A stretch of 64,000 bases of DNA, from NCBI GenBank assembly GCA_000299115.1, contig CP003801.1:186001-250000 (forward strand), given 5' to 3'. This stretch comes from an alpha proteobacterium HIMB59. Its GTDB lineage: Bacteria > Pseudomonadota > Alphaproteobacteria > HIMB59. This document shows positions 1 through 64,000 of this stretch, piece by piece; the stretch's first letter is position 1, and every line of letters begins with the position of its first letter. The notes beneath the pieces were generated by a model, which was not told the origin of the DNA, searched no databases, and saw nothing but the letters and a program-made list of their open reading frames with translations. The position numbers and the translations under genes were made by a program.

Positions 1-2
1 CA

Positions 3-545
3 TTGGATCAGTATCAATTTGATGCTGCTTTTGGAGGTGCTCGAAGAGATGAGGAAAAGTCTCGTGCTAAAGAGAGAATTTTTTCTTTTCGTACATCTTC
101 TCACCAGTGGGATCCCAAAAATCAACGACCAGAGCTTTGGAGCTTATACAATGCTAAGGTCAATAAATCCGAGAGTATAAGGGTGTTTCCCTTATCCAAT
201 TGGACTGAATTAGATATTTGGCAATATATCTATCAAGAACAAATCCCTATTGTCCCTCTTTATTTTGCCAAAACTAGACCTGTGATTAATCGTGATGGTA
301 TGCTGATTATGGTCGATGACAATCGTCTAAATTTACAGCCCCATGAAAAAATTGAATTAAAAAAGATACGTTTTCGAACATTAGGTTGTTATCCCCTCAC
401 CGGTGCCATTGAGTCCGATGCAGATAGTTTAGAAAGTATTGTCTTAGAATTACTTCAATCGAAAACCTCTGAGCGTCAAGGAAGAGCGATTGATGCAGAC
501 TCCAGCAATTCGATGGAAAAGAAAAAACTAGAGGGTTATTTTTAA
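3..545 (+). CDS. cysD: Sulfate adenylyltransferase subunit 2, 5' truncated by the window edge
   Basis: This is the C-terminal ~180 residues of the small ATP sulfurylase subunit, which makes adenosine 5'-phosphosulfate from ATP and sulfate with the CysN GTPase. Seen: the conserved stretch [16 protein letters not shown] near the start, then [29 protein letters not shown], and the family ending SERQGR...GYF. Full-length family members have about 300 residues, so roughly 120 residues lie upstream of base 1; the first in-frame codon in the window is not the real start. The stop TAA shares its last A with the ATG of the next gene (TAATG), as expected for translational coupling in a cysDN operon. 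Identification is certain at family level. Confidence 0.97.
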
Positions 546-2410
546 TGAAAAATTCAACAGCCATTAATCAGTATCTCAAAGAACAAGCATCTCTTGATCT
601 TCTTCGTTTTATCACTTGTGGATCTGTCGATGATGGAAAGAGCACTCTTATTGGAAGAATGCTTTATGAGTCTCAAATGATATTTGATGATCAAGTTGCT
701 TCTTTAAAAAAAGACTCTCAAAAACATGGCACTCAAGGTGAAGACATTGACTTCGCTTTACTCGTGGATGGTCTATCTGCTGAACGTGAACAGGGAATTA
801 CTATTGATGTTGCCTATCGTTTTTTTTCGAGCAGTAAAAGAAAATTTATAGTAGCAGATACTCCAGGTCATGAACAATACACACGCAACATGGCTACGGG
901 CGCTTCCACGGCTGACTTAGCTATCTTGTTAGTAGACGCTCGAAATGGTGTCATGACTCAAACCAAACGTCACTCTTTCATTGTTTCTCTTTTAGGAATT
1001 AAAAAAGTTATTTTAGCTATTAATAAAATGGATTTAGTGAATTACGATCAAAAAACCTATCAACAGATAGATCAACATTATCGAAGCTTTGCAAAAAATT
1101 TAAATTTTGATCATATTCAAAGTATACCCATCTCTGCTCTTAAAGGTGATAACGTTTATGAGAAGTCTACAACGATGAAGTGGTATACTGAACAGACTCT
1201 TTTTAGTTACTTAGAGACTGTTAAAGTTACTTCCGCAAAGTCTTCTAAATTTATTTTACCTGTTCAAAGAGTGAATCGACCTAATTTAGATTTTCGTGGG
1301 TACTCAGGGACTATTGCCTCCGGTAATATCAAGGTGGGAGAAGAAATTCGCACCGTTCCATCCAATCAAAAAGCTAAGGTAAAAGAGCTATTTATCGGTG
1401 ATAAATCAATAAAATCATCATCTAATAAACAAAGCATTACCCTGACCTTAAATAAAGAGATCGATATATCTCGTGGAGATATTATTTGTAAAAAAGACTC
1501 AATTGTGGAGAGCGCTGATCAGTTTAATATTAATATGATTTGGATGTCAGAGGAAAATTGCTTTCCTGGAAGATCTTACATTGCCAAAATTCATAATAAC
1601 TCCAGCACTGTTAAAATATTAGATATCAAAAAAATATACAACGTTAATACATTAGAACATTCTCCAGGAAAACAATTAGAACTAAATGATGTTGCAGAGG
1701 TAACTGTTTCCCTCAATAAAAATGTTCCTTTCATGTCTTATCAAGAAAATAAAAATATGGGCTCGATGATTATTATCGATCCTATCAGCAATCAAACGAT
1801 AGGTGTGGGGATGATTAATTTTGCACTGCGTCGTGCACAAAACATTCATTTACAATCACTCAGCATCACAAAAGAATTAAGAGAAAAAATGAATGGGCAC
1901 AAAGGTCAAGTGCTTTGGCTTACTGGACTATCGGGTTCTGGTAAGTCGACAATCGCCAATGCTTTAGAGAAACAATTATATGCAGAAGGAAAAAAAACCT
2001 ATGTACTAGATGGTGATAATATTCGTCATGGCCTCAATAAGGATCTTGGTTTTACCGATAAAGATCGTGTAGAAAATATTCGACGTGTAGCTGAGGTTGC
2101 GAAATTAATGTGCGATGCAGGTTTGATTGTTATCACTGCTTTTATTTCTCCTTTCCGCACAGAAAGAGAGATGGCACGTTCATTATTTCAATCTGACGAG
2201 TTTAAAGAAATATTTATCTCCACTCCTTTAAAAATTGCTGAGCAGCGAGACCCTAAAGGCTTGTATAAAAAAGCTCGAAGTGGAGAAATTCCAAACTTTA
2301 CTGGAATTAATAGTCCTTATGAGAAACCCATAAAACCGGAATTAACCATCGACACTTCAAAGACTTCGATCACTCAAAGTGTTAAGAAAATTTTGGAAAT
2401 AATTACTTAA
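545..2410 (+). CDS. cysNC: Bifunctional sulfate adenylyltransferase subunit 1 / adenylylsulfate kinase
   Basis: A 621-residue fusion of CysN and CysC. Residues 1-~210 form an EF-Tu-like GTPase with P-loop GSVDDGKST (26-34), DTPGHE (105-110) and NKMD (160-163). A beta-barrel region follows to about 440. From residue 449 there is APS kinase with its own P-loop GLSGSGKS (461-468), then DGDNIRHGLN and RDPKGLYKKAR. Together with CysD it turns sulfate into APS and then PAPS in the cytosol. The start overlaps the cysD stop by one base. CysNC fusions are common in Proteobacteria. The 3' end overlaps the convergent DUF2141 gene by 8 bp. No PAPS reductase or sulfite reductase is visible here, so whether PAPS feeds sulfate reduction or sulfation of polymers cannot be told. 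Confidence 0.97.
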   Translation: MKNSTAINQYLKEQASLDLLRFITCGSVDDGKSTLIGRMLYESQMIFDDQVASLKKDSQKHGTQGEDIDFALLVDGLSAEREQGITIDVAYRFFSSSKRKFIVADTPGHEQYTRNMATGASTADLAILLVDARNGVMTQTKRHSFIVSLLGIKKVILAINKMDLVNYDQKTYQQIDQHYRSFAKNLNFDHIQSIPISALKGDNVYEKSTTMKWYTEQTLFSYLETVKVTSAKSSKFILPVQRVNRPNLDFRGYSGTIASGNIKVGEEIRTVPSNQKAKVKELFIGDKSIKSSSNKQSITLTLNKEIDISRGDIICKKDSIVESADQFNINMIWMSEENCFPGRSYIAKIHNNSSTVKILDIKKIYNVNTLEHSPGKQLELNDVAEVTVSLNKNVPFMSYQENKNMGSMIIIDPISNQTIGVGMINFALRRAQNIHLQSLSITKELREKMNGHKGQVLWLTGLSGSGKSTIANALEKQLYAEGKKTYVLDGDNIRHGLNKDLGFTDKDRVENIRRVAEVAKLMCDAGLIVITAFISPFRTEREMARSLFQSDEFKEIFISTPLKIAEQRDPKGLYKKARSGEIPNFTGINSPYEKPIKPELTIDTSKTSITQSVKKILEIIT

Positions 2411-2843
2411 GTTTAATTTCGACAAGTTCGAATTTTTGCATATCAAAAGCAATATCCTCAAAGATTGTCTCTTGATAATTTTTTTCGGGGTTAAGGGAAA
2501 ACCCATAGGGCTCTAAAGGCTCTCCTTTAAAATCAAGAGTGAACTCTCCATTTCCATCAGTATCTTGGAAGGCAAATAAACCGATCACAATATGGGGAAA
2601 TGCTTTAAGACTAATATTAAGAAAGCTATTTACATCATTTTCTTGAACCATGAATAATGGAGCTGATTTATCATCAAAATAGAATTTTCGATCATATCCC
2701 CAGACATAAATGGGGCTAGTGGCACTCTCAAATCCAGTCACTTTCACCTCTAAATGGCTAGAATATGAAGTTTTTATGACAAAAAAGCATTGAAAAATAA
2801 TGAAAATAATAACTTTTAGAGATGATGCGGCAAAACTGTGCAT
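2403..2843 (-). CDS. DUF2141 family exported protein
   Basis: A 146-residue protein with an N-terminal hydrophobic segment (about residues 9-25) that looks like a signal peptide, placing it in the periplasm or outer membrane. The C-terminal half carries the DUF2141 pattern: AFQDTDGNGE followed by EPYGFS and a final stretch ending IEDIAFD-like (here IFEDIAFD). Function of the family is unknown. It is a single gene, convergent with and overlapping cysNC by 8 bp, and its start faces about 210 bp of non-coding DNA shared with the next plus-strand gene. The family call is firm; the exact start could be a few codons further in. Confidence 0.85.
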   Translation of the reverse strand: MHSFAASSLKVIIFIIFQCFFVIKTSYSSHLEVKVTGFESATSPIYVWGYDRKFYFDDKSAPLFMVQENDVNSFLNISLKAFPHIVIGLFAFQDTDGNGEFTLDFKGEPLEPYGFSLNPEKNYQETIFEDIAFDMQKFELVEIKLK

Positions 2844-3055
2844 AACTTGTACGAGATTAGTATTTTTTTCTCAAATATGCACTGAAAGTTTCAAATTATG
2901 AATAATTATTCAAAAATTTTATAAATTATCGCCATAAATCTCGATTCTAGGGGAAAAAGTCAAATTGTATTTTTACATAATTAAAATTAATTATTAAAGA
3001 TTCCTACATTACTGTGGATAACTCTGTGAAAAAGTCTAAAAGTAAGGTTCAAAAT

Positions 3056-3346
3056 ATGAAAAAAGGCTATCTTATTGTCAGAATAAATATCAGTGATACT
3101 GAATTATTCAAGCAATACCCTCCTTTGTCCACGAAAGCAGTAGAAAAATTTGGGGGAAAGTACTTAATTCGCGGAGGAACGTTTGAGGTTGTTGAAGGCA
3201 AATGGCCTGCTGAGAGAACCACAGTGGTGGAGTTCGAAAGTTTTGATAAAGCTAAGGAGTTTTATAATTCTTTAGAGTACAACGAAGCGAAAAAAGTCAG
3301 ACAAGAAAGTGCTGATACAGATTTCATTTTGATTGAAGGCTACTAA
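3056..3346 (+). CDS. DUF1330 domain protein
   Basis: A 96-residue cytosolic protein of the ferredoxin-like DUF1330 family. Seen: MKKGYLIVRINISD at the start, YLIRGGTFEVVEG in the middle and the RTTVVEFESFDKAKEFYNS stretch near residues 60-80, all typical. I chose ATG 3056 rather than the upstream in-frame GTG at 3014: family members begin at this MKKGY position, and AAGG lies 8 bases before the ATG. The role of the family is not established. The 3' end overlaps the convergent DUF1192 gene by 4 bp. Confidence 0.85.
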   Translation: MKKGYLIVRINISDTELFKQYPPLSTKAVEKFGGKYLIRGGTFEVVEGKWPAERTTVVEFESFDKAKEFYNSLEYNEAKKVRQESADTDFILIEGY

Positions 3347-3519
3347 CTTTTTTTAAAAAAGTTTTCTGCTAATTTTAATTTTTCTTTTTTCTTCTCTAAA
3401 AGCAATGAAAGCATTTCAATTTCTTGTTGATGCTCCTTAATCATTTTTTCAATTTCCTCAACACTGAGATCGTCTAGGTCAATTGGCTTTTCTTTTTTGG
3501 GTTCTTCTTCATCAAACAT
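3343..3519 (-). CDS. DUF1192 family small protein
   Basis: A 58-residue acidic and lysine-rich protein with the layout of alphaproteobacterial DUF1192: a charged N-terminus (MFDEEEPKK), the core IDLDDLSVEEIEKMI, then a predicted helix or coiled coil with regularly spaced E/L/K to the end. No function is established for this small conserved family. The ATG lies inside the last codons of the PhyH-type dioxygenase gene (8 bp overlap), so the two are probably translationally coupled. The stop overlaps the convergent DUF1330 gene. The reading frame was checked codon by codon. Confidence 0.75.
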   Translation of the reverse strand: MFDEEEPKKEKPIDLDDLSVEEIEKMIKEHQQEIEMLSLLLEKKKEKLKLAENFFKKS

Positions 3520-4351
3520 TTGTTCGATATCCTTGATTAGTCCAAAGAATAGGAAAGAAACTCTCTTCTAATTCGTTTGAATTTAATTTTTTATATTTTT
3601 TATAAATTCTAGCGGTTCCACCAATGTTTGTTGGATGAAATTCTGCATCGGAGGGGACACAATGTGCAACTACGGCTCTTCGATTATCTTGACTGGTATT
3701 AATACCTGATCCATGCCAGGTGTATCCATGGTGAAATGCAACGCCCCCTGCTGGAACCTCTACATATTGAATTTCTATCTGCTTATTATTTTGTTCAGCA
3801 AAATTGACTAATTCCTTTTTGTAATCATCCGGTGAATGAAATTGTCCTCGAGGTGGAGTTAATCCCCATAAGTGAGAACCTTTAACATATTCTAGTGTAC
3901 CTTTTTCTTGTGATACATGATCCAAGGGCATCCAACAGGTCATCATCGTTTGGGGAGATATCCAATCATCATAGGCAGCGTCTTGATGGTATGCTAAAGT
4001 TTTTCCTCCAGGGGGTTTCCATAAAACATTATCTTGCAGTAGTCTTGATCCGCTCCAATTCATCAGCTCCGCACAAGCCTTACCCAAAACTTCATGACAT
4101 ACTAGATCCTTAATGGAATTATCAGCTTTCCAAGCATTACAAATTTGACGAGTAACATTTTCTGGATCCCGTCCCTGTTTCCAATTCCACTCATCTGGCT
4201 CAATTCCAGTTTCAAAGTCGCCAGAAAAAAGCTTAGGAAATTTTTCAGTTAAATGAGGTATCAATTGATGATCTAAAAAATTTTCTAAAATTAAAAAGCC
4301 ATCTTCTTGAAATTGTTTCTTTAAATCTTCTGTTAAATCAAATTTAATCAT
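3512..4351 (-). CDS. Phytanoyl-CoA dioxygenase (PhyH) family Fe(II)/2-oxoglutarate oxygenase
   Basis: A 279-residue PhyH-like oxygenase. The Fe(II) triad is visible as YHQDAAYD (His-x-Asp, about residues 121-123) and a distal His in FHHGYTWHGSG, followed by an Arg (DNRRAVV) suited to binding the 2-oxoglutarate carboxylate. Such enzymes hydroxylate small molecules or lipids; the substrate here cannot be inferred. It is the middle gene of a three-gene minus-strand set: a 59-residue protein upstream (15-bp gap) and DUF1192 downstream (8-bp overlap). Neither neighbour hints at a pathway. Confidence 0.87.
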   Translation of the reverse strand: MIKFDLTEDLKKQFQEDGFLILENFLDHQLIPHLTEKFPKLFSGDFETGIEPDEWNWKQGRDPENVTRQICNAWKADNSIKDLVCHEVLGKACAELMNWSGSRLLQDNVLWKPPGGKTLAYHQDAAYDDWISPQTMMTCWMPLDHVSQEKGTLEYVKGSHLWGLTPPRGQFHSPDDYKKELVNFAEQNNKQIEIQYVEVPAGGVAFHHGYTWHGSGINTSQDNRRAVVAHCVPSDAEFHPTNIGGTARIYKKYKKLNSNELEESFFPILWTNQGYRTNV

Positions 4352-4366
4352 GTTGCCCTAAACCCC

Positions 4367-4546
4367 TTAATCTTTAGCTTTTTGGTAATGATTTTCAATG
4401 AGTTTGACAGCCTTATATAAATCATCTTTTGTGACACCTGTGGCCCATTGAAGACGATCATATTCATATAAATCATTTTCAACAAAATACGGGGAAGCTA
4501 ATTTTCTAATCATTTGATCAAGAAAAATTAAATCTCTTTTTTTCAT
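4367..4546 (-). CDS. Small protein, 59 aa, unknown function
   Basis: An open frame from ATG 4546 to TAA 4367 encoding MKKRDLIFLDQMIRKLASPY... with many charged residues and no membrane segment or signal. It ends 15 bp before the PhyH-type dioxygenase start on the same strand, suggesting an operon. I do not recognise a family. Support comes from balanced, protein-like composition (W, Y, D, K spread), a clean start and stop, and close spacing. Confidence 0.55.
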   Translation of the reverse strand: MKKRDLIFLDQMIRKLASPYFVENDLYEYDRLQWATGVTKDDLYKAVKLIENHYQKAKD

Positions 4547-4615
4547 AAAAAAATTTTAATCTAATATTCCAACTAAATAAATTGACATTTTGGAGCAGAT
4601 TTTTGATAATCACGC

Positions 4616-4777
4616 ATGTCAAAAAAAATTATCATTTTAATTCTTTCTTCATTTTTATTTACTGGATGTGCAACCGTAAGTGAAAAAGCTAATAGCGCGT
4701 ACGATTATGTGGCTGGTGGTATTTCAAAAGGTTACAACTCAGTTAAAGATGCAGTTACCGGTGGTGACAAAGAATAA
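4616..4777 (+). CDS. Small lipoprotein, 53 aa
   Basis: A 53-residue product with a short positive N-terminus (MSKK), a hydrophobic stretch, and a lipobox LFTGC, so Cys18 would be lipidated and the mature protein would have only about 36 residues. The mature part is small, Gly/Ser/Lys-rich and likely amphipathic (ISKGYNSVKDAV), which recalls entericidin-like or other tiny surface lipoproteins; that likeness is by layout only. It starts about 70 bp from the divergent 59-aa gene and is followed 9 bp later by a 37-aa gene. Confidence 0.65.
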   Translation: MSKKIIILILSSFLFTGCATVSEKANSAYDYVAGGISKGYNSVKDAVTGGDKE

Positions 4778-4786
4778 ACCTAGTTA

Positions 4787-4900
4787 ATGAAAATTCCAAA
4801 ACTCCACAAAGTGGGAATGGGAGGAAGGTTCATAATAGGCATCAACCTTTTTCTAATGGCCTTAGTATTAGGAATAATTGGTTTTAATTATTTTTTCTAG
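4787..4900 (+). CDS. Small membrane protein, 37 aa
   Basis: ATG 4787 to TAG 4900 encodes a basic N-terminus (MKIPKLHKVG) followed by one strongly hydrophobic segment of about 20 residues ending FNYFF. It lies between the small lipoprotein (9 bp upstream) and the amidotransferase (6 bp downstream), so it is probably cotranscribed with both. No family recognised. The regular single-pass layout argues for a real gene, but its small size keeps confidence moderate. Confidence 0.5.
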   Translation: MKIPKLHKVGMGGRFIIGINLFLMALVLGIIGFNYFF

Positions 4901-4906
4901 TTAACT

Positions 4907-5632
4907 TTGAAATTTTTATCTCTTCAACATATAGCAATAGAAGATCCAGGAACTTTTAAAGATTTCCTTTTAGAAGACGGTCATTCTCTGACGACAATTC
5001 AACTTGATGAAGGAGATGATATACCTTCAAACCTAGATGAATTTGATGCCATGCTTTGCATGGGTGGTCCCATGGACACCCATATGGAACAAGAATATCC
5101 TTGGCTCATTCCTGAAAAAAAAGCAATAGGTGAATATGTTTTAAATTTAGAAAAGCCTTTTTTAGGATTTTGCTTAGGTTGTCAATTATTGGGTGAAGTA
5201 CTTGGAGGACAAGTAGTAAAATCAAGTCCTTCAGAAATTGGAGTGTTAGATATTCACTCTCAAGAAGATATCAAAATAGATCCGCTTTTTAATTTTTTGC
5301 CTCAATCTTTTAAAGCTTTGCAATGGCACTCATATGAAGTTGCTGGATTAGAAAATAATAAGGACGTATCTGTTTTAGGCTCATCGCCCACAACTAAATA
5401 TCAAATATTTGGTTATAAAAAATTTGCCTACGGAATTCAATTTCATGTTGAGATACGTAATACTACCGTTGATGATTGGGCAGCAGTTCCAGAGTATAAA
5501 AATGCTTTAGAACAGTCTCTTGGATCTGATGCTCTTCCAGAAATGAAAAATGCTGTAAATGCTGAAATTTCAATAATGCAAGATCAATGCAAAATGCTTT
5601 ATCAAAATTTTTTAAAAATTATTAGTGACTAA
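4907..5632 (+). CDS. Class I glutamine amidotransferase (GMP synthase-like)
   Basis: A 241-residue stand-alone amidotransferase domain. The nucleophile elbow is FCLGCQLLGEVLGG (Cys in GFCLGCQ, about residues 87-89), and the His-Glu pair is in GIQFHVE (about residue 178). These domains release ammonia from glutamine, but stand-alone members act on varied substrates such as gamma-glutamyl amines; the substrate is not evident. It starts with TTG at 4907 directly after the 37-aa gene. The 3' end overlaps the convergent 67-aa gene by 11 bp. Confidence 0.85.
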   Translation: MKFLSLQHIAIEDPGTFKDFLLEDGHSLTTIQLDEGDDIPSNLDEFDAMLCMGGPMDTHMEQEYPWLIPEKKAIGEYVLNLEKPFLGFCLGCQLLGEVLGGQVVKSSPSEIGVLDIHSQEDIKIDPLFNFLPQSFKALQWHSYEVAGLENNKDVSVLGSSPTTKYQIFGYKKFAYGIQFHVEIRNTTVDDWAAVPEYKNALEQSLGSDALPEMKNAVNAEISIMQDQCKMLYQNFLKIISD

Positions 5633-5825
5633 TCATAAATACCAAAAGCAAGGGAATTAGAGAAAAACTTACATATTTCATTTCATACTTATTATATAAG
5701 AAGAATAATCCTAGAATGCTGAAGATCATTGACCCAAAAGATAGCGTCCATGAATTACCATCGTACAATTGAAAAAAACCTCTTAAAAGAAACAAAGTAA
5801 AAATTAAATATAAAATATTTCTCAT
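5622..5825 (-). CDS. Small membrane protein, 67 aa, unknown
   Basis: A 67-residue very hydrophobic product with two or three likely membrane segments (about residues 3-20, 28-45 and 50-66). It sits between the amidotransferase, whose end it overlaps, and tRNA-Arg. No clear ribosome-binding site precedes the start and I recognise no family. It could be a chance frame, but the length, helical layout and position argue mildly for a gene. Confidence 0.45.
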   Translation of the reverse strand: MRNILYLIFTLFLLRGFFQLYDGNSWTLSFGSMIFSILGLFFLYNKYEMKYVSFSLIPLLLVFMISH

Positions 5826-5866
5826 AGGAGTTTATTATTTGTCTAAAAAGGATATAAATCAACCAC

Positions 5867-5941
5867 GGTTCTGTGGTGAAACGGATATCACACTTGACTA
5901 CGGATCAAGAATTCAGGGTTCGAATCCTTGCAGAACCGCCA
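5867..5941 (+). tRNA. tRNA-Arg (anticodon ACG)
   Basis: A complete cloverleaf: acceptor stem GGTTCTG/CAGAACC, a D-arm GTGA...TCAC, anticodon stem CTTGA/TCAAG with loop CTACGGA (anticodon ACG), T-arm CAGGG-TTCGAAT-CCTTG, discriminator G and an encoded CCA (5939-5941). The ACG anticodon is normally deaminated to ICG to read CGU/CGC/CGA. Its last base is only 2 bp from the stop codon of the convergent panC gene. Confidence 0.97.
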
Positions 5942-5943
5942 TT

Positions 5944-6768
5944 CTAAATTTCCAGATTATCAATTAATCGAACACCGCTTTTATAAATTGCGTAGAACAA
6001 CCTAGCCCCAACCAAACTGCCTTCTAAACTCATATTAGACGCATTCCTAAATTCAAAATAATCAAATTTTTCATAAGATTTTATAAACTCATTAGCTTTT
6101 TTATTAGCTTCGATTAAATCTGCTTTTTTATCTAAATGAGAAATAAATTGAATAACCTCTTTTTGAAATGAGATAAATTCTGTCATTTGCTTTTTGCTGA
6201 GCTTGCTATTGCGAGATGATAAGGCAATTCCTTCATCTGACCGGACAGTAGAAACAGGAACTAACTTTAAATTTGGAAAATTTTCTTTAATTAAATTTTC
6301 AACAATTTTTAGTTGCTGAAAATCTTTTTCACCAAAGTAAACTTTGTCACTTTCAATAATACTGAATAATCGATTGAGAACAGTAACAACCCCATCAAAA
6401 TGACCAGGTCGATATTGATCACATAAAATATTTTTAAAATGAGAATTTTGAATAGATTTATATTCTTTCGGGTAAATTTCTCCAGCGCTTGGTTCAAAAA
6501 TTATATCGACATTGTGTTTCTCACAAAAATTATAATCATCTCCTTTATTTCTTGGATACGCTTCAAAATCTTGAGCATCATTAAATTGCTTTTCATTGAT
6601 AAAAATAGATATGATGGTTTTTTGATTATCATTACGGGATTTTTCTATAAGAGATCCATGACCGTCATGAAGAGCACCCATTGTAGGAACATATCCGATG
6701 GAGTACCCTTTATCCCTATAGGCATTTAAATAAGTTTGAAGGTTGTAAATATCTTTGATTATCAACAT
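5944..6768 (-). CDS. panC: Pantothenate synthetase
   Basis: A 274-residue ATP-dependent ligase joining pantoate and beta-alanine, the last step to pantothenate for CoA. Seen: the class I nucleotidyl-transfer HIGH-like motif in PTMGALHDGHGSL (28-40), the FINEKQF stretch in place of the usual FVNPTQF, QYRPGHFDGVVTVLNRLF, YFGEKDFQQL and the KMSKS-like IALSSRN. Length matches the family. Convergent with tRNA-Arg and divergent from rpmH; no panB or panD is in the window. Confidence 0.95.
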   Translation of the reverse strand: MLIIKDIYNLQTYLNAYRDKGYSIGYVPTMGALHDGHGSLIEKSRNDNQKTIISIFINEKQFNDAQDFEAYPRNKGDDYNFCEKHNVDIIFEPSAGEIYPKEYKSIQNSHFKNILCDQYRPGHFDGVVTVLNRLFSIIESDKVYFGEKDFQQLKIVENLIKENFPNLKLVPVSTVRSDEGIALSSRNSKLSKKQMTEFISFQKEVIQFISHLDKKADLIEANKKANEFIKSYEKFDYFEFRNASNMSLEGSLVGARLFYAIYKSGVRLIDNLEI

Positions 6769-6841
6769 ATTGGTATTTTATTTATTGACTTCATATCAAT
6801 AATTGTTAAATGTATGAACACTTTTTTAAAGGCACATAATA

Positions 6842-6976
6842 ATGAAAAGAACTTATCAACCAAGTCAACTCGTAAGAAAAAGAAGACACGGGTTCCGTTC
6901 CAGAATGGCTACTGTCGGTGGTCGTAAAGTTATTAATGCTAGAAGAGCTAGAGGCCGAGCAAAATTATCTGCTTAG
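6842..6976 (+). CDS. rpmH: 50S ribosomal protein L34
   Basis: A 44-residue, highly basic protein: [22 protein letters not shown] followed by [21 protein letters not shown], the universal L34 pattern. It is a structural protein of the large ribosomal subunit. It opens the classic rpmH-rnpA-yidD-yidC block and ends 3 bp before the rnpA start. Confidence 0.98.
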
Positions 6977-6979
6977 TAC

Positions 6980-7306
6980 TTGAGACTTCCCACTCTAAAA
7001 AAATCCTCAGAATTCTCTCAAATTCGAAATAAAGGAACTTTTTACAAAAGCCCAAATTTTAATGGTTTTCTTTTAAAAGATTCTACGACTGAAAAATTCG
7101 TGTTAGGTATTGTAGCCAGTAAAAGACTGGGGAATGCAGTAGAAAGAAACCGCGCCAAACGCCGAACTCGTGAGGCAATTCGTACATCTGCTTTAATAAA
7201 CTCCCTTAATCAAGTGAAATTTGTGTTAATATTAAAAAAAACAATCTTGAAAGTACCTTTTATTGATTTAAAACAGGATATTGAAAAATTTTTATCAAAT
7301 GATTAA
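6980..7306 (+). CDS. rnpA: Ribonuclease P protein component
   Basis: A 108-residue basic protein subunit of RNase P, which helps the catalytic RNA trim tRNA 5' leaders. The RNR signature is clear in NAVERNRAKRRTREAIR (about residues 52-68), preceded by FVLGIVASKRLG. The likely start is TTG 6980, three bases after rpmH. Its final codons overlap the start of yidD by 8 bp. The RNase P RNA gene is not in the window. Confidence 0.95.
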   Translation: MRLPTLKKSSEFSQIRNKGTFYKSPNFNGFLLKDSTTEKFVLGIVASKRLGNAVERNRAKRRTREAIRTSALINSLNQVKFVLILKKTILKVPFIDLKQDIEKFLSND

Positions 7307-7535
7307 ACGCCTTCTCAATATATGGAAAACTCTTTTTATACTTCCTATAAAGTTTTACCAAATAGCAATCTCTCCAATGTTGCCGAACACTTGTCGACAC
7401 CTTCCGACTTGTTCCGAATACACAATTGAGGCTATTAAAACGCATGGTGTTTTTAAGGGGATTACCAAAGGAGCTTATCGTATACTTAGATGCAATCCAT
7501 TAGGTTCTTCGGGATACGACCCTATTAAAAAATAA
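7299..7535 (+). CDS. yidD: Membrane protein insertion efficiency factor YidD
   Basis: A 78-residue small protein with the three-Cys YidD pattern: YQIAISPMLPNTCRHLPTCSEYTIEAI then YRILRCNPLG..GYDP. It associates with the inner membrane and aids YidC-dependent insertion. I chose ATG 7299, which overlaps the rnpA stop, over the in-frame TTG 18 bases upstream, because the family starts near this point. yidC begins one base after its stop. Confidence 0.93.
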   Translation: MIKRLLNIWKTLFILPIKFYQIAISPMLPNTCRHLPTCSEYTIEAIKTHGVFKGITKGAYRILRCNPLGSSGYDPIKK

Positions 7536-7536
7536 A

Positions 7537-9222
7537 ATGGAAAATCAAAAAAATTTATTTCTAGCTATCATTATTTCGATGGCAATTATCTTTGGATTTC
7601 AGCTCTTAGTACCTCAACCGGAAAGAACTCCCATCACAGAAGAGAACGATGCACAGGAATCTGTTAGTCTAGATATTCAGGGTACCAATTCGACTATTTT
7701 ACTTGATCGAGATCAAGTGCTGGAAGAAACAGTTAGAGTTACTTTTGATAATTCTAAAATAAAAGGTTCCATTAACTTGGAGGGAGGCTTTATCGATGAT
7801 CTAGTCTTAGAAGAGTATAGAGAAACTCTTGATCCTACGTCAGATTTTATTGGTTTTTTAAATCCCCTAGGATCAGAAGATGCCTACTATCTTGATACCG
7901 GTTGGGTCAGTCCAGATAGCTCCATAGAATTACCTGGTAATAAGTCTAAATGGACTGCAGATAAATCCTCTATTGGAATTAACGATCCGGTCAAAATAAC
8001 TTGGACCAATTCACAAAACATCACGTTTGAAAAAATTATAACTCTGGATGAACATTATCTATTTAGCGTTGATCAAAGAGTCATTAATAACTCTGATAAA
8101 TCCTTTGATTTATATCCTTTTGGTCTATCGAAAAGACAAGGCCTCCCTGAAATGCAAAACTTTTTTATTCTTCATGAAGGGCCCCTATCTGTTACCGATG
8201 GAGTATTAGAGGAGTATGATTATGATGACTTAAAAGAAAAACAAAAAATCAAATTAAATTCTGTTGGTGGATGGATAGGCATGACCGATAAGTACTGGCA
8301 GACAGCTATCATCCCAAATCAAAATGAACCTATTCAGCAAACCTATAGCTATAGTTTTGTTGAAAATATTGATAACTTTCAAACAGATTTAGTAGGAGCC
8401 AAAATTGTTGTGGGGAATGGAGATAATATTTCTCATAATCTCAAGCTTTTTGCTGGTCCAAAGATCGTTAGTGTTATTGAGCAGTATATGGATGAGTATG
8501 GCGTCCAAGAGTTTGATCGCTCAGTTGATTTTGGCTGGTTCTACTTTTTAACCAAACCAATTTTCCATGTTTTAGAATTTATTTTTGGTTACGTTGGTAA
8601 TTTTGGTTGGGCTATTATTATATTTACACTCTTAATGAGAATATGCTTCTTCCCCTTGGCTCAAGCATCATTCAAGTCCATGGCCAAAATGAAAAAATTA
8701 GGTCCTGAACTACAAAGATTAAAAGAACAGTACGGCGATGATCGAGCCGGAATGCAAAAAGAAATGATGGCTTTATATAAACGAGAAAAAGCAAATCCGA
8801 TCGCAGGTTGTCTTCCTATTTTATTACAAATACCTGTTTTCTTTGCTTTGTATAAAGTTTTGTTTGTAACAATTGAAATGAGACACGCGCCTTTTATTGG
8901 CTGGATCCATGATCTCTCTGCGCCAGATCCTTTGGGACTATTAACTCTTTTTGGTTTTGTTGATTGGAGCGTTCCAGGAATTCTTCAATTATTTAATATT
9001 GGTATTTGGCCCATCCTCATGGGAATTTCAATGTTCCTCCAGCAAAAACTAAACCCCGCACCAGTAGATAAGATGCAAGCAAAAATATTTATGTTTTTAC
9101 CAATTGTCTTTACTTTTGTTTTAGGTGGTTTTGCAGCTGGATTAGTAATCTATTGGACAACTAATAATGTTTTATCGATGGCACAACAATATGTGATCCA
9201 GAGAAAAATCATTAATAGTTGA
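7537..9222 (+). CDS. yidC: Membrane protein insertase YidC
   Basis: A 561-residue Oxa1/YidC insertase. An N-terminal membrane anchor (about residues 6-24) is followed by the large periplasmic beta domain (to about 340), and then the conserved five-helix region: FGWAIIIFTLLMRICFFPLAQASFKSMAKMKKL, GCLPILLQIPVFFALYKVL, and the last helices ending LVIYWTTNNVLSMAQQ. It inserts and folds inner-membrane proteins with or without SecYEG. Its stop TGA overlaps the ATG of engB. Confidence 0.97.
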   Translation: MENQKNLFLAIIISMAIIFGFQLLVPQPERTPITEENDAQESVSLDIQGTNSTILLDRDQVLEETVRVTFDNSKIKGSINLEGGFIDDLVLEEYRETLDPTSDFIGFLNPLGSEDAYYLDTGWVSPDSSIELPGNKSKWTADKSSIGINDPVKITWTNSQNITFEKIITLDEHYLFSVDQRVINNSDKSFDLYPFGLSKRQGLPEMQNFFILHEGPLSVTDGVLEEYDYDDLKEKQKIKLNSVGGWIGMTDKYWQTAIIPNQNEPIQQTYSYSFVENIDNFQTDLVGAKIVVGNGDNISHNLKLFAGPKIVSVIEQYMDEYGVQEFDRSVDFGWFYFLTKPIFHVLEFIFGYVGNFGWAIIIFTLLMRICFFPLAQASFKSMAKMKKLGPELQRLKEQYGDDRAGMQKEMMALYKREKANPIAGCLPILLQIPVFFALYKVLFVTIEMRHAPFIGWIHDLSAPDPLGLLTLFGFVDWSVPGILQLFNIGIWPILMGISMFLQQKLNPAPVDKMQAKIFMFLPIVFTFVLGGFAAGLVIYWTTNNVLSMAQQYVIQRKIINS

Positions 9223-9794
9223 TGAATAACGTAACTAGTTATTTCAAAAAAAAGACAGACTTTCTTTTAAGCGCAACACAACCAAGACAATATCCTAATG
9301 TCGTGTTTCCTGAAGTAGCCTTTATTGGAAGATCCAATGTAGGAAAGTCTAGTTTAATCAATGCGGTCTTTATGAAAAAATTAGCACACATCTCGAATAC
9401 CCCAGGAAAAACTCGTCAAATCAATTTTTTTAATCACGGAGACTCAATGATGGTCGTGGACTTACCAGGATATGGATTTGCTAAAATCTCTCAAAAGGAA
9501 GCCTATAAAATTTCTGATTTGGTTTCCCAATACCTAACAACAAGAGAAAATTTAAAAAAGATTTTTGTCTTAATTGATAATGGACTAGGTGCAAAAAAAA
9601 TTGATATCGAAATGATCAACGCAATGCAGTCAATTAAAGATAAAATTTTTATTTGCTATACAAAAAGCGATAAAAAAATAAAAGAAAAGTCAGTATATGT
9701 CGATGAACTTGCAGATTATGATCAATTAACAGTTAGTTCTAAAACAAATGACAATATTTTTGAGCTCCAGAAGAAAATCCTAGAAATATTATAA
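9222..9794 (+). CDS. engB: Ribosome biogenesis GTPase EngB/YihA
   Basis: A 190-residue small GTPase needed for large-subunit assembly. Motifs: G1 GRSNVGKSSLINA (about 37-49), the switch region NTPGKTRQINFF, G3 DLPGYGFAK and G4 YTKSDK. I take ATG 9222, which overlaps the yidC stop (TGATG), rather than TTG 9219. In many Alphaproteobacteria argB follows; here a HAD phosphatase comes next after 44 bp. Confidence 0.95.
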   Translation: MNNVTSYFKKKTDFLLSATQPRQYPNVVFPEVAFIGRSNVGKSSLINAVFMKKLAHISNTPGKTRQINFFNHGDSMMVVDLPGYGFAKISQKEAYKISDLVSQYLTTRENLKKIFVLIDNGLGAKKIDIEMINAMQSIKDKIFICYTKSDKKIKEKSVYVDELADYDQLTVSSKTNDNIFELQKKILEIL

Positions 9795-9838
9795 TTTAAC
9801 TTTGAATTTAACAGAGAAAGCATTACTTTATCACGCTT

Positions 9839-10522
9839 ATGAATAATGTAACTAATTGGGTATTTGACCTAGATAACACCTTATATAAAGCAGAGTGTGG
9901 ATTATTTGATAAAGTTCATGTTTTGATGGGTCGGTATATCGAAGAAAAATTAGGACTCGCCTCAGGTGAAGCCCAGGCACTTCGATCAAAATATTATCAT
10001 CAGTACGGAACAACTCTACGAGGGTTAATGATGGAACATCAAATTGATCCTGATGACTACTTAGATTATGTCCATCAAATTAATTATGATGTCGTCTCTC
10101 CCGATGAAAAGCTTGGTGAAACGATTAAAAATTTATCGGGAAATAAATATATATTTACAAATGCTAATTACGGACATGTAGAAAAAGTTTTAGATAAATT
10201 AAAGATGAATAATATTTTTGATGGATGTTTTGATATTTCTGAAAGTGATTATCTTCCAAAACCTCATAAAGATGTTTATGATGCCTTTCAAAAAAAATTT
10301 AACTTAGATAATTCATCGACTGCAATGTTTGAGGATTTACATATCAATTTAAAAGAACCTCACGCTATGGGATGGAAAACTGTCTGGGTTACAAATAATC
10401 TTGAATATAATCTCAATAAAGATGTTAATCAGCAGGAGGATATCCAAAAAATTATTGATGAAAAAGGTTATATTACCGAGGTCACAGATAACTTAGAAAA
10501 TTTTTTAATTAATATAAACTAG
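9839..10522 (+). CDS. HAD-family pyrimidine 5'-nucleotidase-like phosphatase
   Basis: A 227-residue HAD phosphatase of the SDT1/pyrimidine 5'-nucleotidase type. Motif I is FDLDNTLY (about 10-17), motif II lies in FTNANYGHV, motif III Lys is in [12 protein letters not shown], and motif IV in [22 protein letters not shown]. It is expected to dephosphorylate small nucleotides or similar phosphates in the cytosol. It precedes dapD by 7 bp; the engB-HAD-dapD-dapE order is common in Alphaproteobacteria, so the position does not by itself imply a role in lysine synthesis. Confidence 0.85.
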
Positions 10523-10529
10523 GAGAACT

Positions 10530-11360
10530 ATGAGCAACCAAGAAACAATAGAAAAACTTTGGGATAACAAAGATCACATCGATTTTATAAATGATCAAGA
10601 GGCGAAAAATTCAGTGCTCGATGCACTCAATCTTTTAGATAAAGGTCAACTCAGAGTTTGTGAGAAAAAAGATAGTGAGTGGCATGTTAACCAATGGTTA
10701 AAGAAAGCCATTCTTTTAAGTTTTCGCATCCAAGACATGGAGTTAATTGATAATGGACCAACCATCAAAGGAGGAAATACTTCTTGGTGGGATAAAGTCC
10801 CTTCAAAATTTCAAAACTGGACAGATGTAGATTTTCAAAATGCAGGTTTTCGTGCTGTTCCTAATTGTGTTGTTCGTCGCTCCGCATTTATTGCTAAAAG
10901 TGCCGTTTTAATGCCGTGTTTTGTCAATCTTGGCGCCTACGTGGACGAAGGAACTATGGTTGACACATGGGCCACAGTCGGATCTTGTGCTCAAGTGGGA
11001 AAAAACTGTCATATCTCTGGAGGCGCAGGTATTGGCGGTGTTTTAGAACCACTTCAAGCTAATCCTGTTATCATTGAAGATAACTGTTTTATCGGTGCGA
11101 GATCAGAAGTAGCAGAAGGAGTAATTGTTGGAGAAGGTTCAGTTTTATCTATGGGGGTTTTTATCGGTGCCTCGACTAAAATTATCAATCGAGAGACCGG
11201 AGAGGTACATATGGGATCTGTTCCTCCTTACTCAGTTGTTGTACCCGGCAGTATGCCAAGCTCAAAAGGAAATGTGTCTCTTTACTGTGCTGTCATTGTG
11301 AAAACAGTTGACGAAAAAACAAGATCAAAAACTTCTGTAAACGAATTACTTAGAGACTAA
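10530..11360 (+). CDS. dapD: 2,3,4,5-tetrahydropyridine-2,6-dicarboxylate N-succinyltransferase
   Basis: A 276-residue left-handed beta-helix acyltransferase that succinylates tetrahydrodipicolinate in the lysine/diaminopimelate pathway. Hexapeptide repeats run from about residue 110 to 215 ([67 protein letters not shown]). A good ribosome-binding site AGGAGA lies 7 bases before the ATG. The stop overlaps the dapE ATG (TAATG). Confidence 0.97.
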
Positions 11361-12523
11361 TGCTCGATACAATTGAATTATCCAAAAAACTCATTGAGTT
11401 CGATTCAGTTACACCAGCAAAGCAAGATATCTTTGACTTTCTTATTAAAATTTTTAAAGAACAAGGTTTTGATACAAAGCAGTTAAACTTTGATGGCGAT
11501 GGAAGCTATGAAGTAATTAATTTAATGGCAACCTATGGATCACCTCAGACTAATGGAAAGCATTTCAATTTTTTATGTCATGTGGATGTAGTTCCACCTG
11601 GTAATATAGAAGATTGGGATACCCACCCTTTTGAACCGACAATTAAAGATGGTTACTTATATGGTCGTGGCTCGGAAGACATGAAAGGTTGTACTGCTGC
11701 AAGTATGGTAAGTGTATTTAAATTCATTAAAGATAATCCTGATTTTAATGGAACCATTAGTTTTATTATTACTGGAGATGAGGAGGCTGACTCAATCAAT
11801 GGTGTAGATAAAGTTGTTAATTGGCTTCAAGAAAATAATATCCGCATTGACGGATCCATAGCAACAGAATCCTCTTCTGAAAAAGTGATCGGTGATCAAA
11901 TTAAAGTGGGAAGGAAAGGAGCTGTTGATGTTCAAATTGAGGTAATTGGCAAACAAGGTCATGCCGCCTACCCTCAATTAGCTCAAAACCCTGTCCATTG
12001 CTTATCCAAAATAATTTCTTTTTTTGATGACCAAGTACTCGACCAAGGAGCAGAATATTTTGAACCTTCAAGCCTTCAATTTACACAAGTAAACTTAAAT
12101 AATAAGGCCAAGAATGTTATCCCAGAGAGGTTAATCACAGTAGGCGATATGCGATTTAATGATAATTGGGATAAAGAAAAAATTGAGGCCTATTTTAACG
12201 AACATCTTACTCGTATCTGTGGTGAAAATAATTGCCAGTATAAACTTAAATTAACTTTTAGAGGTCTACCATTTCAAGCATTCAATGATCCGTTTACTAT
12301 ACATTGTTTAAATGCCATCAAAGATGTGACTGGATTAGAAGCAAAGCAAGATACAGGTGGAGGTACTTCTGATGCCCGATTTATGCAGAGAATTTGTCCT
12401 GTTTTTGAGTTCGGTACAATCAATAAAACTTTACACAAAGTCAATGAATGTGTATCGATCAGTGACCTTCAAACAACTGAGCAAATTTATTACAAAACCT
12501 TAGAAAACTTTTTTCAATCATGA
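11360..12523 (+). CDS. dapE: Succinyl-diaminopimelate desuccinylase
   Basis: A 387-residue M20-family metallohydrolase that removes succinate from N-succinyl-LL-diaminopimelate. Zinc ligands and catalytic residues are visible: CHVDVVPPG, GRGSEDMKG, TGDEEADSING (catalytic Glu pair) and the dimerisation domain QGHAAYPQLAQNPVH; the final ligand His is in TLHKVNE. It is coupled to dapD (1-bp overlap) and to the peroxiredoxin gene (ATGA overlap). Confidence 0.95.
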   Translation: MLDTIELSKKLIEFDSVTPAKQDIFDFLIKIFKEQGFDTKQLNFDGDGSYEVINLMATYGSPQTNGKHFNFLCHVDVVPPGNIEDWDTHPFEPTIKDGYLYGRGSEDMKGCTAASMVSVFKFIKDNPDFNGTISFIITGDEEADSINGVDKVVNWLQENNIRIDGSIATESSSEKVIGDQIKVGRKGAVDVQIEVIGKQGHAAYPQLAQNPVHCLSKIISFFDDQVLDQGAEYFEPSSLQFTQVNLNNKAKNVIPERLITVGDMRFNDNWDKEKIEAYFNEHLTRICGENNCQYKLKLTFRGLPFQAFNDPFTIHCLNAIKDVTGLEAKQDTGGGTSDARFMQRICPVFEFGTINKTLHKVNECVSISDLQTTEQIYYKTLENFFQS

Positions 12524-12996
12524 ACGAAGGGGATTTAATTCCTAACATTACTCTGCGTTCTGTTGACTCTGATGGAATGCAAAACTTTAATTTAGTTGAA
12601 CACTTTCAAAATAAAAAAGTTTTAGTTATTTGTGTTCCAGGAGCATTTACTTCAACCTGTCATAATCAACATTTACCTCCATATATAAAGAATTGTGAGG
12701 ATCTGATGAATGAAAAAGGTATTGATATCATTTGTTGTATTACAACAAACGATCCTTTTGTATTAGATTTATGGAGACAGGAATTAGGTCAATCAAAAAT
12801 TAAGTTTTTATCTGATGGTAATCAGGAGTTTCTTCAAAAATCTAATTTAGTTCGCAATCATGAAAAAAGTTTTATGGGCAATCGTCTAATCCGATCAATA
12901 ATTTTGGTTGATAATTTAAAAGTTACTAAACTTATTCTGGATGATCCGGGTCAACTGGATAAAACCTCCTACGAGTCAGTCGTTAAAACAATTTAA
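12520..12996 (+). CDS. Peroxiredoxin (Prx5-like)
   Basis: A 158-residue thiol peroxidase of the Prx5/redoxin group. The peroxidatic cysteine lies in VPGAFTSTCHNQHLPPY (about residues 39-55), matching the family's PGAFTxTCxxxHLP signature, and WRQELG is the usual downstream helix. It reduces H2O2 or organic peroxides with a thiol donor. A resolving cysteine is uncertain. The start overlaps the dapE stop by 4 bp; the end overlaps the convergent glycosyltransferase by 21 bp. Confidence 0.88.
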   Translation: MNEGDLIPNITLRSVDSDGMQNFNLVEHFQNKKVLVICVPGAFTSTCHNQHLPPYIKNCEDLMNEKGIDIICCITTNDPFVLDLWRQELGQSKIKFLSDGNQEFLQKSNLVRNHEKSFMGNRLIRSIILVDNLKVTKLILDDPGQLDKTSYESVVKTI

Positions 12997-14025
12997 ATAT
13001 TCTTTTATTTTCGTATTTTTTTCAAAAATCTTGGCGAAAAGAAGACTTTTTTTTGATAATTCAGAATAATTTTCAAGTGTTACTGAAATCTTATTTGATA
13101 GCTCATTAATATCATTTTCATTGATAACATAACCATTTTGATCAATTGACTCTGGCGTCCCGCCGCTCGAACTAACGATAGAAGGTAGTCCATAGGAAGC
13201 GGCTTCCACATTAGAAATCCCAAATCCCTCGATGCTATCTGGTGTGGTAATGGTTGGCATAACATGAATTTTACTCTGCTTATAAACATCTGATGAATTT
13301 TTATTATTAATAAAATCAACCTGATGAAGTAAATTATTTTTGACCACAAGGTCTTTTAATTTTGAAAGCTCAGGACCATCTCCTAGAATTGCATAAGTTA
13401 AAATAAGATTTTTTTCTTTTTTTAATTTTGTTAAAGCTTCTAAGACTAAATGATGACCTTTGCGGTATTCTAATCTAGCAATCGTGCATAAATCATATTT
13501 CTTTTCATCATCTGTATAATTAATGTTTTCAATAAAAGCTGGAAAAATAACCATACTAGGTAATTCACTAAGTTCTGGTAATTGTTTATAAAATAAATTT
13601 TTTGTAAAATTTGAGTTAAATAATATTTTATCAACTTTTTTAAGAGATTTAATGATACGTTCTTTTTTTTTAAGATTTAAAATTTCATTTCCATGTATCA
13701 AACATATTTTTTTATTTTGAATTGGATTATTAAAATGTTCTACTGATTTCCAGCTATCAAAAAAAACTAAATCAAAGCTTTTATTCTTCAGTAAATCATT
13801 AGCAAAACTCGATTTAATCTTATTTCTGAAAAATTTAATTTGATCAAATCGTTTGATCTCAAAGTTTTGTTGGCTGTCAAAAGATGAACTCTTTGATTTT
13901 GATCCATCAGCCAAGACACTCACACTATGCCCCATATTACTAGACTGGGTTGCAATATTAGTCATCACAGATTCAATCCCCCCTAGTTTTGGAGCAAAAC
14001 ATTGAGTGTAAATTAAGATATTCAA
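12976..14025 (-). CDS. Glycosyltransferase family 4 protein
   Basis: A 349-residue GT-B glycosyltransferase. N-terminal motif FAPKLGGIESVM, linker region, then the nucleotide-sugar-binding half with ARLEYRKGHHLVLEAL, ILGDGPELSKLKDLV and the EX7E-type EGFGISNVEAASYGLPSIVSSSGGTPE (about residues 265-291). It probably adds a sugar to a lipid or surface glycan; donor and acceptor are unknown. It is the last gene of the def-fmt-truA operon (start overlaps the truA stop by 4 bp), an unusual partner for translation genes, and overlaps the peroxiredoxin end by 21 bp. Confidence 0.88.
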   Translation of the reverse strand: MNILIYTQCFAPKLGGIESVMTNIATQSSNMGHSVSVLADGSKSKSSSFDSQQNFEIKRFDQIKFFRNKIKSSFANDLLKNKSFDLVFFDSWKSVEHFNNPIQNKKICLIHGNEILNLKKKERIIKSLKKVDKILFNSNFTKNLFYKQLPELSELPSMVIFPAFIENINYTDDEKKYDLCTIARLEYRKGHHLVLEALTKLKKEKNLILTYAILGDGPELSKLKDLVVKNNLLHQVDFINNKNSSDVYKQSKIHVMPTITTPDSIEGFGISNVEAASYGLPSIVSSSGGTPESIDQNGYVINENDINELSNKISVTLENYSELSKKSLLFAKIFEKNTKIKEYLNCFND

Positions 14026-14759
14026 TACTGAATGTCCTTAAGAAGTAATCCTTTGGAAGGCATAGTTGGACCTGCTAAAGAACGGTTTTTTTGGTTTAAT
14101 AGATCAGCAATCCAGGAAGGGTTTTGATTATTCAAACCAACCTCTAGTAAGCTACCTACCATAATTCTGATTTGCTGATAAAGGAAAGATTGTGCCTGAA
14201 AAATAAAGGTTATTTTTTTATCTTCTTGAACTATATCAGTCTTATTTATAGATCTAATCGGTGTTTTTGCTTGGCATCCTCTCGCTCGAAAAGAACTAAA
14301 ATCATGTTTACCTATGAAATTTTGAATTGCTTCTCTCATGGCAACAACATTAAGAGGTTGTCTTATGTGAACGCTAATTTCATCCTGCAATACTGATGGG
14401 GAGGTAGAATTATAAATTTGGTAATGATAAGTTTTAAGCTTCGCTGTAAATCTTGCATTAAAATCATCATCTACTTTTTCTACCTGGGTAATTTTAATTT
14501 TTTCATTTCCAAGATGAAAGTTAATACCACTTAAAATTTGATACTCACTAAAATCTTTTTCTAATATAAAATTAGCACATTGCGCTAAAGCATGAACACC
14601 GGCATCAGTTCTCCCGGCGCCCTGAATAATTTTTTTTTCACCTGAGAATTTAAAAATTGCTTTTTGAACTTCATCTTGAACTGTTTTTTCATTTTTTTGA
14701 GACTGCCATCCCGAATAAGGAAGACCATGGTATTCAATTGTTAATTTTATATTAGTCAT
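14022..14759 (-). CDS. truA: tRNA pseudouridine(38-40) synthase TruA
   Basis: A 245-residue pseudouridine synthase modifying positions 38-40 of the tRNA anticodon arm. The catalytic Asp is in GAGRTDAGVHALAQ (about residues 46-59); also seen are YHGLPYSGWQ at the start, HDFSSFRARGCQ and the FLYQQIRIMVGSLLEVG stretch. It overlaps fmt by 8 bp and the glycosyltransferase by 4 bp, consistent with one operon def-fmt-truA-GT4. Confidence 0.96.
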   Translation of the reverse strand: MTNIKLTIEYHGLPYSGWQSQKNEKTVQDEVQKAIFKFSGEKKIIQGAGRTDAGVHALAQCANFILEKDFSEYQILSGINFHLGNEKIKITQVEKVDDDFNARFTAKLKTYHYQIYNSTSPSVLQDEISVHIRQPLNVVAMREAIQNFIGKHDFSSFRARGCQAKTPIRSINKTDIVQEDKKITFIFQAQSFLYQQIRIMVGSLLEVGLNNQNPSWIADLLNQKNRSLAGPTMPSKGLLLKDIQY

Positions 14760-15684
14760 TTGTAATTATTGAATTGATTTCAAAGTTATTATTTCCTAAA
14801 AGGAACTGATCTATTGATTGGGGTTTTTTTCCTTCAGCTTGTATTTCTAATATCTCTAAGCTATTTTGCTTACATCCAATAATCAATGGAGATTGTAAAA
14901 TTTTCCCTGACTCTCCCTCGAAGAATGATACCTTAGCTTTTAATACTTTATATCTTTTACCTTTATGACTAAACCACGTTGCAGGATAAGGATAAAATGC
15001 TCTGATTTTCTGTTCTAAAATTTTGGCATCTGTGTTCCAATTTAATCTAGATTCATCTTTATTTATTTTTGAGGCATACGTACTTTTTTCATGATCTTGA
15101 TCTTCAGGAGAAAGCAATCCCTTGAGATATTTTTCTAAGTTATTATAAAGTAAAGAACAGGAGTCATGGCTGATCTGATCTATTAATGTTTGTCCATTAG
15201 TCTCAGAATTTATAGCTATCTCTTGGCTAGCAATAATTGGGCCTTCATCTAAACCCTCATTCATTTTCATAATCGTGATACCGCTTTTTTTGTCATTATT
15301 TTCAATAGCTCTTTGAACAGGCGCAGCGCCTCTCCAGCGAGGAAGTAATGAAGCATGAATATTGATAAAACCGAATATTGGGACATTAAGCCATTCTGGA
15401 GGAATTATCTTCCCGTAAGCAAATAAAATAGCTACATCGGGTTTTAATGATTCAAATTCCTCAAGCGATTGTTTGTCTAACTTTGCAGGGAAATAAACTG
15501 GCAATAACTGACTTTCTGCCCAAAGATGAACAGGTGTTTTTAATTCCTTCATACCTCTAGATTTTTTTTTTGGTTCTTGGGTATAAACACCAACGATTTC
15601 ATATCCTCCTAAATATAATGTTTTTAATGGAGGTAGTGCAAAATCAGGAGAACCGAAGAAAATAAGACGTTGTTTTTTTTTCAT
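14752..15684 (-). CDS. fmt: Methionyl-tRNA formyltransferase
   Basis: A 310-residue enzyme that formylates initiator Met-tRNA using 10-formyl-tetrahydrofolate. Seen: FFGSPDFALPPL at the N-terminus, the active-site region NIHASLLPRWRGAAPVQRAI (Asn, His and the downstream Asp in MNEGLDEGPI), and a C-terminal OB-like domain from about residue 205 (IRAFYPYPATWF). Its ATG overlaps the def stop by one base, giving the standard def-fmt pair. Confidence 0.97.
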   Translation of the reverse strand: MKKKQRLIFFGSPDFALPPLKTLYLGGYEIVGVYTQEPKKKSRGMKELKTPVHLWAESQLLPVYFPAKLDKQSLEEFESLKPDVAILFAYGKIIPPEWLNVPIFGFINIHASLLPRWRGAAPVQRAIENNDKKSGITIMKMNEGLDEGPIIASQEIAINSETNGQTLIDQISHDSCSLLYNNLEKYLKGLLSPEDQDHEKSTYASKINKDESRLNWNTDAKILEQKIRAFYPYPATWFSHKGKRYKVLKAKVSFFEGESGKILQSPLIIGCKQNSLEILEIQAEGKKPQSIDQFLLGNNNFEINSIITND

Positions 15685-16196
15685 TAAACAATTTTTTCTT
15701 CTTTTTTGAACTTTCTCATCTTTCGAATAATTACATCTCTTTTTAAACGACTCAAATGATCCACAAACAAAATTCCATTTAAGTGATCAAGTTCATGTTG
15801 AATTATTCGAGAGGTAAAACCATCTGTGCTAAGTATTTTTTTTTGATTATTTTCATCAATGTATTCTATCTTCAATTTATCTGGACGATCAATTTCTGCG
15901 AAGTGTTCAGGAAATGATAAACATCCCTCCTCATATGGAACTACATCATCTTCGATAGAAATGAGTTTTGGGTTAATCATAGTAATAGGAGTTTTTTCTT
16001 CTTCACGTGCCGCAGCATCTACAATAAAAATTCTCATATCCAAACCAACCTGAGGAGCCGCTAATCCAACACCGTTAGCCTCATACATCACTTCATACAT
16101 CTCTTTGATCAAAGTGCGATGATGATCATCTACTTGAGCAAGAGGTTGACATTCTTTCTTCAAAATAGGATCAGGTGCGTATACTAGTTTGAGCAT
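15684..16196 (-). CDS. def: Peptide deformylase
   Basis: A 170-residue iron or zinc hydrolase removing the N-formyl group from nascent proteins. All three motifs are intact: GVGLAAPQVG (about 43-52), EGCLSFPE (about 90-97, Cys ligand) and QHELDHLNG (about 132-140, HExxH). It leads the def-fmt-truA operon and is divergent from the thioesterase gene across 30 bp. Confidence 0.97.
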   Translation of the reverse strand: MLKLVYAPDPILKKECQPLAQVDDHHRTLIKEMYEVMYEANGVGLAAPQVGLDMRIFIVDAAAREEEKTPITMINPKLISIEDDVVPYEEGCLSFPEHFAEIDRPDKLKIEYIDENNQKKILSTDGFTSRIIQHELDHLNGILFVDHLSRLKRDVIIRKMRKFKKEEKIV

Positions 16197-16226
16197 TAAA
16201 AGTAATATAGGATAAAAACAAAAAAT

Positions 16227-16691
16227 ATGGGAAATAAAAAAGAGAAAATATTTAATAATTTACTCAATCTTTTAGAAGAAAATCAAAATCTGAGCCTGCC
16301 AACAAAAGTCTCTCAAGGAACAGTAAAAGAAGATTGGATTGATTATAACGGGCATATGAATATGGCTTATTATGTACAATGTTTTGAGGAGAGTTCAGAC
16401 TTTCTTTTAGAACATATGGATCTAGGTTATCGTTATGCCATTGAAGAACAAAAAGGTGTTTTCGTCATCAAATGTGAAATTAATTATAGAAAAGAAATTA
16501 ATCTTCATGAAAACTTCATCATTTCTCTTGAAGAATTAGTGTGCAAAGGAAAGAAATTAATAGTGGGTTTAAAGATGTTTAATGAAAATAATGAAACGAT
16601 TGCGGACTATAAAATTTTAAATTTAAATGTTGATCTTGAAACTAAAAAGTCGAGTACTTTTTCACCAAAAATAATAGCCCAACTAGCTTAA
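16227..16691 (+). CDS. Hotdog-fold acyl-CoA thioesterase family protein
   Basis: A 154-residue single hotdog domain. The signature WIDYNGHMNMAYYVQCFEESSD (about residues 35-56) matches thioesterases of the 4HBT type, including a subgroup linked to carnitine/betainyl-CoA turnover; the exact substrate is not evident. N-terminal ~25 residues are charged and variable. It is flanked by def (divergent) and recR (convergent, 9-bp overlap), which give no pathway hint. Confidence 0.75.
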   Translation: MGNKKEKIFNNLLNLLEENQNLSLPTKVSQGTVKEDWIDYNGHMNMAYYVQCFEESSDFLLEHMDLGYRYAIEEQKGVFVIKCEINYRKEINLHENFIISLEELVCKGKKLIVGLKMFNENNETIADYKILNLNVDLETKKSSTFSPKIIAQLA

Positions 16692-17279
16692 ATTTTTACG
16701 AGACTCCAGAGCGGCGCCCAAAGTATTATCATCAAGATAATGGATTTCGCTTCCCACAGGAACCCCATATGCTAACTGAGTAATTTTTAAATTCATCTTT
16801 TCTAAATAATCTCGGATAACTAAGGCTGTAGTTTGGCCTTCAATAGTAGCGCTTAAAGCTAAAATAACCTCTTCTACTTTATTTTTTTCTATTCTCTCTT
16901 TGAGTTTATGTAAGCGAAGATCTTGCTCCGTAAAATTTTTTGATGCTGATAAAAGACCTCCAATGACATGATATTGCCCCTTATAAAAACCTGATCGTTC
17001 AAATGCCCATACATCTGCCATATCTTCGACTATACAAATTGTATTTTTTATTCTTGTATCCGATGAGCATATCTTGGTCGGTAAATTTACATCTAACATC
17101 CCACAAATTTCACATTTCCTAACTTTTGCTGCTGTCTCTTTAACGCTATCTCCCAAGGGAAGCATTAACTCTTGCTTATTTTTTATCAGATATAAGGCTA
17201 TTCTCTGAGCAGAACGTTGACCGATTCCAGGCAAACGGGAAATTAAGTTGATAAGTTTTTGTAATTCGTCTTGAGCCAA
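16683..17279 (-). CDS. recR: Recombination protein RecR
   Basis: A 198-residue recombination mediator that acts with RecF/RecO to load RecA. N-terminal helix-hairpin-helix LPGIGQRSAQRIA (16-28), a zinc-finger region at 56-71, and a Toprim domain IVEDMADVWAFE onward to ALSATIEGQTTALVI. Odd: the finger has Cys56, Cys59 and Cys71, but the third family cysteine is Thr68 (LPTKICSSD where E. coli has EVCNICSNP). It follows ybaB with 1 bp between, in the dnaX-ybaB-recR operon. Confidence 0.95.
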   Translation of the reverse strand: MAQDELQKLINLISRLPGIGQRSAQRIALYLIKNKQELMLPLGDSVKETAAKVRKCEICGMLDVNLPTKICSSDTRIKNTICIVEDMADVWAFERSGFYKGQYHVIGGLLSASKNFTEQDLRLHKLKERIEKNKVEEVILALSATIEGQTTALVIRDYLEKMNLKITQLAYGVPVGSEIHYLDDNTLGAALESRKNLS

Positions 17280-17280
17280 A

Positions 17281-17616
17281 TTAAAAAGGCATCTTCATTC
17301 CAGGAGGCAATGGTAAACCTCCAGTTAATTTTTTCATTTCTTCTGCAGACATCTCTTCAACTTTTTCTTTTGCTTGATTGAGCGCTGCCTTGATTAGGTC
17401 CTCTAAAACTTCTTTTTCATCTTCTGATAATAAAGAGGGGTCAATATTAATGGATTGGACAACCTGTTTTCCATTCATAGTTACTTTAACCATTCCGCCA
17501 CCTGACTCTGCTTCTACCGTTTTATTCTCTAACTCTTTTTGCATTTCTTGCATTTTTGCTTGCATTTCTTGGACTTTTTTCATCATTCCGCCCATATTAC
17601 CCATCATTCTGGTCAC
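17281..17616 (-). CDS. ybaB: YbaB/EbfC family nucleoid-associated protein
   Basis: A 111-residue small DNA-binding protein. A methionine-rich start (MMGNMGGMMKKVQEMQAKMQEMQ) forms a long helix, followed by the conserved GGGMVKVTMNGKQVVQSINIDPSLL and DLIKAALNQAKEKVEE core. Such dimers bind DNA and sit between dnaX and recR in many bacteria. The start overlaps the end of dnaX by 20 bp; ATG codons at 17607 or 17604 are alternative starts. Confidence 0.92.
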   Translation of the reverse strand: MTRMMGNMGGMMKKVQEMQAKMQEMQKELENKTVEAESGGGMVKVTMNGKQVVQSINIDPSLLSEDEKEVLEDLIKAALNQAKEKVEEMSAEEMKKLTGGLPLPPGMKMPF

Positions 17617-19201
17617 CTCTTTCTACTTCTTCAATATCTATAATCTTTGCATTCGGAAATTTAGCAAGGACTTTTTGAAAATCCTCTGATTGAGTTTCAA
17701 TTGCAATAAGTTCCTTTTTGTAAAGCATTTTTATAGACTCCAAAGTATCGATATTTTCTTTGACTACAATAGAAAGCTCGAATTCATTTTTTAAATTATT
17801 TTTTAACTCTTCGCCTCCTTCAAAATTTTCATTAACAACATGTATCAATAATTTCTTTTCCTTTTCTGAAAACTCAATTATTTCACAACTCTCCATAATT
17901 ATACCAGCCATCAAAGGGGAAAAGTTTTGACCATAGAATTGAAAAAATTTTTGATGCAGCGTAATTCTATCTTTTAGTGACAACGACTCGGGGGCTTCGA
18001 TTTTATTTTGAACTGCTTGATCAAGTATGGGAGAAGGTTTCGTTGGAGTTGGAGTTATTTCAGACTTTTTTTTTTCGTCAGATCCGTCTGAATTTTGATC
18101 GCTAAGTAAAAAGGAGCACCGTAAGAGAACCATTTCTAAGGTAGTATGAGGATGAGGAGAAATTTTAATCTCATCATAGCCCTTCATTAAACTTTGCCAG
18201 AAAATATTTAACTTTCCGTGATCATATTGGGTAACGTAAGAGGCAAATTGATTATCTTCTTCAGTATTAAATTCATCATTAATCAAATTTTTGTCAATTT
18301 TTAATTTACAAGACCAATTAACAATATTCATTAAATCCTCAATTATTTTTGAAGTTTCAGAACCTCGTTGGTACATGTCATTGAGCATTTTAATAATTTC
18401 TGGAAGATTATTTTCTAAAATATATTTTGATAGATTGTATAAATCACTTTGCCTTGCAAAGCCCAACATATTGATAATCTCTTCAACTTGAATTTCGTCT
18501 TGAGATTTAAAAATATTTGATTGATCTAGTATGCTCAAAGAGTCACGAACAGAGCCGTCACTAGCTCTAACAATTAGATTTAGTGCCTCTTTGGATATTG
18601 AAATTTTTTCTTTTTTAGCAATTTCCTCTAAAAAGGAGAAAAGAGTTTTTTTATCTATGCGTCTTAAATCAAAACGCTGACATCTAGACAAAATTGTAAT
18701 TGGCACTTTAGAAATTTCGGTAGTTGCAAAAATAAATTTAGAATGCGGTGGAGGTTCTTCTAATGTTTTTAGGAGCGCATTGAAAGCGCTCTTAGAAAGC
18801 ATATGAACTTCATCAACGATGTAGACTTTGTACTTACCTAAAACAGGGTTGTACTTTACATTTTCAATAATTTCTCTTGCATTTTCGACACTAGTGTTCG
18901 AAGCGGCGTCTATTTCAATGACGTCAGGATGTCGGTCTTCACTGATGGCCTTCGCTTGATCGCAGTTACTTAAATCTGGTTTGTTATTTTGGTCAAAAGC
19001 TGTGCAATTTAACATCTTTGCGACTATTCTTGCCGTGGTTGTCTTACCCACACCCCTGATACCTGTGAATATATAGGCATTGGGTATTTTGTTTAGTTCA
19101 ACAGATTTTTGGATTGTCTCGACAAGGTATTCTTGACCAATAAGATCTTTAAAATCAGTAGGTCGATATTTTAAGGCAAGAATATCTGATTGATGTTTCA
19201 T
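17597..19201 (-). CDS. dnaX: DNA polymerase III subunit gamma/tau
   Basis: A 534-residue clamp-loader ATPase. Walker A GIRGVGKTTTA (47-57), Walker B VYIVDEVHML, sensor-1 FATTE and the SRC motif ILSRCQRFDLRR are intact; domain III runs to about 370 and the tau-like C-terminus to 534. Odd: the zinc module keeps only Cys66 and Cys80; the other two family cysteines are Leu77 and Ala83. No obvious slippery heptamer for a gamma form was seen. It starts about 10 bp from the SRP RNA gene, on the same strand, and overlaps ybaB at its end. Confidence 0.96.
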   Translation of the reverse strand: MKHQSDILALKYRPTDFKDLIGQEYLVETIQKSVELNKIPNAYIFTGIRGVGKTTTARIVAKMLNCTAFDQNNKPDLSNCDQAKAISEDRHPDVIEIDAASNTSVENAREIIENVKYNPVLGKYKVYIVDEVHMLSKSAFNALLKTLEEPPPHSKFIFATTEISKVPITILSRCQRFDLRRIDKKTLFSFLEEIAKKEKISISKEALNLIVRASDGSVRDSLSILDQSNIFKSQDEIQVEEIINMLGFARQSDLYNLSKYILENNLPEIIKMLNDMYQRGSETSKIIEDLMNIVNWSCKLKIDKNLINDEFNTEEDNQFASYVTQYDHGKLNIFWQSLMKGYDEIKISPHPHTTLEMVLLRCSFLLSDQNSDGSDEKKKSEITPTPTKPSPILDQAVQNKIEAPESLSLKDRITLHQKFFQFYGQNFSPLMAGIIMESCEIIEFSEKEKKLLIHVVNENFEGGEELKNNLKNEFELSIVVKENIDTLESIKMLYKKELIAIETQSEDFQKVLAKFPNAKIIDIEEVERGDQNDG

Positions 19202-19210
19202 TTTATTAAG

Positions 19211-19298
19211 GAGAATTACACGACCCGATATTCTATGTTACGGCTGCTTTCTTTCGAACCTGACCGGATTAGCAAAAAATACCGCCCATGTAATTCTC
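19211..19298 (-). ncRNA. ffs: Signal recognition particle RNA (4.5S type)
   Basis: On the minus strand the apical domain reads CCGGTCAGGTTCGAAAGAAAGCAGCC-like: the SRP core with the GGTTCGAAAG tetraloop region and the AGCAGCC side matching the Ffh-binding hairpin of 4.5S RNA. The two ends form a perfect 10-bp stem (19211-19220 with 19289-19298), so the RNA is about 88 nt. It lies between pheA and dnaX, a usual alphaproteobacterial position. Exact ends are inferred from the terminal stem. Confidence 0.93.
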
Positions 19299-19335
19299 GG
19301 CTTACTTTATAGCAGTTATAATATCAAATATGAAG

Positions 19336-20175
19336 TTATTGTCTTGAGCGATAAGCAGATTTTTCAAAAACACCTAATTTTCTAACTTTTGAACAATAGT
19401 GGTACATATCATCAAGAGCGAATTTTGTATTTTCTTGGTCAGGATGGCCCTCAATTTCACAATAAAATTGTGTAATCACAAAGTCAGCACCATAATTGTA
19501 ACTTTCTAGTTTAATCATATTAACGTTATTGGTGGCAAACCCACCCATGACTTTAAATAGAGAGCCAGGGGTATTGTTAACAGAAAATAAAAAGGAAGAG
19601 ATATAAGTTTTATCAGGATCAAAATCTTTATTTTCATTTTTTGACATAACATAAAACCTTGTGATGTTATTGGATGAATTAGCAAAACTCTCATCCACTG
19701 TCTTTAGCCCATATATTTCTGCTGCAAGACTTGAGGCGATTGCAGCTGTATCAAATATTTTTTGTTCTGAGATATATTTGGCTGATCCAGCCGTATCAGC
19801 GCCAATTAAAATATCATAATCAAGTTGTTGAATTTTTTCACTGCATTGGGCCAATGCCTGCTCATGGCTAATAATTTTTTTAATTTGATCTTGCTGAGTT
19901 TCAGGGTGCACTAGAAGCTTGTGCTCAACCTTTTGAAAGTGCTCAAAATTAATGTGCAAATCAGATTTAGGTAAAAGTCGATGAATGTCAGCTACTCTTC
20001 CTGCAGCAGAATTCTCTATAGGGATCATGGCATAGTCAACGTTGCCAGACTCAGCTGCAGTAATTGCTAATTCAAATGTTTTACAAGGAACGGTCTCAGC
20101 GTCGGGGAAAAATTCTTGAACAGCTAAATGGCTATAAGCTCCTTCTACACCTTGAAAAGATACTTTTTTAGACAT
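19336..20175 (-). CDS. pheA: Prephenate dehydratase
   Basis: A 279-residue monofunctional enzyme converting prephenate to phenylpyruvate. The N-terminal catalytic domain shows FQGVEGAYSHLAVQEFFP, IPIENSAAGRVAD and the TRF motif in NNITRFYVM (about 164-172). A C-terminal ACT domain (about residues 185-270, FSVNNTPGSLFKVMGGFA and NYGADFVITQFYCEIEGH) would give phenylalanine feedback control. No chorismate mutase domain is fused. It lies 4 bp after kdsB on the same strand. Confidence 0.95.
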   Translation of the reverse strand: MSKKVSFQGVEGAYSHLAVQEFFPDAETVPCKTFELAITAAESGNVDYAMIPIENSAAGRVADIHRLLPKSDLHINFEHFQKVEHKLLVHPETQQDQIKKIISHEQALAQCSEKIQQLDYDILIGADTAGSAKYISEQKIFDTAAIASSLAAEIYGLKTVDESFANSSNNITRFYVMSKNENKDFDPDKTYISSFLFSVNNTPGSLFKVMGGFATNNVNMIKLESYNYGADFVITQFYCEIEGHPDQENTKFALDDMYHYCSKVRKLGVFEKSAYRSRQ

Positions 20176-20179
20176 GATT

Positions 20180-20896
20180 TTAAATTTGCTGGTTTACTGT
20201 ATCTAAATCTTCTTTGGTATCAACACCCAAAATTTCTTTTTCTATATGAACAACACTGATTTTAGTTTCATCAATAACTCTAAGTTGTTCTAACTTTTCC
20301 TCTTGTTCTCTTTTAGTTGGCGATAATGAAATAAATTTTTTCAAAAAATCTTTTTGATATCCATAAACCCCAATATGATGAAATACATTCTCATTAATTT
20401 TTTTATTAGATTTAATCTCTCGATAAAAGTCATTTGCGATAATCTCTTCGCCCTCTTTTATCTCCACTTTAACTTTAGAATTATTAGAGGCCTCATCTAA
20501 ATCCTTAAAAGGACAAGCTAGGGTAGACATTTCATAAGATAAAAGTTTTTCTCTAAGGGCCTTAATATATTCTTCCTTAATAAAAGGCATATCTCCTTGA
20601 AGATTGATAATGTATTTAAAATCTTTTTGATTTTCTAAAATTTTGATTGCTTCGCCTATTCGATCACTTCCAGAGACATGACCAATATCCGTCATAATGT
20701 ATTGAATGTTATGCTCTGTACAATATTCCTCTACAGGTTGATCACAAATTGCTAGGTAGACGTTTGAAAAAAAATTTGCAGCAGAATTATAAACATAATG
20801 CAACATTGGCAAGTTGCCAATTTTAGCAAAAGGCTTATTTGGAAATCGCGTAGCCTGTAATCGAACAGGAATTAAAATAACTGTATCATCCATCAA
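20180..20896 (-). CDS. kdsB: 3-deoxy-manno-octulosonate cytidylyltransferase
   Basis: A 238-residue CMP-KDO synthetase activating KDO for lipopolysaccharide. Seen: the nucleotide-binding start IPVRLQATRFPNKPFAKIG, the YIMTDIGHVSGSDRIGEA stretch, INLQGDMPFI and the late HIGVYGYQKDFLKKF and LEQLRVI motifs. Its presence implies a KDO-containing outer-membrane LPS. It probably heads a kdsB-pheA transcription unit and is divergent from the cytochrome c gene over 57 bp. Confidence 0.94.
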   Translation of the reverse strand: MMDDTVILIPVRLQATRFPNKPFAKIGNLPMLHYVYNSAANFFSNVYLAICDQPVEEYCTEHNIQYIMTDIGHVSGSDRIGEAIKILENQKDFKYIINLQGDMPFIKEEYIKALREKLLSYEMSTLACPFKDLDEASNNSKVKVEIKEGEEIIANDFYREIKSNKKINENVFHHIGVYGYQKDFLKKFISLSPTKREQEEKLEQLRVIDETKISVVHIEKEILGVDTKEDLDTVNQQI

Positions 20897-20953
20897 TGCG
20901 ACAAAAATCCGTTTTAAGTGCTATATATTTAAACATAAACTTCAACTTTTAAT

Positions 20954-21472
20954 ATGGAAACTAATAAAATTCTAGGTGCAATTATACTAGCTTTACTGCT
21001 TGCTGCTGTCTTTTCTAAAGTAGCGGATATGGCTATCCACCCAGAATATCCAGAAGAACTAGCTTACCAAATTGATATCCCAGAAGTTGGCGCTTCAGGA
21101 GCACAAGCTGAAGAGGTAGATATTTTTGCTGTCCTACCAGAAATAACTCCATTGCTTGCATCAGCAGATATGGGAAATGGAGAAAAACTTTTTAAGAAGT
21201 GTGCTTCATGTCATACCAACAATAAAGGCGGCGAAAATAAAGTTGGTCCAGCAATGTGGGGTATTGTCGATAGAGCAAAAGCTGCTTCAGAGGGTTTTGC
21301 TTATTCGGGTGCATTAGCAAATTTCGGTGGTGATTGGAGCGTAGAGGAATTGAACAAATTCTTGCTTAAACCAAAAAAATACATTGAAGGCACCAAAATG
21401 AATTTCAATGGTCTTAAAAAAGACCAAGATAGAGCTGATTTAATTAAATATTTAAGCTCTCTTGCTGATTAA
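20954..21472 (+). CDS. Membrane-anchored class I cytochrome c (CycM-like)
   Basis: A 172-residue cytochrome with an uncleaved N-terminal membrane anchor (about residues 7-24), a flexible acidic linker, and a mitochondrial-type cytochrome c domain: heme site CASCH (about 78-82), GPAMWGIVDR and axial Met in KMNF (about 155). It would shuttle electrons in the periplasm, probably between the bc1 complex and cytochrome oxidase, as CycM/c552 proteins do. The pheA/kdsB-cytochrome c neighbourhood is typical for Alphaproteobacteria. Confidence 0.92.
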   Translation: METNKILGAIILALLLAAVFSKVADMAIHPEYPEELAYQIDIPEVGASGAQAEEVDIFAVLPEITPLLASADMGNGEKLFKKCASCHTNNKGGENKVGPAMWGIVDRAKAASEGFAYSGALANFGGDWSVEELNKFLLKPKKYIEGTKMNFNGLKKDQDRADLIKYLSSLAD

Positions 21473-21510
21473 GAGTTTTCTTTCTTACTTTAATCATTAA
21501 CATTATTTAA

Positions 21511-23052
21511 ATGAATTCGGTTTCGGTAGACTCAAATAAATTAAAGTCTTTATTTGGAGCATACTACGATCGTCGTATGTTCCGCATTTTACTTTTAGGT
21601 ATTATTAGTGGATTTCCATGGGTATTGATTGGTAGTGCTCTATCCTTATGGCTAAAAGAAGAGGGTTTGAGTCGAAGTACGATAGGTTGGGCTGGATTAA
21701 TTTTTGGAGTATATGCCTTTAATTTTTTATGGGCCCCTATTATTGATCGTCTACGTTTACCCTTCTTAACTAATAAACTTGGTCATCGAAAATCTATTAT
21801 TATATTTATGCAAACCGTAATTCTTATTGGTTTAATTATATGGAGCTCCTTAGAGCCAACACAAAATCTTGCGTTGATCATTGGAGTGGGACTAGCCATC
21901 GCAATTTCTTCTGCAACCCAAGATATTACAATTGATGCACTTCGTATTGAACAAATCAACAAAGAGGAATCATCAAGTATGGCAGCGGGTGCAGCAATGG
22001 CTGTTGTAGGTTGGTGGACGGGTTTTAAACTGGGTGGTTTTATTTGTCTAGAGATAGCTGAAAAACTTCAAAACTCAGGTATAGACCAGTATTGGCAAGT
22101 AACATTTATATTCTTAATGGCAATAATCGTTTTATGTAACATAGGTTTAACTTTTATTCCTGAGTCTAATAAAGAGCGTTTTCAGCATATGCAACAAGTT
22201 GATAGCTCTAATACAAATACCCAAAGCTTAATGAATGCGGGTTATCTTTTTGCAGCTGTGGGTGCCTTGTGTTATTTAATTGGACTTTTTTTTGAAAAAA
22301 TTTGGTTCACTAATGGAGGTGTGACCTTCATTATAATTGGAGGTCTATTTTATATTTTCTCTCTTTATATTAAGAAAGTTGGTGAGAATAACTCTATTTC
22401 ACATTTATTCTTTTATTTAAATAATGTCTTAGCGAATCCCCTTAGTAGTTTTTTCAAAAATAATGGAGTTAAAATTGGTATTGCCATCCTTGCTTTTGTT
22501 TTTTTATTTAAAATAGGAGAGGCTTTTCTTGGAAGAATGAGTCTTGTTTTCTATAAAGAAATAGGATTTTCAAAAGGGGATATTGCTATCTTTTCGAAAG
22601 CTTTAGGTTGGATTACGACTATTGTCTTTACTCTGATTGGTGGCGCTATAGCCATGAGATCTGGAATAGTAAAAACTTTAATCATTGCAGGAATAGCGAT
22701 GGCGGCAACAAATATTCTATTTTCGGTCTTAGCTTGGGCTGGCCCTTCTAAAGGCTTATTTGCTTTAGCTGTTATTCTTGATGATTTAGCTGCAGCATTT
22801 GCAACAGTAGCATTCGTGACTTTTATATCACTTTTAGTTGATAGAAGTTTTACTGCTACTCAATATGCCTTATTAGCTTCGGTAGGAACAGCAGGAAGAA
22901 CGCTCTTAGCTTCATCATCAGGCGCCATGGTAGATGGGCTGGGAGGTAACTGGGGTTTATTTTTTATCATTACAGCGCTAATGGTCATACCTTCACTGAT
23001 ATGTCTTGTGTTGATTAAAAATAAATTAAACTTATCCGAAAAAATTAATTAG
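21511..23052 (+). CDS. AmpG-like MFS permease
   Basis: A 513-residue major facilitator protein with about 12-14 hydrophobic segments. The N-terminal region resembles AmpG muropeptide permeases: GFPWVLIGSALSLWLKEEGL, YAFNFLWAPIIDR and ATQDITIDALRIEQ. Members import GlcNAc-anhydroMurNAc peptides for cell-wall recycling, but the wider PAT family has other substrates, so the muropeptide role is inferred. It follows the cytochrome c gene by 38 bp and overlaps ialB at its end by 4 bp. Confidence 0.78.
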   Translation: MNSVSVDSNKLKSLFGAYYDRRMFRILLLGIISGFPWVLIGSALSLWLKEEGLSRSTIGWAGLIFGVYAFNFLWAPIIDRLRLPFLTNKLGHRKSIIIFMQTVILIGLIIWSSLEPTQNLALIIGVGLAIAISSATQDITIDALRIEQINKEESSSMAAGAAMAVVGWWTGFKLGGFICLEIAEKLQNSGIDQYWQVTFIFLMAIIVLCNIGLTFIPESNKERFQHMQQVDSSNTNTQSLMNAGYLFAAVGALCYLIGLFFEKIWFTNGGVTFIIIGGLFYIFSLYIKKVGENNSISHLFFYLNNVLANPLSSFFKNNGVKIGIAILAFVFLFKIGEAFLGRMSLVFYKEIGFSKGDIAIFSKALGWITTIVFTLIGGAIAMRSGIVKTLIIAGIAMAATNILFSVLAWAGPSKGLFALAVILDDLAAAFATVAFVTFISLLVDRSFTATQYALLASVGTAGRTLLASSSGAMVDGLGGNWGLFFIITALMVIPSLICLVLIKNKLNLSEKIN

Positions 23053-23540
23053 CTATTTACTGCTGAATTCAAACGATCATAGCCAGCTGTAAAGCCTGCT
23101 AAAGAGTATGTGATAGTAGCTTCCCTGTTATCCAGCAATAATACTTTGAGAGTAAGTTGATTTCCTGCCTTAAACATATTTACAAAGTTCTCAGCGATAA
23201 TTTCTGCAATAAAACATGCACTTTGATTACAGTATGCATAACCTAGTTCTAATGGATCTTTGTCATCAATTTGTAGTTGAACTGGGCTCTTTAAATTTAC
23301 CGCATGTGGGAAAGCAATTTGCATTTGAGTTAATGCATCTGGATTAATAGTTATAGAAAGATAACTAACAACCTCATTGGTATTAGAGTCAACAACCAAT
23401 TCTCTAAGATCACATAATTTTTGAGATTGTTCTTGAACGCAAGCAAACTGCCAGGCCTCAAAGTTTTCTTGTTCTAAAACGTGCTGATCAGCAAAAAGTT
23501 GAGATCCCCAAAAACAAAACAACAGAAAAAAAATTCTCAC
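23049..23540 (-). CDS. Invasion-associated locus B (IalB) family protein
   Basis: A 163-residue exported protein: signal peptide (about residues 1-17, ending LFA), then FEAWQFACVQEQSQKLCDLRE and the late YAYCNQSACFIAEI with paired cysteines suited to two disulfides. The family name comes from Bartonella, but it is widespread in harmless marine Alphaproteobacteria, where its periplasmic role is unknown. Single gene, convergent with the AmpG-like permease. Confidence 0.85.
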   Translation of the reverse strand: MRIFFLLFCFWGSQLFADQHVLEQENFEAWQFACVQEQSQKLCDLRELVVDSNTNEVVSYLSITINPDALTQMQIAFPHAVNLKSPVQLQIDDKDPLELGYAYCNQSACFIAEIIAENFVNMFKAGNQLTLKVLLLDNREATITYSLAGFTAGYDRLNSAVNS

Positions 23541-23580
23541 CTAGTTACAATAACAATTGAAAGTTATTTTCCAACTATAA

Positions 23581-24630
23581 TTAGGAGTTATTAGTGAGTT
23601 CAATGTTCAAGATTTCATTCTTCGATCCAATTCTAATTTTTGGACCCCACGTCGCCGCACCAGAACTAACATATAAATAATTTTTTAAATAAGAATAAAC
23701 ACCGTAAATTTGGGGAAATTGTATTTTAACAACTAAGTTAAAAGGAAAAATTTGGCCATTATGTGTATGTCCAGAAAGAGTAAGATTAGCCTTTTCTTTC
23801 AATGAATTCCATATGGAAGGCTGATGGACAAGTAATAAATTGAAATAATCTGAATCAAATAATTGTTCAAATTTATTAATTTTATTTTCTTTAGTTTGAT
23901 TATCTGAAAGACCAATTATATTAATTCGATCTACCAGTACATTTTCATTGTCTAGAATTTTGATATTTTGATTTTTAAAATCATTTAAATGTTTTTGACT
24001 ATCTTCTATGTAGTGCTCATGGTTGCCTGTTACAAAATATATAGGAGCATTAATTTTTTTCATTTCATCAAGATCTTGAATTTTAAAAGAGCTGCTATCT
24101 ATTAAATCACCTCCGACTAATACAAAGCTTGGATTGTGCTGATTGATTAAGGGGATAATTTTTTTCAAGATTTTAGGACTGTTTGATCCAATATGAATAT
24201 CGCTTAAAAAAATAAATTTAATTTTTTTTTTGATTTTAGAATGAGAAAATTTAAGTTGTTTGACACTCACAATCTTTGCATTGAAAAATCCATAGATAAT
24301 TAAAGGGATAAACGTAATAAAGAAAATAAATATTTTTTGCGCTTCGTTTATGTTTAAAATAAATGAGATTAATAGTATAAAAAAAACAATAAAAAGAGAT
24401 AAAGTTCCAATACCTATTCCCTCATATACAAAAAGCTTAATAATTTTATTACTACTTTTTGATCGAAAGTAATAAAGACAGACTAAATATACAAAAGCAG
24501 TTGATAAGACAGTCTCTTGCAAAGATGTAGAATAACCTAACCATGATGAAATTATTTCAAATGGAAATATAAATATTAAATAAGAAAAAATAAGTAAGAT
24601 AGTTAAAGGAATTAATACTCGAGGCTTCAT
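23581..24630 (-). CDS. Membrane metallophosphoesterase (YkuE-like)
   Basis: A 349-residue protein with about four N-terminal membrane segments (to about residue 115) and a C-terminal calcineurin-like domain. Metal and catalytic motifs: LSDIHIG (about 143), GGDLIDSS, GNHEHY and SGHTHNGQ. Such proteins hydrolyse phosphodiesters of lipids or UDP-lipid precursors at the membrane; the substrate here is unknown. Its ATG overlaps the stop of the DMT transporter gene upstream by 4 bp. Confidence 0.85.
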   Translation of the reverse strand: MKPRVLIPLTILLIFSYLIFIFPFEIISSWLGYSTSLQETVLSTAFVYLVCLYYFRSKSSNKIIKLFVYEGIGIGTLSLFIVFFILLISFILNINEAQKIFIFFITFIPLIIYGFFNAKIVSVKQLKFSHSKIKKKIKFIFLSDIHIGSNSPKILKKIIPLINQHNPSFVLVGGDLIDSSSFKIQDLDEMKKINAPIYFVTGNHEHYIEDSQKHLNDFKNQNIKILDNENVLVDRINIIGLSDNQTKENKINKFEQLFDSDYFNLLLVHQPSIWNSLKEKANLTLSGHTHNGQIFPFNLVVKIQFPQIYGVYSYLKNYLYVSSGAATWGPKIRIGSKNEILNIELTNNS

Positions 24631-25493
24631 GCTTTGGTCTTATCAAAGCTAAATAATATGATCCCAGCTAAGAAAACAAAAATAATTCCAATATAATTAA
24701 AAGTTGTAGGGAGTTGTTGGAATACAAACCAACCAAGTACCACACCATAAATCAATTGAAAATAACTTGTCATTCCATAGATAGATGCCGGTAACATCCT
24801 GGAGCCATAAACAATTGAGCTTATACCCAGACCAGCAATGATGCCTCCAAACATTGAAAGCAAAAGGTCATCAAATGTCATTGACACAAAAGAGAACTTC
24901 ATCGCTAATAAAAAAGCAATAACGCTCACTATCATACTAAAAAAAGACGCTGAAAATGAAGACGATAGAGCTGCATATTTGCGTGTAATAAGATTTGTTA
25001 GGGCAATACAAAAGGCTCCTATGAAGACTAGCAATATTCCTGTTAAAGAGACTTCATTTGAACCAAAAGGCTCTGCCGAAATTACCACACCTGAAAAACC
25101 AAGAATAATAGCTGAGATTCTTACAATATTTATATTTTCATCTAAAAAAAAATGGGACATGACTAAAAGCATTAAAGGAGAACTAAAAAGAACAGGGTAA
25201 ACGACTGATAAGGGTAATTTTAAAACTCCCATTAAAACAAATAAGAAACCTAAAGAATGAATGATTCCTCTAACCAATTGGAATTTATAATTTTGATTTA
25301 GGTAAAAATGGACTCCGTGATTTTTGATTATAAAAAAAGACAAAGGGATTAGTGAAAAAAGAGCATTTAAAAATAAAAGCTGTAAGATAGGATAATTAGA
25401 TCCTAGAACCTTAATAACAGTATCCATTGAGACCATAAAAACATAGCCGCTCAATGAAATAAAAAAAGGAAAGATGTAAGATCTATTGAGCAT
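24627..25493 (-). CDS. EamA/DMT-family transporter
   Basis: A 288-residue protein with ten hydrophobic segments in two EamA repeats (about residues 5-135 and 150-285). Typical stretches are LFLNALFSLIPL, FLFVLMGVLKLPLSVVYPVLFSSPL and the second-repeat SYFQLIYGVVLGWFVF. DMT proteins usually export small metabolites or amino acids; no substrate can be assigned. Coupled to the membrane phosphoesterase by a 4-bp overlap; 13 bp after the 126-aa exported-protein gene. Confidence 0.88.
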   Translation of the reverse strand: MLNRSYIFPFFISLSGYVFMVSMDTVIKVLGSNYPILQLLFLNALFSLIPLSFFIIKNHGVHFYLNQNYKFQLVRGIIHSLGFLFVLMGVLKLPLSVVYPVLFSSPLMLLVMSHFFLDENINIVRISAIILGFSGVVISAEPFGSNEVSLTGILLVFIGAFCIALTNLITRKYAALSSSFSASFFSMIVSVIAFLLAMKFSFVSMTFDDLLLSMFGGIIAGLGISSIVYGSRMLPASIYGMTSYFQLIYGVVLGWFVFQQLPTTFNYIGIIFVFLAGIILFSFDKTKA

Positions 25494-25506
25494 TGTGAGA
25501 GTTAAA

Positions 25507-25887
25507 TTACTCCTTTTTTAAAGAAACGCACTTCAAATCATAAGACCATTTTTTATCGTAGGCCTTATAATTTATTGAAAAATTCATTTCTAAATCCTGG
25601 TTGATGGTCATTGATGAGATGTAATCCTCCGTCTCGTAAAAGAGATTTAATTCATCACTACTTAAATTTTGCATTTGATAAATTTTTTCATCAAAAGTGC
25701 TATAAACTTGAGTCTCAATTTCATTTTCTAAGATGTCTAATTGTGTTCCTGATACCTTTTGCTTACAGTCAAAATATTTTAGAGCGTTGATTGATTTATC
25801 ACAAATACAAGCCAGAGAAAACTTATCTAAAATTTCAGCAGATAATAAATTAGGGATTAATAAAATAATGATGGAAAAAAGTTTCAT
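25507..25887 (-). CDS. Small exported protein, 126 aa, unknown
   Basis: A signal peptide (MKLFSIIILLIPNLLSA, cleavage likely after residue 17) is followed by a soluble region with four cysteines (CIC near 28-30, Cys42 and Cys121), which could form disulfides in the periplasm. No family recognised. It is 13 bp upstream of the DMT transporter gene on the same strand and probably cotranscribed. Confidence 0.65.
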   Translation of the reverse strand: MKLFSIIILLIPNLLSAEILDKFSLACICDKSINALKYFDCKQKVSGTQLDILENEIETQVYSTFDEKIYQMQNLSSDELNLFYETEDYISSMTINQDLEMNFSINYKAYDKKWSYDLKCVSLKKE

Positions 25888-25907
25888 TTTAATTATTTTT
25901 ATACATC

Positions 25908-26006
25908 ATGATCAATAGACAGTTAATAACTATAATAATTTTTTGTGGGATTGGTTTTGCTGTTATGAGGCTTATTCTCGAATCTTTTTTCCCCAATGGT
26001 CTTTAA
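25908..26006 (+). CDS. Possible 32-aa single-pass membrane peptide overlapping the next gene
   Basis: ATG 25908 to TAA 26006 encodes a 32-residue peptide with one hydrophobic stretch (LITIIIFCGIGFAVM) after a short polar start. It overlaps, in another frame, the first ~21 codons assigned to the following gene. If that gene in fact starts at TTG 26009, this peptide would fill the space before it in tandem. Only length, start, stop and hydrophobicity support it. Confidence 0.25.
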   Translation: MINRQLITIIIFCGIGFAVMRLILESFFPNGL

Positions 26007-26236
26007 ATTTGAATGAGGAAAATAAAAAGATTATTTGGAAAAAAATTCAAACTACCGGTGATTTACTTCAACCTCTTTTAAAACCCTCTCCCTTTCATCC
26101 CAAAGGAAGAAATGCCTATGCCCATATTGCTATCTGTATTAAGCAAAAGTTTGGATTAAGCTATAAAGATATTCCCAATGAAAAATATAAAGAGGTCATT
26201 GAATATATAGAGTACCTCTTAGCAAATCCTGATTAA
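25943..26236 (+). CDS. Small protein with ORF6C/antirepressor-like C-terminus
   Basis: A 97-residue product. The last ~45 residues (GRNAYAHIAICIKQKFGLSYKDIP then KYKEVIEYIEYL) resemble the C-terminal ORF6C/antirepressor-associated module of phage regulators, where a helix with xAYxxI is followed by FGxxYKDIP and a final EVIEYI-like helix. That is my pattern recognition and is unconfirmed. The N-terminus is uncertain: TTG 25943 gives an odd Trp/Cys-rich start, while TTG 26009 would give a cleaner 75-residue protein starting at NEENKK. It precedes a SprT-like gene by 50 bp. Confidence 0.5.
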   Translation: MWDWFCCYEAYSRIFFPQWSLNLNEENKKIIWKKIQTTGDLLQPLLKPSPFHPKGRNAYAHIAICIKQKFGLSYKDIPNEKYKEVIEYIEYLLANPD

Positions 26237-26286
26237 TCAAACAGCTTGATTTTTTAAAAATTAAGATTATTTGTTAGCTAAATAAT

Positions 26287-26688
26287 ATGCCTCGAACTAA
26301 AAGTCTTGCAGCTCTCATTGAACACTACGGTGATGATCGTGGTTACAAGCCTAATTTAAATAAAATTCCCATAGTTTATAAAATACTTAACCGACAGATA
26401 TTTAAAAACCAATTAAAAAAAATGCCAAAAATTATGGTTAGAAGGATGCACGGTGCACTTGGATTGTTTGAATTTAATCCTTATGCGCTAAAACACTGCC
26501 ATAAAATTACCATTCATAACAAATTTAAAAACTTTAGAGAATTTGCTGAAATTCTTGGTCATGAAATGGTTCATTACTATCAAAAACTTATTCTCAAACA
26601 AAATTCAGCCCGACATAATAAAGAGTTCTATAGCTTTAAGAAAAAATTCAAAAAATTAGGTTTAAATTTAAAACGAGTTTATCAATAG
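26287..26688 (+). CDS. SprT-like putative zinc metalloprotease
   Basis: A 133-residue protein with the SprT-like HExxH site in ILGHEMVHYYQKLI (about residues 91-104), preceded by FREFAE and followed by HNKEFYSFKKKFKKLGL, where the His may be the third zinc ligand. SprT-like proteins include phage and bacterial minigluzincins and the eukaryotic DNA-protein-crosslink protease SPRTN. The basic, Lys-rich sequence suits nucleic-acid contact. Function here is unknown. It abuts the convergent gpsA gene with no gap. Confidence 0.72.
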   Translation: MPRTKSLAALIEHYGDDRGYKPNLNKIPIVYKILNRQIFKNQLKKMPKIMVRRMHGALGLFEFNPYALKHCHKITIHNKFKNFREFAEILGHEMVHYYQKLILKQNSARHNKEFYSFKKKFKKLGLNLKRVYQ

Positions 26689-27645
26689 CTACTCATATTT
26701 AAACTTTCTAGTTAACAAAAGTTCAATTTCTTTATTTGGATCTTTGCCTTTTGTAATATTTATAATTGTTTTTAGAATTGGCAAATATTTAAGCGAAATA
26801 ATAAAATTTTTTTTAATACAATTTATGCTATTTAAACCTTCTAGTGTTTTTTGAATAGACTTAGTCTCTTTCTTTTTTATCAAATTATAACCATAAAAAT
26901 AATTTCGAGACTTTTTTGAACTACAAGTTAAAATTAAATCACCTATTCCTCCCAATGTTAAAATATTTTTTGGATCAAAATTATTAATTTTTAACATATA
27001 AGAAATTTCATTAATACATCTTGAAATATATGATGCTCTTGCATTTTCACCAAATCCTAATCCCTCGATGATACCGGCACCAATAGCATATATATTTTTT
27101 AAAATACCAAGAAGTTCAAGAGATTGTAAATTGTTCGAATAATAAACCCTAATATTAGTTGAGATAAATAATTTACCTAAATCAATCATTTTTTTGTTTC
27201 CAGCAATACTGATTGCTGTAGGTTTTTGATCAAAAACCTCATTGGCAAAACTTGGCCCTGATAAAACATACAGACCTGAATAAGTAAGTAATTTTTTTGA
27301 AATATTTGAAAGCAAAAGACCTGACTTATCGATACCTTTAGAACAAATAACAAAATTATTTATTTTTTGATTAATTAAATATTTATAGCAAAACTCTGAA
27401 AAATATTTTGCAGGCAAAACATAAAAAATAAAATCAAATTGATTACTTTGAATGGGCCCTGAAAAAGATTTTATTTTCTTGTTTAATATTTTTTTATAAA
27501 AGTATTTATTGTTAGTGTTTTTTGAGTTTATTTCTTCTGCGATCTTTATTTTTCTTGCCCATAAAAAAACACTATGTTTTTTTGCAAGTGTTGTAGCAAG
27601 TGCAGTGCCCCATGATCCGGCCCCAACGATTAAAACTCTAGACAT
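26689..27645 (-). CDS. gpsA: NAD(P)-dependent glycerol-3-phosphate dehydrogenase
   Basis: A 318-residue enzyme interconverting DHAP and sn-glycerol-3-phosphate. N-terminal Rossmann GAGSWGTALA (7-16), SGPSFANEV, the catalytic Lys in LGILKNIYAIGAGIIEG and LGGIGDLILTCSSKKSRN. Length is normal. It ends the minus-strand polyol operon, 27 bp after the aldolase/dehydrogenase fusion, and could convert DHAP released by the aldolase to glycerol-3-phosphate for lipids. A second, more divergent GpsA-like gene lies at 39949-40965. Confidence 0.9.
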   Translation of the reverse strand: MSRVLIVGAGSWGTALATTLAKKHSVFLWARKIKIAEEINSKNTNNKYFYKKILNKKIKSFSGPIQSNQFDFIFYVLPAKYFSEFCYKYLINQKINNFVICSKGIDKSGLLLSNISKKLLTYSGLYVLSGPSFANEVFDQKPTAISIAGNKKMIDLGKLFISTNIRVYYSNNLQSLELLGILKNIYAIGAGIIEGLGFGENARASYISRCINEISYMLKINNFDPKNILTLGGIGDLILTCSSKKSRNYFYGYNLIKKKETKSIQKTLEGLNSINCIKKNFIISLKYLPILKTIINITKGKDPNKEIELLLTRKFKYE

Positions 27646-27672
27646 TTAAAAGTTATTAAAAATATTATAATT

Positions 27673-29703
27673 TTATCTCAGAGAAGACTCAATATTCCCA
27701 CCATCTACTGTAATCACGCTTGCCGTAGTTCGGTAAGAGATTGATAAATGATAAAAAGCATCAGCAACGTCGCTTGCTTTTACCTCTTCTTTTAAAAGAT
27801 TACCGGCCATGTATTGTTCAATTGTTAAACCTCTAGATTTTGCTCTTTTGGCTATCATATCTGGATTTAATAATCCACTACGAATACGATCAGCATTGAT
27901 ACCATTAAATCGAATTCCGTACTTACTAGACTCAACAACATATTGTTTCATTAAAAACATCAGAGTTGCCTTTGGCAGCCCGTAAGCACCAAAATTAGGA
28001 CCGGGATTGACTGCTTGTTTAGAAATATTAAATACAACAGAACCTTTCATATTTTGGGTTTTCATTATTTTGGTTCCATGTTTGGCAAAATAATGATGAG
28101 CAAAAAAGTTTAAATCAAAGCTGCTATCTAATTGTTTTTTAGTCAAATCATCTAAAGAGGATTGGATTGCAAACCCCGCATTTGAAATTAGGATATCGAC
28201 ACCACCAAATTTTTGTGAAATTTGCTCAAATACAGCTTCCACTTTATTTTCACTGGTAATATCACATTGAAAATAAGTCATACCAGTCAGATCTAAAGTA
28301 ACTCTTTTAGGGTCAACAATATCTAATAAAATAACCTCTGAACCCTCTTTTAAAAATTTTTGAGCAGTCGCATATCCAATAGCCCCTAAGCCTCCGGTGA
28401 TTGCTGTGATGTGGCCTTTCAGTTTTTGAGTTGAAGGTTTAATTTTAGCTAGCTCAAGTGGCCAATATTCCATTTTAAAAATTTCTTTTTCTGGAATAGA
28501 TCGGAATTCACCAAATTTAGCAGCTTCAAGAATAACAGATAGAGAATTGAGCCCAACATCCATTGCTATTTTTGCATCTTTAAAAGATGGTCCTGTTGAA
28601 AACATTCCTAATCCTTTAATCACAATTAACCTTGGGTACGGATCCAACATACTGGCTTTTAAATTGTATTTATGGTTACGTTTGAAATATTTTTGGTAAT
28701 CATCCTGATATTGTTGAACCGCTTTAATAATTTTACTCTCTACATTGCTGGGCTTTTCAGTACCCAAATCTATAACCAATGGTTTGGATTTAATTCTTAT
28801 AACGTGATCAGGAGTTACAGGGCCTTGTGTTGTAAATTGTTTTAATTTGGGATGAGAAAAAAACTCATCTAAGAAAGTAGGTTTATAAAAGTACACCACC
28901 TTACGATCAATTTGTGCATTTGGCTTTATGCTAATTTGTTGTCTGATTAAGTTTGCGACCAGAGAAGCGGTAATCTTTTTTTCTTGATACTTTTTAATAC
29001 GAATAGATTTTGATTTTTGTTTTAACTCTTTTTCAGCTAATGAAATATATTTTATCATCAGTTCATAGCTCTCTTTTGCATCATCTGCAAAAGTGAATAT
29101 TCCATGATTTAATAAAATCAATCCTTTAACGTTTGGGTTTTGTTCAAAAACTTCAGCTGCTTTTTTTGCCAATTGGAAGCCGGGCATGATATAGGGGACA
29201 ATACCCATTTCTTCACCAAAAACTCTTTTACAAATTTTGATAGGGTCAGGCTGGTCAATGAGAGAGAGAATTGCATTGGAGTGAGAGTGATCAACAAATT
29301 TATGGGGTAAAAATGCATGAAGTAAAGTTTCAACAGAAGCGTTAGGAAATGAAGTATCAAGCATGTATTTGCGTTGATAATTGACCATTTGAAAATCATC
29401 TAATTCTTTAAGCGAACGCATATTTAAAAGATTTTTCATTTCTAGCGCAGGGAAACCATCTTCTTCAATGTTGCCCATATCTTTACCACTACCTTTGACG
29501 TAAATAATTTCTTCCTGGTTACCAAGAGGTGTTTTGATTGAGGATTTTACCGATGTATTTCCACCCCCATGCAAAACAACTGTAGGATCATTGCCTAATA
29601 GTTGAGTAGTATATATTCTTAGAGCTAGATCTTTGCTCACTCCTCTTTTAGCATAATTTGAAATATATTTTTTAGCTACACTATTGTTATACTTACTTTT
29701 CAT
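27673..29703 (-). CDS. Bifunctional class II aldolase / short-chain dehydrogenase (RhaD- or RhaEW-like)
   Basis: A 676-residue fusion. Residues 1-~415 are a class II aldolase (LHGGGNTSVKS, zinc-ligand DHSHSNAIL and LLNHGIFTF). Residues ~430-676 are an SDR with TGGLGAIGYATAQKF, SNAGFA and the catalytic YGLPK. This is the layout of rhamnulose-1-phosphate aldolase/L-lactaldehyde dehydrogenase fusions. Such an enzyme would cleave a ketose-1-phosphate to DHAP and an aldehyde and then oxidise the aldehyde. No rhamnose isomerase is nearby, so another ketose phosphate is likely. A ribosome-binding site AAGGAG lies about 7 bases upstream of the ATG; it is 22 bp after the ABC ATPase gene. Confidence 0.88.
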   Translation of the reverse strand: MKSKYNNSVAKKYISNYAKRGVSKDLALRIYTTQLLGNDPTVVLHGGGNTSVKSSIKTPLGNQEEIIYVKGSGKDMGNIEEDGFPALEMKNLLNMRSLKELDDFQMVNYQRKYMLDTSFPNASVETLLHAFLPHKFVDHSHSNAILSLIDQPDPIKICKRVFGEEMGIVPYIMPGFQLAKKAAEVFEQNPNVKGLILLNHGIFTFADDAKESYELMIKYISLAEKELKQKSKSIRIKKYQEKKITASLVANLIRQQISIKPNAQIDRKVVYFYKPTFLDEFFSHPKLKQFTTQGPVTPDHVIRIKSKPLVIDLGTEKPSNVESKIIKAVQQYQDDYQKYFKRNHKYNLKASMLDPYPRLIVIKGLGMFSTGPSFKDAKIAMDVGLNSLSVILEAAKFGEFRSIPEKEIFKMEYWPLELAKIKPSTQKLKGHITAITGGLGAIGYATAQKFLKEGSEVILLDIVDPKRVTLDLTGMTYFQCDITSENKVEAVFEQISQKFGGVDILISNAGFAIQSSLDDLTKKQLDSSFDLNFFAHHYFAKHGTKIMKTQNMKGSVVFNISKQAVNPGPNFGAYGLPKATLMFLMKQYVVESSKYGIRFNGINADRIRSGLLNPDMIAKRAKSRGLTIEQYMAGNLLKEEVKASDVADAFYHLSISYRTTASVITVDGGNIESSLR

Positions 29704-29725
29704 TTAATCTCCTTGAATGGTTTTT

Positions 29726-30784
29726 TTAATCTACTCTTTTGGTGGATGCTTGATCAAAAGTATGAGCTTTTGAAATATCAAATTCTAGAGAAATCTTATC
29801 ACCATTTTTAATAGTAGTTCTTCCACCTGCTTGAACAATTCTAAACTCATTGTCATCTAACATAGCTATAATGTGAGTCTCAGAGCCAGTTGTCTCCACT
29901 AGTATAACTTCAGCTTTGACATTTGAGTTTTCTACTATTTTAACATCTGTTGGTCGGATGCCGTAAACTACTTTTTGATTTGGTGATAAATTATTTTTTT
30001 GATGAGGTAATTCTTGGCTTTTTAATTTAATCGAACCCTTATCAGTAACCTCTCCTTTAATTAAATTAATCGCAGGAGAGCCAATAAAATCTGCAACAAA
30101 TAAATTATTAGGTTTTTCATAGATATCATTGGGTGATGCTATTTGTTCAATGATTCCACCATTCATAATGACAATTTCATCGGCCATGGTCATGGCCTCA
30201 ATTTGATCATGTGTTACATAGATCGTAGTAGCATTTTGTTGGTTATGAAGTTTGCGAATTTCTAATCTCATGTGAGCACGAAGTTTTGCATCTAAGTTGG
30301 AAAGAGGTTCATCAAATAAGAAAACTTTAGGGTCTCTTACTAAAGCTCTACCCATCGCTACACGCTGCCTTTGCCCACCAGAAAGCTCTTTTGGAGTTCT
30401 CATTAAGAATTCAGTTAGGTTTAATACAGAAGCAGCCCATTCCACTTTCTTCTTAATTTCTTGAGGATCAAGCTTTCGAATTTGAAGACTAAAAGCAATG
30501 TTATCGAAAACATTCATCTGGGGATAAAGTGCGTAGTTTTGAAAAACCATAGCTATATCTCTATCTCTGGGATGGATATTGTTTATTACATTTCCTTCAA
30601 TGGAGATATCTCCGCTAGAAATAGACTCCAAACCTGCGGTCATACGAAGTAAGGTTGTTTTACCACAACCAGATGGTCCTAATAAAACAACAAATTTTTG
30701 GTTATCAATCTTAAGATTAATATCTTTTAATACTTCTACAGAGCCAAAATTTTTTTTGATATTTTTATATTGAACTTCAGACAT
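29726..30784 (-). CDS. Sugar/polyol ABC transporter ATPase (MalK/UgpC type)
   Basis: A 352-residue ATPase of the CUT1 class. Walker A GPSGCGKTTLLR (about 37-48), Q-loop MVFQNYALYP, signature LSGGQRQRVAMGRA, Walker B FLFDEPLSNLDA, H-loop YVTHDQIEAMT, and a C-terminal regulatory/TOBE region from about 235 containing VYGIRPTDV. It powers the permeases at 36108-38675 with the binding protein at 34398-35915. It overlaps the G1P-dehydrogenase-like gene upstream by 8 bp. It is the only ATPase of the island. Confidence 0.95.
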   Translation of the reverse strand: MSEVQYKNIKKNFGSVEVLKDINLKIDNQKFVVLLGPSGCGKTTLLRMTAGLESISSGDISIEGNVINNIHPRDRDIAMVFQNYALYPQMNVFDNIAFSLQIRKLDPQEIKKKVEWAASVLNLTEFLMRTPKELSGGQRQRVAMGRALVRDPKVFLFDEPLSNLDAKLRAHMRLEIRKLHNQQNATTIYVTHDQIEAMTMADEIVIMNGGIIEQIASPNDIYEKPNNLFVADFIGSPAINLIKGEVTDKGSIKLKSQELPHQKNNLSPNQKVVYGIRPTDVKIVENSNVKAEVILVETTGSETHIIAMLDDNEFRIVQAGGRTTIKNGDKISLEFDISKAHTFDQASTKRVD

Positions 30785-32090
30785 TTATTAAACTATCCAA
30801 TTGATTGCTATCCCCTGCTAAATCAAGAATGGTATAGCGATCTCTTATGAATCTTCCATATTTTAAAGCATCTTTATAAAAATTACTATCAAGTTTAGCG
30901 TCTTCAGCGGTCCTCAAAGCACCGCACTCTCCCATGGAGTTCCACATCACTTCATAGTCCAACATTTTTTCTCTTAATGGTTCCACAAACTCTAACCAAT
31001 GCTTCGAAAAATACTCATTAGTCTCCTCTGCCTTTTTTTGATCAAACATTTTTGGCTCCATCGCCTTTTTGATTGTTTCCAACATCGGTGCTCCAATTTT
31101 TTGAATAATTTCATCTTCTGGAATAATGGTAGGGCTAATGATCGGTGGCTGATCTTTTTTCAGGATCGCATTTTGAAATTTAGACATGCTAATGGTTGCT
31201 ATTCCCACTTGTTCACCATGAGAGGTGCCAGGGTGCAAATCTCCTGCAAACATATCTATGTAATGTGAAATGCCATGCTCTCCCATGCTTCCTACGTGAG
31301 TCGTTTGTGTAAAAGAAGTTCCTAAACCCATGATAGCTGATATCAATGTCAGTAAGGCTAAAGAGTCAATTTTTCCAGCAGCTATATCTGATGCATTGTT
31401 GATCATATCCATTTCATACAAGGCAAGTAGTTCATAAGGAGTGGTTTTATAATCTGTGTTTAGGAGTTTATGAGACATTAGCCAATCAACTTGAGCTGTA
31501 GTTCTGCATATGACATCTGCAAATGCGGCGGCTGTGAGTCTCTTAGGGCAATTACTCAAAACCTCTAAATCAAAAAAAACACCTTGTGCGTAGTGGGCTA
31601 TTAAAGACTTTTTAACTCCATCAAAGGATATTGAAGCTGTACCCGTTGTATAAGCATTCATTGGAGTTGTAGCAAATACAGAATAAACCTTACCCTCTAA
31701 AAAAGTAGCATACTTTATGCTATCACTAACTGTTCCTGAACCTACAGCTATCATTCCATCATAGTCTTTTAATTTTGATCTTAAGAATTCAACACCTTTG
31801 ATACTTGAAGAGGGATGTTCCCAAATATATTCATCGACATTTAAATTGCCCTTTAAATTTTTAAATATTCTAGAACCCATGGCTGTATGGGTAAAAGGGT
31901 CACTAACAACTAAAAGCTTCTGATTAGAATGGAGATCTTTAATTAGATTGGTCTCTTTACCGTCTAAGGTTTCTCTAATTTCAATATTCTTAATTGGAAT
32001 TCCGTATTGTTGATTATCACTTGGGCTGATCCAGGAACCATTAACAAGTTCATCAATTACTCCGTTATAATTTTTATCAGCTCTAATCAT
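30777..32090 (-). CDS. Iron-containing alcohol dehydrogenase, sn-glycerol-1-phosphate dehydrogenase (AraM) type
   Basis: A 437-residue metal-dependent NAD(P) dehydrogenase. NAD site AVGSGTVSDSIKYA, ATTPMNAYTTGTASIS, and metal ligands Asp in TTAQVDWLM, His in GEHGISHYIDM and His in HPGTSHGEQVGI. The pattern fits the G1P dehydrogenase/AraM branch rather than glycerol dehydrogenase. In this operon, after an FGGY kinase (4-bp overlap), it could oxidise a polyol phosphate to a ketose phosphate for the aldolase fusion; that role is inferred. True G1P activity, as in B. subtilis AraM, is the alternative. Confidence 0.82.
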   Translation of the reverse strand: MIRADKNYNGVIDELVNGSWISPSDNQQYGIPIKNIEIRETLDGKETNLIKDLHSNQKLLVVSDPFTHTAMGSRIFKNLKGNLNVDEYIWEHPSSSIKGVEFLRSKLKDYDGMIAVGSGTVSDSIKYATFLEGKVYSVFATTPMNAYTTGTASISFDGVKKSLIAHYAQGVFFDLEVLSNCPKRLTAAAFADVICRTTAQVDWLMSHKLLNTDYKTTPYELLALYEMDMINNASDIAAGKIDSLALLTLISAIMGLGTSFTQTTHVGSMGEHGISHYIDMFAGDLHPGTSHGEQVGIATISMSKFQNAILKKDQPPIISPTIIPEDEIIQKIGAPMLETIKKAMEPKMFDQKKAEETNEYFSKHWLEFVEPLREKMLDYEVMWNSMGECGALRTAEDAKLDSNFYKDALKYGRFIRDRYTILDLAGDSNQLDSLINV

Positions 32091-33604
32091 TTATACTTCT
32101 CGGTAAATTGAACTAAAGATTTATTAATTGATTTATTTGACTCATAAATATGTTGATAAATATTAATTAAGTCCTGATATTTATTATAATTACTTGCATT
32201 CGGTTCTATCAGTTTGGTTTTTCCCGACATCTGTTCTGCAGCCTGAGTAATACTTTCAAACCATCCTGCTCCGTAAGCAGCAATCATTGCTGAACCTAAG
32301 GACGAAGCCTCAACCGTATCAGCTATTAAAACATTTTTTCCAGAGGCATCAGCCAACATTTGAACCCATGCGGGGCTTTTTGCTCCACCCCCAATAGCTA
32401 AATACTCTTTTACATTCAAACCCGTTTCTTTTTCAATATTTTGTGTTCTGAAAACTGAGTCAAGGGTAAGGCCTTCCAAAATAGCTCTATATATATGAAA
32501 TGGTGTATGACTCACGCTCAATCCAGCAACTACCCCTCTTGCATATGGGTCCCAATATGGGTCCATTACTCCTCCAGTGTAAGGCTGTAAAACTAGCCCA
32601 TCACTACCTATTGATATTTTATTTAGCTCAGCCTCTAAATTTTCAAAAAATTTTGGATCTTTTCTATCACCTTGAATAAACTGATCGACGAACCAATTCA
32701 CTAACAATGCGCCAGATAAAAGAACATTTTCTAAAATATATCCCTCTCCATGTGCGGCTATCTCAGTTCTCCAATTATTAGAAATTTTATAATCCTGAGA
32801 CCAGACACCAGATACAACCGCTGTACCAAGGTTAATGTACGCTCTATCCGATTTAGTACAATTTGTTCCAAGCCCGGCAAGCTGCCCGTCTCCTCCAGCA
32901 GCAAAGATTGGAGTTCCCTCTTTGAGTCCAGTTTCTTTTGATGCATTTTGATTAACTTTGCCTATTAAGGTTCCTGGCTTAAAAGATTTAGGTAATCGTG
33001 ATTCATCAATTGCAAGTTGTTCTAAGATTTCCTGAGACCAACATTTATTTACAACATCAAACATGCCGTGTGGATCAGAGCTAATCCAACCTGTGTTAAA
33101 CTCTCCGCTTAAACGGTGGACTAAAAAAGCTTGAACATCAGCAAAACAATCTATCTGATCAAAAAATTTTTTTTCATGATTTTTCATCCATAATACTCGG
33201 TAAAGACACGGGCAAGGATCTTTTGGTCTACCAGTGATTTCATGAATACGACCTTCGCCCATGATTGAATTCAACTCTTCAACTTCTTTTACTGATCTCT
33301 TATCCATCCAAACTGTCGCTGGATACACTTCTTTGCCTGAAGAGTCTAACTTTGCTAAAGTCTCTCTTTGGTTAGATATTGCTAATCCATCTACCTGGTT
33401 AATATCTATTTTTTGACAGAGCTCTTGGGTAGAGACACAAAACGCTCTCCACCAATCTTCAACATGTTGTTCAAACTTTTCTAAACTAGGATTGTGAAGA
33501 GGTATATCACATCTACCCTCGGCTAAGGCTTTTCCGTTTATGTCCCAAGCTATAGCCTTAGTAGATTGAGTAGAGCTATCTACTCCTATAACTATTTTTC
33601 CCAT
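32087..33604 (-). CDS. FGGY-family carbohydrate kinase (xylulokinase-like)
   Basis: A 505-residue sugar or polyol kinase. N-terminal phosphate loop GVDSSTQSTKAIAWD (about 5-19), substrate region ISNQRETLAKLD and VWMDKRS, and C-terminal ATP-site GGGAKSPAWVQMLAD with ASSLGSAMIAAYG. The substrate (xylulose, a polyol or a deoxyketose) cannot be read from sequence. It lies 3 bp after an SDR gene and overlaps the AraM-like dehydrogenase by 4 bp, so kinase and dehydrogenase are probably consecutive steps. Confidence 0.9.
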   Translation of the reverse strand: MGKIVIGVDSSTQSTKAIAWDINGKALAEGRCDIPLHNPSLEKFEQHVEDWWRAFCVSTQELCQKIDINQVDGLAISNQRETLAKLDSSGKEVYPATVWMDKRSVKEVEELNSIMGEGRIHEITGRPKDPCPCLYRVLWMKNHEKKFFDQIDCFADVQAFLVHRLSGEFNTGWISSDPHGMFDVVNKCWSQEILEQLAIDESRLPKSFKPGTLIGKVNQNASKETGLKEGTPIFAAGGDGQLAGLGTNCTKSDRAYINLGTAVVSGVWSQDYKISNNWRTEIAAHGEGYILENVLLSGALLVNWFVDQFIQGDRKDPKFFENLEAELNKISIGSDGLVLQPYTGGVMDPYWDPYARGVVAGLSVSHTPFHIYRAILEGLTLDSVFRTQNIEKETGLNVKEYLAIGGGAKSPAWVQMLADASGKNVLIADTVEASSLGSAMIAAYGAGWFESITQAAEQMSGKTKLIEPNASNYNKYQDLINIYQHIYESNKSINKSLVQFTEKYK

Positions 33605-33607
33605 TGA

Positions 33608-34330
33608 TTAGTAGTCTTGCTTAGTTGGGGTAACAACAACCTCTTGCATAATAACATTTTGAGGCATTTCATATGCAAAAAGTATCATTTTGGCAACATA
33701 ATCAGGAGAAATTCTTCCCCCAATTCGCTCAATATTTGCCTTATAAGCAGCCAAAGTATTAGGATCAGTAATACCATTCAAAACTTCTGCTTCAATATTT
33801 CCTGGGGACATTACAATAACTCTCACATTGTGGGGAGAGAGGTATCCTCTGATGCTTTCTGAAATAGCATGAACAAAATATTTTGTACCGCAATAAACAG
33901 TATGGTCTTCATAAACTTTTCTTCCAGCAATAGAACTCATGTTAACTATCGTACCTGATTTTCGTGCTTTCATATCACTCATGACAGCATAAATACCATT
34001 CATTACACCTTTGGTATTTACATCAATCATTTCATCCCATTCATTGGGATCTTGTGTACTAATATCAGCTAATCTAGCTACGCCAGCATTATTAAACATC
34101 ATGTCAGTTGGGCCATAAATTGCCTCTGCTTCTCGCACCGCTGATACTAATGCGTCTCGATCTCTTACATCAACTTTTTTACAAATAGAATTTTTTAAAT
34201 TAAATGACTCCATAATTTCAACGCGTCTTGCAAGGAGGAGTGTGGGGTAACCTGCTTCTGAAAATGCTTTTGCAGTAGCCTCGCCTATACCGCTACTGGC
34301 ACCGGTTATCACTGCTAATGGTTTCGTCAC
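33608..34330 (-). CDS. Short-chain dehydrogenase/reductase
   Basis: A 240-residue classical SDR: cofactor loop TGASSGIGEATAKAF (9-23), NNAGVARLAD, catalytic Ser in NMSSIAGRK and YCGTK (Tyr-x3-Lys). Sequence recalls YdfG-like NADP-dependent 3-hydroxyacid or sugar-alcohol dehydrogenases. It is the first gene after the binding protein, separated from it by a strong hairpin, and probably oxidises or reduces the imported compound. Substrate unassigned. Confidence 0.88.
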   Translation of the reverse strand: MTKPLAVITGASSGIGEATAKAFSEAGYPTLLLARRVEIMESFNLKNSICKKVDVRDRDALVSAVREAEAIYGPTDMMFNNAGVARLADISTQDPNEWDEMIDVNTKGVMNGIYAVMSDMKARKSGTIVNMSSIAGRKVYEDHTVYCGTKYFVHAISESIRGYLSPHNVRVIVMSPGNIEAEVLNGITDPNTLAAYKANIERIGGRISPDYVAKMILFAYEMPQNVIMQEVVVTPTKQDY

Positions 34331-34359
34331 TGTATAATTTTATTTAGTTTGTTTTATAA

Positions 34360-34386
34360 CTAGGGCGATCTTATTGATCGCCCTAG
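34360..34386 (-). terminator. Strong intercistronic hairpin after the ABC binding-protein gene
   Basis: A perfect 11-bp inverted repeat CTAGGGCGATC / GATCGCCCTAG around loop TTATT, 12 bp downstream of the binding-protein stop. In the direction of transcription the stem is followed by TTATAAAA, not a clean U-run. It could be a partial terminator or an mRNA-stabilising stem that keeps binding-protein message high relative to the downstream catabolic genes. Confidence 0.7.
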
Positions 34387-34397
34387 AAAGTTATTAA

Positions 34398-35915
34398 TTA
34401 AGCTCCAACAGTTTTGTTGAAGTTTTTAGCAATAGTGTCTAAACATTCTTTTGCTGAACCGTATTCACCAGCCCAGTATCTTCCTAACTCAATAGGAATC
34501 ATGTTACTTGACATATCTGCCCATTCAGGAAGATCAGGCTCTGACCCCATATCATTAAAGATTGCATCTCTAACAACATCTAAGTGACGGGTTGTACCAT
34601 TACCACTTCTGTTATTTGCTTTTACGCGCTCATCGTCGTAAACAGAAGATCTAGTTGGTCCAGTTCCTCCACCAAGAGCTGTAATGTAGACCTGAGTCTC
34701 GTAGCTAGTTGCCCACTGAGCAAATAACCATGCAGCATCTTTATTCTTAGAGTACTTTGATACAGCTAGTGAAGATCCACCTTGGTGAGCAACACCAGGA
34801 ATTTCACCATATCCACAGTCACCAGGAGCTCTTAGTGGGCTAGCTGGTGCAGGACAAGCTGCTGCCATCATTTTTCCTTGAACAGAAGACTCATCTGAGT
34901 CCCACCATGGGAAGAATTCACCCCATGAGATAGTCTGTGCAGAACCACCTTGTAAGATATCCTGACCTTGACCGTCCCATGTCCAACTGGTAACACCAGA
35001 AGGCATGTATTCTTTTAGTTTTGTCCAATAGTCCATACCTGCTAGACCATTTGCATCATTGCCTGCAAAGCTACCATCGGGATTTGTAATTGAACCACCA
35101 AATGCCCAAGCAAACATTGTCCAGTCACACTCTAAGCTGTAGTGACCTGACTTCATCTGACCGTTAGTACCATAAATTGGTCTACCGTCTGGATTCAAGT
35201 GACCTAAGCTAGCAGCCTGGATTTTTTGAGCATTTGCCATGTACTGGTCAAATGTTTTAGGAACACTTAGTCCGAGCTCTTTATAAACATCATCTCTGTA
35301 CATCATAATGAAGACAGGAATGTCATAAGGAACACCAACCATTGTTCCGTCATACATTGAGATACCATCAACAAGAGGGCCTAAGAAATCATCAAAGTTA
35401 TAACCTGGCATTGCTAGGTCTGGCTTTGCCGCGTAAAGTTCACGAGGATCTTCCGCATCGCCTCTGAAAGCAGCCATCCAACTTTGATCTAGATAATAAG
35501 TATCATAAGTACCTAATCCAGAAGCAACGTCGAGAGTAAGTTTTTGTAAAACCTGCTCTAGTGGTAGAACTTCGATATTAACCTTAATACCTGTTACCTC
35601 TTCGAAGAAAGGTTTCAATGTAGAGTTAATAGCGTTGGAAGGAGGTGTAGATTCAGTTGCCAAAGAAACTGTTTGACCTCTGAATGGTGATGAGACATCT
35701 CTTAACCAGTCCATCATATCACCTTTCCATTCAATGTGTGAGCCTGCATGAGCTTGTGGAATAAACTTCCTACTCATAGTACCCATTGTGCCTAAGCAAC
35801 CAGCGCCAAGACCAAGCATACCGGCATTTTTAAGAAAATCTCTTCTCTTCATATTGCCGTTTACATACTTGCCAACGATGTTTGCTAAATGCATTTTTCT
35901 ATACATATCGCGCAT
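34398..35915 (-). CDS. ABC transporter extracellular solute-binding protein, Tat-exported
   Basis: A 505-residue family 1 binding protein. A twin-arginine signal MKRRDFLKNAGMLGLGAG (residues 22-39) is preceded by 21 extra residues. The start at 35915 is supported by GGAGG nine bases upstream, so the long n-region seems real; the internal ATG at 35852 is the alternative. The mature part has the usual LKPFFEEVTGIKVNIE and binding-lobe stretches and is Trp/Gly-rich near the C-terminus, suiting sugar or polyol binding. It heads the seven-gene minus-strand operon. Confidence 0.92.
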   Translation of the reverse strand: MRDMYRKMHLANIVGKYVNGNMKRRDFLKNAGMLGLGAGCLGTMGTMSRKFIPQAHAGSHIEWKGDMMDWLRDVSSPFRGQTVSLATESTPPSNAINSTLKPFFEEVTGIKVNIEVLPLEQVLQKLTLDVASGLGTYDTYYLDQSWMAAFRGDAEDPRELYAAKPDLAMPGYNFDDFLGPLVDGISMYDGTMVGVPYDIPVFIMMYRDDVYKELGLSVPKTFDQYMANAQKIQAASLGHLNPDGRPIYGTNGQMKSGHYSLECDWTMFAWAFGGSITNPDGSFAGNDANGLAGMDYWTKLKEYMPSGVTSWTWDGQGQDILQGGSAQTISWGEFFPWWDSDESSVQGKMMAAACPAPASPLRAPGDCGYGEIPGVAHQGGSSLAVSKYSKNKDAAWLFAQWATSYETQVYITALGGGTGPTRSSVYDDERVKANNRSGNGTTRHLDVVRDAIFNDMGSEPDLPEWADMSSNMIPIELGRYWAGEYGSAKECLDTIAKNFNKTVGA

Positions 35916-36092
35916 ATGATTATTCCTCCGTATATACCTAAAATATTATATCCAAAACTTAAAAGACAATTCAAGACTAAGATTAAAATAAATTATTTGA
36001 CAATTACGATTTATCTATTCTCTCGATATATGTGAAGAATCACAGTATTTTTGTTAATTGATAAAATAATCCCAATAATACTAAATTATGTG

Positions 36093-36098
36093 TATAAT
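36093..36098 (+). promoter_or_regulatory. Putative -10 element of the permease operon (leaderless layout)
   Basis: A perfect TATAAT ends 9 bases before the ATG of the first permease, so transcription would begin at or within a few bases of the start codon. There is no ribosome-binding site in the 9-base gap. No convincing -35 box was found at 17 bp. The local context closely matches the dctQ promoter at 60656-60661. Confidence 0.5.
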
Positions 36099-36107
36099 TT
36101 CGCGTAA

Positions 36108-37001
36108 ATGGCGAACCAAAAATCATACTCTTTACCTAGTATTATGACATCTGATAGCTCACTGCCATGGTTACTTCCTTTAATAACAATGCTCATCGTT
36201 TTTGCTATCATTCCTTTTTTTTATAATATTTATCTCAGTTTTCATGAATTTGTTCCTTTAAAAAGAGCTTTAATTTTCGTGGGATGGGATAATTGGATCA
36301 AACTTTTCACTGATGGTGTCTTCTGGGGTTCACTAAAAGTTTCTTTATTTTACACATTTGTATGTCTCATCATCCAGCTAGTTTTAGGAATGGGGATAGC
36401 CTTACTTATTGACTCGGACGATCCTGGATTTGGAGTTATTCGATCAGTTTTAACACTGACTTTGGTTATTCCACCTGCTATTGCCGGAATGATTTTTCTA
36501 ATTATGGAAGATGCAAACTACGGATTAATTCCTTGGGCTTTAAAATCTATTGGTCTCATTGGTCAAGAGGATACCATTTTGGCAGATCCCTCTTTGGCAA
36601 TTTGGGGTGTTATGATTGTAGATATATGGCAATGGACTCCTTTTATGGTTTTAATTCTAGTTGCAGGATTGCGCTCTTTACCTAGCGAACCTTTTGAGTC
36701 TGCTATGATTGATGGCGCCAAACCCTTTCAAATTTTTAGAAGACTAACTTTACCTATGCTCCATAAAGTTATTGCTGTTGCTGTTCTTATTAGAGGAATT
36801 GATCTATGGAGAATGGTAGATTACGTTTTTGTTTTAACTTCCGGTGGTCCTGGTACTGCAACATATACTTTGAGTCTTTACTCTTGGCAAAGATTTACGT
36901 TTGTTCAATGGGGTTATGGTGCCACAATTAGTTTATTTTCTCTTATAGTCATACTTATTGTTGGTAATGCTTTTATTCATTTTGCAAAAGTTAAGTGGTA
37001 A
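36108..37001 (+). CDS. ABC transporter permease 1 (MalF/UgpA type)
   Basis: A 297-residue inner-membrane permease with six membrane segments. The EAA loop is SAMIDGAKPFQIFRRLTLPM (about residues 201-220), which couples to the ATPase. Divergent from the binding-protein gene across 192 bp, and followed 3 bp later by permease 2. The start ATG lies just after a TATAAT box, with no ribosome-binding site seen. Confidence 0.93.
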   Translation: MANQKSYSLPSIMTSDSSLPWLLPLITMLIVFAIIPFFYNIYLSFHEFVPLKRALIFVGWDNWIKLFTDGVFWGSLKVSLFYTFVCLIIQLVLGMGIALLIDSDDPGFGVIRSVLTLTLVIPPAIAGMIFLIMEDANYGLIPWALKSIGLIGQEDTILADPSLAIWGVMIVDIWQWTPFMVLILVAGLRSLPSEPFESAMIDGAKPFQIFRRLTLPMLHKVIAVAVLIRGIDLWRMVDYVFVLTSGGPGTATYTLSLYSWQRFTFVQWGYGATISLFSLIVILIVGNAFIHFAKVKW

Positions 37002-37004
37002 TGA

Positions 37005-37871
37005 ATGAATAAAGTATTGAAACAAGTAATTGGTTGGTTTATCGCAGCTGTTTTCTTTTTTCCTATTTACTTTTGGATCACAGTATCTGTTAAAAAAGAT
37101 AAAGATATTTTTGCACTCCCACCTAAACTTTTTGATTTTGAATTATCCTTTCAAGCCTATGAAGAGGTATTTGGTATATCGCGTTTCTTATACGTAGAGG
37201 ATATGGGAGCTGTTAGACCTGGTGGTGGTGACTTTTATATGATGCCGAATTTAGTTGATAGTATCATTATTGCTCTTGGCTCAACGGGCATCGCTATGAT
37301 GATTTCTATTTTAGCAGCATATGCTCTTTCTCGCTTACCTATTAGGGGTCAACAGCATTTTATGGGTTGGATACTTTCAACAAGAATGATGCCTCCCGTG
37401 GCTGTCGCCATACCGATGTTTTTTATTTATAAAAATATTGGCCTAATGGACACTCATTTAGGAATTATCATTATCCATGCCTTAATGAATTTGCCATTAG
37501 CCGTTTTATTGATGAAAAGTTTTTTTGATGATATCCCAAAAGATATTGATGAAGCCGCTCTTTTAGATGGGGCATCTCGATTTTTTGTGTTTTGGAGGCT
37601 AATCGTACCTCTTGCTATTGGTGGAATAGCTGCAACCGCTGTGCTTTGCTTTATCTTTAGCTGGACTGAATTTATCTTTGTTCTAATGCTGACGCAAACA
37701 GGACTTAAGACAATTCCTGTAGTTTCGACTTCATTTGTTACTTCAACTGGTACTGCATGGGATAATATGGCGGCACTGGGAACAGCCGCAATTATTCCCG
37801 CTTTTATCTTTATCTTACTGGTTCAACGCCATCTAGTAAGAGGCCTAACTTTAGGATCAGTAAAACAATAG
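37005..37871 (+). CDS. ABC transporter permease 2 (MalG/UgpE type)
   Basis: A 288-residue permease with six membrane segments. The coupling loop is canonical: DIDEAALLDGASRFFVFWRL (about 183-202), and the protein ends LVRGLTLGSVKQ as MalG-type permeases do. It pairs with permease 1. The product has an extra periplasmic insert near residues 60-80 that permease 3 lacks. Confidence 0.93.
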   Translation: MNKVLKQVIGWFIAAVFFFPIYFWITVSVKKDKDIFALPPKLFDFELSFQAYEEVFGISRFLYVEDMGAVRPGGGDFYMMPNLVDSIIIALGSTGIAMMISILAAYALSRLPIRGQQHFMGWILSTRMMPPVAVAIPMFFIYKNIGLMDTHLGIIIIHALMNLPLAVLLMKSFFDDIPKDIDEAALLDGASRFFVFWRLIVPLAIGGIAATAVLCFIFSWTEFIFVLMLTQTGLKTIPVVSTSFVTSTGTAWDNMAALGTAAIIPAFIFILLVQRHLVRGLTLGSVKQ

Positions 37872-37877
37872 ATACAA

Positions 37878-38675
37878 TTGTTTAAAAAAATATCTGCCTA
37901 TCTTGTTGGGCTCATCTTCTTTTTTCCTATTTTTTTTTTAATTACCTCAGCTATCAAGCCTACAAAAGATATATTTGCCATTCCTCCTAAAATTCTTTTT
38001 TTTTCTATTGATTTAAAAAATTTTAAAAATGTATTTTCTCAAATTAATTTTTTTCCGAATATCGTAGATAGTTTTATCATTGCGTTTGGATCTGCTGGTT
38101 GGACTTTAATAATAGCTATTTACTCAAGTTATTACCTATCAAGAAATAGCTTTAAATTTAAAAATTTATTTATCATTTCAATAATTAGTACACGTATGAT
38201 GCCTTTAGTTTCAATTTCAATACCGTTATATTTTGTCTTTAGTCAAATAAACTTATTAGACACATATTTGGGGCTTATTTTAATACACAGCTGTATCAAT
38301 TTGCCTTTAGCGGTTTTATTAATGAAAAGTTTTTATGATGACATACCAAAAGAGATTGATGAAAACGCATTCATTGATGGAGCGAGTAAGTTTCTTATAT
38401 TACATAAACTTATTATTCCACTGAGTTTAGGGGGCTTAAGTGTTACTTTTATTTTATCTTTTATCTTCAGCTGGACAGAATTTATTTGTGCTGTGATGTT
38501 AAGTCAAATGGAGATCAAAACATTACCCGTTTACGCATCGCTTTATAAAACCTTGCCTAGTTGGGATGCCATGTCAGTGATAATATCAATATCATTACTC
38601 CCTTTGTTTATACTCTTATTATCTGTTCAAAAATATATCGTTCGGGGATTAACTCTGGGGTCGATAAAAGAGTAA
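37878..38675 (+). CDS. ABC transporter permease 3, diverged tandem paralogue of permease 2
   Basis: A 265-residue MalG-type permease that starts with TTG 6 bp after permease 2. It shares STRMMP, NLPLAVLLMKSF-DDIPK-IDE, FSWTEFI and VRGLTLGSIK with permease 2, so it arose by tandem duplication. It is more AT-rich, lacks the insert near residue 60, and its coupling loop reads ENAFIDGASKF, with Asn for the first conserved Ala. It may pair with permease 1 for an alternative substrate or be decaying; the frame is intact. Confidence 0.88.
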   Translation: MFKKISAYLVGLIFFFPIFFLITSAIKPTKDIFAIPPKILFFSIDLKNFKNVFSQINFFPNIVDSFIIAFGSAGWTLIIAIYSSYYLSRNSFKFKNLFIISIISTRMMPLVSISIPLYFVFSQINLLDTYLGLILIHSCINLPLAVLLMKSFYDDIPKEIDENAFIDGASKFLILHKLIIPLSLGGLSVTFILSFIFSWTEFICAVMLSQMEIKTLPVYASLYKTLPSWDAMSVIISISLLPLFILLLSVQKYIVRGLTLGSIKE

Positions 38676-38714
38676 CTTATTTATTAATATTACTGATTTT
38701 GTTATATTTTTATT

Positions 38715-39491
38715 GTGGAAACTAAAGAACAGCGACTTTCAATAATAATCAATGAAATTATAGCGGGTGGGCAAGTCGATATAAAATCAATTGCTAAAAA
38801 ACTTGGCGTCAGTCCAATGACAATTTATCGTGATGTCGACGATTTCATTTCAAGCGGTGTGGTAAGAAAAGAAAAAGGAATACTAAAATCTAGTGACTCT
38901 TTTTCATTGGAATATTTTCATGATGTTCGTGCCAGCTTAAGCTTGAGTGCAAAAAACAAATTAGTTGAAGAGGCTGGGAAGCTAATTAAACCTAATTCAA
39001 TTGTGGCACTTGATGATAGTACGACTTGTATTCAATTTATAAATTTTCAAAATTACTTAGAAGGCACAACTGTTATTACAAATAGTTTCAAATTAATTAT
39101 GGAGCTAAGCAAAAATCCCAAAATTAAAGTTATATCTGTGGGCGGTCGTTTTCAAAAATCAACTGGTAGTTTTGTTGGACTTATAACTGAGAAAACCATA
39201 TCCCAAGTTCCTTCAAATATCCTTTTTATGTCTTCTACTTCTTTGGATGGGACTAAACTATATACTCATGATGAAGATGTATTTCGGTTTAAATCTTTAT
39301 TTATGCAGAATGCAGATCAAAAATATTATCTAGTGGATTCCAGTAAAATTGGAAAAAAATCATTAAATATCCAAGCTGATTTAAATGAGTTTGATAAGTG
39401 TTTTTTTGCAGGACCAAAGCTTGAGTCACAATTTCTTTCTAAAGTCCAAAAGAAAAAAATTAACTATGAGTTTTTTAAAGTAAAAAATTAA
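38715..39491 (+). CDS. DeoR-family transcriptional regulator
   Basis: A 258-residue regulator starting at GTG 38715. N-terminal winged helix with VDIKSIAKKLGVSPMTIYRDVDDF (about 18-41), and a C-terminal sugar-phosphate sensor of the RpiA-like fold with LDDSTTCIQF and SVGGRFQKSTGSFVG. Such proteins repress polyol or sugar operons and are released by a phosphorylated intermediate. Placed after the permeases and abutting rpiB, it is the likely controller of the island; operators are not proven. Confidence 0.88.
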   Translation: METKEQRLSIIINEIIAGGQVDIKSIAKKLGVSPMTIYRDVDDFISSGVVRKEKGILKSSDSFSLEYFHDVRASLSLSAKNKLVEEAGKLIKPNSIVALDDSTTCIQFINFQNYLEGTTVITNSFKLIMELSKNPKIKVISVGGRFQKSTGSFVGLITEKTISQVPSNILFMSSTSLDGTKLYTHDEDVFRFKSLFMQNADQKYYLVDSSKIGKKSLNIQADLNEFDKCFFAGPKLESQFLSKVQKKKINYEFFKVKN

Positions 39492-39935
39492 CTATTCATC
39501 TAGAAGGTTAATTTTATCAACTTTTTTTCCTGATCGTTCTTTTTGAAAATCATTGCTCAACCAGATATCAGTATACATTTTTGCATTTGGCGCTCCTGTA
39601 ATTAAAGCTCCAAATGTAATAATTTGTGCATTATTACTAGCGATTGATCTTTCAGCAGTATAAGCATCATTTACACAAACCGCTCTAACCCCGGAAAATT
39701 TATTGGCCACTATAGCCATTCCCGCACCTGTTCCACAAACCAGAATTCCTCTTTCATATTCTTTTTGCTGCACTTTTTCTGATAACTCTTTACCTATATC
39801 AGGATAATCCACTGCATCATCAGAATTGACACCTATGTCATTAACTTCGATACCTTTAGAAATTAAATGTTCTTTAATAGAGTCCTTTAATCCACGACCT
39901 AAGTGGTCACATCCAATAATTATTTTTTTTATCAT
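39492..39935 (-). CDS. rpiB: RpiB/LacAB-family sugar-phosphate isomerase
   Basis: A 147-residue isomerase. Seen: IIIGCDHLGRGLKDSI at the start, DIGVNSDDAVDYPDIG, the active-site Cys-Gly-Thr-Gly in VCGTGAGMAIVANK and the NDAYTAERS stretch. It interconverts ribose-5-P and ribulose-5-P, but relatives act on allose-6-P or, in erythritol loci, tetrose phosphates. It ends a seven-gene operon (45501 to 39492) and abuts the DeoR gene with no gap. Confidence 0.9.
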   Translation of the reverse strand: MIKKIIIGCDHLGRGLKDSIKEHLISKGIEVNDIGVNSDDAVDYPDIGKELSEKVQQKEYERGILVCGTGAGMAIVANKFSGVRAVCVNDAYTAERSIASNNAQIITFGALITGAPNAKMYTDIWLSNDFQKERSGKKVDKINLLDE

Positions 39936-39948
39936 ACGCTTATCTTAT

Positions 39949-40965
39949 CTAAAGTTTTTCCCATGGTATAGTAAGCTTTTTATCATCGGTAATTACTTCT
40001 ATTAATTCAAAAAAAATTGGCAAACTTTTTTTATCAAATGTTCCATCTTTAAATTTTTTAATAAGGTCATTCTTTAAATCAAAAATCAATTGGGCTCCTT
40101 CTACAGTTTGACCTTTTAATTCTTGACTCATAACTTGACTATAAAGCTTTCCCTCACCTAAATATTTACCTAAAGTGCCATTTCTACCAGTACCAGATGT
40201 GACATGAAGATCCCCCAATCCAGGCAAACCATAGGCTGAACTTATTTCTCCTTTTTGAAGTTTTACAATGTGAGCCAATTCTTTCACACAGTGTGAAAAA
40301 ATTCCTGACTCAGGATTATATATTTTTACTTTATCATTATAATAAGTTTGTGACCCTCCCACCATAATGGCAAAAACATTTTTTAGAGCCGCACAAAATT
40401 CTCCTCCAACCAAATCTGTAAGAGTCTCAATGACATAAAACTCATTTTTAAAAATTTTAGATAATTTATCAGCTACGCTTATATCTTGATTAATAAAACA
40501 TATGTTAGTGATATACCGTTGAGCTAACTCAAGAGCCTTACATGGACCAGTAACTGCAGTGATATTAATATGGTAAGGAATATTTTGAATAATTTTATTT
40601 GGCAAAATGTCAATATTACCATGGTCATTGATGTATAGACCTTTTGTAACAATTAAAAAATTTTTATTTTCTGCATTAAAATTTTTTATTAAATCTAAAA
40701 ACCAGTCAATACCTTGAGAACTAACCCCAATGACAATTACATCAGCGATGTCAAAATCCTCTTGCTTTAACTCTTCGGAATTTATTGCTTTGGTATTTTC
40801 TATTTTTATATTTAGGTTGGGATGAATCTTTGATGTTTTTATTTTTTCAATGATTTCTTTATCTAATGGGGTACCCACTAAAGTAATATCGTGGCCATTT
40901 TTAATTGCAGGAACTGTGATTGCAGTTCCCATAACGCCTGCTCCAATTACTAATAAATTAGCCAT
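39949..40965 (-). CDS. Second GpsA-like NAD(P)-dependent dehydrogenase
   Basis: A 338-residue homologue of glycerol-3-phosphate dehydrogenase: Rossmann GAGVMGTAIT (7-16), TVTGPCKALE in place of the GPSFA stretch, the catalytic Lys in FCAALKNVFAIMVGG, and YGLPGLGDLHVTSGTGRNG. It is clearly less canonical than the gpsA product at 26689 and may oxidise another polyol phosphate, such as a four- or five-carbon one. It lies 13 bp before rpiB and directly after SDR2 with no gap. Confidence 0.83.
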   Translation of the reverse strand: MANLLVIGAGVMGTAITVPAIKNGHDITLVGTPLDKEIIEKIKTSKIHPNLNIKIENTKAINSEELKQEDFDIADVIVIGVSSQGIDWFLDLIKNFNAENKNFLIVTKGLYINDHGNIDILPNKIIQNIPYHINITAVTGPCKALELAQRYITNICFINQDISVADKLSKIFKNEFYVIETLTDLVGGEFCAALKNVFAIMVGGSQTYYNDKVKIYNPESGIFSHCVKELAHIVKLQKGEISSAYGLPGLGDLHVTSGTGRNGTLGKYLGEGKLYSQVMSQELKGQTVEGAQLIFDLKNDLIKKFKDGTFDKKSLPIFFELIEVITDDKKLTIPWEKL

Positions 40966-41736
40966 TTAAGAAATAAATTGCCCTCCATTTATCTCTAAAA
41001 TTTGACCTGTTATATAGCCACTTAATTTATTTGAAGATAAAAAAATTATTGGACCTACACAATCTTCAGCAGTTCCTAACCTTTTCATAGGTATTTTTAG
41101 TCTGGTATTTTCTAGTTTTTCTGGAGTTGAATACTGTTCATGAAACTTGGTAGCAATAGTACCAGGAGAAATAGCATTAATTCTTACATTGTAAGGTGAC
41201 AGTTCTGATACTAATGATCTTGTAATGCCAGAAACAAATGCTTTCGATGCGGCATAGACACTTGAGCCCGCGCTACCACCTGTACGAGCACTAATAGTTG
41301 AAACATTCACTATACATCCTTCATTTTGTTTTTTGAAAATTTCTATAGCAAATTTTGTTGTAAAAAATGCTGACTTAGAATTTAAATCAAAAATTTCTAA
41401 AAATTTTTTTTCGTTTATTGAATCAAGTGGAAATCTTCCGATCATAGTTCCAGCATTATTAATAAGAATATCAAGACCGTTTAATTGTTTAATTGAGTTT
41501 TCCATAAACTTTTCTACTTCAGATAATTGAGTAAAATCTGCCTTAAAAATACTGTAGGTATTCTTGGAGGTTCTATCTTTTATTCTTTGTTCAATATCAT
41601 CCATAGATTTATTGCCATGAAAAATGACATTGGCACCGAGCTCTAAGAATTCAATTGCAGTTTCAAAACCAATGCCTGTGCTTGAGCCAGTAATAATAAT
41701 TTTTTTGTTTTTAAACTCATTTGGATCAAAAATCAT
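40966..41736 (-). CDS. Short-chain dehydrogenase/reductase (FabG-like)
   Basis: A 256-residue SDR: TGSSTGIGFETAIEF cofactor loop (16-30), NNAGTMIG, SSVYAASKAFVSG with the Tyr-x3-Lys pair, and the FabG-like ending YITGQILEINGGQF. Substrate unknown; in this operon a sugar or polyol is more likely than a fatty acyl chain. Overlaps the HAD gene upstream by 4 bp and abuts the GpsA-like gene downstream. Confidence 0.88.
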   Translation of the reverse strand: MIFDPNEFKNKKIIITGSSTGIGFETAIEFLELGANVIFHGNKSMDDIEQRIKDRTSKNTYSIFKADFTQLSEVEKFMENSIKQLNGLDILINNAGTMIGRFPLDSINEKKFLEIFDLNSKSAFFTTKFAIEIFKKQNEGCIVNVSTISARTGGSAGSSVYAASKAFVSGITRSLVSELSPYNVRINAISPGTIATKFHEQYSTPEKLENTRLKIPMKRLGTAEDCVGPIIFLSSNKLSGYITGQILEINGGQFIS

Positions 41737-42581
41737 TTCAATAACTCCATAATATAGTTTGGATTTCCCTTATTTTGGAAATCAGAGTGTATATCTTTAA
41801 TTATACCCTCGATTGTCTTGTTTGCTAAAAAATCTTTTTTATGAATGCCAGAGGTTATAAGTAAGGAGTCAACATTGAATTGGTTTGCACCATAAATATC
41901 ATTAAACAGAGAGTCTCCTATCATAAGGGTTTTGATTTTGTCGATACCTGTCTTATTTAAGGCAAATTCAAATATTTCTTCACCAGGTTTGCCAATAATA
42001 TGGGTTTTTCCTCCCATTTTTTTATATTTTATCGCCAAATCGCCAGTTGAAGGATGGACATCTTCTCCTGATATGCCTAATACATCAGGATTTGAACAAA
42101 CCAAGGGGAGCTTTAAATTGATTGCTTGATGAAAAATATTATCAATTAAATCATATCCATCAAAATTTGTCGTAGTGCACAAAAGTAAAAAATCTGATTT
42201 TTCTAAGCTGTAAACCTGTTGATATTGAGTTTCAGATAATAATGGGTATTCAGTTGCAACAACAAAATATCTATCTCCAAGATTTTTAAAATAGTTTTTT
42301 TTATTAACTAATAAATCACGACAAACATCCCCTGATGTAATTAAAGGAACATTTAAAGTATTTTTTGCTCCTAATTTTTTCATTCTACTGATGTTATCTG
42401 AGGATTTTTTTCCAGAATTACTAATAATTACAACTTGCTTTTTTAGGTTCTGTAAATGAAGAAAAACCTCTTCGGCCTTTGGAAAAATTTTTTTTCCATC
42501 ATGGATAACTCCCCATTGATCAAATAAGAAAAGATCATAATCACCAATTAAATCTAAAAGTGATTGTACTTCTTTAATCAT
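41733..42581 (-). CDS. HAD-superfamily class IIA phosphatase (NagD-like)
   Basis: A 282-residue HAD hydrolase. Motif I LFDQWGVIHDG (about 19-29), motif II VIISNSGKKS, and the late Lys/Asp motifs GKPGEEIFEFAL and LMIGDSLFNDIYGANQF. This matches the HAD-IIA group whose members dephosphorylate sugar or polyol phosphates. It could remove phosphate from a pathway overflow product. It overlaps the kinase upstream by 8 bp and SDR2 downstream by 4 bp. Confidence 0.88.
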   Translation of the reverse strand: MIKEVQSLLDLIGDYDLFLFDQWGVIHDGKKIFPKAEEVFLHLQNLKKQVVIISNSGKKSSDNISRMKKLGAKNTLNVPLITSGDVCRDLLVNKKNYFKNLGDRYFVVATEYPLLSETQYQQVYSLEKSDFLLLCTTTNFDGYDLIDNIFHQAINLKLPLVCSNPDVLGISGEDVHPSTGDLAIKYKKMGGKTHIIGKPGEEIFEFALNKTGIDKIKTLMIGDSLFNDIYGANQFNVDSLLITSGIHKKDFLANKTIEGIIKDIHSDFQNKGNPNYIMELLK

Positions 42582-43851
42582 TAAAATTTATATTTCCCGA
42601 AGCTAATAGAGCAGAACCAAAAGAGGCATCTACTGATAAAGCTTCTTCAAGTTCAACTTGAAGAATTTTTTTTCTAATTTCATTCCAAAGTCTATTCTTA
42701 CCTCCACCACCGACTGTATATATCTTTTTAGGATACTCTCCTCCAATTTCATTGATTTTGTGATAGCTTAGCTTTTCTACTGATGTAATACCTTCTAAAA
42801 TAGCTTGAAAAAAATCAATTTCATTATTTGGTTTTGGTTCAATATTTGGCATCTTATCAGGATCATTTATGGGAAAGCGCTCCCCTTTGCTTGTTAATGG
42901 GTAATAATTAAGGTTTAATAATTTATCTGGGTTGATTTTCATTGAAAGCTCTGAAATTCTCTCGCCAAATTTTTCTTTTAATATTTTTCCCCCTACATTA
43001 GAGGCACCACCTGCTAACCACCGATTTCCTAATCGGTGACTGTAAATACCAAATTTTTTATCAAAAATTGGTTTATCAGATATTGTTTTTACAACAAGGG
43101 TGGTTCCAATAGATGTGACGGCCTCTCCGCTCTTATTTGCACCTGTTGCTAAAAATGCAGCAATACTGTCAGTTGTGCCTGCCACAACTTCTAAATTTTT
43201 GCGAAAACCTAAATCTAAAAAATCTTTATTATTCAGCAATCCTATTGTTTTCCCCGGAGTTACTACTTCTGGCAAACTATCCAAATCTATTGGAAGTTTA
43301 TTAAACCAATCTGGCCAGACCCTTAACGAACAGTCATATCCAAGTTTTAAGGAATTATTTTCATCTGAGAATTTGAATTCACCAATAATTTTTGAGGCCA
43401 ACCAATCCGCTTGATGCAAGATTTTGTAGTTATGAAATTTTTGAGCTTTTAATAGAGAAAGGGCTCGAACTAAAGCATTACTTGGGCTAGATAAAATTGG
43501 ATGTCCTGATGATAATTTTTCTACAAATTTTGCCTCTTCAACTGCAGAAGCATCATTATACATTAATGCATAAGTTAAAGGAACTCCTTCTTGGTCTATA
43601 ACCAAAACAGTTCCTGATGTACCATCAATTGATAGTCTTTTTATATTTTTGAAATCAATTTTATTTTTTATGAAAGTTAAATTTTGAATAAGTGCTTTCC
43701 ACCACAATCTAGGATCTTGATATACCAGCTGTCCTTTTGATATTGGTGACGCAATAGTTACGGAGTGATTTGTAATTTCTTCATTATTTTGGTCGATAAC
43801 AGACGTTCTTACACCTGTAGTTCCAAAATCAATTCCTAAAAATAAGTCCAT
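42574..43851 (-). CDS. FGGY-family kinase, short D-ribulokinase-like type
   Basis: A 425-residue kinase: GIDFGTTGVRTSVID at the start, LSIDGTSGTVLVID, ADWLASKIIGEF, TSIGTTLVVKT and the ATP-site GGGGKNRLWNEIRK with SFGSALLASG. The short length and the DGTSGT signature resemble plant and cyanobacterial D-ribulose kinases. I start it at ATG 43851, whose A is shared with the stop of the preceding aldolase (TAATG); an in-frame codon further upstream would overlap the aldolase and precede the family start. With RpiB and aldolases it suits ketose or polyol phosphorylation. Confidence 0.87.
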   Translation of the reverse strand: MDLFLGIDFGTTGVRTSVIDQNNEEITNHSVTIASPISKGQLVYQDPRLWWKALIQNLTFIKNKIDFKNIKRLSIDGTSGTVLVIDQEGVPLTYALMYNDASAVEEAKFVEKLSSGHPILSSPSNALVRALSLLKAQKFHNYKILHQADWLASKIIGEFKFSDENNSLKLGYDCSLRVWPDWFNKLPIDLDSLPEVVTPGKTIGLLNNKDFLDLGFRKNLEVVAGTTDSIAAFLATGANKSGEAVTSIGTTLVVKTISDKPIFDKKFGIYSHRLGNRWLAGGASNVGGKILKEKFGERISELSMKINPDKLLNLNYYPLTSKGERFPINDPDKMPNIEPKPNNEIDFFQAILEGITSVEKLSYHKINEIGGEYPKKIYTVGGGGKNRLWNEIRKKILQVELEEALSVDASFGSALLASGNINFND

Positions 43852-44873
43852 TATCGAATTGATTGACGATATTTTTCGGCATCCCAATTTAATAATTCAT
43901 TTTCTTGAAGTTGCGATAAATTTTTTAACTCATCCTCAAAATTAATTCTTAAAAGAACTTCTAAAAAGCAATCCATCATTTCTCTTGCCGCAGGAATTAC
44001 AGATGAGATTTCATATAGTCCAATTTCCTTGAGAATGAAATAAGGAGGAGGATTGATATTCTTAGCTTTTAAGTTGTTTAAAAAGTTTTTAGCGTCATCT
44101 AAATATTCAAAGGTAGGAATGCCGGGTCCTAAAAATATCACATGATCTGGATAAAATGATTTTGAAAAAGCAGAAAAAAGTTTTTTATCTGTAGATTTGA
44201 ACAAGTTGTATTTTTCATCATTTTTTAGAGAGTAATTTTCAATAATAATCTCGCTGTTTTGACTTGTTGTATCAGATTGAGAGTTTCTAACTGTGTCTAA
44301 TTTTTGGTGAATATCCAATAATAAATCATACGTTTGCTGAAGATCATTTCCTGCAACAATTAACCCATGATTTTCAAGGATGAAAATTTGATTTTTGATA
44401 TTAAGCTTTTTTTTAATCATCATTGTCAATGGGAAACCTGGTCGAACATAAGGTACATAAATAAAATCTTTTTTGATGATTTCTTTTAATCGCATTTCTG
44501 AATTTAAAGATATTGCATTTGCAATAGTCGAGGTTGAATGCACATGAAGTACATACTTAAAATCTATCAAAGCATGAAATGAAGTTTCAATAGAAGGTCG
44601 CAAATCATTTTTTGATATAATATCTTTTAAAAAATTATCATCTATTTCTAAATCAATTTTATTTTTTATTGAGTCTAGATTTACTTCAACAAATACTTCT
44701 TCTTTATTTGAATTTATCAACCAAGTTCCAGATGCCTTTATGAGCATGCTTTTAGATGACTTCATAGAGGTATTACCACCGGCAGCTTGAACCAATGATG
44801 AGTTGGATCCTAATTTTTGAGAAATATTTTTAAAATCTAAAATCTCTTGTTGTGAGAAATTATTGCTTTCCAT
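43851..44873 (-). CDS. Class II aldolase/adducin family protein, 340 aa
   Basis: Aldolase residues are visible: AAGGNTSMKSS (about 30-40), zinc-ligand LHVHSTSTIANA and ILENHGLIVAG (third His). Layout and length match the aldolase half of the RhaD-type fusion at 27673, without the dehydrogenase, so it probably cleaves or forms a ketose phosphate. It overlaps the FucA-like aldolase gene upstream by 14 bp and is coupled to the kinase by TAATG. It could be the second-substrate counterpart of the fusion enzyme. Confidence 0.83.
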   Translation of the reverse strand: MESNNFSQQEILDFKNISQKLGSNSSLVQAAGGNTSMKSSKSMLIKASGTWLINSNKEEVFVEVNLDSIKNKIDLEIDDNFLKDIISKNDLRPSIETSFHALIDFKYVLHVHSTSTIANAISLNSEMRLKEIIKKDFIYVPYVRPGFPLTMMIKKKLNIKNQIFILENHGLIVAGNDLQQTYDLLLDIHQKLDTVRNSQSDTTSQNSEIIIENYSLKNDEKYNLFKSTDKKLFSAFSKSFYPDHVIFLGPGIPTFEYLDDAKNFLNNLKAKNINPPPYFILKEIGLYEISSVIPAAREMMDCFLEVLLRINFEDELKNLSQLQENELLNWDAEKYRQSIR

Positions 44874-45501
44874 AAGTTTTTACTGCTTCAATAATTTTTT
44901 TCATATCTCTCTTTCCAACTAATTTTGCAGTGCCATTTATTTTAGCTATGGTGATTTGTTTGCATAATGTTTCTAATTCCTCGGCCAAAAAAGCAGCTTC
45001 ATCAATATCTTTTCCTGTAATTATAACTCCATGGTTAGCTAATAGACAGGCTTTACGATTTTTCAATGCTTTAACAGCATAATTTGATAATTCCTGACTA
45101 CCAGGTATTGCAAATTTGGCACACGGAATATCATCGCCTCCAAAAAATGCGATCATATAGTGGTAACTTGGAATAGGTTTTCCTAATATTGAAAATCCAG
45201 AGGCGTAAGGGGCATGAGTATGCACCACACAGTTAACATCTTTTTTATTTTTTATAATGTCAAAATGAAAGGGAGTTTCTATCGAAGGTTTTTTTATACC
45301 ATGATGGGATTTGTTTTTATCAATAAAAACAATATCTTTGGGTTTGATCTTGTCATAAGAAATGCCTGAAGGCGTGATCAACAATCCGTCTTTCCATCGG
45401 ACACTTATATTGCCCGCTTTGCCATGATTTAATTTTTTTAATCCTAATTTTTTTGCCGTATCGATGATTTTATTTCTAATTTTTTCTTCTGCTTTATTCA
45501 T
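44860..45501 (-). CDS. Class II aldolase, FucA/AraD-like, 213 aa
   Basis: A compact class II aldolase: GNISVRWKDGLLITPSG, zinc ligands in CVVHTHAPYASG (His-x-His) and LLANHGVIITG, plus the GGDDIPCAKFAIPG region. Members cleave fuculose-1-P, other ketose phosphates, or epimerise ribulose-5-P. It is the first gene of the minus-strand operon 45501 to 39492 and is divergent from glpD across 121 bp. Confidence 0.87.
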   Translation of the reverse strand: MNKAEEKIRNKIIDTAKKLGLKKLNHGKAGNISVRWKDGLLITPSGISYDKIKPKDIVFIDKNKSHHGIKKPSIETPFHFDIIKNKKDVNCVVHTHAPYASGFSILGKPIPSYHYMIAFFGGDDIPCAKFAIPGSQELSNYAVKALKNRKACLLANHGVIITGKDIDEAAFLAEELETLCKQITIAKINGTAKLVGKRDMKKIIEAVKTYGKQ

Positions 45502-45551
45502 GTTTTTGAAAATATTATATTCTTTAAATTTATAAGGATTTATATACTTAT

Positions 45552-45604
45552 TATACGTATATTAAATCTTTTTAAAATAAAATAAACAACATTTATGTTA
45601 TAAT
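45552..45604 (+). promoter_or_regulatory. Divergent control region with palindromes and glpD -10 box
   Basis: Between the aldolase operon and glpD lie the 10-bp palindrome TATACGTATA (45552-45561) and the inverted repeat AACAT-TT-ATGTT (45588-45599), which touches a TATAAT box (45599-45604) 18 bases before the glpD ATG. Both are good candidates for operators of the DeoR or LysR proteins of the locus. Assignment to either regulator is speculative. Confidence 0.4.
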
Positions 45605-45622
45605 TAACAAATAATATGTTAA

Positions 45623-47059
45623 ATGATTGACTTATTAATTATAGGCGGCGGTATAAACGGCGTAGGCATCGCGCGGGATGCAGCAGGCAGAGGCCTCAAA
45701 GTCACATTAGTTGAAAAAGGAGACTTAGCATCTCAAACTTCCTCTTGGTCGACTAAACTTATTCATGGCGGAATAAGATATTTAGAAAATTACGAGTTCA
45801 GGTTAGTTAGGGAATCTTTAAAAGAAAGAGAGGTGATCAAATCTATTGCCCCTCACATATCAAAACCCATCAGATTTGTAATGCCTCATGTCTCTCATTT
45901 GAGACCAGTATGGTTAATAAGAATAGGGCTTTTACTTTATGATTGGTTAGGTGGTTTTATAACGCTTCCAAAATCAAAATATGTAAATTTACAAAAGGAC
46001 TATATCGATAATCCTTTAATAGAAAATTTTCAAAAAGGGTATGAGTACTCAGATCTATCTATAGATGACGCACGACTAGTACTTCTAAATGCACAAGATG
46101 CTATAAATAGAGGTGCAGAAATCATTCTCAACAACGCAGTAAAAAATGCAATTAGACATAATGATTATTGGGAAGTTGAGTTAAGTGATAAAAAAATTAT
46201 TAAAACCAAAGCCATTATAAATGCATCTGGTCCATTTGTTTTAAATATTTTAAAAGATATCTGTAAAGTAAAGACAAACAAATCTTTACGTTTAGTTCAG
46301 GGAAGTCATCTTATTGTAAAAAAACTTTATGAAGGAGAACAGGCTTACATACTCCAACAAGAGGATAGACGAATAGTTTTTATGATCCCCTATCAAAATG
46401 AATACACTCTGATTGGAACTACAGACAAAGAGGTGAAAAGTTACCTTAATCCCAGAATTACTTCCGACGAACAATCCTATTTATTGAATGCTGTAAATTG
46501 TTTTTTAAAAAATAAGATATCGGAGTCTGATATTGTTTGGACCTATGCTGGTATTAGGCCCTTATTAGAGGACTTTAATCAAAGTGCCTCTAAAGTAACA
46601 AGGGATTATGAATTTGATTTAGATGTCAAAGGAGCCCCTATTCTTTCAATATTTGGAGGAAAATTAACCACTTATAGAAAGCTTGCGGAGCATGCTCTTG
46701 AAAAATTAGCTACGGTTATTTCTATTCAAAATAAAAAATGGACTGATCAAGAAAAATTACCTGGGGGAGATATTTCAGATACTGATTTATTTAATGATCT
46801 CATTCCAGTTAAAATGAAAGAGAGATTTGATCAAACTTATGGGAACCAAATCTCTAAGCTTTACTCCTCTTTTATTGATTGCAAAGAGGGTGGTATTAAG
46901 CTCACTGAAGATCTTTATGAGTTTGAAGTAGCCTATTTAGTGAAAGAAGAAATGGCATCAAGTGTTGAAGATATTCTTTTTCGCAGAACAAAATTAGGTA
47001 TCAACTTCCCAAAGGATAAAGTAAATATCTTAAATGATGTTTTAAAAAAATATTTATAA
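45623..47059 (+). CDS. glpD: FAD-dependent glycerol-3-phosphate dehydrogenase
   Basis: A 478-residue membrane-associated flavoenzyme oxidising glycerol-3-phosphate to DHAP and passing electrons to quinone. FAD site IIGGGINGVGIARDAAGRG (about 5-23), SSWSTKLIHGGIRYLE, VQGSHLIVKK and FGGKLTTYRKLAEHA are all typical. It precedes glpK by 18 bp. Related EryB enzymes oxidise erythritol-4-phosphate, so a polyol-phosphate substrate is possible, but the glpK partner favours glycerol-3-phosphate. Confidence 0.92.
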   Translation: MIDLLIIGGGINGVGIARDAAGRGLKVTLVEKGDLASQTSSWSTKLIHGGIRYLENYEFRLVRESLKEREVIKSIAPHISKPIRFVMPHVSHLRPVWLIRIGLLLYDWLGGFITLPKSKYVNLQKDYIDNPLIENFQKGYEYSDLSIDDARLVLLNAQDAINRGAEIILNNAVKNAIRHNDYWEVELSDKKIIKTKAIINASGPFVLNILKDICKVKTNKSLRLVQGSHLIVKKLYEGEQAYILQQEDRRIVFMIPYQNEYTLIGTTDKEVKSYLNPRITSDEQSYLLNAVNCFLKNKISESDIVWTYAGIRPLLEDFNQSASKVTRDYEFDLDVKGAPILSIFGGKLTTYRKLAEHALEKLATVISIQNKKWTDQEKLPGGDISDTDLFNDLIPVKMKERFDQTYGNQISKLYSSFIDCKEGGIKLTEDLYEFEVAYLVKEEMASSVEDILFRRTKLGINFPKDKVNILNDVLKKYL

Positions 47060-47077
47060 TCATTATAATAAATCGCT

Positions 47078-48559
47078 ATGAAAGATTATATTCTCTCTAT
47101 TGATCAAGGGACAACTTCTACCCGAGTAATTATTTTTGATAAAAATTTTAACTTTAAATCATCGAGTCAAAAAGAATTTAAACAAATTTTTCCTAGAGAT
47201 GGAGAAGTTGAGCACGACCCAGAAGAAATTTATCAATCAGTTTTGTTTACAGCCAAAGAGGCTATTCGAAAGGCTAAAATAAAATCTTCACAAATAAGAT
47301 CTATTGGAATTACTAATCAAAGAGAGACGACAGTCCTGTGGGATAAAACCAATGGCAAACCTGTTTACAATGCAATTGTGTGGCAAGATAGAAGAACTGT
47401 TAAATTTTGTAAAAGTCTTGTAAAAAAAGGTTTTGCAAAAAAAATACAGAAAATTACTGGTTTAATTGTTGACTCATATTTTTCAGCTTCGAAAATACAT
47501 TGGCTTTTGAATAATTCGAAAAAGTCAAAAGAATTACTAAAAAAAGATAAGTTATTATTCGGCACTATCGATACTTGGTTATTGTGGAAACTGACTGATG
47601 GCCAAAGCCACTACACCGAGGCGACTAATGCATCGAGAACAATGCTTTTTGATATTAAAAAAAATCAATGGTCAAAAGAAATGCTTCAAATATTTAAAGT
47701 GCCTGAAAAAATTCTTCCAATTGTCAAAGATAGCGCTGATGATTTTGGTCAAACAACAAAATTTGGCAGTAAAATCCCAATTCAAGGAATAGCCGGAGAC
47801 CAACAAGCAGCAACGATTGGACAAGCCTGTTTAGAACCTGGTTCAATAAAATCAACTTATGGAACTGGTTGTTTTATGATCATGAATGTAGGTTCAAAAT
47901 TAAAATATTCTAAAAATAAATTACTCTCCACGATTGCCTATCGTATAAGAGGAAAAAATACTTATGCCTTGGAGGGGTCAATTTTTATTGCTGGAGCAGC
48001 TGTTCAATGGCTAAGAGACTCGCTTAAGATAATCAAAAATGCAAAAGATACTGAAGATCTTTATTCAAAAAATGATCCTACTCAGAAAGTTTATTTGGTA
48101 CCTGCATTTGTAGGATTAGGTGCACCATATTGGGATGGCGAAGCAAGAGGTGCTCTTTTTGGACTTACTCGTAATACAGGCATTCCTGAATTTGTAAAAG
48201 CTACGATAGACAGTGTCGTTTACCAAACAAAAGATTTAATTTTAGCCATGGAAAAAGATAGTGGTATTAGAATAAAAAAAATTAAAGTCGATGGGGGTAT
48301 GGTTAACAATAACCAGTTTGTCCAATTTTTATCAAATTTACTTTTGTGTGAATGTTTAAGACCCAAGATTAATGAGACTACATCGTTGGGAGTAGCATAT
48401 TTAGCTGGATATCAAAGTGGTTTAATAAAAAAATTTACTGACATAAATAGTAAGTGGAAAAGTGAAAAAAGGTTTGTTCATAAAATGAACAAAAAAGATG
48501 TTGAACAACTATATTTAGGTTGGAAGAAAGCAATCAAAGGCACTCTAACCATAAAATAA
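47078..48559 (+). CDS. glpK: Glycerol kinase
   Basis: A 493-residue FGGY kinase with glycerol-kinase hallmarks: SIDQGTTSTRVIIFD (6-20), ITNQRETTVLWDK, VWQDRRT, EATNASRTMLFDI, STYGTGCFMIMN and VDGGMVNNNQFVQFLS. It phosphorylates glycerol for GlpD, encoded 18 bp upstream. Glycerol uptake facilitator GlpF is not in the window; entry could be by diffusion or through the ABC system. Confidence 0.95.
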   Translation: MKDYILSIDQGTTSTRVIIFDKNFNFKSSSQKEFKQIFPRDGEVEHDPEEIYQSVLFTAKEAIRKAKIKSSQIRSIGITNQRETTVLWDKTNGKPVYNAIVWQDRRTVKFCKSLVKKGFAKKIQKITGLIVDSYFSASKIHWLLNNSKKSKELLKKDKLLFGTIDTWLLWKLTDGQSHYTEATNASRTMLFDIKKNQWSKEMLQIFKVPEKILPIVKDSADDFGQTTKFGSKIPIQGIAGDQQAATIGQACLEPGSIKSTYGTGCFMIMNVGSKLKYSKNKLLSTIAYRIRGKNTYALEGSIFIAGAAVQWLRDSLKIIKNAKDTEDLYSKNDPTQKVYLVPAFVGLGAPYWDGEARGALFGLTRNTGIPEFVKATIDSVVYQTKDLILAMEKDSGIRIKKIKVDGGMVNNNQFVQFLSNLLLCECLRPKINETTSLGVAYLAGYQSGLIKKFTDINSKWKSEKRFVHKMNKKDVEQLYLGWKKAIKGTLTIK

Positions 48560-48595
48560 TATTTTAAATCAATTAAATTTTGATATTAATGCTAG

Positions 48596-49486
48596 ATGCG
48601 CATTAATATTGAAATTGGTGATATAGAAGCATTTATTGAATTAACAGAAACTAATTCTTTTGCCAAAGCCGCAACAAATTTAAATCTTTCACAACCAGCC
48701 TTATCCAGAAGAATTCAAAAACTAGAACAAGAGCTTGGAACAAAATTATTTGACAGAACAACAAGAAAAGTTCAGTTGTCTTATTCAGGCAGAAATTTCT
48801 ATGAGAGAGCAAGAAGTATAATTGAAGCAATCAAGACCGCCACAAAGACACTTAATGAAAAATATAGTTTTCCATCAATTATCAAAATTGGTGCGGTAAA
48901 TTCTGCTCTAAGCAATATTATTTATCCAGCGCTGAAAATATTTAGAGAAATGGAACCTCGATGCAAAGTTCAAATTATTGAACGATCCTCAAACTATGTT
49001 GTTGATAGTGTTTTAGGTGGTGAATGTGATTTTGGAATTAATTTTACAGGCATTCAAGAGCCTGGAATTAGTTTTGAAAACTTGTTTGTTGAAGACTATG
49101 TTGTGGTATTTCCTAAAGGCGACGTGTTAGAGAAAAAAAGAAAAATTAAATTATCAGATATTAAAAACAGAGACTTTATCTCAGTTTGGAAAGGGTCTGG
49201 CAGTAGAATTTATTTTGAAAATGCGCTAGCCCTACAAAAAGAAGACTTGGAATGGACTTATGAAGTAAGACACATTCCTTCGGCTTTAAATATGGTTGAA
49301 CAGGGCTTAGGAATTACTTTGGCACCTAAACTAGCTGTTTCTAAAGACCATAAACTATTATCTTATCGGCCCTTAATTGACCCAACCGTCACTAGAACCA
49401 TGGGTTTGATCAAGAGATCAGGGAGAGAATTAAGCTACGATGCTCAGAAATTATATGACTTGTTAAAAGAAAAATTTAAACGGTAA
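48596..49486 (+). CDS. LysR-family transcriptional regulator
   Basis: A 296-residue LTTR: HTH FAKAATNLNLSQPALSRRIQKLEQELGTKLFDR (about 22-54) and a type-2 periplasmic-binding-like effector domain from about 92 (IKIGAVNSAL..., ending near HIPSALNMVEQGLGITLAP). It follows glpK by 36 bp and could control the glpDK or aldolase operons; it could equally control acnA, 53 bp downstream. Effector unknown. Confidence 0.9.
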   Translation: MRINIEIGDIEAFIELTETNSFAKAATNLNLSQPALSRRIQKLEQELGTKLFDRTTRKVQLSYSGRNFYERARSIIEAIKTATKTLNEKYSFPSIIKIGAVNSALSNIIYPALKIFREMEPRCKVQIIERSSNYVVDSVLGGECDFGINFTGIQEPGISFENLFVEDYVVVFPKGDVLEKKRKIKLSDIKNRDFISVWKGSGSRIYFENALALQKEDLEWTYEVRHIPSALNMVEQGLGITLAPKLAVSKDHKLLSYRPLIDPTVTRTMGLIKRSGRELSYDAQKLYDLLKEKFKR

Positions 49487-49539
49487 TTGATTAAAATTAT
49501 GCATAAAAAAACAATTAATAAGATGATAAATACTTATTC

Positions 49540-52173
49540 ATGAATTCAATAAATAGTTTTCAAACCCTAGACTCTTTAAACGTAGGTGGAAAAGAATATG
49601 CATTTTACAACATTGCCAAACTTCATGAAAAATTTCCAGCCATCCAAAAATTACCCAAATCCAAAAAAATTCTCATAGAAAATTTATTGCGTCTTGAAGA
49701 TGGCAAAGATGTAAATAAAGATTTGATTGAAAAAGTTTTACAAAATCCTGAAGAAAAGCATGAAATATTCTTTCTTCCAGCTCGTGTACTCATGCAAGAC
49801 TTTACAGGGGTACCTGCTGTTGCTGATCTTGCTTCTATGAGAAATGCAGTCGCTCTCAAAGGCAAAGATCCAGCGAAAGTAAATCCATTATCACAAGTAG
49901 ATCTTGTTATTGATCATTCTGTAATGGTTGATTATTTCGCAACCCCAAATGCCTTTCAAAAAAATGTGGATATGGAATTTGGAAGAAACAAAGAACGTTA
50001 TGAATTTTTAAAATGGGGACAACAAGCATTTGAAAATTTTCGAGTCATTCCACCTGGAACGGGAATCTGTCATCAAGTTAACTTAGAGTACTTAGCTAAA
50101 GTTGTTTGGAGCAAGTCCATAAACGGAAGTGAATACTTATATCCTGATACGCTTGTAGGAACAGATAGCCACACAACTATGGTTAATGCCCTTGGAGTTT
50201 TGGGCTGGGGAGTGGGAGGAATTGAGGCAGAAGCGGCAATGCTTGGTCAATCAGTTTCGATGTTACTTCCTGAAGTTGTGGGTTTTAAAATAGACGGTAG
50301 CCTTCAAGAAGGCGTTACTGCGACTGACTTGGTCTTAACTGTTGTGGAAATGCTTAGAGCCAAAGGAGTGGTTGGTAAATTTGTCGAATTCTACGGCGAG
50401 GGTGTCAAAAACTTATCTTTAGCAGATCGAGCTACAATTGCGAACATGGCCCCCGAATACGGAGCTACTTGTGGATTTTTTTCCACAGATGAAGAAACTG
50501 TAAAATATCTCAATCTAACAGCGAGAGACAAAGACCTTGTAGAAATCGTTGAAAAATATAACAAAGTTCAAGGACTTTGGATGGATAATCAAAGTGAATA
50601 CAATGATCAACTTGAATTAAATCTAGGCTCAGTTCAGGCATCTTTAGCAGGGCCTAAAAGACCTCAAGATAGAATTAACTTAAATGGGGTATCGGCAAAT
50701 TTTCAAAAACTATTACAAGGTGACCCAAATAAAACTGAAGTAAAAAATCACAATTACCAATTAACTGACGGTGATGTTGTTATTGCTGCTATTACATCCT
50801 GCACTAATACATCGAACCCAAATGTTCTTGTAGCAGCAGGACTAGTTGCAAAGAAAGCAAGCGAACTTGGGATGCAAGTCAAACCATGGGTAAAAACCTC
50901 TCTTGCTCCAGGCTCTAAAGTAGTTACGGACTATTTAAATAAATCAGACTTAACCAAACATTTAGACGCAATGGGATTTCATTTAGTTGGCTATGGCTGT
51001 ACTACCTGTATTGGAAATTCAGGGCCTCTTCATCAAGATATTGCAGATGCAATAACTGAAAATAACTTAACAGTTGCATCCGTTCTTTCGGGTAATAGAA
51101 ATTTTGAGGGTCGCGTTAATCCTCATGTGAAAGCTAATTACCTTGCGTCACCTCCACTAGTAGTGGCCTATGCTTTGGCAGGTACTGTCAATATTGATTT
51201 ATCAAAGGATGCCTTAGGTATCAGCAGCGAGGGCAAAGAAATATTCCTAAAAGATATTTGGCCAACTAATGAGGAAATTAATTCTATTGTTAGTCAGCAT
51301 GTTTCCGCTGAAATGTTTTCTCAACAATATAGCAATGCTCTTCTAGGTCCAAAAGAATGGCAAAACATTCAAACCTCGGAAGGGGATTTGTATCAATGGA
51401 AAGAAGATTCTACCTATGTTCAAAAACCACCTTTCTTTGATGCTATCTCTGAAGATGAAAAAGATATTCAAAATATTGACAATGCTCGACCACTTCTCTT
51501 ATTGGGAAATAGTGTAACCACTGATCATATTTCTCCAGCTGGGGCCATTAAACAAGATAGTCCTGCAGGTGATTATTTTATGGAAAGACAGATTTTACAA
51601 AAAGACTTTAACTCATACGGTGCCAGAAGAGGAAACCATGAAGTGATGGTTCGAGGTACATTTGCCAATATCAGAATTAAAAATGAACTTCTCTCTGATG
51701 TGGAGGGTGGGTATTCCATACTGGAGCCTGAAAAAAAGCAAATGAGTGTCTACGAAGTAGCCATGGAATATCAAAAAAGAGCTGAAAACATTGTTGTTTT
51801 TGCTGGACAAGAATATGGCACAGGTTCCTCAAGAGACTGGGCGGCCAAAGGAACGAAGTTGCTAGGTATAAAAGCTGTGATCGCAGAAAGCTTTGAGAGA
51901 ATACATCGATCAAACTTAATTGGGATGGGCGTACTTCCAATTCAACTTGATAACACCGATATTCAAGAACTTGGAATTAAATCTTCTGACCTAGTTGATA
52001 TCAAATTACATTCTGAAATTAAGCCACTTGAAAAAATATCTGTAATCTTAAAGCAGGGTGACGCCACTAAAGAATTACAGTGTACGTTGAGAATAGATAC
52101 GATTAATGAATTACAGTATTATAAGTCTGATGGTATTTTGAATTTCGTACTAAATAATATTTTAAAAAATTAA
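49540..52173 (+). CDS. acnA: Aconitate hydratase A
   Basis: An 877-residue [4Fe-4S] aconitase isomerising citrate to isocitrate. Cluster cysteines: [10 protein letters not shown] (about 424-433) and [14 protein letters not shown] (about 485-498). Substrate motifs [11 protein letters not shown] and, in the C-terminal swivel domain, [25 protein letters not shown] are intact. Length is close to the family norm of about 890. It overlaps the convergent sucB gene by 4 bp. A weak -10 (GATAAA) ends 9 bases before the ATG. Confidence 0.97.
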
Positions 52174-53249
52174 TCGACCTTCGGATCTTCTAAAATTTCT
52201 TTTAGTCTCACTAAGAAAGTGACGGCTTGCTTACCATCAATTAGTCGATGATCATAACTAAGCGCAGTATACATCATAGGTCGTATCACAACTTTATTTT
52301 TGACAGCAATGGGTCGCTCAATAATAGAATGCATTCCAAGGATTGCACTTTGAGGAGGATTAATAATTGGGGTGCTCATCATGGATCCATAAACACCTCC
52401 ATTAGTAATGGAAAAGGTCCCCCCTGATAAATCTTTCATAGCTAACTTATTAGAGTTTGCTTTAGTAGCTAAATTAATTATTTCTTTTTCAATTTCAGCA
52501 TTAGATAAATTTTCTGCATTGCGAATAATAGGGACCACTAGTCCTTTTTCAGAACCAATTGCAACGCCAATATCAAAATAATTTTTATAAATTATTTTAT
52601 CTTCAAAAATTTCTGAGTTTATTTCAGGTAGTTCCTTTAAAACCTGAACACATGCTTTTACAAAAAAAGACATGATGCCTAGTTTAACTCCATGTTTTTT
52701 TTGGAAAGCAGCTTGTTGTTTTTTTCGCAAAGCCATAATAGCTGTCATATCAACTTCGTTGAAGGTTGTTAAAATAGCCGCTGTATTTTGTGCATCTTTT
52801 AATCTTCGAGCAATTGTTTGGCGCAGCTTTGACATTGGAACTGATCTTTCACCCTCTTTATCCACCTGCTCATCAAAATTAGAGATAGCTGGTTCTGAGT
52901 TTTTTGTCTGATTTTCATGACTTTTTTCGACTTTTGGCTCTTCAACTGGTTTTGAAGGTGGGGCAGGAGTCTCTTCTTGTTCCACTTTTGATGGAGATGA
53001 AGTAGTGGCCTCTCCACCTTGAGAAAATTGCGCAATTACCTCACCTACTTTTACTGAACTTCCTTCAGAAACTAAAATTTTGGAAATTGTACCTGCTGAT
53101 TGAGCGGGAATTTCAATTGTTATCTTTTCAGTTTCAATTTCTGCTAAGTTATCCCCTGCTTGAAAAGAAGCTCCCTCTTTGACTAACCACGCAGTCAAAG
53201 TTCCCTCGATTATGGACTCGCCTAATTCTGGTACGGTAATATCGGTCAT
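52170..53249 (-). CDS. sucB: Dihydrolipoyl succinyltransferase (E2 of 2-oxoglutarate dehydrogenase), PSBD apparently absent
   Basis: A 359-residue E2 that transfers succinyl groups to CoA. One lipoyl domain (1-78, lipoyl-lysine K42 in ETEKI), a Pro/Glu/Lys-rich linker (about 79-135), and the catalytic domain from about 136 ([14 protein letters not shown]) with SYDHRLIDG (His334, Asp338). Odd: the ~35-residue peripheral subunit-binding domain usually found between lipoyl and catalytic domains is not visible, and the protein is about 45 residues shorter than typical SucB. It overlaps sucA by 4 bp. Confidence 0.95.
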
Positions 53250-56098
53250 TCGTTTGTCGGTAAGTTTTTAAATTTGATAAAACTCACTCCTATCTTTTCT
53301 TTTATCACACTTTTGAGTGGAGAATGAAGTGCTAATTTTTTAATTAGGTTCTGATTAGCATTATGTCTTTTTGCTATTCCTGTTGCAGGAGCTGCTGCTC
53401 GCCTCCTACCAACATAATGGAGATTTTTTTCTAAATCATGTTTTTTAAATAAATGTCTAATTCTACTTTTAACAAATGCCCAGGCTCCCATATTTTTTGG
53501 CTCTTCTTGAACCCAGAGCATCTCAGCATCTTTATGCTTTAGGATTACCTCTCCTAAAGTATCAAAAGGAAAAGGATAAATTTGCTCTAATCGAACAATT
53601 TTCACATCTTTAATTTTATTTTCTTTTCTATAATCATCTAATTCATAAAAGATCTTACCTGAACAAAAAACTACTCTTTTTGGATTTTTAATATCTTCGT
53701 CAATAATTCGATGAAAAGCAGACCTTCCTGTAAAATCTTCAATATTTGATACATTATTTGGATGTCGTAATGTTGACTTGGGTGTAAAAATTATCAGTGG
53801 CTTTCTAAAATTCCTATGTATTTGCCTTCGAAGTGCATGAAAATAACTTGCTGGCGTAGTACAATTTAGAATTTGAATATTGTCTTCGGCTGCCATTTGT
53901 AGAAACCTCTCAATACGGGCGCTAGAATGTTCCGGACCCATTCCTTCATGACCATGGGGAAGAAGCATAACTAATCCACTCATTTGCATCCATTTTCGCT
54001 CACTTGCCGCTATAAATTGATCAATAATTATCTGAGCACCGTTAGCAAAATCTCCAAACTGCGCTTCCCAAATCACCAAAGAGTTGGGATCTGCCAAGGA
54101 GTAACCGTATTCAAAACCGAGAACCCCCATCTCTGAGAGAAAACTATCAATTACTTCAAATTGCTTTTGTTTTTTTGCAATATGATTTAATGGGATATAT
54201 CTTTCTTCTGTTTTTTGGTCATAAAAAACAGAGTGTCTTTGACTAAATGTGCCTCGACCTGAGTCTTGTCCAGCCAATCTTACTTTAAAACCTTCTTTTA
54301 AAAGTGAGCCAAATGCTAAAGCCTCAGCAAAAGCCCAATCAATATTCTTACCTGATTGAATTGCTTTGAGCCTTGAAGAATTAAATTTTTCTAATTTAGG
54401 GTGTAAATTAAAGTCTTTTGGTACTTGTGTAATTTTTTTTCCAATGTCTTGAAGAGATTTTGTCGGTTCTGCAGTCCTTCCTCTTCGAAGAGTATCTTTA
54501 GGCGCTCGGCTTAAACCACTCCATTGCCCGCCCATCCAGGATTTTGTTTTTAATTTATAATTTTTTGCTTTTTCAAATTTTTTCTCTAGATCTGACCAAA
54601 CGGCATCTTTTATATATTCTACTTGTTTTGAATTTAGAACTTCTTGTTCGATTAATTTTTGGGCATAAATTTCTGCAACAGGCTTTTTCTTTTTGATAGT
54701 TTGATACATTAAAGGTTGAGTAAATGATGGTTCATCGCCCTCATTGTGACCATGTTTTCTGTAGCAGAACATATCGACCAGAGTATCTTTTTTAAAAGAA
54801 TTTCTAAATTCTGTAGCAGCTCTAGAAGCAAGAACCACGGCCTCTGGGTCATCGCCATTAACATGAAAAATTGGGGCCTGAACTATTTTTCCAATCTCAG
54901 AAGAATAGGGTGCAGATCGACTATATTGAGGAGCCGTAGTAAAACCAATTTGGTTGTTAATAATAAAATGAATAAGTCCACCAATACGATATCCATTCAA
55001 CTGAGACATGGTGAAGGTCTCAGCAACAACACCTTGGCCTGCAATAGCCGCATCTCCGTGTATTAATAAGCCAGATACTTTTTCATTATTCTTATCTCCC
55101 ACAAGCGCTTGTTTTGCGCGAATTTTTCCGGCTACAACGGGATTTACTGCCTCCAAATGTGATGGATTAGCTGCCATGCTAACATGAATAAGATTACCGC
55201 TAAAACTTCTATCTGAACTTGCGCCTAAGTGATATTTCACATCACCTGAGCCTTCGTTACTTAAAGCGTTTTCACCTCCGTGAATAAACTCACTAAAAAT
55301 TTGAATATGAGGTTTTTTGACAACGTTCGCTAATATATTTAAACGTCCTCGATGAGCACAGGCAAAAGAAAAATCTTCAATTCCGTACTCTGATGATCTT
55401 TTTAAAATTTGCTCGAGTGCTGGAATAGTGGACTCTGCTCCATCAAGTCCAAATCTTTTGGTTCCTCGATATTTTGTATCTAAAAATTTTTCAAAATATT
55501 CAGCTGAAATTAGTCTCTCTAAAATAGTTCTTTTTCCTCTAGGAGTAAGTTGCATATCTTTGCGATCTTCAATTCTATCTTTAAGCCACAAATATTCCTC
55601 TGCGCTTTGGATATGCTTATACTCGATGGATAGGGTTCCTGAATAAATTTTTTGCAGTTTATCAAAAACTTGGCGAACAGAGGCCGTCTCAAATCCTAAA
55701 TAGCCGAATAAAAAAATTTTTCGATCAAGATCTTTTTCTTGAAAGCCATAATATTCGGGATCTAGTCCGGCTGGCTTTGATTGGACTGCGAGGTTTAAAG
55801 GATCAAGGTTAGCAATTAAGTGACCAATTTCTCTATACGCTCTGATCATCATGACTAATCTCAAGGAGTCTGAGATAGCTTGGTTCAAGGAAGTTTGTGA
55901 AAAATCTGAACTTCGAGCTTTTTTGGACCAATCTAGTTTTTCATAATCGGCAAGAATAGCTAACTCTTCAGGGGCTAATTCCTTGAAAAAATTATGCCAA
56001 CTTTGATCAACCGAAGATGGGTTTTTGACAAAGTCTTTATATATAGAAATAATTTGAGAGGCGTTATTTGCAGTCAGAAAAGAATTATAAGATCTCAT
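53246..56098 (-). CDS. sucA: 2-oxoglutarate dehydrogenase E1 component
   Basis: A 950-residue thiamine-diphosphate enzyme decarboxylating 2-oxoglutarate and succinylating E2 lipoate. Seen: N-terminal [44 protein letters not shown], the ThDP region [50 protein letters not shown] and the C-terminal transketolase-like half with [22 protein letters not shown]. It follows mdh by about 53 bp and overlaps sucB. E3 (lpd) is not nearby. Confidence 0.97.
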
Positions 56099-56151
56099 TA
56101 ACCTTATTATTTTATACTCCTATCTCTCACTGATGTCATTGTCTTTTGAGG

Positions 56152-57099
56152 TTATTTAAGTATTTTGTCAACAGCGCTTACTAGTCCTTGAACTGATTTT
56201 ACAGATTTCTTCAACATAGATTTTTCATTAGCCGAAAGTTTAACCTCAATAATCTTTTCAATACCTTTGCTTCCAATAATTGTTGGAACGCCCATATACA
56301 TATTATTTAATCCATATTGACCATTGAGATATGCAGCGCATGGAAGTAATTTCTTCTGGTTTAACAGATAAGCTTCAGCCATTTGAATAGCTGAGCTCGC
56401 TGGAGCATAAAATGCAGATCCTCTTTTTAAAAGCTTTACTATTTCACCACCACCCATTCGCGTACGATCAACAATTTGTTGAATTTTAGAGGATGGTACT
56501 TTTTTAGTTTTAATGTAGTCCATCAACGGAATGCCACCAATGGTGGTATAATTAACTAAGGGGACCATGTCATCTCCGTGTCCTCCCAAAACAAAAGTTT
56601 CGACATCATAAATAGAGACATCTAAGGCTTCAGATAAAAAAAATTTCATGCGAGAGGAGTCAAGAACTCCCGCCATTCCAACACACATATTTTTTGGAAG
56701 CTTTGAATATTTTTGCAAAACATAGACCATCGCATCAAGAGGATTGGTGATACAAATGACAAATGCTTTTGGTGAGTGTTTTTTAATATCAAGGGCTATC
56801 TTTTTTATGATCTTCCCATTAGTTTCTAAAAGATCATCTCTGCTCATTCCAGGCTGTCTTGGTAAGCCCGCAGTAATAATAATGACATCAGAGTTTTTCA
56901 TTTGAGAAAAATCATTCGTTCCTTTTATTTTTCCAGTAAATCCCTCCACGGCAGATGATTGACTAAGGTCTAAAGCCTTTCCTTGAGGCATCCCCTCCAC
57001 AACGTCAATTAAAGTCACATCACCTAATTTTTTTAGAGCTGCTAAATGAGCTAGTGTTCCGCCAATATTACCAGCACCTATTAAAGATATTTTAGCCAT
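56152..57099 (-). CDS. mdh: Malate dehydrogenase
   Basis: A 315-residue LDH-like malate dehydrogenase. NAD site [35 protein letters not shown] (substrate Arg residues), [11 protein letters not shown] and the catalytic His in [12 protein letters not shown]. Typical for Alphaproteobacteria, where it neighbours suc and sdh genes. Its ATG overlaps the sdhB stop by one base. Confidence 0.96.
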
Positions 57100-57896
57100 T
57101 ATTTATTCCTCGCTATTTCTAATTTTATCTCTGAGATCGCTTTTGCAGGGTTTAACCCTTTAGGGCAAGAGCGAGTACAATTCATAATAGAGTGGCAACG
57201 GTACAATTTAAAATTGTCATCTAATTCTTTGAGCCTCTCCTTTTTTTCTTCATCACGACTATCTTGAATCCATCGATTAGCTTGCAAAAGTGCTGCGGGG
57301 CCTAAATATTTATCTTCATTCCACCAATAGCTTGGGCAGGAGGTGCTACAAGAAAAGCACATAATACATTCCCATTTACCATCAAGTTTATCTCGATCTT
57401 CGACGCTTTGAATATTTTCTCTTTCGTTATGTTCACTATTTTTCATCAACCAAGGTTTGATCGATTTAAATTGCTCAAAAGCTTTTTTAAGGTCTACCAC
57501 TAAGTCTTTGACTACCCTCATATGTGGTAAAGGGTATATCGTAATTTCCTTAGAGCAGTCTTCGATATGTTTTTGGCAAGCCAATGTATTAACACCATCG
57601 ATATTCATGGCGCAAGAGCCACAAACTCCCTCTCGACAAGATTTACGGTATGTTAAACTTGTATCAACTTCAGATTTAATTTTATTTAAAATATCTAGAA
57701 CCATGGTACCTGCTTTAGCAACATCAATTTCAAATCGATCTATTTGAGGAGGCTCTCCCTCTACTCCTGACCACCGATATACATTAATAATTCGGATATC
57801 CGCTTGATGCTGACCCTGATCATCAATCAATTCCACATTAGAATATGTTTTTCCTTTTACTGGAATAGAGTTTTTAGGAAGAGTTAGCTGTACCAT
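57099..57896 (-). CDS. sdhB: Succinate dehydrogenase iron-sulfur subunit
   Basis: A 265-residue subunit carrying three iron-sulfur clusters. [2Fe-2S] ligands in [16 protein letters not shown] and a downstream LACQ; [4Fe-4S] and [3Fe-4S] ligands in [16 protein letters not shown] and [17 protein letters not shown]. It passes electrons from SdhA to ubiquinone. Overlaps sdhA and mdh by one base each. Confidence 0.97.
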
Positions 57897-59677
57897 TAAT
57901 AAACTCTCACTTGGGGTTGAATAACAGAAATCTGATTACTTAATGTGGTCATACGAACTGGGCGATGAGTGATATTAAATTGATCATTGTCTTTCCAGGC
58001 TAATGTGTGCTTCATCCAGTTCTCATCATCTCGATCAGGATAGTCCTCTCTTGCATGGGCGCCTCGACTTTCGGTGCGTTGTTCAGCGGATACGCCGACA
58101 CTTCCGGCAACTTCCATCAAATTGTGAAGCTCTAAAGCCTCGATTAAATCAGTGTTAAAAATATCAGATTTATCAACAATTTTGACGTGTTTAAGATCTT
58201 TATACATATCGCTTAATTCTTGATTACCTAGCGATAAAGCTTCACTTTCACGGTACACACCAAATCTTTTTTGAACTGTTTTTTGCATTTTGTCTCTCAA
58301 CTCTCCAACAGAAATATCTCCTGAATTATTTTTAATTGAGTGAAGTCGATCGATAATTTCCTGTGTCGAAGCATCGGACGGCATTTTATTAGACTCCGAT
58401 GGATTAATAACCTGGCCCGCCTGGATAGCTGCACCTCGACCAAACACGACAAGTTCTGCTAAAGCATTTGTCCCTAAACGATTAGCTCCATGAACCGAAG
58501 CACAAGCTGCCTCCCCAATAGCCATTAAGCCTGGACAGACTTCTTCAGAATTATCAGAAGTGGGTTTTAATACTTCTGCTTTAAAGTTAGTGGGAACACC
58601 GCCCATACAATAATGAACAGTTGGGACAACAGGAATAGGCTCTTTAGAAACATCACGTCCACAAAAAGCTTTTACTGACTCTGAGATACCGGGCAATCTT
58701 TTGGCTAACATGTCGGCATCTAAATGTTCAAGATGAAGGTTGATATAATCTTTATTCGGACCGCAACCACGGCCAGCACTGATTTCTTTACTGATAAATC
58801 TTGAGATAACATCACGCGCAGCTAAGTCTTTTGCGTTGGGTGCGTACTCCAACATAAAACGCGTGCCCTCACTATTTTTTAAAACTCCACCTTCACCCCT
58901 AGCGGCCTCTGATATTAAAACCCCAACACCATAAATGCCTGTCGGATGAAATTGAATAAATTCCATGTCTGATAAAGGAAGACCTGCTCTAAGAGCTATG
59001 CCTGCTCCATCTCCCGTACAAATATGTGCACTAGTAGAGGATTGAAAAATACGACCGTAACCACCAGTCGCAAGAATGGTCATCTTTGCGATAAATCGAT
59101 GAAGACTACCATCTTCAATGGATAGGGCCAAAAGACCACAAATCTCTCCACTACTATCTTTAAGAAGATCGATGGCGTAAAACTCGTTAAAAAATTGAAC
59201 ATCATTTTTAAGGCTTTGCTGATAAAGCGTGTGAAGAAGCGCATGTCCGGTTCGATCAGCCGCCGCACAAGCTCTACTCGCCGGATCTCCTTTACCATTG
59301 TTAGTCATATGACCACCAAATGGTCTTTGATAAATTTTTCCATCTTCGGTTCGAGAAAAAGGCATGCCGTAATGCTCTAATTCGACAATAGAATCAACGG
59401 CATTTGAGCATAGATACTCAATACTATCTTGATCTCCTAACCAGTCAGATCCTTTGACAGTATCAAACATATGCCACTGCCAGCTGTCCTCGCCCATATT
59501 TCCAAGGGCTGCACCAATGCCTCCTTGAGCAGCAACGGTGTGACTTCGTGTAGGGTAAACTTTACTAACGCAAGCTGTTTTTAATCCTTGTTCAGAGCAA
59601 CCTAAGGCTGCTCTTAAGCCAGCGCCTCCGGCTCCAAGAACAACAACATCTAATATGTGATCAGTATAATTACTCAT
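57896..59677 (-). CDS. sdhA: Succinate dehydrogenase flavoprotein subunit
   Basis: A 593-residue covalent-FAD subunit oxidising succinate to fumarate. FAD site [14 protein letters not shown] (12-25), the flavinylation His in [38 protein letters not shown], and the catalytic Arg region [22 protein letters not shown]-terminal [19 protein letters not shown] is typical. It starts one base after sdhD. Confidence 0.98.
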
Positions 59678-60007
59678 TTAAATCAAAATTATCGGTACGA
59701 TGAATAAAATTACCAATAATAATAAAACGTCAGTTAATCGACTATAGAGTTTAACTTTGTCTGAATCAAAGTAATCCTGGTAAATTGTCACTAATCCCAG
59801 TCGAGCGTGAAAAGTGGCAGCGAAAAAAAATAGGATCATTAAAAATTTAACAAACAAATTATTTAAAGAGTTAAGCATTATCACTTGGGATGACTCAAGA
59901 TTGTTTAAAAAAAAGAAAACAAACCAATAGCTAGTAGGAACTAAAATGATTGCAGAGACCCTTTGCCAATACCATTTAGAAGATCCCTTCACTAAAAAAT
60001 GCTCCAA
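59678..60007 (-). CDS. sdhD: Succinate dehydrogenase membrane anchor subunit D
   Basis: A 109-residue anchor with three membrane helices. The alphaproteobacterial pattern is clear: WYWQRVSAIILVP at the start and the heme-ligand/quinone region FHARLGLVTIYQDYF (about residues 65-79). It overlaps the end of sdhC by 16 bp and precedes sdhA directly. Confidence 0.93.
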   Translation of the reverse strand: MEHFLVKGSSKWYWQRVSAIILVPTSYWFVFFFLNNLESSQVIMLNSLNNLFVKFLMILFFFAATFHARLGLVTIYQDYFDSDKVKLYSRLTDVLLLLVILFIVPIILI

Positions 60008-60363
60008 GCAAAAATTACTGTCATGATTAAATTAATGATGAGAATACAATATGAGATTAAGTAAACTTGGTTTAATTCCATACCTTTAGCAAAGGTCCAT
60101 AAAAAATACTTGAGTCCATTTAATAGATGATGATTAAGCGCAAAAAACCAAAAGATAAAAACTAGTTTTATAAGGGTGAAGTTAAAAAATACTGACAAAG
60201 ACTCAAAGAGAGTTGGGGCAAAATAAGAAGACCCTATCCAAAAAGCTAAAAAGGGAAGTGATGCTGCAAAGATAATTCCTGATATTCGATGCGTAATTGA
60301 AAAAACCATCGTTAACACTGGTTTATGGATTTGTAGATGGGGCGATAATGGTGAGGTCGTCAT
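59992..60363 (-). CDS. sdhC: Succinate dehydrogenase cytochrome b556 subunit
   Basis: A 123-residue anchor with three helices. SITHRISGIIFA carries the His-Arg-x-Ser-Gly signature, and NHHLLNGLKYFLW the heme-ligand His; the second His of the E. coli pattern (GIRH) is Tyr here. It is the first gene of sdhCDAB-mdh-sucA-sucB. A TATATT box ends 9 bases before the ATG with no ribosome-binding site, so a leaderless transcript is possible. Confidence 0.93.
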   Translation of the reverse strand: MTTSPLSPHLQIHKPVLTMVFSITHRISGIIFAASLPFLAFWIGSSYFAPTLFESLSVFFNFTLIKLVFIFWFFALNHHLLNGLKYFLWTFAKGMELNQVYLISYCILIINLIMTVIFAWSIF

Positions 60364-60372
60364 TTAAAACTC

Positions 60373-60409
60373 AATATAATGAAAAACGCTTAATAGTAAA
60401 AAACTATTA
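60373..60409 (-). promoter_or_regulatory. sdh operon promoter with overlapping inverted repeat
   Basis: On the minus strand TATATT (60373-60378) ends 9 bases before the sdhC ATG. A 17-bp spacer leads to a weak -35 near 60396-60401. That -35 lies inside a perfect inverted repeat TAATAGT-AAAAA-ACTATTA (60391-60409), a plausible repressor or activator site for the whole sdh-mdh-suc operon. The regulator is unknown. Confidence 0.45.
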
Positions 60410-60493
60410 TTTCATCGATTAATGCATTTTATCAATAATTACATCTTGTGGAAAAAATGTGAGTTAATTTTAGCTAGTCAAATTATTTTGAAT

Positions 60494-60521
60494 CTTAATT
60501 TTCATCAAAATTAGCTATGAT
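60494..60521 (+). promoter_or_regulatory. Putative promoter of the 60527 structured RNA, with inverted repeat
   Basis: TATGAT (60516-60521) would be the -10, placing transcription start near 60527-60528, just where the terminal RNA stem begins. CTTAAT (60494-60499) at 16 bp is a weak -35. A perfect inverted repeat TAATTTT-CATC-AAAATTA (60496-60513) fills the spacer and could be an operator. Confidence 0.4.
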
Positions 60522-60526
60522 CATAT

Positions 60527-60623
60527 TAGGTCGAGAACCGGAACTTCTTGTTTCAAGGGTGCCGAATCTCACCCCGCATGAGAAAAACTTTGTATTTACT
60601 ATAAAGTTTGGCGCCCCGACCTA
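60527..60623 (+). ncRNA. Candidate structured RNA of unknown family
   Basis: The ~97-nt segment folds into nested stems by eye. The outer stem is TAGGTCG (60527-60533) with CGACCTA (60617-60623), and directly inside is GGGTGCC (60557-60563) with GGCGCCC (60610-60616). Within these are a hairpin TCTCA/TGAGA and a hairpin AAACTTT/AAAGTTT, and a small AGAA/TTCT hairpin lies in the 5' arm. It is the most GC-rich part of the 307-bp gap between sdhC and dctQ. Motifs of TPP, glycine, cobalamin, FMN, purine and SAM riboswitches, tRNA and SRP were not found. A separate promoter for dctQ lies downstream, so it may be an independent small RNA rather than a leader. Confidence 0.5.
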
Positions 60624-60634
60624 CTTTTACCTAT

Positions 60635-60661
60635 TTGATATCAAAAACTACTGTATATAAT
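60635..60661 (+). promoter_or_regulatory. Putative dctQ promoter (leaderless layout)
   Basis: TTGATA (60635-60640) and TATAAT (60656-60661) are separated by 15 bp, and the -10 ends 9 bases before the dctQ ATG, with no ribosome-binding site between. The 18 bases from TATAAT through ATG closely resemble those before the permease operon at 36093. Confidence 0.5.
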
Positions 60662-60670
60662 TCTCGCTTA

Positions 60671-61183
60671 ATGTCGGCCTTAGCTCAGATCTCTAAATTT
60701 CTTGATCGAATAAATACCTATATAGGCTATCTATGTGGTTTTTTTGCATTCTCAATGGTCATTATCGTATTTACGGTTGTGGTGTTGAGGTATGGATTTA
60801 GCATCGGTTTTATCTGGATGCAGGAGATCTACGTTTGGCTTCACAGTTTTATCTTTATGCTCGGTAGTGGCTTTACTTATTTGGCCAATGAACATGTGCG
60901 TATTGATGTGTTTTATCGAGATGCCTCAGAGAAGTATAAAGCGACGGTCGATCTCTTAGGAAATATTTTCTTATTAATTCCATTTTTGTACATCATATGG
61001 AAATTTAGCTATCCTTTTGTTTATCGATCTTTTTTAATGAGTGAGGTTTCCAGGGAAGCTGGAGGAATGCCTGCTTTATATATTTTAAAAAGTGCAATCC
61101 TTTGGTTTTGCATAGTATTATTTATCCAGATCATTTCTAATATTTGTAAATCTATAATTTCTTTATCAGGGTCTAAAACATGA
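60671..61183 (+). CDS. dctQ: TRAP transporter small permease (DctQ)
   Basis: A 170-residue DctQ subunit with four membrane segments; the conserved IWMQEIYVWLHSFIFMLGSGFTYLANEHVRIDVFYR stretch spans about residues 42-77 and matches the family. I chose ATG 60671; an in-frame TTG at 60608 would add 21 atypical residues read from the end of the structured RNA. It overlaps dctM by 4 bp. With DctM it forms the Na+-coupled membrane part of a TRAP importer. Confidence 0.92.
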   Translation: MSALAQISKFLDRINTYIGYLCGFFAFSMVIIVFTVVVLRYGFSIGFIWMQEIYVWLHSFIFMLGSGFTYLANEHVRIDVFYRDASEKYKATVDLLGNIFLLIPFLYIIWKFSYPFVYRSFLMSEVSREAGGMPALYILKSAILWFCIVLFIQIISNICKSIISLSGSKT

Positions 61184-62556
61184 TCACACCAGAAATTCTT
61201 GCCATTGTAATGTTTCTAACAACCCTAGGGTTATTGCTCTTCGGTTTTCCAGTTGCATTTACGCTAGCAGGTTCTGCCTTGTTATTTGGTTTTCTTGGTG
61301 ATGCTTTAGAAATTTTCAATTTTAGAATGATTGGTTTCTTCCCTCAAAGAATATTTGGAACCATGATTAACGAACCGCTCGTGGCCGTTCCTCTTTTTAT
61401 ATTTATGGGAATTATGTTGGAAAAAACAAAAATTGCCGCGGGGCTTCTTCAATCTATTGGTGAGCTTTTTGGTTCAACCAAGGGTGGTCTTGGAATAGGT
61501 GTTGTGATTGTCGGAATGTTGCTTGCTGCATCTACGGGAATTGTTGGGGCAACCGTAGTTACCATGGGAATGCTCTCTTTGCCCTCTATGATTAAGGCAG
61601 GATATGATCAAAAGATTGCAACTGGTACTATTTGTGCGGCTGGCACTCTTGGTCAAATTATTCCTCCCTCGATTGTCCTTGTTTTATTAGCAACAATCCT
61701 TCAAGGAGCGAATGAAGAAGCTGCATTATTAAAAGGAGATCTTGCCCCTGACCCTGTCACAGCAATTGATCTTTTTGCAGGTGCTTTATTACCAGGGCTA
61801 ATGCTGGTGGTGATGTTTATTATCTTCATTTATTTTTATGCAAGAATTTTTCCTAACTCTTGTCCGCCAATACAAACTGAAAGAACGAGAAGTGAAATAT
61901 ATAAAGAAGCCTTCAAATCAATTTTCCCGCCCCTAATACTGATAGTTCTTGTTTTAGGATCGATTTTAATGGGTATTGCTACTCCAACAGAGTCTGCTTC
62001 CGTTGGTGCTATCGGAGCTGCAATTATAGCTTTTACTAAAGGGGAATTGACCTTTCAAAATTTAAAAGAGGTTTCTCTTAATACCGTTAAACTTAGTTCT
62101 TTTGTTTTTGTCATCTTAATTGGTGCATCAATGTTCTCTTTAGTTTTCAGGGGTTTTAACGGTGATGCTATGATCGAACACTTTTTAGGTAGCTTACCAG
62201 GTGGTTTATTCACAGCCCTGTTAATTGTGATGGTAGCTATCTTTATTTTAGGATTTTTCTTAGATTACATTGAAATTATTTTTGTGATTGTTCCTTTAGT
62301 AGGTCCAATTTTAATCGCAAATGGTGCGGATCCTTTATGGCTTGGGATACTCATTTCGCTGAATCTTCAAACAAGCTTCCTAACACCACCTTTTGGCTTT
62401 TCTTTATTTTTCTTACGAGGGGTTGCCCCGAAAGAAATCCAAACCAGAAATATTTATAGAGGAGTTATGCCGTACATTGGCATTCAAGTATTAGCTATCA
62501 TAATCGTAGCTATTTTCCCAAGTATCGCTACTTGGCTTCCGAACTTGATGTTTTAG
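61180..62556 (+). CDS. dctM: TRAP transporter large permease (DctM)
   Basis: A 458-residue DctM protein with about 12 membrane segments and two repeated halves: LLLFGFPVAFTLAG, PLFIFMGIMLEKTKIAAGLL, AASTGIVGATVVTMGMLSLP, GTLGQIIPPSIVLVLLA, and the second-half TPTESASVGAIGA and LQTSFLTPPFGFSLFFLRG. It is on the long side of the family because of a loop near residue 185-200. Convergent with the phosphodiesterase gene, 17 bp apart. Confidence 0.95.
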   Translation: MITPEILAIVMFLTTLGLLLFGFPVAFTLAGSALLFGFLGDALEIFNFRMIGFFPQRIFGTMINEPLVAVPLFIFMGIMLEKTKIAAGLLQSIGELFGSTKGGLGIGVVIVGMLLAASTGIVGATVVTMGMLSLPSMIKAGYDQKIATGTICAAGTLGQIIPPSIVLVLLATILQGANEEAALLKGDLAPDPVTAIDLFAGALLPGLMLVVMFIIFIYFYARIFPNSCPPIQTERTRSEIYKEAFKSIFPPLILIVLVLGSILMGIATPTESASVGAIGAAIIAFTKGELTFQNLKEVSLNTVKLSSFVFVILIGASMFSLVFRGFNGDAMIEHFLGSLPGGLFTALLIVMVAIFILGFFLDYIEIIFVIVPLVGPILIANGADPLWLGILISLNLQTSFLTPPFGFSLFFLRGVAPKEIQTRNIYRGVMPYIGIQVLAIIIVAIFPSIATWLPNLMF

Positions 62557-62573
62557 GTACGTATTATTTTAAT

Positions 62574-63494
62574 TTAAAACCAATTAATATTTTTTTTCTC
62601 ACAAAGCTCTTTTAATTGAACAGGGTAATCGGTCATAATACCGTCCACCCCAATATCAATCGTTCGTAACATATCTTCTTCATCGTTTACCGTCCAAACA
62701 TTGACAGGCAGGTTTTCATTATGAGAGATCTCGACTATTTTTTCAGTAACATTTCTATGATACGGGTGCCAGGCCTTTCCACCTAGTGCTTTGATAAGTT
62801 TAGGCAAGTCGACATTATTATGAAGAGGTGTGAAATCCATCCAAGGAGATTGGTCATAAATATTTCCAAAAGAACCAGATCCTTGTTGTTCAAATGACAA
62901 ATAGGCTCGAGGTATTTCAGGATTATAATTTTTTATTTCTCTTAGAACTCTCCAATCAAAAGAAGAATAAATAATCTTATCTGTTAAGTTGGATTGATTT
63001 ACTTCTTCAAGAACTATCTTGACCATCTCTTCAGGAGAAGGAGTTAAATTTTCTTGTACCGGAGTCGATTTAATTTCTAAATTAACGACTAAATCTGAAA
63101 CTTTGTTTTTTGATGTAAGGTCCAATAATTCAGAAACTTTTGGGATTTTTTGATTTTCTAATTTTTTTTGATTTAAAAATCTTCTGCCATACTTAGTTAA
63201 TTTATTGAGTGAGCCAACTTCGTATTTAGAAATTTGATCATAGGTTAAGTCGATGATTTTGATATTTTCATCCTCTAACCAATTTCCTTCTTCGTCTTGA
63301 GTGAGACTGGGATCCAAATGAAAATCATGAGTGATTACTGGGATAGAGTCTTTAGAGATTAGGATATCTGTTTCATAGGCGTTAATATCATTATCAAATA
63401 AGTATTGAAAGCTATCGAGAGTATTTTCAGGAAGCACCCCTCGAGCACCTCGATGGCCATAAATTTTAATATGATTAGGCTTAGATAAGATCAA
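62574..63494 (-). CDS. Glycerophosphodiester phosphodiesterase family protein
   Basis: A 306-residue GDPD: IYGHRGARGVLPENTLDSF (catalytic His-Arg, Glu), AYETDILISKDSIPVITHDFHLDPSLT, NLEIKSTP and the late VNVWTVNDEEDMLRTIDIGVDGIMTDYP. It splits glycerophosphodiesters from lipid turnover into glycerol-3-phosphate and an alcohol, feeding GlpD. No signal peptide is seen, so it is probably cytosolic. It lies downstream of the TRAP binding-protein gene on the same strand, 56 bp after its stop and separated by a strong hairpin. Confidence 0.92.
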   Translation of the reverse strand: MILSKPNHIKIYGHRGARGVLPENTLDSFQYLFDNDINAYETDILISKDSIPVITHDFHLDPSLTQDEEGNWLEDENIKIIDLTYDQISKYEVGSLNKLTKYGRRFLNQKKLENQKIPKVSELLDLTSKNKVSDLVVNLEIKSTPVQENLTPSPEEMVKIVLEEVNQSNLTDKIIYSSFDWRVLREIKNYNPEIPRAYLSFEQQGSGSFGNIYDQSPWMDFTPLHNNVDLPKLIKALGGKAWHPYHRNVTEKIVEISHNENLPVNVWTVNDEEDMLRTIDIGVDGIMTDYPVQLKELCEKKNINWF

Positions 63495-63515
63495 AATTGT
63501 TTAATTTTTAAGGTT

Positions 63516-63538
63516 TTCGCCCCCTTAAAGGGGGCGAA
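63516..63538 (-). terminator. GC-rich hairpin after the TRAP binding-protein gene
   Basis: TTCGCCCCC (63516-63524) pairs with GGGGGCGAA (63530-63538) around TTAAA, 12 bp after the dctP stop. In the transcription direction it is followed by AACCTTAAAAATT, not a clean U-run, so it is either a weak terminator or a 3'-end stabiliser like the hairpin at 34360-34386. Confidence 0.7.
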
Positions 63539-63549
63539 TTTATATAATA

Positions 63550-64000
63550 TTAAGCTGTTGGGAAGCTGAATGGGAAGTTTCTCGCTCTGAGATATTCTTT
63601 TTCAGACACACCTGTCCAGCGAATGATCGAAGATCTGAACTTCACAATGTGTGAGAATAGCTCTGAGGAAGTCGCATCTTTACTTGCGATTTCTTGAACT
63701 ACTTCACCTGCTCTTTGACCTAGTGCATTCATCACATCATCTGGCAATTGTCTCATTTGAACACCATGCTCGTTGATGAGTTTTTGATATGAACTATCAT
63801 TCACAGCTTGGAAGTGAGATAACACCTCCATGTTCACTGCTTTTGAAGCAAGAGTGATCAGCTGACGAGTAGAGTCATCTAACTTTTCCCACTCAAACAT
63901 ATCAATAGAACAATCAAGGATAGTTGCAGGCTCATGCCAACCAGGATTATAGTAATACTTTGCAGCTTGATACAAACCAGCACCTAAGTCAGCGGCTGGG
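63550..64000 (-). CDS. TRAP transporter solute-binding subunit (DctP/TakP-like), 5' truncated by window edge
   Basis: The last ~150 residues of a TRAP binding protein; the frame stays open to base 64000 (upstream residues read PAADLGAGLYQ). The YYYNPGWHEP motif followed by ILDCSIDMFEWEKLD, and later NFPFSFP, fits the TakP-type group, several of whose members bind 2-oxoacids. The rest of the gene lies beyond the window. It converges with dctQM around the phosphodiesterase gene and is the likely partner of those membrane subunits. Confidence 0.9.
   Translation of the reverse strand, partial: PAADLGAGLYQAAKYYYNPGWHEPATILDCSIDMFEWEKLDDSTRQLITLASKAVNMEVLSHFQAVNDSSYQKLINEHGVQMRQLPDDVMNALGQRAGEVVQEIASKDATSSELFSHIVKFRSSIIRWTGVSEKEYLRARNFPFSFPTA

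Follow-up and report, generated by a model that had tools for sequence, protein, structure and literature searches.

In Caulobacter crescentus, CrfA sponges four alpha-R8 sRNAs (SisA-D) with the core UUUCCUCCCU, and the alpha-R8 sRNAs repress their targets via an anti-Shine-Dalgarno signature (PMC12559287). Other candidate RNAs have been found in marine bacteria via comparative genomics (Meyer 2009, PMC2704228; Weinberg 2010, PMC2864571), and the marine alphaproteobacterial candidates in Rfam are like the RNA described here (RNA1) in being lineage-restricted and structured. However, neither RNA1 nor its homologues matched any Rfam model (Rfam 15, cmscan at the gathering threshold, RNA1 and 12 homologous loci), and at a permissive threshold RNA1 gave only chance matches to miRNAs and snoRNAs. 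The terms TRAP, dct, sdh and HIMB59 are absent from Meyer 2009 (PMC2704228). Metabolite riboswitches that precede transporter genes also resemble RNA1, in their position before a transporter operon and in having a conserved core with variable peripheral stems. RNA1 differs from them in its single context, an intervening promoter, the lack of any expression platform seen in the sequence and the lack of a match to any Rfam riboswitch. The initial annotation, which was made from the sequence alone, had likewise seen no known riboswitch signature.

RNA1 lies between sdhC and the TRAP genes dctQ and dctM in the window (the whole 64,000 nt stretch of HIMB59 DNA that was analysed), which is part of a single-contig genome of 1,410,127 bp. 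The small SRP RNA was found by Rfam, as expected, at 19206-19300 of the window (minus strand). The features of the locus, in window coordinates, are:

59992-60363, minus strand: sdhC, the divergent neighbour, in a conserved locus order
60516-60521, plus strand: predicted -10 box (TATGAT) of the RNA1 promoter, with a predicted transcription start at about 60528
60527-60623, plus strand: RNA1, structured RNA (z -5.57; covariation over 26 distinct sequences; matched once per genus genome by covariance model R1)
60527-60533, plus strand: 5′ strand of P1 (TAGGTCG), partner 60617-60623; compensatory C-G to U-A and partner changes, with AGGUUA/UAACCU in L127/L091
60540-60554, plus strand: P2 hairpin (GGAAC-uucuu-GUUUC), which folds; 16 two-sided events, hand-aligned
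60557-60563, plus strand: 5′ strand of P3 (GGGTGCC), partner 60610-60616; double changes between UA and CG, and from GC to AU (twice), on the tree
60567-60583, plus strand: P4 hairpin (TCTCA-CCCCGCA-TGAGA), nearly invariant; loop (60572-60578) identical in 26 of 26 distinct sequences; proposed pairing seed
60586-60608, plus strand: P5 hairpin (AACTTTGTA-tttac-TATAAAGTT); 97% of cells paired, 3 double changes
60610-60623, plus strand: 3′ strands of P3 (60610-60616) and P1 (60617-60623), a continuous GGCGCCCCGACCTA
60634-60661, plus strand: separate dctQ promoter (TTTGAT-16-TATAAT); the dctQ ATG, at 60671, lies 9 nt further on
60671-61183, plus strand: dctQ, TRAP small permease (Pfam PF04290)
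61180-62556, plus strand: dctM (Pfam PF06808)

Fold and covariation of RNA1

The plus strand of RNA1 folds with a minimum free energy of -35.2 kcal/mol, and none of 200 dinucleotide shuffles was equally stable; the minus strand has a z-score of only -1.9. The architecture, P1[P2, P3[P4, P5]], consists of two three-way junctions in series. Both of the stacked 7 bp stems described in the initial annotation (P1 and P3) are found at the coordinates given there, and the hairpins it placed inside them exist, but they number three (P2, P4 and P5) rather than two.

An alignment of the 26 distinct RNA1 sequences was made one helix at a time, and parsimony on a dctQ and sdhC tree gave the number of pair changes. 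All helices together show 24 two-sided changes between standard pairs, against a null mean of 2.3. P2 was registered by hand, so its 16 events are biased towards structure, but the helices without P2 still show 8 double events against 0.93 expected, and the gap-free P1 and P3 show 5 against 0.48; in neither case were any of 2000 simulations as high. For P5, 19 of 2000 simulations reached its three double changes. As the homologues were partly gathered by their P4 motif, the covariance model search is the less biased test of P4 conservation. The G-U pairs of the helices are valid on the plus strand only. RNA1 is a real, functional structured RNA, with helices maintained by covariation.

The length of RNA1 is about 97 nt in HIMB59 and 83-134 nt in its relatives. 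P2 is a 10 bp helix with extra hairpins in one clade (G013/G015/G024), and the boundary between P1 and P3 has moved by two pairs in another. The long-P2 forms (L085, L086 and L035, from G013, G024 and G015, respectively) are 130-134 nt, and in them the 5′ strand of P3 (GUGCCU) has two potential partners, the usual 3′ strand and an AGGCAC immediately following P4. This choice may constitute a conformational switch, which other lineages lack. In HIMB59 the P4 loop, CCCCGCA, needs 0.01 kcal/mol to be held open, i.e., it is freely accessible. Directly 3′ of P1 is CTTTTA, a weak and lineage-variable U-run; about one lineage in two has such a run after P1, and a terminator scan found no consistent intrinsic terminator after RNA1.

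Distribution, promoters and neighbouring genes

The relatives examined were HIMB59-type single-cell and metagenome genomes of the AEGEAN-169 clade (PMC10308909). A search with dctQ retrieved same-genus relatives, and RNA1 is present in each one whose upstream DNA is present. Covariance model R1, built from ten homologues, finds one copy per genus genome, and the core of RNA1 is single-copy in its own genome, with no paralogues. The order sdhC (divergent), RNA1, dctQ, dctM is kept in 42 of 42 genus loci, save where loci are truncated by their ends, and in the genus loci examined RNA1 always adjoins dctQ and does not occur elsewhere. Ten genus genomes without a proper match were rechecked for the locus. 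One (G008) has sdhC only in truncated form, in another (G007) the dctQM contig starts just upstream of dctQ, in a third (G152) dctM is represented by its end alone, a fourth (G030) has only a distant DctM paralogue, and neither sdhC nor a dctQM gene was found in the remainder. The locus is thus not assembled intact in these genomes.

The sister family of the same order, where dctQ lies behind a different gene (read as parC), gave no RNA1. The weak R1 matches inspected in that family resembled coding or unrelated AT-rich sequence, and those in a 385-genome sample of the class were GC-rich chance matches. A scan for the core pattern across 84,980 species, which would miss more diverged forms of RNA1, gave only HIMB59-type loci above noise, and none that was convincing outside the genus; a match in Sphingomonas (L101) was rejected because it lacked the gene context. 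Searches of viral contigs and phages were negative. As far as tested, RNA1 is a new, previously uncatalogued family limited to the HIMB59/AEGEAN-169 genus. The findings that the initial annotation had named as counting against such an RNA, namely a lack of conservation or covariation among relatives, or a match to a known Rfam family, were looked for and not encountered.

Sister-family genomes (L219, L223-L227) carry, upstream of sdhC, a different and strongly conserved non-coding block with a length of ~140 nt, which reads GUACCUUGGCAGACACUUCUC ... CGGCGGG ... GCGUUCCUCCGAAGC ... UCCGGC. Five of these loci were scanned against Rfam without a match at E-values up to 1, and the block is possibly another uncatalogued RNA.

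Of 35 distinct homologues, 32 have a TAnnnT sequence exactly 6 nt ahead of the N in the NGGTC located at the P1 base; the next best offset accounts for 15 of 35, and a -35 element is not clear. Because the -10 box is at a fixed spacing, RNA1 probably begins at the base of P1, in agreement with the start predicted at the foot of the outer stem in the initial annotation. The second promoter that it had proposed, for dctQ, is also conserved: a sequence close to TTTrAT-16-TATAmT is kept in nearly all aligned homologues although the spacer diverges, and in the long-P2 clade its distance to the ATG is greater. With its own conserved promoter 9 nt before the ATG, the dctQ mRNA is probably near-leaderless. 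In several lineages the RNA1 -10 box is preceded, at a distance of 20-30 nt, by a TTTTGAATC-like motif (~60478-60495 in the window), which is a possible regulator site in the divergent promoter region of sdhC and RNA1.

From 60671 to beyond the end of the window at 64000, the TRAP genes are split: dctQM occupies the plus strand, and the minus strand then carries a GDPD gene and a dctP of the keto-acid type. The DctP encoded just past the GDPD gene completes DctQM, and among the solute-binding proteins of known structure nearest to it are keto-acid binders (7ug8, 2hzk/2hzl).

RNA2, a candidate partner of RNA1

The complement of part of RNA1 occurs in a second conserved element of the same genome:

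G000:C1:362030-362094 (outside the window), minus strand: RNA2, flanked by an ogt-like gene and an MFS-type gene, with the promoter TTGACT-16-TAnnnT; also L228, L229-L250

The flanking genes were identified from their translations. RNA2 reads AGCAUUCAUGCGGGGGCUGAUUCGG...CACUUUCCUCCUCUA...CGAGUCAGCC, and its core of ~65 nt is nearly invariant across the genus. A promoter of the form TTGAC[AT]-N16-TAnnnT is found in 16 of 16 distinct sequences, compared to 2 of 3200 shuffles. RNA2 forms a 10 bp hairpin with U-G pairs that exist on the minus strand only, and the large loop of this hairpin holds an anti-Shine-Dalgarno stretch, UUUCCUCCUC. There is no U-tract after the hairpin and no recognisable Rho-independent terminator. 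Searches with the RNA2 model (R2) recover it from the genus but give no convincing match in the sister family, a range that agrees with that of RNA1; weak matches outside the main locus are due to chance. RNA2 has no Rfam match, and a cobalamin riboswitch or a tRNA/tmRNA was ruled out, with neither Rfam nor ARAGORN giving a match. A second copy of the RNA1 aptamer was considered, since the complementary strand reads CCGAATCnnnCCCCGCATGA, and was rejected; the promoter and the U-G pairs place RNA2 on the other strand, so its relation to RNA1 is antisense and not homologous. Judged from its sequence, RNA2 is a second uncatalogued conserved RNA of the genus.

The invariant 5′ tail of RNA2 (UCAUGCGGGG) is a perfect complement of the P4 loop and stem of RNA1 (CCCCGCAUGA), giving 10 contiguous perfect base pairs between segments that are both invariant. 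A further 7 bp block (CCGAAUC/GAUUCGG) is present in most lineages and is lost in the G013/G015/G024 clade although RNA2 is unchanged. The genome contains 20 TGCGGGG sites (the complement of the P4 loop) and 23 of the reversed control; in the absence of enrichment above this control, the other sites were rejected as RNA1 targets. Among all the TGCGGGG sites, the RNA2 tail has the best flank match to the RNA1 core (10 of 15 flanking positions), and the chance of a match as good among 19 sites is ~1%.

One coding site (L203, G000:C1:420469, minus strand), in a gene that reads like a SET-domain protein, has 9 of 15 flanking positions, nearly the score of RNA2. This match is probably due to chance, with an mRNA target being possible.

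The RNA2 tail needs 6.4 kcal/mol to open, and co-folding of RNA1 with RNA2 gains little (-2.3 to -7.5). Comparisons with RNAduplex shuffles are weak evidence because long internal loops reach low energies by chance, and covariation between RNA1 and RNA2 is absent because both pairing segments are invariant. The match gains some weight from its position, since the 5′ end of RNA2 is invariant and RNA2 is itself a conserved RNA. Given a chance level of ~1% and a coding site that scores nearly as well, RNA2 is put forward as a moderately supported candidate for the pairing partner of RNA1.

CrfA-SisA and RNA1-RNA2 are both alphaproteobacterial pairs in which one RNA is complementary to a partner bearing a UUUCCUCC anti-Shine-Dalgarno core, and CrfA-SisA is tied to carbon use, which is similar to the setting of RNA1-RNA2. 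They differ in that the G/A-rich loop of CrfA pairs with the CCUCC core itself, whereas the C-rich loop of RNA1 would pair with the 5′ tail of RNA2. The likeness between RNA1 and CrfA would thus be one of role, with no sequence relation seen. Similarly, RNA2 is like the alpha-R8 sRNAs in carrying a promoter of its own and a loop in which UUUCCUCC is single-stranded, and its UUUCCUCCUC shares 8 contiguous identical letters with the alpha-R8 10-mer UUUCCUCCCU before the two diverge. However, its structure is different (a 10 bp hairpin with a large loop), no Rfam model matches it, and it has neither the Rho-independent terminator of alpha-R8 nor the FGase neighbour found in most species. The sequence of RNA2 therefore indicates a resemblance to alpha-R8, not membership.

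Possible functions of RNA1

With its own -10 box and a separate dctQ promoter, RNA1 is more likely to be an independent sRNA than a dctQ riboswitch. An independent sRNA of a new family was one of two roles suggested in the initial annotation, and the absence of an Rfam family, the strong covariation and the two conserved promoters are all in keeping with it. The reading we prefer, at somewhat less than even confidence, is that RNA1 is an independently transcribed, trans-acting sRNA with RNA2 as its likeliest partner, probably titrating or remodelling RNA2 as CrfA does SisA. Transcription would begin at the base of P1 from the promoter indicated by the conserved -10 box, and the stacked three-way junctions, a structure drawn from covariation, would expose the invariant P4 loop as an open pairing seed. 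The P4 loop and stem would then pair with the 5′ tail of RNA2, as their complementarity and shared distribution suggest. The target of titration or remodelling would probably be a translation-repressing sRNA, because RNA2 carries an anti-Shine-Dalgarno loop. An extended form, in which RNA1 is a sponge with a kissing loop that captures the RNA2 5′ tail and so couples the keto-acid-type TRAP/TCA locus to global translation control, is more speculative and, on balance, unlikely.

The other role suggested in the initial annotation was a ligand-sensing element for the TRAP genes, i.e., a cis-regulatory, riboswitch-like leader of dctQM with an invariant P4 core that binds a ligand such as a keto acid. 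In its favour, RNA1 immediately precedes dctQ in every case, at 47-60 nt from the start of the gene, and the highly conserved core within a variable scaffold is aptamer-like. Read-through into dctQ is plausible because there is no consistent terminator, and if RNA1 were a leader, the grouping of the nearby DctP with keto-acid binders would make a keto acid the first candidate ligand. The means of control are less favourable: neither sequestration of a Shine-Dalgarno sequence nor a terminator/antiterminator alternative is seen in the sequence, and the conserved promoter between RNA1 and dctQ would bypass RNA1. Moreover, the sister family carries dctQM without RNA1, and RNA1 is restricted to a single copy per genome and one gene context. 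A leader function is a serious alternative but a rather doubtful one.

A stand-alone RNA that binds a protein or forms an RNP, with the invariance of P4 due to protein contact and the match to RNA2 accidental, would explain why the P4 stem and loop are both nearly invariant, beyond the needs of a pairing seed alone. It would also suit the universal presence of RNA1 in the genus, and the ~1% chance of an equally good complement among the sites leaves room for accident. Set against this, a genus-only range is narrow for a housekeeping RNP, and the fully open, C/G-rich P4 loop is suited to pairing, so we consider an RNP improbable. Finally, it is very hard to sustain that the fold is a by-product of sequence kept for promoter DNA, a binding site or a small ORF, with no functional RNA, since although at least two promoters are packed into this short intergenic stretch, the two-sided pair changes on the tree far exceed the null and the G-U pairs hold on one strand only.

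Members of HIMB59/AEGEAN-169 are abundant, streamlined ocean bacteria that, like SAR11, have few protein regulators. RNA1 and RNA2 add two new RNA families for annotation, together with a testable base-pairing prediction, and the complementarity of the RNA1 P4 loop to RNA2 suggests an undescribed RNA-on-RNA regulatory circuit. If true, the occurrence of a universal, covarying RNA with a promoter of its own and a candidate partner would mean that streamlined genomes keep dedicated sRNA circuits beside their carbon-uptake genes.
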